Of a stretch of DNA of 64,000 nt, positions 1-64,000 are shown piece by piece. The first letter of the stretch is position 1, and each line of letters starts with the position of its first letter. Origin of the DNA: Undaria pinnatifida (taxonomy: Eukaryota > Sar > Phaeophyceae > Laminariales > Alariaceae); the NCBI GenBank assembly GCA_012845835.1, contig JABAKD010000016.1:17826125-17890124 (forward strand). The letters run 5' to 3'. The position numbers and the translations under genes were made by a program. The notes beneath the pieces were generated by a model, which had not been told where the DNA came from, did not search any database, and worked only from the letters and a program-made list of their open reading frames with translations.

Positions 1-1990
1 GTTGGAATATGATCGGCCAACAATCATCTTAAAATAGGGATCGTTGGCTACCGATCGGTCAACGATCGTAAAAGAGCGATCGTTGGCTATCGATCGGTCA
101 ACGATCGTAAAGACGGGATCGTTGGCTGTTACCGATCGGCCAACGATCGTGAAATTTGGATAGTTGGATTCCGATCGGGCAACGATCCTAAAAAAATTAT
201 CGTTGGCTACCGATCGGCCAAAGGTCGTAAAAAAGGGAATGTTGGATTCTGATCGGCCAACGATCTTAAACTCGGATCGTTGGAATCCGATCGGCTAACT
301 TTCGTAAAAAGGAATGGAACGTTGGACAGCCAACGATCGTAAGAGAGCAATCGTTGGATTCCGATCGTCCAACGGTCGTAAAAATGTGTCGTTGGACTGC
401 CAACAATCGTGAAAATCGGATCGTTGGAATCCGATCGGCCAACGATCATAAAAAATATATCCTTGGATCCCGATCGACCAAAGATCGTAAAATTGGGACC
501 GTTGGCTACCGATCTGCCAAAGATCGTAAAAAACACATCGTTTGCTACCGATCGGCCCCAACGATCTGATCGACCAACGATCGTTTAAAAGGGATCGTTT
601 GCTACCGATCGGCCAACGATCGTAAAAACCTGGTCGTTGGCTACCGATCGGTCAACGATCGTAAAAGAGCGATCGTTGGTTACCGATCGGTCAACGATCG
701 TAATAAAGGGATTGTTGGCTATTTCCGATCGGCCAACGATCGTAAAATTTGGATCGTTGGATTCCGATCGGGCAACGATCCTAAAAAAATTATCGTTGGC
801 TACCGATCGCCCAACGATCGTAAAGATGGGATCGTTGGATTCCGATCGGCCAAATATCGTAAAAATCGGATCGTTGGATTCCGATCGGCCAACGATCGTA
901 AAAAAGGGATTGTTGGGCGGCCAACGATCGTAAAAATCGGATCGTTGGATTCCGATCGGCCAACGATCGTAAAAAAGGGATTGTTGGGCGGCCAACGATC
1001 GTAAAAATTGGATCGTTGGTTCCGATCGGGCAACGATCATTAAAAAGGGATCGTTGGATTCCGATCGGCCAACGATCGTAAGGATGGGATCGTTCGCTAC
1101 CGATCGGCCAACGATCATAAAAAAAAAGGAATCCTTGGACGGCCAACAATCGTAAAAGAAGGGTCGTTGGATCCTGATCGTCCAACGATGATCGTGAAAA
1201 GGGTCGATGGATTCCGATCGGCCAACGATCGTAAACAAGGGACCGTTGGACGGCCAACGATCGTAAAGATGGGATCTTTGGCTACCAATCGGCTAACGAT
1301 CCTACTAAATAGATCGATGGATTCTGCTCGACCAGCCATCATTAAAAAAAGGGATCGCTAGACAGCCAACGACCTTAACAGAGCGATAGTTGGATTGCGA
1401 TCGTCCAACGATCATCGTAATAAAAGACCGGTGGACTCGTAAAAATCGGATCGTTGGAATCCGATCGGCCAACGATCGTCCAACGATCGTAAAAAAAGGG
1501 TCGTTGGACGGCCAACGATCGTAAAATTTGAATCATTGGAATCCGATCGGCTAACGATCATAAAAAAGCATCGTTGGATTCCGATCGGCCAACGATCGTT
1601 AAAGATCGTTAAAATTGAATCGATGGATCCCGATCGGCCAACGATTGTCGAAAATGGATCGTTGGATTGTTCCGATCGACCAACGTTTAACAAAAAAAGG
1701 ATCGTTGGGTTATCATCGGCCAACGATCGAGAAAAAATTGGATATTTGGATTCTGATCGGCCAACGATCGTAAAAGATACGGCCAACGATCGTCGAAAAT
1801 GGATCGTTGGATTGTTCCGATCGGCCAACGTTTAACAAAAGAGGATCGTTGGATTCTCATCGGCCAACGATCGTAAAAGTTGGGTAGTTGGATTCTGATC
1901 GGCCAGCGATCGTGAAAGATAGATCGTTGGAAGGTCCACGATCGTAAAAGAGGGATCGTTGGATTCCGATAGGTCAACGATCGCAAAAGA
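1..1990. repeat. Array of palindromic repeats (GATCGTTGG..CCAACGATC)
   Basis: About 45 units of 40-50 bp run from the window edge to 1990. Each has GATCGTTGG, a short variable middle (often ATTCCGATCGG or CTACCGATCGG), CCAACGATC and then GTAAAA. The first and third parts are inverted, so every unit can form a hairpin. Units differ by substitutions and small indels, and middle segments are sometimes missing. The array probably continues beyond the window. Open frames here reflect the repeat. Confidence 0.93.
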
Positions 1991-2694
1991 GAGTTCGGAG
2001 TATATTTCCTATCCTAGCTTAGCAGGAAATGTCATATGTGATCGTCAGGGGACATGATGGGTACATTCCCGGGTTTCCGAAGTGGATGCGGATGAAGGCG
2101 GGTATAACGAGTAGAACTGCTTGTTTTTGGCTTTTACTTTATTTTTGTCCTCCGGCGAAGGGGTAAAATTGAAACTTTAGCTCACCACACTTCCACGTTT
2201 TTCCATACGAGGTATATATATGATGTGCCGTGTCAATTTGGCTCTGCTGCATTCTCAATTTGGGGAACGACAGATGGCAAAGTAGTTGTGGTGTTCGAAC
2301 TATAACAATGCATTCACAACACAGGGAGCGCTATCAATAGCTGGCACGTCCGGCTGCCGTGCCAAAGGCAGCGCAAGCGGCTGCTCATTCCATGTCTTCA
2401 CCGTACAAGTTTCTGTCCCTCATCGGAACGAAACGCTGCTACTGGGGTGTGTGCAGTTTTCGGCAACCGCTGAAGGAGAAAGAACAGCTTACTACGGATC
2501 GTATGTATGCATCGTTCGCCGTTTTGGGGATTGAAAATACGTTAATCAATGGTACAATATCGCGGGCCACCCCTTCTTTCTTGTTTTTAGGGGTCTTGAT
2601 GCTGCCAGGTATAGCCCGGCCCGCCCATCAAGCAGCGGTTTGCTTTACCAGTCGCACGGTGGGGTCAACTAGGGTCTTTGAATCCGACACTAAT
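1991..2694. other. No clear gene
   Basis: 2145-2265 resembles a fragment of retroposon P1 (TCCTCCGGCGAAGGGG, TTAGCTCACCACACTTCCAC). The rest has only overlapping short frames. Confidence 0.4.
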
Positions 2695-3040
2695 GTGTAA
2701 TTTGTCAGATCTTGTTGTCTTGATGTTTGTCGTTCCGATCTTATGGTATGGACAGTTTGTCTGATCGCATAATCTTGACTTGTTGCCTGACCCACTCTCT
2801 CTAAACAGTCACCAGAGACATGACTCCCGAAACATTAACTTCAACTCTGGTTTTCTCTAAACCAAAACAATGTGTAGTTTGTCTGATCTTACTATATTGA
2901 GACAGTTTGTCCGATCACATCCTGTTGACATTGTGCGCCATCGCATTTTCTTGACTTCCTGTCTGGCCCACTCTCTCCAAACAGCCACCAAGCATGACTC
3001 TCGCCAATTATTTTTTGTCAACTCCATCCCGAACAATTAT
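2695..3040. repeat. About 173-bp tandem duplication
   Basis: GACAGTTTGTCTGATCGCAT, GACCCACTCTCTCTAAACAG and the following CACCAGAGACATGACTC recur at 2900-3000 as GACAGTTTGTCCGATCACAT, GGCCCACTCTCTCCAAACAG and CACCAAGCATGACTC. Confidence 0.8.
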
Positions 3041-4058
3041 TATAGCCCCCATGCGGCTATAAGTATCGGTGGCTTACAGCAGTATGGACATGAGAGTGCC
3101 ACGACTGTATTGTCAGGATATGGCAGTATTGTGACGGTTCTCCCTCCATCGAGGGGTCGTGTAAGGGCTTTGGTATGCACTACAAAAATGATTTGCAGCA
3201 AGTAGCGATTTGCTGTACGCAACATACTCTTCATCTGACATACTGGTAACGCGAAGAGCACAGCAGCAGCGTAGTGAGCTGTTGCGGTAGATTCAAAATG
3301 TAGAGTCAATTCGCATGTTTCATGCGGCAAAACCCTAATAAACCGCATAACCGCTCGAGCGAACCTTAGCCGTTTAGTTGTGATATTCGCGGCCACACCG
3401 CGTTTCGCAGTAATCGTGTAGGTTTTACTTTAGGCACTTTCTGTTCTTTCGCTTGTGGTCGATTGTATATAATCCAAACCCTATCGCCCCTCTTCTTCTC
3501 GTGAACCTTTCTCTCCTCTTGGACACCACCACCGGCGTTAATTTTCCCTTCGTCTTCCGACAAAATGCAGTGCGTACTTCATTTTAAACCCAAAAGCTGA
3601 CCGAAAATGCACCGAATAGTACCACTCTCGCCGGATTCATTTCTCGTTTGCTGGGTGTACTCATTTGATTGAACGTGCACTATCTCCCTTTTTACACAGT
3701 TATTGTACGTACAGTCAACATTGGAATGCACATTGTTCTATCCAAAATCTTCACAACTGTCCGTGGAGCGTCGTTCCGTTCATCGTCTCTCCGGAGCTGA
3801 ATCTCATGCCTCCAGTCGGTTGACCCCGACGAACACTGTTTGCCTCCTGCGGGGCGTTGGACGTAACGCGGCATCTCCGCAATACGATCCGTGCGGAGAT
3901 CCCACTGAATAGGTTATGAGCCTCGAAGCACGTAAGCACTGCACAGCTGCTGTATGCTTTTTACGCTGCCAGACTACGCGTCTCAGTTGTTGCGTCAGCT
4001 GTAGGAGGATCGGTTACCCGACGACAGCGAAGAAGGAAAGCAGAACACATCGCATGTA
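3041..4058. other. No clear gene; one short minus frame
   Basis: A minus-strand frame at 3366-3563 (65 codons, lysine-rich, SEDEGKINAGGGVQEERKVH at the start) and a second at 3040-3396 are open but have no supporting splice or start context. I do not call them. Confidence 0.25.
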
Positions 4059-4392
4059 CGACACGTGCTACGATAGAGGTAACACTTTGTGTCTATTTTG
4101 TTTTCTGAATAACGGAGCTCCTTAGCCCAAAATCGTCAGAAATAGGCCATTCTATTTTGCAAGATTCCCGTTTTGTGCCTAGGCCATGGGATTTTGCATC
4201 CGGTAACACATTTATTTTCCTCCATATCAGTTTTTGGGATAGGTCTTAACGCCTTTACAACTGGAAACCTTTTTGGGGGGACAAATTTACTTCAAGTTAG
4301 TATAGGGAGGGATTTGGGGGCTCTTATGGGGTGAAGCTCCCAAATCTAGGAACCTAAGAAAGAAAAGTGGCGCACCTTCATCGTGGCACGCG
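4059..4392. mobile_element. Family M1 element
   Basis: Left end CACGTGCTACGATAGAGGTA, right end CACCTTCATCGTGGCACGCG. It includes the GGACAAATTTACTTCAAGTT block also seen at 33.4 and 55.4 kb. Confidence 0.72.
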
Positions 4393-4407
4393 TCTTTCTT
4401 AGATACA

Positions 4408-4668
4408 TGCCATACGGTAGAGGTGTCCACCTTATTTGTTTTTATAAGGCCTCTTCGCTTGAGGAGAGCTCTATATACCTAACCCAAAAAACCAATTTTG
4501 ATATCAACGAACGTGAAACCGAATGAACAAATCCCATGGTCTAGGTATACCAGCACTCGGATCGTACAGCAAGTCTGAAGTTCGGGGCGATTTTGGGTTA
4601 AGAGCCCCGTCATGCAGATTTTATTCTTCCAAACAAATGCTACCTCTATGGTAAAACGTGTCGTACAC
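4408..4668. mobile_element. Family M1 element
   Basis: Left end GCCATACGGTAGAGGTGTCC, right end TGCTACCTCTATGGTAAAAC, with TGGGTTAAGAGCCCCGTCAT inside. Confidence 0.68.
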
Positions 4669-4690
4669 AGTCCATTACATCAGTCGTAGC

Positions 4691-4916
4691 AGACGCATGC
4701 CAAGGTACGGGTGCGCCCATTATTTTTTTCGTGGCGCTGCTCGCTTGAGGAGCTTTTTACCCCACCTAGGCACTGACTTTGAGAAGTAATGAAAGTACAA
4801 CCTGCTGAAAGCAATCCCGTGGCCTAGGTACAACGCGATTAATAGCGTAAAACTCAACTGGAATAGAAAATACTCAAGGCCAACAAGTGCTACTCCTATT
4901 GCAGCACTCATGCGCA
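4691..4916. mobile_element. Family M1 element, diverged
   Basis: GCATGCCAAGGTACGGGTGC and GTGCTACTCCTATTGCAGCA are degraded ends around CTTGAGGAGC and CGTGGCCTAGGTACA. Three M1 copies thus lie in a row from 4059. Confidence 0.5.
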
Positions 4917-4935
4917 CTCATTCATACACGAATAT

Positions 4936-5745
4936 GGCATTACGTAGGTGACTGGTTTGTGTCAGACATCATCTCGAGAAAAAAAGCACTACGTAGGTCC
5001 TCCTCATCACAGCGAGGGTTGCTCCGCCAGTTTTCGGGCAAGATCCTCGTCCACGAAACCGAATGCGCCCAGACCCCTGTCTCGAGGAACGCCGCACAAA
5101 AAGTACTCCCCTCGGAGGCGTTCTCGAGTCTCAGGATCGGCGCGGCACCCCATCGCCTGCGTCGTGCAACAATTGAGTTTTATTATTATTATTATCATGA
5201 GTGGAAAATTGAAGTGTGACAAATGAGGAGGAAAGCGGTATAACATGACGTGTATGGCGAGAAGTCAGCTGATGAGCCACATGCCACGGATGGTAGTTGT
5301 TACCTCACGGCCTTGGATTGGCCGGTAAACGCGCCCTTCCGTCTCGCCCTTCCGTCTCAGATGACTATCAAGACCGTGGGGAAAATATCAAGCTGCTTCT
5401 CTCCTACTTTTGACATGCTTACTTGGAGACCTGCAGGGATTCTCTGTGTCCCACCCCCAAACAACTGAACAAATGGCGTCGGAGGCACTTTCGGGCGCAA
5501 AACATTTATGGCCGACAAGGGCTCCTCTTAACTAAGGAACTCGCCGTCCTGGTTTTGTTGTAACGCGAGTTGTTGCGACGTTTTTCAGGTTTTGACAACA
5601 CGCGTCGCCGTATGCGTGCTTTAGTTCGATGGCTTTCAACATTTGTCAACCTGTACTCAACGTATATTGGATGGGATGGGATGGGCTTCGACCTTGTGAC
5701 CAAGGCGGAGGGTCTGTCTACCGAGGGCGGGGGGGGGGGGGGGGG
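4936..5745. other. No clear gene
   Basis: Short frames on both strands only; a TTATTATTATTATTATCA run at 5179. A GTCTGTCTACCGAGGGCGGG motif just before the SINE links it to the G-rich repeats at 8.3-8.7 kb. Confidence 0.3.
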
Positions 5746-6113
5746 CGTACTCAATTTGTGCATGGCCGTAGTCGTATGACCATAGACCCTCGCATCCCTA
5801 CTATGCCGGGACGGAGCACGTCGGGTTTTCACCAACCAGGCAGACATTGCTTGCACCAAGCGCGAAGCGCCGTGAGGTGTTCGGCGAATCGCATGAAGGG
5901 TGAACTGCATCGTTCCAATAACCGCTCGCAAGACGGACTTCGGCACCTTGTGCCTACTTTCTTGCTTATGGATGACAGCGTCAATTAGTTAATTTATTTT
6001 CTGGTGTGACCACTCCAGAGACAGCAATGGGTATTACTATGTGACTGCCTCGTGGATGCCTTACCATATTCACACTACGTCAGGCGATAATTCTGCTTGT
6101 GCGGAGTTGGGCG
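5746..6113 (-). mobile_element. SINE S1, near full length, poly(C) tail
   Basis: Read on the minus strand. The left side is a G run (5729-5745), then CGTACTCAATTTGTGCATGG and GTCGTATGACCATAGACCCT. The first 80 bp match the 3' end of the LINE at 6114. The 5' end is near TTGTGCGGAGTTGGGCGGG. About 368 bp, with no long frame. It lies head to tail against the LINE's 3' end. Confidence 0.82.
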
Positions 6114-8289
6114 GGAGGGGGGGAGGGTACTCATTTGTTGCTTGCCTTAGTCATTTGACCATTGACCACGCATCCCTTTCGAGACGGAGCACTGTTCCTA
6201 CTCCTAATAGAGACACCTCCAACATTTGGGCGGTCATGACGCTTCTTCCATATACCACATAGAAACTGCTTCCTTATCCTATCCCCGTCCTGTTTCGCCG
6301 TCTGCGGCCACCACCTATCTCCTAGGATAGCGATCGTTTTCTCGCTACTCTCTAGTCTACCAAGCTCTTTCATGTCACATACGTCCAATTTCCTCATCTG
6401 TTCCTCCAATGCATCCCGTTCCTCCTTGTATATTTCACATTCTTCTACTGTGCGAGTCCTACTCTCTATTGTTGTGCCACACGGGCACATATTTGTAGCT
6501 ATGTCCTCCTCCTCCCGACTACTGGTGTATCTCTTTCTTCTTTCTGGTAGATCCAGGTCTCCTACACGAAATCGCAGTTCCAGCTTTTTTTTCGCGTAGT
6601 CCATTGGGTCGTGCAGATACGTTTTCCTTACGATGTCTTCCAATGTCTTCCCTCAACTCCCCGAATACCTCTAAGTGCTTCTCCTCTATCACCTTATGTA
6701 TTAGCAATAGCCCTTCCCTTTCTTTTATTATTTATTTTACTTCTGCCTTGTACCCACCAAAATTCTCCATTAGTACCTCCTCTTGGTCTCCCCCTAAATC
6801 CTTCCATATTTTCTCGTCTACGTTATCCCATCTTATTCCAGCTCGCCCTTGTGTTATTCTCTCCCATACAGCCCTATCAACTATGATGTTTGGCAACCTC
6901 TTTTCTGGAACATTATTTACTTTTTTTGTCAGTTCAACTTTCTTACGTCTCTATTTGTTTTAAGTGGGTACATTCCTAGTTCTGCTCTTAACACTGCTTA
7001 TTACTCGTCGAACTTGAGCATCCTAGTGTCTTTTTAGCTGCTGTCACCTGCACTGCTGTTTCCAGTTTTTTTACGAACTTCGCGTTCTCTTCCCATACTT
7101 CTCCTGCATACTCTAGCTTTGCTACGATCACATTAATCAGAATACATATTTTAATCCTAGTGTCAAGGTGCGGCTCTGTTAGGATCGCATCCATCTTGCC
7201 TTCGCCTTTCCTATTACTTTCACTATGTGTGCATCCCAAGAGCAGTCCTTTGAGATCTCTACGCCAAGGTACGTATACTGGTCTACGATCGGTAGTTCAT
7301 CTTCTCCCCACTTCCATTTGAAATTGACCGGATTCACCTTATCTTCGTTACGTACAACTACTTACTGCTCATGCTTTCACGTTGGCTGTCACTCTCCATT
7401 TCCTTGTGTACTCTATCTAGTGGTTTTTCTACCTGTTTCTGTAGTCCTTCGGGTGTTTCTGATATCCCCACGAAACCATCCGCAAACATCAACCCCGACA
7501 CCGTATTTTCCTCCATCGTGACTCCTTGCTTTCCTCCTTCGACTGCTACCATCATGTCATTAATATATACCTTGAGTAGATTGGGTGATAGTGTACATCC
7601 CTGTGCAACTCCTTGTAAAATATCAACATATTTAGATATTTGCCCGTCCAGCATCACAGCACTCCTCGCACATTCCGTCATATTTTTCATCATTCTCCAC
7701 ATCTTTCCTCTGATCCCAATTCCCCACATATTTTTCCACAACCCATTCCTCCATAATGTGCCATAGGCCTTCCGTGCACCTAGGAAGAAACAGTACGTCG
7801 TTGGCCCGGCGTATTTCCTACCTTGAATTATCTCACCTAATGTGTGCACATTGTCTACGCAACTGCGGTTTGACCTAAACCCTGCTTGCCCTTCGCTTGT
7901 TTTTTCGTCCTTTCCCAGCATTGTTCCCGTTCTATCGTTCAAAATCTTACAGAATGTTTTGCCTACGGTGCTCAGTAGCGTTACCCCTCGGTAGTTCCTT
8001 GGGTCAACCGTATCTCCTTCCTTGAATAGCTGTACTACTACTCCTTCTCTCCACCCCTTAGGCGCGTACTCGTTTTTCCTTATCCAATTATACAACATAA
8101 TCATCATGGTAAGCATACCTTCTCCCCTGCACTTCATGAGTGTATTCGCTAGTTTTTCTGCCCCTGCTGCCTTTCTATTCTTAAGGTTAGCTGCACACTC
8201 CTTTACTTCTCCTCTTGTGAACTCTCTCTGCAACCCGCCTGAACCACGGTCTTCCATTTCTGACGCACCTACGTTCGCCTCTTTCCGAA
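6114..8289 (-). mobile_element. LINE (non-LTR retrotransposon), 5'-truncated, poly(C) tail
   Basis: The minus strand encodes a reverse transcriptase in several frames. The RT part (7358-8257) shows NYRGVTLLSTVGK, EGQAGFRSNRSCVDN, VAQGCTLSPNLLKVYINDM and LMFADGFVG, the blocks of a LINE polymerase. Two catalytic aspartates are replaced: FLDxxKAYD reads FLGARKAYG, and FADD reads FADG. A C-terminal part (6131-6643) has a CPCG..EEC cysteine motif and ends QMTKASNK-stop, about 10 bp before the C-rich tail. The element is inactive: it is truncated near the start of the RT domain, and indels split the coding region between 6643 and 7358. Confidence 0.88.
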
Positions 8290-8737
8290 GGGGGGGGGGG
8301 GGGGGGGGGGGGGGGCTCTAAATACCAGGAGGGCGGGGTAAGGAGTCTATCGGTTGGGAGGGGGGAGTCTGTCTACCAGGAGGGGGGGATCCATCTACAT
8401 GAAGGAGGAGATCTGTTTGTACGGAGGCCGGTCTCCCTACCGAGGGTGCCGGGGCTCTACCTACCAGGGGGGGTAGATCTTTTCACTAGGGGAGGGGCAG
8501 GTCTGTCTACCGGTGGGGTTAGACCAATGGTAAAATTGGATAATGGGAGGTTTGCGACCTCAGATTTAAATGAACTTTACCGAAAAATCATTATTAGAAA
8601 TAAAAGGCTAAAATGATTATTGTCGGGGGTCAGTCTACCGGGAGGGCGGGGATCTGTCTACGAACGGGGGTGGTGGTCTGTCTACCAGGGGCGGGGGGGT
8701 CTATCTACCATAGGGGGGGGCGCCTATCTACCAGGGG
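8290..8737. repeat. G-rich minisatellite around TCTGTCTACC
   Basis: After a 29-G run, units such as GTCTGTCTACCAGGAGGGGG recur irregularly every 25-40 bp. The same motif resumes at 9018-9100 beyond the SINE, which therefore appears inserted in the array. Confidence 0.75.
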
Positions 8738-9018
8738 GCGGGGGGGGGGTGTGCTCTTTTCATGCACAGCCGTCGTCGTAAGACCATAGACCCTGGCACC
8801 CCCGCAATGCCGGGAAGGGGCACGTCGGGTTTTCTCATCGACCGGGCAGGCATCGCACCCACCAATCCCGAAGTGCCGCAGAGTGTTCGGCGCGGCGCGT
8901 AAAAGGGTGACCTGCATCCTGCTGTGAACCGCTTGTGAGCCGGACTTCAGCACCTTGCGCATACGTTCTTGCCTATAGATGACAGCTTCGAGTGGATCAG
9001 TTTAATTTCTGGCGTGAG
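8738..9018 (-). mobile_element. SINE S1, poly(C) tail, diverged
   Basis: G run, then TTTTCATGCACAGCCGTCGT, ATAGACCCTGGCACCCCCGC and GATGACAGCTTCGAGTGGAT at the far side. The 5' 90 bp present in the best copies are missing. Confidence 0.75.
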
Positions 9019-9084
9019 TTGTCTATCAAGAGGGAAGATCTGTCTGCCGGAGGGGAAGGGTCTACCAGGAGGGGGAGGGGTATC

Positions 9085-9350
9085 TGAGTCGTCTACGGTA
9101 CCCCTCCCCCCCCCCAACTTTCATTTGACGAAATCGCCGGTTTTGAAACCAGCTCCCGGGCGTATCTTCCGGAAGACGGTGCTCATTGCCACCCCGACGT
9201 CGTTGTTTGATAGTCATTTGCATAAACGAAAAAATACGCGAAGTTATTCTTTTCATAGCATCCTTCCTGGTGTCGAGCAGCTATGAAACGTTCGAAAAAG
9301 AAAATCGGTGGTTTTGGTGGGGAGAGCTATATCGTAGAATCAGTCGCCTT
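9085..9350 (+). mobile_element. Family M2 element
   Basis: TTTGACGAAATCGCCGGTTT, GCATCCTTCCTGGTGTCGAG and a right end GAGCTATATCGTAGAATCAG are present. Confidence 0.7.
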
Positions 9351-9506
9351 CTCATCGAGGCACAGCGCAGAAAGGCGCGCATCGAGCTTTTTGGGACAGC
9401 AAGCGATCTCAAGCTGTTGGCGTTGTTGACCTCAAAGAGCAACAACATAGCTTCCGCAGATACTTCGAAGTATGTCAATTGTTGTCAATACATTTTTTCT
9501 GTCGTC

Positions 9507-51310
<41,804 letters not shown>

Positions 51311-51419
51311 CTAAGTAGGGGGGATAGGGCATGCAACAGAGCTATCAAAACCCGTCCGTACCATAGAAAACTTCTGGGAACATGTCGGCGGAATGAATGC
51401 ACACCATTACGGAAGCGCA

Positions 51420-51540
51420 GGATAGGAAATCGAGGGGTTCCGCAGATCCTTATCGCTTCGCGCTAGTCGCCGTCGGGGGGCCGGCATTCATCGACCTTTA
51501 CTGAGTCCTCCCCACGGTGGGGAGTCGCATCTTGTGTGGA
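51420..51540 (-). pseudogene. Decayed partial copy of the exon at 51086
   Basis: The minus strand reads RGEDSVKVDECRPPDGD, then, out of frame, EPLDFLSC, echoing REEKDDDECQPPDRG and DYLDFLSS of the intact exon. It sits about 110 bp upstream of it. Confidence 0.75.
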
Positions 51541-51548
51541 CAAGCGTT

Positions 51549-51764
51549 TTTCTGACCGATCTGATCGATCTGACCGATCTGATCGTTCTGACCTATGTGA
51601 CCGATCTGACCGATCTGACCGATCTGTCCGATCTGACCGGTCTGATCGATCTGACCGACCTGACCGACCTGACCGATCTGACCGATCTGACCGATCTGAC
51701 CGATCTGACCGATCTGACCGATCTGACCGATCTGACCGATCTGACCGATCTGACCGATCTGACC
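51549..51764. repeat. (GATCTGACC)n nonamer array
   Basis: About 24 nine-base units, with variants such as GATCGTTCTGACC at the left. Both strands are open as Arg-Ser-Asp or Asp-Leu-Thr repeats because nine is a multiple of three. It adjoins the decayed exon copy. Confidence 0.93.
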
Positions 51765-51819
51765 TCCTCAAGTGTGAAACCGTCGGTTAACATGGTCGTC
51801 TTTTTTACGAGCACATTTG

Positions 51820-51945
51820 TCGCTTAGAAATGCTGGTCTGGTTGCGCGGGCGAACGCCTTCGAAGTCATGTTTCGGGGGTGAGATATTGAGCTAGCCCAT
51901 CATGATGCTGCACCCCGTATCATAGCGCGGAATTGCTCTTCTCCC
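51820..51945. mobile_element. Family M4 element
   Basis: TGGTCTGGTTGCGCGGGCGA, CGAAGTCATGTTTCGGGGGT and AGATATTGAGCTAGCCC identify it. Confidence 0.55.
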
Positions 51946-51964
51946 AATTCGGGGCGGGGGGGGG

Positions 51965-52510
51965 GGGGGGCATTTGTTGCCTGCCTTAGTTATTTGGCCA
52001 TTGACCACGCATCTCCCGTTCGAGACGGAGCGCTCTCGTACTCTCAATAGAGGCACCTTCAACATTTAGGCACTCAGTACGTTTTTTTCTGTTTGTTTCA
52101 TGAAAAATGTTTTGGTTCGTGTTACCCCGTTGCTGTTTCGCCGCCCGTGGCCACTATCTATATCCTAGGATGATGGCGATGATGGCTATCGTTTTCTCGC
52201 TATTATCTAGTGTGCCAAGCTTTCACCGCGTCACATTCGTCTATTCCTCATCCCCTCCTACACACCCCGTTCCTCCGTGTATAAACCACAGTCTCCCAAC
52301 TATGTTCTACTCTCTTTTGATTTGCCACAAGAGCAAATCTGCGCAAGTTCGTTCTCCTCCACCCGACTACTGGTATATCCTCCTTCTTCTTTCCGGCGGC
52401 CGTCCAGGCCCCCCACCCGAAATTGCGGTTTCAGCGTCTTCGCGTAATCCATTGGGCCGCACAAACACGTGTTCTTCCCTATCCTCCACTCACACCTCCG
52501 TATACATATT
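51965..52510 (-). mobile_element. LINE 3' fragment with poly(C) tail
   Basis: It begins on the plus strand with a G run (51954-51970), then CATTTGTTGCCTGCCTTAGT and GACCACGCATCTCCCGTTCG, matching the LINE at 6114. Similarity to the LINE continues to about 52510 (GAAATTGCGGTTTCAGCGTC versus GAAATCGCAGTTCCAGCTTT). It is the 3'-most 540 bp, degraded by indels. Confidence 0.72.
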
Positions 52511-52655
52511 AATGTGGGGGGTCAGGTAACTCATGATCAGGCGTCGGGGGGCTCAAGTGTTGACATTTGTTCGTGTACCTGACTGTTGTTACGGGCACAC
52601 ATATATTCGAACGGGTTCTCTCAGCAGCCGCGTCTGCCACACTTTTCCGTTTGCC

Positions 52656-53425
52656 AAGACAAGACAAGACAAGACAAGACAAGACAAGACAAGACAAGAC
52701 AAGACAAGACAAGACAAGACAAGACAAGACAAGACAAGACAGGACAGGACAAGACAGGACAAGACAAGACAAGACAAGACAAGACAAGACAAGACAAGAC
52801 AAGACAAGACAAGACAAGACAAGACAAGACAAGACAAGACAAGACAAGACAAGACAAGACAAGACAAGACAAGACAAGATAAGACAAGACAAGACGAGAC
52901 GAGACAAGACAAGGCAAGACAAGACAAGACAAGACAAGACAAGACAAGACAAGACAAGACAAGACAAGACAAGACAAGACAAGACAAGACAAGACAATGC
53001 TAGGCAAGACAAGACAAGACAAGACAAGACAAGACAAGACAAGACAAGACAAGACAAGAAAAGAAAAGACAAGACAAGACAAGACAAGACAGGACAGGAC
53101 AAGACAAGACAAGACAAGACAAGACAAGACAAGACAAGACAAGACAAGACAAGACAAGACAAGACAAGACAAGACAAGACAAGACAAGACAAGACAAGAC
53201 AAGACAAGACAAGACAAGACAAGACAAGACAAGACAAGACAAGACAAGACAAGACAAGACAAGACAAGACAAGACAAGACAAGACAAGACAAGACAAGAC
53301 AAGACAAGACAAGACAAGACAAGACAAGACAAGACAAGACAAGACAAGACAAGACAAGACAAGACAAGACAAGACAAGAAAGAAAAGAAAAGACAAGACA
53401 AGACAAGACAAGACAAGACGAGACA
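52656..53425. repeat. (AAGAC)n microsatellite, 770 bp
   Basis: A very long pentanucleotide run with few variants (AGGAC, AAGAA, AAGAT, GAGAC). All six frames are open in places, so the long predicted frames here are artefacts. Its purity suggests recent expansion. Confidence 0.97.
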
Positions 53426-53451
53426 ACAAGGATAGATCGATTCTACAGTAC

Positions 53452-53615
53452 TGCTACCGCTACTATCACTGCTACTCCTATACTAATAATGGCCTACCAC
53501 TACACGAATAATGGCCTGCTACTGCTACTGCTACTGCTACTGCTACTACTACTACTACTACTGCTGCTACTACTATTGCTGCTGCTACTACTACTACTAC
53601 AACTACTACTACTCA
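53452..53615. repeat. (CTA/CTG)n triplet-rich tract
   Basis: An irregular mix of CTA, CTG and ACT triplets follows the AAGAC run and ends 44 bp before a candidate exon. Confidence 0.8.
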
Positions 53616-53658
53616 CTCACCGGTCGTCTGTTCTGCCGGCCATACTGTGAGCTCTTAC

Positions 53659-53713
53659 GGAGGCCGCCGCCGTGCGGAAGGTGTCTGTCTCCCCGAACAG
53701 GCCGCTGATGATC
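53659..53713 (-). CDS. Candidate exon 5' of the LRR gene
   Basis: 55 nt, phase 2 in and phase 0 out; donor CCTCC|GTAAGA. It encodes IISGLFGETDTFRTAAAS. The open frame extends upstream through MHVLRGDMNGR to an ATG at 53748, so it could instead be a first coding exon. Its phase does not meet that of 51086 directly; a further exon would be needed. Confidence 0.5.
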
Positions 53714-53782
53714 CTGCCGTTCATGTCCCCCCGCAAAACGTGCATGCATTAGCATGTTTGCTATCGGACAATATGCTGCATA

Positions 53783-53811
53783 CCTGATAACGACCTTCAA
53801 GGTCGATCACT
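53783..53811 (-). CDS. Candidate very short exon 5' of the LRR gene
   Basis: A strong acceptor (TTTCTTCTTATTTTCTG upstream, ending GGTAG) and donor TATCAG|GTATGC enclose 29 nt, readable only as VIDLEGRYQ (phase 1 in, phase 0 out). It is close to the exon at 53659 but the phases disagree, so one of the two may be wrong. Confidence 0.32.
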
Positions 53812-53919
53812 CCTACCAGGCACACGTTATCAGAAAATAAGAAGAAAGCCAAGGAAACGAAAAAGGGAAATCAAAATGCAGAAGTTGAAATCCCTTTTTA
53901 TTGAAACTAAACATACGCT

Positions 53920-54112
53920 ACCCGGCATGATACAGCTGCTGTACAGCTGTGAGATCAAGGATTTAGTCGAAACTCGTCTTTGCAAGCTGTGTGCGATACT
54001 CCGATCGCGCGTATTACGGGGGGTGCATTTCCCCAAGAAGGGTATAGATCGGCAACCCCCTCAGTACTAACTGCACAGTAGTACCAGGGTCAACAGGGCG
54101 ATACAAAGTACA
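53920..54112. repeat. Dispersed repeat T1, copy 1
   Basis: It shares CAGCTGTGAGATCAAGGATT, TTTGCAAGCTGTGTGCGATA and CGATCGCGCGTATTACGGG with copies at 57896 and 62064. No terminal repeat or frame is evident. Confidence 0.7.
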
Positions 54113-54939
54113 TTCCTCTTGTACCTCCATGTGTTTGGTGTGATGAATGCTAGCTCAGTGGAAACTGTGTACGTCTAATGTTTCGGACCCGTGGCATGCC
54201 GTGCCACGGTATAACCAGTACAGAATCGCTACAAAAAACGAACACTAAGAAAGGTAAGCTGGGACCAACAAACAGGAAACACTAAATGAACAGTGCCGTT
54301 ACACTGAAGATATGGTAGGTTGCACCCGTTATCAAATGAAAAAATCAGCGTGGGCCAGCTAACGAGTTTATACCAGGTATCATTACTAGGCGTCCTGCGC
54401 TGTAATACTAGTATCATGGACAAAAGCAAGCGCGTCGTCTGCGTGATATGCGCCCCAGAACGCAGTACCATGTTGCATTGTAACAGTAGTCCGAAGTATG
54501 ACTATCGTATTTTTTATAATATATAGCTTGAATGTGATACTGCACTCGATCTCATACTCGCACCGTATGGGGTATGTTATAGAGAGCGCGCACAACAGGT
54601 ACCACTTGGGGATTCTGCTGTTATTTCCCCCTCCGTCGTAACGAATAGCGATTGTCCATGTGAGCACGTCGTGACCATAAATGCGTAGGTTTTCCTGATT
54701 TTATTTCCCTTCTGGTTTTTCTTCTTCTCCCTTGCTGCGGTGTTCACGAGCGGTCGACGCTGAATGGAGCTCTCTGTAACGTTGCACTGATGATGCACGT
54801 CATGGTCGGATGGCAAAAGGCACCGTACTAAAACTAAATACTACGTACAGTACCAGGCAGGTTTTAGAGCGAGTGCCTCCTTTATTAACAGCTGTTTGCA
54901 CCTCTTGAAGTGTAGTATTAATAAAGACAAGACACATCT
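54113..54939. other. No clear gene
   Basis: One minus-strand frame near 54700-54790 (CNVTESSIQRRPLVNTAARE followed by a lysine-rich end) looks coding but has no usable donor. I see nothing else to support. Confidence 0.3.
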
Positions 54940-55552
54940 TACGGCAGACGGTGCAGAGGGTGCGCCATTTTTTTTTTTTTTCCGGGGCTCTTTACTTGAG
55001 TTTTATACTCTTGATAGTGTACTCCACACTATCAATAATAAGTACTTCGTATATACTATAAATAGTAAACTCTACAGCAACTGAGTTAAATCGACACACG
55101 ACGCGTATGAAAATACGCGGAAGTGTGGTGAGCTAAAGCTTTATTTTTCCCCATCCGCCGGAGGATAAAAAAAAAAAAAAAAAAAAAAAAAAGAAGTAAA
55201 TTCTACACTCTCAATAGTATACTCTATACTATTAATGGTACACCCCTCTGAGGCAGAAAAAAAATATTCTGAGAAAAAAATACGAAGTGCAAACTGGATG
55301 CCCAATCCCATGGCCTAGATATACCAAAATATTTAGTAATATACCTGGTATTGCCAAACGAGAATGACTTTTCGACAACAAGGTTGGGTTAACCCCTCTA
55401 GAGCCCCCGAACCCCTCCCTATACTAAATCCAAGTAACTTTGTTCCCAAAAACGGGTTTCCAGTTGTAAAGGGGTTAAGGAGCCCCGTCTTGCAGAAAAC
55501 GGTTTTTGGGCGATAGAAGAGTGCTATGATACCCGTATCGTAGCACATGTCT
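54940..55552. mobile_element. Family M1 element with nested retroposon
   Basis: Left end CGGCAGACGGTGCAGAGGGT, right end CCGTATCGTAGCACATGTCT. The P1 copy at 55078-55193 is inserted inside, and flanking ACTCT.ATAGT motifs occur on both sides of it (55008-55040 and 55200-55235). Confidence 0.62.
55078..55193 (+). mobile_element. Poly(A) retroposon P1 nested in M1
   Basis: CAACTGAGTTAAATCGACAC, GTGTGGTGAGCTAAAGC and CCCCATCCGCCGGAGGAT are followed by 26 A. The long clean A tail suggests a fairly young insertion. Confidence 0.78.
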
Positions 55553-55858
55553 CACATCGCGAGGGGGGGCACACCAGTTGAAACTATCAACAGAGTTGAG
55601 TCCTTGCCATGTTGGCAGTGGCATGGTAAAAGGGCTCTGACGGTCCAGATAGGTTAACCCCATAATACCGACGGAGGAGGACACGAAAAAAAAAACATCA
55701 TTCCCCCCCAAAAAAAAACTCCGGAGAACGTAGTTTTTCACAATGATTCGGGCACAAGCAACATCATCAGCCGCCGGTGTCTAAAGCCAAGACAGTCAGA
55801 TGCTATCATCAAATATAATATCTGTATATATAAGACAAAGTCGTTGTCGCCGTCTTAC

Positions 55859-55958
55859 TTGATGAGTTAGTCGAGCCTCGCGGATTCGCCGCCCCGGGGC
55901 GTTTCGGCCCCGGATTTCGGCGTGGGTCTGGTGGGTCGGGTGCAAACAGGGGAGAACG
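55859..55958 (-). CDS. Candidate exon 5' of the LRR gene
   Basis: 100 nt, phase 2 in and phase 0 out; donor CATCAA|GTAAGA. It encodes VLPCLHPTHQTHAEIRGRNA and PGRRIREARLTHQ. The upstream exon at 56486 leaves phase 2. The acceptor (ATACAAG) is weak; CACCAG 25 bases further in is better in sequence but fits the wrong phase. Confidence 0.5.
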
Positions 55959-56299
55959 CTTGTATTCCATGAACACGACAAAATACAAAACTCTGTAACA
56001 CTACTACTGTAAATAAATGCGGAAATGGTTGGCAGAGGGTCATAGGAGAGATACTACTACCACTACTGCTTTTTATATCGAAGGTCATTTGATTTATATC
56101 AGAATGAGATCATCTACGCTGCATACATTGTCGGAGGGCAATAGCGATACTATTGTACACACCGCGGTAAATAAAGCTGAAGTTTTTCAGTTGAGCTGAA
56201 GTTTTTCGACGGCTTGCCCGCAACATGCACAAAACTCACACCACATAAAAATGACTTTTTTTATAAGTTTGGCACGATTTGGGTACAGAAAAAAATGAC

Positions 56300-56485
56300 A
56301 CACAGTAGGTGGCCCTATATAGTGCGGTTCATATAGTGCGGGTGTCCGATATTGCGCGGGTGAAATCGTTTGGCACAACATAGACCCCTCTATAGTGGCC
56401 GGTTTTTATATAGTGCTGGTGCCCGGTATAGTGCGGGTAAATTTTCGTGACACATACCCGCACTATGTAGGGCCACCTACCGTAC
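56300..56485. mobile_element. Inverted-repeat element abutting a splice donor
   Basis: GTAGGTGGCCCTATATAGTG at 56306 and CACTATGTAGGGCCACCTAC at 56461 are inverted ends. Inside, TATAGTGCGG-type motifs recur several times. Its right end lies within about 5 bp of the donor of the exon at 56486. It is non-coding. Confidence 0.78.
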
Positions 56486-56637
56486 CTCTTCCCACGCAAT
56501 CCCGACGACGAGAGCTTTACCACGGAACCAGCGCCTTCGTACAGCCGCTGTGCGGGCGGTACCGTCCCGCCCGGCAGAGGGTCAACATCGACCGTGCTTG
56601 CCTTCCCCCTTTGGACCGACGGCCGCGTATTTTGCGC
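56486..56637 (-). CDS. Candidate exon 5' of the LRR gene
   Basis: 152 nt, phase 0 in and phase 2 out; acceptor CTTTTTTTCAG (strong), donor GAAGAG|GTACGG. It encodes AQNTRPSVQRGKASTVDVDP, then LPGGTVPPAQRLYEGAGSVV and ends GLRGKR. Splice sites and composition are good. It joins 55859 in phase; whether it belongs to the LRR gene or a separate one is open. Confidence 0.66.
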
Positions 56638-57404
56638 CTGAAAAAAAGTCAATAGGGAACAGCAAAAATACAAGAGTACGCATTGATTGGCTCGAGGGCG
56701 CCCAAAAAAAAATCCATGATGACCTGCATGACTTCTCTCCTTCCCCCCCGCCCCCCCTCCGCGCGCCTAGAGGACGGAAAAAAATGTGTTTCCACCCATC
56801 GCCATTATAAGCTTCCACGCACACACAAATAATGTGGTGTATCTGCCCGTTCAAACATGAAAATATGCGCAACGAAGCCTATTCATTTGCGCGATGTTCA
56901 TCTGAGATAGGGTAATCGGCCCTCCGACGGCTGGATGGAGGATAATATCCTCGGTCGAGTTCAACAGAAATCGCGAACGTTCGTGGGGAGGGGATGGACA
57001 TTAACCATCCCCTACTCATCAAATCACTTGATATTAATGTGACTGCCCCCCCCCTTCCGGGTACCCCCTGCCCCTGCCCATCCCCAGGAGACCCGAATCT
57101 GAACAAAGAGAGAGTGGGTCATGGACGTTATGTTCTGTGCGCTCCTCGATTAGCTGCAGTACCGGTAGATTACTTGGTATATCTGGAAGTTTTTTAGAGG
57201 GTGACATAATGTGGTATATAGTCTATATGTGTGTATGTGTGTGATCGTCTGCCGGCGCATACGAGAGATGATCTATTGATTGAAAAACAACGCGAAAGTT
57301 ATAATTCTTTGAAAAACAAAACAAGTCATATTATGATACCGCGTACCTCGTACCCGGTACGGTATGCGGTATGCGGTATGCGATATCGTTTACTTGACAG
57401 TATC

Positions 57405-57520
57405 GCGGCCTATTACGGGGGACCCTAGTAAATAGGACCTACGGTGGACACAAAAACCTATATATTCTTCTATTTTTACTAACAATATCTGGTCCTATTT
57501 ACTATCGTCCTCCGTAATAG
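57405..57520. mobile_element. Hairpin element
   Basis: GGCCTATTACGGGGGACCCT followed by AGTAAATAGGACC at 57408 is inverted at 57490 (GGTCCTATTTACTATCGTCC then TCCGTAATAG). The arms are about 33 bp and the loop about 50 bp. It is a compact MITE-like element. Confidence 0.7.
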
Positions 57521-57729
57521 TACCACTCGCTCTTTACAGTATCGTGGCCTATACCGAGAAGAAGATGGGGCCCGCTCTTTTCGTCCATACATGCCGGTAC
57601 CGACCGGCAAACAATCAAATGATATTGCGGCAAAAACTAGCCCGTAGGGCAGAGACTTTGTCCTCCCTCGTACGTAGCTCTAACCTTTTTCATCTTCGAC
57701 ATACTGCTCTACTAGATAGAAGTAGTCTC

Positions 57730-57840
57730 CTATAGGTGCGACTCATACCTCACGTTCAGTGTCATGTGGACTGTCCAGTGTCATGTGGGCTGCTCCATCG
57801 AAGGAGTCTCCTATAGGTGCGATTGGTATCTAACGTCATA
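57730..57840. repeat. Short direct repeats
   Basis: GTCTCCTATAGGTGCGA occurs twice (57726 and 57808) and CAGTGTCATGTGG twice between them. Confidence 0.65.
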
Positions 57841-57895
57841 AACGCTCGCGGATAAACATACTTCAAAAAAATATGTTATACTTGTATATTACATG

Positions 57896-58068
57896 TACTA
57901 CAGCTAGCTGTGAGATCGAAGATTCCGTCGACTCTCATATTTGCGCGCTGGGTGTGATACTTCGATCGCGCGTATTACTGGTGTGTGTCCTCGTTAGTCT
58001 AAGGATATAGGTCGGCGACTCCTCATAGAACTAGCTTGTAACACAGGACCAACAGGGTGATGCTAATC
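57896..58068. repeat. Dispersed repeat T1, copy 2
   Basis: CAGCTAGCTGTGAGATCGAA, TTCGATCGCGCGTATTACTG and ATATAGGTCGGCGACTCCTC match copies at 53920 and 62064. Confidence 0.7.
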
Positions 58069-58959
58069 AATCTGCGCACGGAAACTATAAAACTCGTTTT
58101 TGAGGGGGACAAAATCTGACGGCTGTGGAACGCACCGGTTTAATATGTATACATTCATCGCATAAGACGTATGACCGATGCGAGGAGGGCGCTCTTTTTA
58201 CAGGTATACAGGTGTATGTCGTACCTACCCGTGATGGTATTCATACAAGAACCACTATACTTGGAAACAACGTGTTTGTTCGGTTTTGCCACCACTCTTT
58301 CTCCTTTCCACTCAATGTCGCTGTGCATCTGCTAAGACGCTCTCTGCTGCTAGGCGTGATCGCCAGGAAGGACTGACAGCAGTGGTTGCGTCCGCGCTTG
58401 CACGAAAGAGGGTAATCTTGCGAGATTTTCATGTCCACCCCCTCCCTACAATGATCGGCCACCAAGCAATATCCACATATCATACCAGGTAGTACATATT
58501 CATGACCCACTTGTTGATGGTAATATAACAGCCAGGAAAATCCTCTGCGTCTTACGTTTTAGTTGTTGTAGGACTACAAACAGTAATCTAATCTGACAAT
58601 GGTGGAGCTGCTACCGACACCGAGCATTACATATGTACTACTGTACCAATAATGGTATTACTACGCTACTTACTTACTGTTGTTGTTGTACTGAGAGCTA
58701 GCGGGTAAAATGTTCGCCGTTTACCCGCGACCAAGAAGGGTAAACCTTGACCTTTGCTGTTAACACCCCCCCCTCTATTGTTCTGCACACTACGAGGTGT
58801 ACCCCCCCCTGAGCCGGAGACAAAACTTCGGTGGCCGAGGTACATACTGCGTACCACGGGTACCCAACATTCACGGCGGGGTGCTTGTTACTCACAGGTA
58901 TAATATCGGTACGTACAAGTACGTACCAAGTACGTACCTGGTATGTATGTGTTTAGCGT

Positions 58960-59395
58960 GCAGTAGTCCTGCTTGCGGCTCATACATATATTATCCCTTC
59001 GCTTTCATTGACACCACAAGCGCGTCCATAAATAAATATATTATTACATCGTCACGAAGAAGATAGCAAACACCTAGCTACGAGCGGGTGAAAGGTTAGC
59101 CGATTCTCCGACAACGGACAAAGTCCATTAACATATACTCCATCCCCTCTACAGCAGTACGTTGTGTATCATGGGTAAAAATGCATTATGCTTCCCAAGC
59201 CAAAGAAGACCAGGCACAGAAAATCTCAGCCGCAGACGGAACACACTGCATACCACAGGTACCCGACACTCTCCCAGCGGTGATTCAGGTATGATAAGTT
59301 ATTTGCGGTCCTGCTTCCTTCTCATATTCATACCAAACCCTCGCCCTCACTGACACCACGAGTTCGTCCATGTTTGGGAGACTGCGCAACCCCCA
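58960..59395 (-). pseudogene. Two decayed copies of the end of the exon at 59954
   Basis: The minus strand reads MDALVVSMKAKG at 59033-58996 and LRSLPNMDELVVSVRAR at 59390-59340, matching RSLPNMDALVVSMRAK of the exon at 59954-60283. The adjoining intron sequence (GTCCTGCTTSCGGYTCAT..) is copied too. Intact donors are lost. Confidence 0.7.
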
Positions 59396-59462
59396 ACCCG
59401 GGGCACTATACATAACACATCAAACGCCGACGTTTCATACGTACCAGGTACCCAATAACGCC

Positions 59463-59561
59463 CCCCTAAGTGAAAACTCGACGTGCTCAGTCCCAGGATT
59501 GTAGAGCTAGTCTCAATGACCACGGCCAAAATCATGGTATGATGATTACCCCCCCCCCCCC
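59463..59561 (+). mobile_element. SINE S1, short copy, poly(C) tail
   Basis: GTGAAAACTCGACGTGCTCA and GACCACGGCCAAAATCATGG lead to 16 C. Only the last 85 bp or so of the SINE is present. Confidence 0.65.
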
Positions 59562-59845
59562 CGCTGGAAAATAAATGGACTAGTTCGAAGCTGTCATCCA
59601 TATGCAAGAAAGTATTCACAAGATGCTCAAGTCCGCCTCTCATCAGTGCTGTTTAGTAGGATGCAGCTCACACTTCGTGCCATTCGCCGAACACAAACAC
59701 CTCACGGCGCTTCGCGCTTGGTGCACGCGATGTCTGCCTGGTCGGAGAAAGCCCGACGTGCTTCATCCCGGCATTGTAGGATATGCGAGGGTCCATGGTC
59801 GTAGCACTATACGGCTATGCATGAAACGAGTACCCCCCCCCCCCG
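59562..59845 (+). mobile_element. SINE S1, poly(C) tail
   Basis: It runs from AAGCTGTCATCCATATGCAA through CTCACGGCGCTTCGCGCTTG, GACGTGCTTCATCCCGGCAT and CGAGGGTCCATGGTCGTAGC to 14 C at about 59832. It follows directly on the C run of the previous copy. Confidence 0.78.
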
Positions 59846-59953
59846 CCCAGGGCCTGGTTTACTTAATACCTAATACCAGGTATGACACCGGTACGTATTA
59901 TCATACTTCAAAGTTAAGAGGTTATTTGCGGTCCTGCTCGCGGTCCATCATAC

Positions 59954-60283
59954 CTTCGCCCTCATTGACACCACCAGCGCGTCCATGTTAGGAAGGCTGC
60001 GAACCCCCGCCATCCCATTGTGGGCGCTCGCGACAAGGCTCTCGTTCAACTGATGGCGCAGAGCCACCCACGAGTGGCGAGCTCGGCGGCGGTAGTGGTG
60101 GGCGGGAAGACCATGTGAATCGCCACCACCATCACCACCACTTCCACTGCTGCCTTTGTTCTGATAGGCGGTAATGGTGTCGTTTTTGTTGAAGAAGTTC
60201 TTCTTTTTCTTCCTCTTGCTGCTGGCGATCGATTGCGGAATGCCGCTCTGCATGATGCCGTCGATACGACGAGGATTCTTCTT
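59954..60283 (-). CDS. Candidate exon 5' of the LRR gene
   Basis: 330 nt, phase 0 in and out; acceptor CCCCTCCCCGTCTTTCCTAG (strong), donor GCGAAG|GTATGA. It encodes KKNPRRIDGIMQSGIPQSIA, a lysine-rich patch (SSKRKKKKNFFNK), a Gly/Ser stretch, and ends SLPNMDALVVSMRAK. The basic patch could be a nuclear localisation signal (inference). Its phase fits 56486. Two decayed partial copies lie to its left. Confidence 0.7.
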
Positions 60284-60295
60284 CTAGGAAAGACG

Positions 60296-60760
60296 GGGAG
60301 GGGGGGGGGGGTGAACGAAATAAAACAATACAAAAAAAAAAACGTTACGGGGGGGGAGGGGGGGGGGGGCGAACGAGCGAAGGCAACACCGAAATGAATG
60401 TAGCTTGGGTGCAACCGGAAACAGGTTAGCCCTAACCCACACCGCAGCGCTACGAACTCAAACCCTAACCCCGACCCGAACCATAACCCAAAAGTTGAGG
60501 AATGCAAGCTAACGTTAACGGAATGGTGCAGGTGCAAGAGGCGCGACCGCAACCGCGTATCGACAATATTACGCACGGTGAAGCAGAGGAAGATTGTCTG
60601 GCCCCAAATCGACTTTGACACCGTACGGCGTCAAGTTGTGTCACCGAAACGGCATGGGCTCGGAAAGAGTAAGAAAAACGTCACACCACGCCCATTACTG
60701 ATGGCACCGCCCAACGGAATTTGCATGTCCTGCATTTGTGCCCCCCTCTTCGTATCATAC
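60296..60760. other. Upstream region, possible further exon
   Basis: Two G runs (60299-60311, 60350-60369) flank an A run. Near 60590-60640 both strands are open over about 50 bp (minus: VSKSIWGQTIFLCFTVR; plus: KQRKIVWPQIDFDTVRR). I cannot choose between them. No promoter is recognised. Confidence 0.25.
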
Positions 60761-60761
60761 C

Positions 60762-61870
60762 CGGCAAGCTAGAGAGGGCATCGTACCACCACCGCCACTT
60801 ACCTACCTAGAGACACCGTACAGCCGAGCTCACACTGTACTTGTACATGCACCGCTGGCAGCAAGAAAACATGCATAGACTAGCTGGTAGAATGTTTGTG
60901 GACGACATACCGCCGTCCATACTTGGTACATGAGCTATTCATGCATGCCTTGCTGACGGCCGACGAAAAGAGCATGCGACACACACTCGTCTCGTCAAAG
61001 AGTCCTCGTCGTACCCCGAAAGCTAGAGAGGGTCGTACCCGGAAAGCTAGAGGGAGCATCCTACCAAAACTACTAACACCATAACACCATCACCACACAC
61101 TACCTGCCTCGTCCTCGAGGAGAAAGAGAGTGCAGGTGAGGTAACATGATGATGGTGCAATTACCGCCGGTATCACACAGCTTTGTTTGTGGCTGACATA
61201 CAGCACATACTTCGTGCGTGAATCGTGCAAAGCAAGAAGCACGCGTCTTGTCGAACAGACCGCGGTGTACCTGGCAGTCCAGAGGGGGCATGGCACCACC
61301 ACCACCCGCAACGCCCGTGACGAGACAAAAACAATGCTACAGCCGAGGTCACGGTGCATGTACCACCGGTACTTGGTCTACCACCATTTCCTGCCTCGTC
61401 CTCGACGAGAAATATGGTGCAGCCGACGTCACATGGTGATGATGCACGCACCAACTAACTGTAGCTAAAAAGGTCGCCTTGTTTGTAGCCGATATATTCA
61501 TCAGTACTTCATGGGTACACATGTATTTCATCATAGTGAGTCATATGCAGGACTTGATGACGAAAAAGCACATTTTGTCGAAATAAAGACCGCGTCGTAC
61601 CTGGCACGCTAGAGAAGGCATTCCACCAACTCCTCCTCCTGCTGTCTCGTCTTCGACAAGAGAAGTAGCAGAACTCCAGTCGAGGTCACATCGTGCATGT
61701 ACCGCGGGGAGCAAGATAAACCAGTTTGTTTTGCGTTTTAGACTAGACTACATACTTTATATGTGACACAAGGTACATGAGTCGTGCATGATGACCTCAT
61801 GGCGCAAAAGTAAGCAAGAAGCAAGTGTCTCGTCTTGTCGAAAAGTCCGCGCAAGGCGATCGAATCGACA
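60762..61870. repeat. About 260-330-bp tandem repeat, four diverged copies
   Basis: Starts are near 60762, 61022, 61270 and 61599, each with GTACCYGGMA..CTAGAGAGGG, followed by CACCACC-rich sequence, CCTGCCTCGTCCTCGACGAG, AGCCGAGGTCAC and a CTCGTCGAAAAG block. Units are interrupted by short duplications (61005-61050). No coding frame persists. Confidence 0.7.
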
Positions 61871-62063
61871 CCCGCTGATTAACACTGCCTCGTGTACTCT
61901 AATAATTTTTCATTAATGAATCGCAGATCGTACAAGAGTCAACCCTCATCGAAAAGACCGGGCGATCCAATCGACACTCCCACTCCTCGCTGTGTACTCT
62001 AATCTCGAATATTAAGACATCTCCATCCAGTACAAGACATAATTGTAAAAAAAATGGAAATAC

Positions 62064-62215
62064 ACTCCAGCTGTGAGATCTATCTTTGCAAGCTGTGTGT
62101 GATAACTCTGATCGCGCGTATTACGGGTTGTGTGTCCTCATTAGACTGAGGATATAGTCTAGGTCGGCGACTCCCCTTGCAACTATTAATACAGTTAGTT
62201 ATGTGATCGAATCGA
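62064..62215. repeat. Dispersed repeat T1, copy 3
   Basis: CTCCAGCTGTGAGATCTATC, TTTGCAAGCTGTGTGTGATA and GATCGCGCGTATTACGGGTT mark it. Confidence 0.7.
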
Positions 62216-64000
62216 CATTCCCACTCCCTCTCCCGCTACACTGTCAATTCTGCTGTAAAACTCTCGTGAACTCTGAACTCTTAATGAAGCATGTATGCCA
62301 TCTATGCTTGCATGTGTTTGTTGCTGATGCGCTGATGATGCCCAGCAAAGCAGATGTGTTTATGTGTTGATTGATTGTGTCTTGACAACGAACGGGTTGA
62401 CGTTCTTTTGTTGTCGTGGATCGTGGCGCAGCCCTCGATTGATCTGTCCTGTCTGTTTCTATGAGCGTGCGGATGTTTATGTCTCGGTTCAGCAACATTT
62501 CTGCTTCAATACTACTGTAGCTACCCTTCACTAGCACCTTCACCAGCACGGTATGGGGCATGCGCACGCTTCAGGCGCCTTATACGTGGCCGGTTCGTTG
62601 TCCTACACAGGATACTTCGTACCATAGTCTACACGCTTTATCGTTGTTTTTTTGTTGTTTTTTATCCAGTTTTTTGCTTTCCGCCGTTGGCTTTTTCTAA
62701 GATGTTTGTTTCTGATTTCTGAATCAAGATTTCAAGATTTTGATTTTTAATTACTTGAAAAATTTAAAGGCGGTACAATTTATATTTCAAATTTCTTGGA
62801 GGTTTCCTTGGGCGAACGTCGAGCCAACGGATTTTTCGTTTTCAGCATTTTTCACCAGAACGGTCCATCTACATCACCACATCGCCGATGAAATCCACCA
62901 ATCATCCACCATAAATCATTAATTACACCAATAACCAATCATCAATACACAATCTCACCAATCAAAAGAGCTGAAAAATCCGGGGGACCGGGGACGCCGG
63001 TTTTTGTACGTACTATCGCGTGCGGCAAGTATAACATCTCAGATAAAGTATAGAGTATAGAAAGCTTGAAAGAGACCAAAACTGGACTCGAGTCGTCACC
63101 AAAGAAGCGTTCCCGTTGAATTCGGATGAAGCAGTTAATTTTTGTACACCATCATCGTGCACGCGCAGCAGCAATATCATCACCAGGGTTCTCTGGTCTC
63201 TTGCTACGTACGACGTTGTAGACGTCACCTCACAGGAGCAAAGGTAGAGGGAAGTGCGAGGGATAGCAAAAGGAACACGCTTGGCGAGGGGGGCACGCGA
63301 TAATAATTATTCATTCAGGTGAGCGAGTGAGCAAACGTGTACAGCTGAGAGGCTCTGTGTTCGATATTTTTATCAGTGCCACGCATTTTGTGTTAGCGTT
63401 TCGCGGCCCTGGCTTCTCCGCTCCCTCCCCATGGACTCATGGATGTTAGTTTTTTGTGGTTCGATCAGAGGCTGTATTGAGGGACCCCGAGCTCACGAAA
63501 GGAGTTGCCTTGCAGTGTTTGGGTCGCGTGATGCACCTCGCTCCTCGCGCTTCCCTCGCGACACTTCTCGCGTCCGGGCGATGATGGTTTCTTTTTTGGT
63601 CATCGGAGGAATCTACCGCTTCTTGTGTCTTTCACGAGCGAGCTGGAAGGTATGCCCGAATGCCAGTCCCGAAGTGAGTCCATTGCGCTTTCGGGTTCCC
63701 GCGCATTGTGCCCCTGTGCTTCCCCCAGAGGATGTCAACGGGTTGCGACGTAACCGAATCGATTAATCCGCAAACACCACTACTGCACGCCGTCCGCCGT
63801 CGCTTTGCTCCTCGCTCGTACCCACGGCTCGACAAAGATCACGCGGCCGATGCATAGTAGTTCTGTATTCTTTTTTTTTTATTCCTACCTTTTATCTCCT
63901 TTTGTCTGTCTGCACTCTACAAGCAGTTATTTCACGGCAAATGTATTTATTTTTTCATCTCGAGTGTCAAAAAGTGTGTATACTTTAGTTTCAGTGCTTT
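62216..64000. other. No clear gene
   Basis: A plus-strand frame at 63431-63766 (about 110 residues) has an ordinary composition but no recognised motif; a GAAG|GTATGC donor lies at 63648. AT-rich sequence at 62640-62960 is simple. I see nothing I can assign. Confidence 0.3.

Follow-up and report, generated by a model that had tools for sequence, protein, structure and literature searches.

A LINE and a short, SINE-like element lie in series near one end of a 64,000-nucleotide stretch of Undaria pinnatifida DNA (this whole stretch is referred to here as the window). The locus raises the question of whether the two elements share a 3' end, and whether the bases of that end serve both as the last codons of the LINE and as the mark by which its reverse transcriptase recognizes a template. 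The elements concerned are collected in Table 1.

Table 1. LINE and SINE copies in the window, with parts of LINE copy A (LINE A) and neighbouring tracts
Feature	Position in window	Strand	Remarks
LINE copy A, 5'-truncated, decayed	8290 to 6127	minus	RVT_1 1.2e-13; 3' end at 6127
LINE A reverse transcriptase ORF piece	7358-8317	minus	
LINE A C-terminal ORF piece	6131-6652	minus	
LINE stop codon (TGA), within the shared block	6133-6131	minus	
LINE C-rich tail (sense strand)	6112-6126	minus	SINE 5' junction directly after, at about 6111
SINE-like element, 5'-truncated	6111 to 5747	minus	Consensus positions 206-570
C tract, LINE 5' junction	8290-8315	minus	
LINE copy B, more diverged	51971-52474	minus	Tail ...CAAATGCCCC; stop codon lost
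SINE copy, 5'-truncated	48461-48844	minus	Second copy in near-identical duplication downstream of window
Diverged SINE copy (77%)	8763-9016	minus	
SINE copy, 5'-truncated	11217-11402	plus	
SINE tail copy	15368-15462	minus	
SINE tail copy	23168-23300	plus	
Diverged SINE copy	59590-59833	plus	Follows another SINE tail (59483-59549) at about 35 nt

The original observation of a 3' end of about 75 bp common to the LINE and the SINE is confirmed. In LINE A the block comprises 66 nt (6192-6127, minus strand), from GTGCTC to GAGTAC, with a C tract immediately after it. In the SINE it comprises 73 nt (5819-5747, minus strand), again from GTGCTC to GAGTAC, and is followed by a single G and then by a C tract (5745-5729, sense strand). 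The plus strand and the terminal G run that had been given for the match need correction: LINE and SINE are both encoded on the minus strand, and the 'G run', read in the sense direction, is a C tract. Identity between the two tails is 78.9% over 71 bp with the LINE as query and 78.3% over 60 bp with the SINE as query, a few C-tract bases being included in each case. With the C tract removed, the LINE A tail scores 56 against the SINE consensus tail, a value reached by none of 5000 dinucleotide shuffles (maximum 25), and likewise 56 against the SINE copy at 5746, which was entered with one base past GAGTAC (0/5000; maximum 28). Chance similarity is ruled out by these shuffles as the source of the LINE A match. 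The tail of LINE B gives a weaker score of 25, which 5 of 5000 shuffles reach and which is near the shuffle range. Elsewhere in the window (12403-12438, minus strand), 36 bp of LINE tail (86%) are followed by GATGATTAACCCC instead of GAGTAC, and possibly belong to a different family of elements whose tail is related.

The match is not confined to one chimeric insertion. A first look at the genome (511 Mb in 68 contigs) with the SINE produced 1096 candidates, and scoring of 40 of these gave at least 42 matches; 18 distinct LINE copies extend into the tail block in the sampled DNA, which consists of 50 loci plus the window (361,520 bases, including 4,418 N; partly overlapping and biased to SINE-rich places). 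The shared 3' tail by which a SINE/LINE pair is recognized is therefore present in many copies of both elements; no intact autonomous LINE was found in the sampled DNA. At 17 of 30 loci the SINE continues for at least 300 nt upstream of the query, which yields a consensus of about 570 nt. Most copies are terminated by the C tract; at the 5' end, 15 of 52 junction rows begin at consensus positions 1-12 and the remainder are truncated. Recognizable target duplications were few: those of at least 9 nt were found in six of 70 rows (SINE and LINE together), two of the six being C-rich, compared with 2.0% of mismatched pairs.

The origin of the 5' part of the SINE was also considered. ARAGORN found no tRNA in the consensus, and the window and four of the sampled loci (L004, L005, L010 and L029) had no Rfam match at the gathering score; a tRNA or an Rfam-listed small RNA as the head of the element is rejected at the thresholds used. 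A T-rich tract inside the consensus argues against transcription by Pol III. In the head itself (consensus positions of about 15-100) there are two similar units, GGTTGGCACCGACGCTGTAAAACAT and GGTTGGCAACGACGCTGTAAAACAT, which precede the T-rich tract. Two further repeats were seen in the window. The region 26-1997 is an array of diverged units of about 39 bp around CCAACGATCG, and a 6.3-kb stretch (44854-51167) recurs just downstream (L032:3696-10000) with 99.4% identity, to the end of the compared locus; this may reflect recent duplication or else the assembly itself.

The second part of the question is whether the block is coding sequence in the LINE. The LINE A ORF ends in NGQMTKASNK and a TGA stop, after which GTAC forms a 3' UTR of 4 nt before the C tract begins, so that the block corresponds to about the last 20 codons, the stop and 4 nt. 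Since hardly any 3' UTR exists in the LINE, the common end falls on these codons. The 18 LINE copies yield a consensus with a single open frame, which ends ...NVGGVSIRSRNGAPSRKGCVVNGQMTKASNK at TGA; LINE A aside, TGA occupies the stop position in 11 of 17 copies. The claim that the block forms the LINE's final codons and stop is borne out by this consensus.

A similar C-terminal peptide is found in another brown alga. The Ectocarpus protein P0057 aligns with the C-terminal 164 residues of the LINE at 35%, and at its end, NNAPSSRGRVVNGLTAKA, 11 of 18 aligned residues match, compared with 47 of 138 in the preceding part (P=0.037 by Fisher's test, with the boundary chosen after the alignment was seen). 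The tail scores 52, which none of 5000 shuffles reaches (maximum 48). The matched peptide is followed in P0057 by CKTEEYVPP, which could be encoded by GAGTAC and a C tract. Codon comparison within the LINE family gave no significant difference between the block and the sequence upstream. Third-position changes number 20/194 in the block and 70/483 upstream (P=0.17; all sites, P=0.07), in an underpowered comparison for which 10 of the 18 copies were long enough. An earlier run, with 17 copies compared with LINE A, found an excess of third-position changes upstream (183 vs 120 and 131), and in the block 46, 41 and 29 changes at positions 3, 1 and 2, with no clear phase in this underpowered set.

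In the SINE, the block differs from that of the LINE by +5, +1 and +1 nt (+7 in total), the +5 sitting in a predicted hairpin loop; the reading frame is therefore broken, while most of the predicted pairs are kept. The block had also been expected to be the most conserved part of the SINE, and conservation counts reject this. In 41 SINE alignments of at least 88% identity, conservation is 0.958-0.970 in the block and 0.955-0.974 in the 150 nt upstream, and in 14 older alignments it is 0.79-0.84 and 0.70-0.81, respectively; a few copies in this set are counted twice, loci L003 and L014 being also inside other fetched stretches.

When each is folded alone, the LINE A tail and the SINE consensus tail are predicted to adopt a similar three-way shape, made up of a closing stem, a short hairpin and a longer arm. 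The closing stem is predicted to pair the two ends of the block, and its 3' strand overlaps the LINE stop codon. A different fold is predicted for the LINE B tail, and fold energies are not clearly better than those of shuffles (z -0.97, -0.16 and -1.19). An alignment of 62 tails was used to assess the pairs; it omits 10 of 72, namely eight partial or irregular tails together with L018:1666 and L022:1501, whose block letters are identical to those of L010. The named pairs are 90.3% standard in this alignment (shuffled mean 89.6; 0/500 higher), the covariation score is reached by 7/500 shuffles, and changes on both sides of a pair occur in 11 cells (5/500 shuffles). The number of pairs with both-side changes (five; 205/500 shuffles) and the number of further pair types (31; 318/500 shuffles) are at the shuffled level. 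Versions of the structure slid along the alignment pair at only 27.9-49.3%, yet have 5 to 14 pairs with both-side changes, as many as or more than the structure itself.

RNAalifold returned no structure for the full 62-tail alignment. Nine chosen LINE tails have a consensus fold with the closing stem and short hairpin, together with most of the longer arm; for 12 chosen SINE tails RNAalifold predicts two hairpins and no closing stem. When tails are folded alone, at least four closing-stem pairs form in 8 of the 14 labelled as LINE and 19 of the 58 labelled as SINE, compared with 91 of 1440 base-shuffled sequences; the labels were assigned automatically, and L004:2944, among the 58, is a LINE by alignment. 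These predictions make a fold of the tail RNA suggestive, and much of the likeness between the LINE and SINE folds is explained by shared ancestry.

The arrangement of the copies bears on how they are mobilized. Fourteen of 69 element starts lie within 45 nt behind another SINE or LINE tail on the same strand, compared with 0.99% of random positions in the same DNA, and none of the 69 junction rows starts behind a tail on the opposite strand; one element in these rows is counted twice (L003:75-273 is the same as L034:2651-3066). The 14 joins comprise five of a SINE after a LINE, four of a LINE after a SINE and five of a SINE after a SINE. At L022 (2099 to 712, minus strand) SINE, LINE, SINE and LINE follow in series, and other chains, joined by C-rich tracts, are present at L012 (2073 to 1250, minus strand) and in the window (8290 to 5747). 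A run of at least five Cs is found within 16 nt of the 5' junction in 32 of 70 rows, compared with 2.8% of random positions, examples being the tract at 8290-8315 in the window and those at L010 and L007; at L010 the C run stands between a likely target duplication and the element. Mixed chains of SINE and LINE point to one machinery. Either template jumping or serial landing in C tracts could generate them. The LINE members at L022 have 14/227 and 34/175 divergent sites, and this unequal divergence favours serial landing there. In the predicted protein P0056, one of those found with the LINE reverse transcriptase, a proline run, a truncated SINE (55/71 aa to the consensus) and a piece of LINE reverse transcriptase (41 aa, 83%) occur in series; the proline run is such as a C tract would give.

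Among stringent LINE/SINE pairs, of which UnaL2/UnaSINE1 is one, the SINE carries the tail of the LINE, and the stem-loop signal is located in the 3' UTR. In the Undaria pair, by contrast, the candidate signal coincides with codons, and its fold is a predicted one. For ZfL2-1 and ZfL2-2, the LINE protein recognizes the RNA of its own 3' tail, which contains a stem-loop signal (PMC4176376). The closest likeness in a brown alga is RTEX-N1_Ec32 of Ectocarpus, a non-autonomous element of about 600 bp that is the most abundant single family and has its 3' end in common with RTE-X LINEs (RTEX-1 and RTEX-2_Ec32); size, shared 3' end and a 5' part of unknown origin all resemble the present case (PMC12477816). 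The comparison is by description, and the sections of that paper used here are silent on coding overlap and C tails, and likewise on a terminal fold and on chains (PMC12477816). EhSINE1 and EhLINE1 of Entamoeba histolytica are similar in that an element of 500-600 nt has just a 3' end of about 70 bp in common with its LINE, and the similarity of EhSINE1 to Pol III boxes is limited (PMC2996970); overlap of the common part with the ORF is not stated in the portions of the three reports drawn upon (PMC2996970, PMC2657916, PMC3118788). Bov-B and Sauria SINE likewise combine an RTE-clade LINE with a SINE that has part of its 3' end, and a base stretch (T) occurs near target duplications; in place of C tracts they have tails such as (CAA)n and (ACCTTT)n, and chains are not mentioned in the text available from that source (PMC13295347). 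The Ectocarpus and Entamoeba precedents indicate that the pair is of a known kind. Descriptions of the coding overlap, the C tails and the chains were not found in the openly licensed literature, as far as its texts were accessible.

By analogy with Ectocarpus, LINE A may be given the clade name RTE-X; no endonuclease was seen in this truncated copy. A search with its reverse transcriptase found 58 proteins, of which 16 carry an Ectocarpus name and one is from a bacterial metagenome-assembled genome (MAG); searches of viral_contigs, genome_contigs and phages gave no relatives. The MAG protein, P0026, is filed under a Hyphomicrobiales bacterium and is 77% identical to the LINE reverse transcriptase over 40% of the query. 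No relative of it was found in genome_contigs, and it is perhaps algal DNA in that MAG.

The reading that we favour, and consider rather probable, is that of a LINE with a non-autonomous partner, in which the LINE's reverse transcriptase probably starts on the common end and the same bases code for the C terminus and mark the RNA. At its 3' end the short element has a counterpart of the final 66 nt of the LINE, and then a C tract; the enzyme would start copying at that common end, and selection would act on both the protein and the RNA. In favour of this reading are the score of the LINE A match, the many copies of both elements, the open LINE frame, the P0057 peptide, the loss of frame in the SINE with most predicted pairs kept, the similar predicted folds and the chains. 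Against it are the ordinary conservation of the block in the SINE, the non-significant codon comparison, the weak score and different fold of LINE B, and the fold energies and alignment folds; moreover, the LINE-SINE identity of about 79% falls below that of certain pairs already described, which are nearly identical (TS SINE; PMC3747384). The original proposal, that the same bases serve the protein end and template recognition, is plausible on the sequence evidence. A fuller form of it is put forward more tentatively, as a real possibility: the template-recognition signal would lie in the LINE's own last codons, RNA shape and enzyme C terminus being drawn from the same 66 nt, the SINE would carry the shape free of the frame, and both elements would land behind each other's C tails and so form mixed chains.

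The C tract alone could also be the signal. The SINE might then be a relic, born from a 3' fragment of the LINE, with an enzyme that now needs only the C tract, a block that is left over and a coding overlap that has no second role. The C tract at the end of most copies, a block no better conserved than its surroundings and the weak support for the fold all fit this account. It nevertheless seems rather unlikely. Against it, the SINE block is still about 79% identical to the LINE with its frame lost, in diverged copies as well, and BLAST of LINE A against the window shows no other stretch in common with this SINE except C tracts. It is about equally unlikely, or slightly more so, that the true partner of the SINE is another LINE family with a better-matching tail, LINE A having only an ancestral tail in common with it. 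An identity of just 79% or so would suit such a partner, and the CKTEEYVPP of the Ectocarpus protein could come from a more SINE-like tail. Against this, tblastn of the 58 proteins with the sampled DNA gave LINE-type matches only at copies of this LINE, apart from one match of P0054 (L045:5791-6463); this point is weak because the sampled DNA amounts to about 0.36 Mb of 511 Mb.

Capture in the reverse direction is highly doubtful; here the LINE would have taken over a tail that belonged to the short element, or to a donor common to both, and so gained about 20 codons of ORF. The position of the block, 16 codons behind the conserved WKKR region and at the very end of the ORF, with almost no 3' UTR to follow, would fit such an event. 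The similar C-terminal peptide in the Ectocarpus protein speaks against it, and implies that any capture predates that split.

If, as the favoured reading holds, the signal lies in the codons, the LINE cannot easily alter its tail to escape the parasitic SINE without altering its protein, whereas the SINE would be free to optimize the RNA shape. The pair would then be a clean experiment of nature on the features that a reverse transcriptase reads, in which conserved pairs of the frame-free SINE can be set against conserved codons of the LINE. A legible record of how one enzyme moves two RNAs may, in addition, be preserved in the C-tract tails and the mixed chains.
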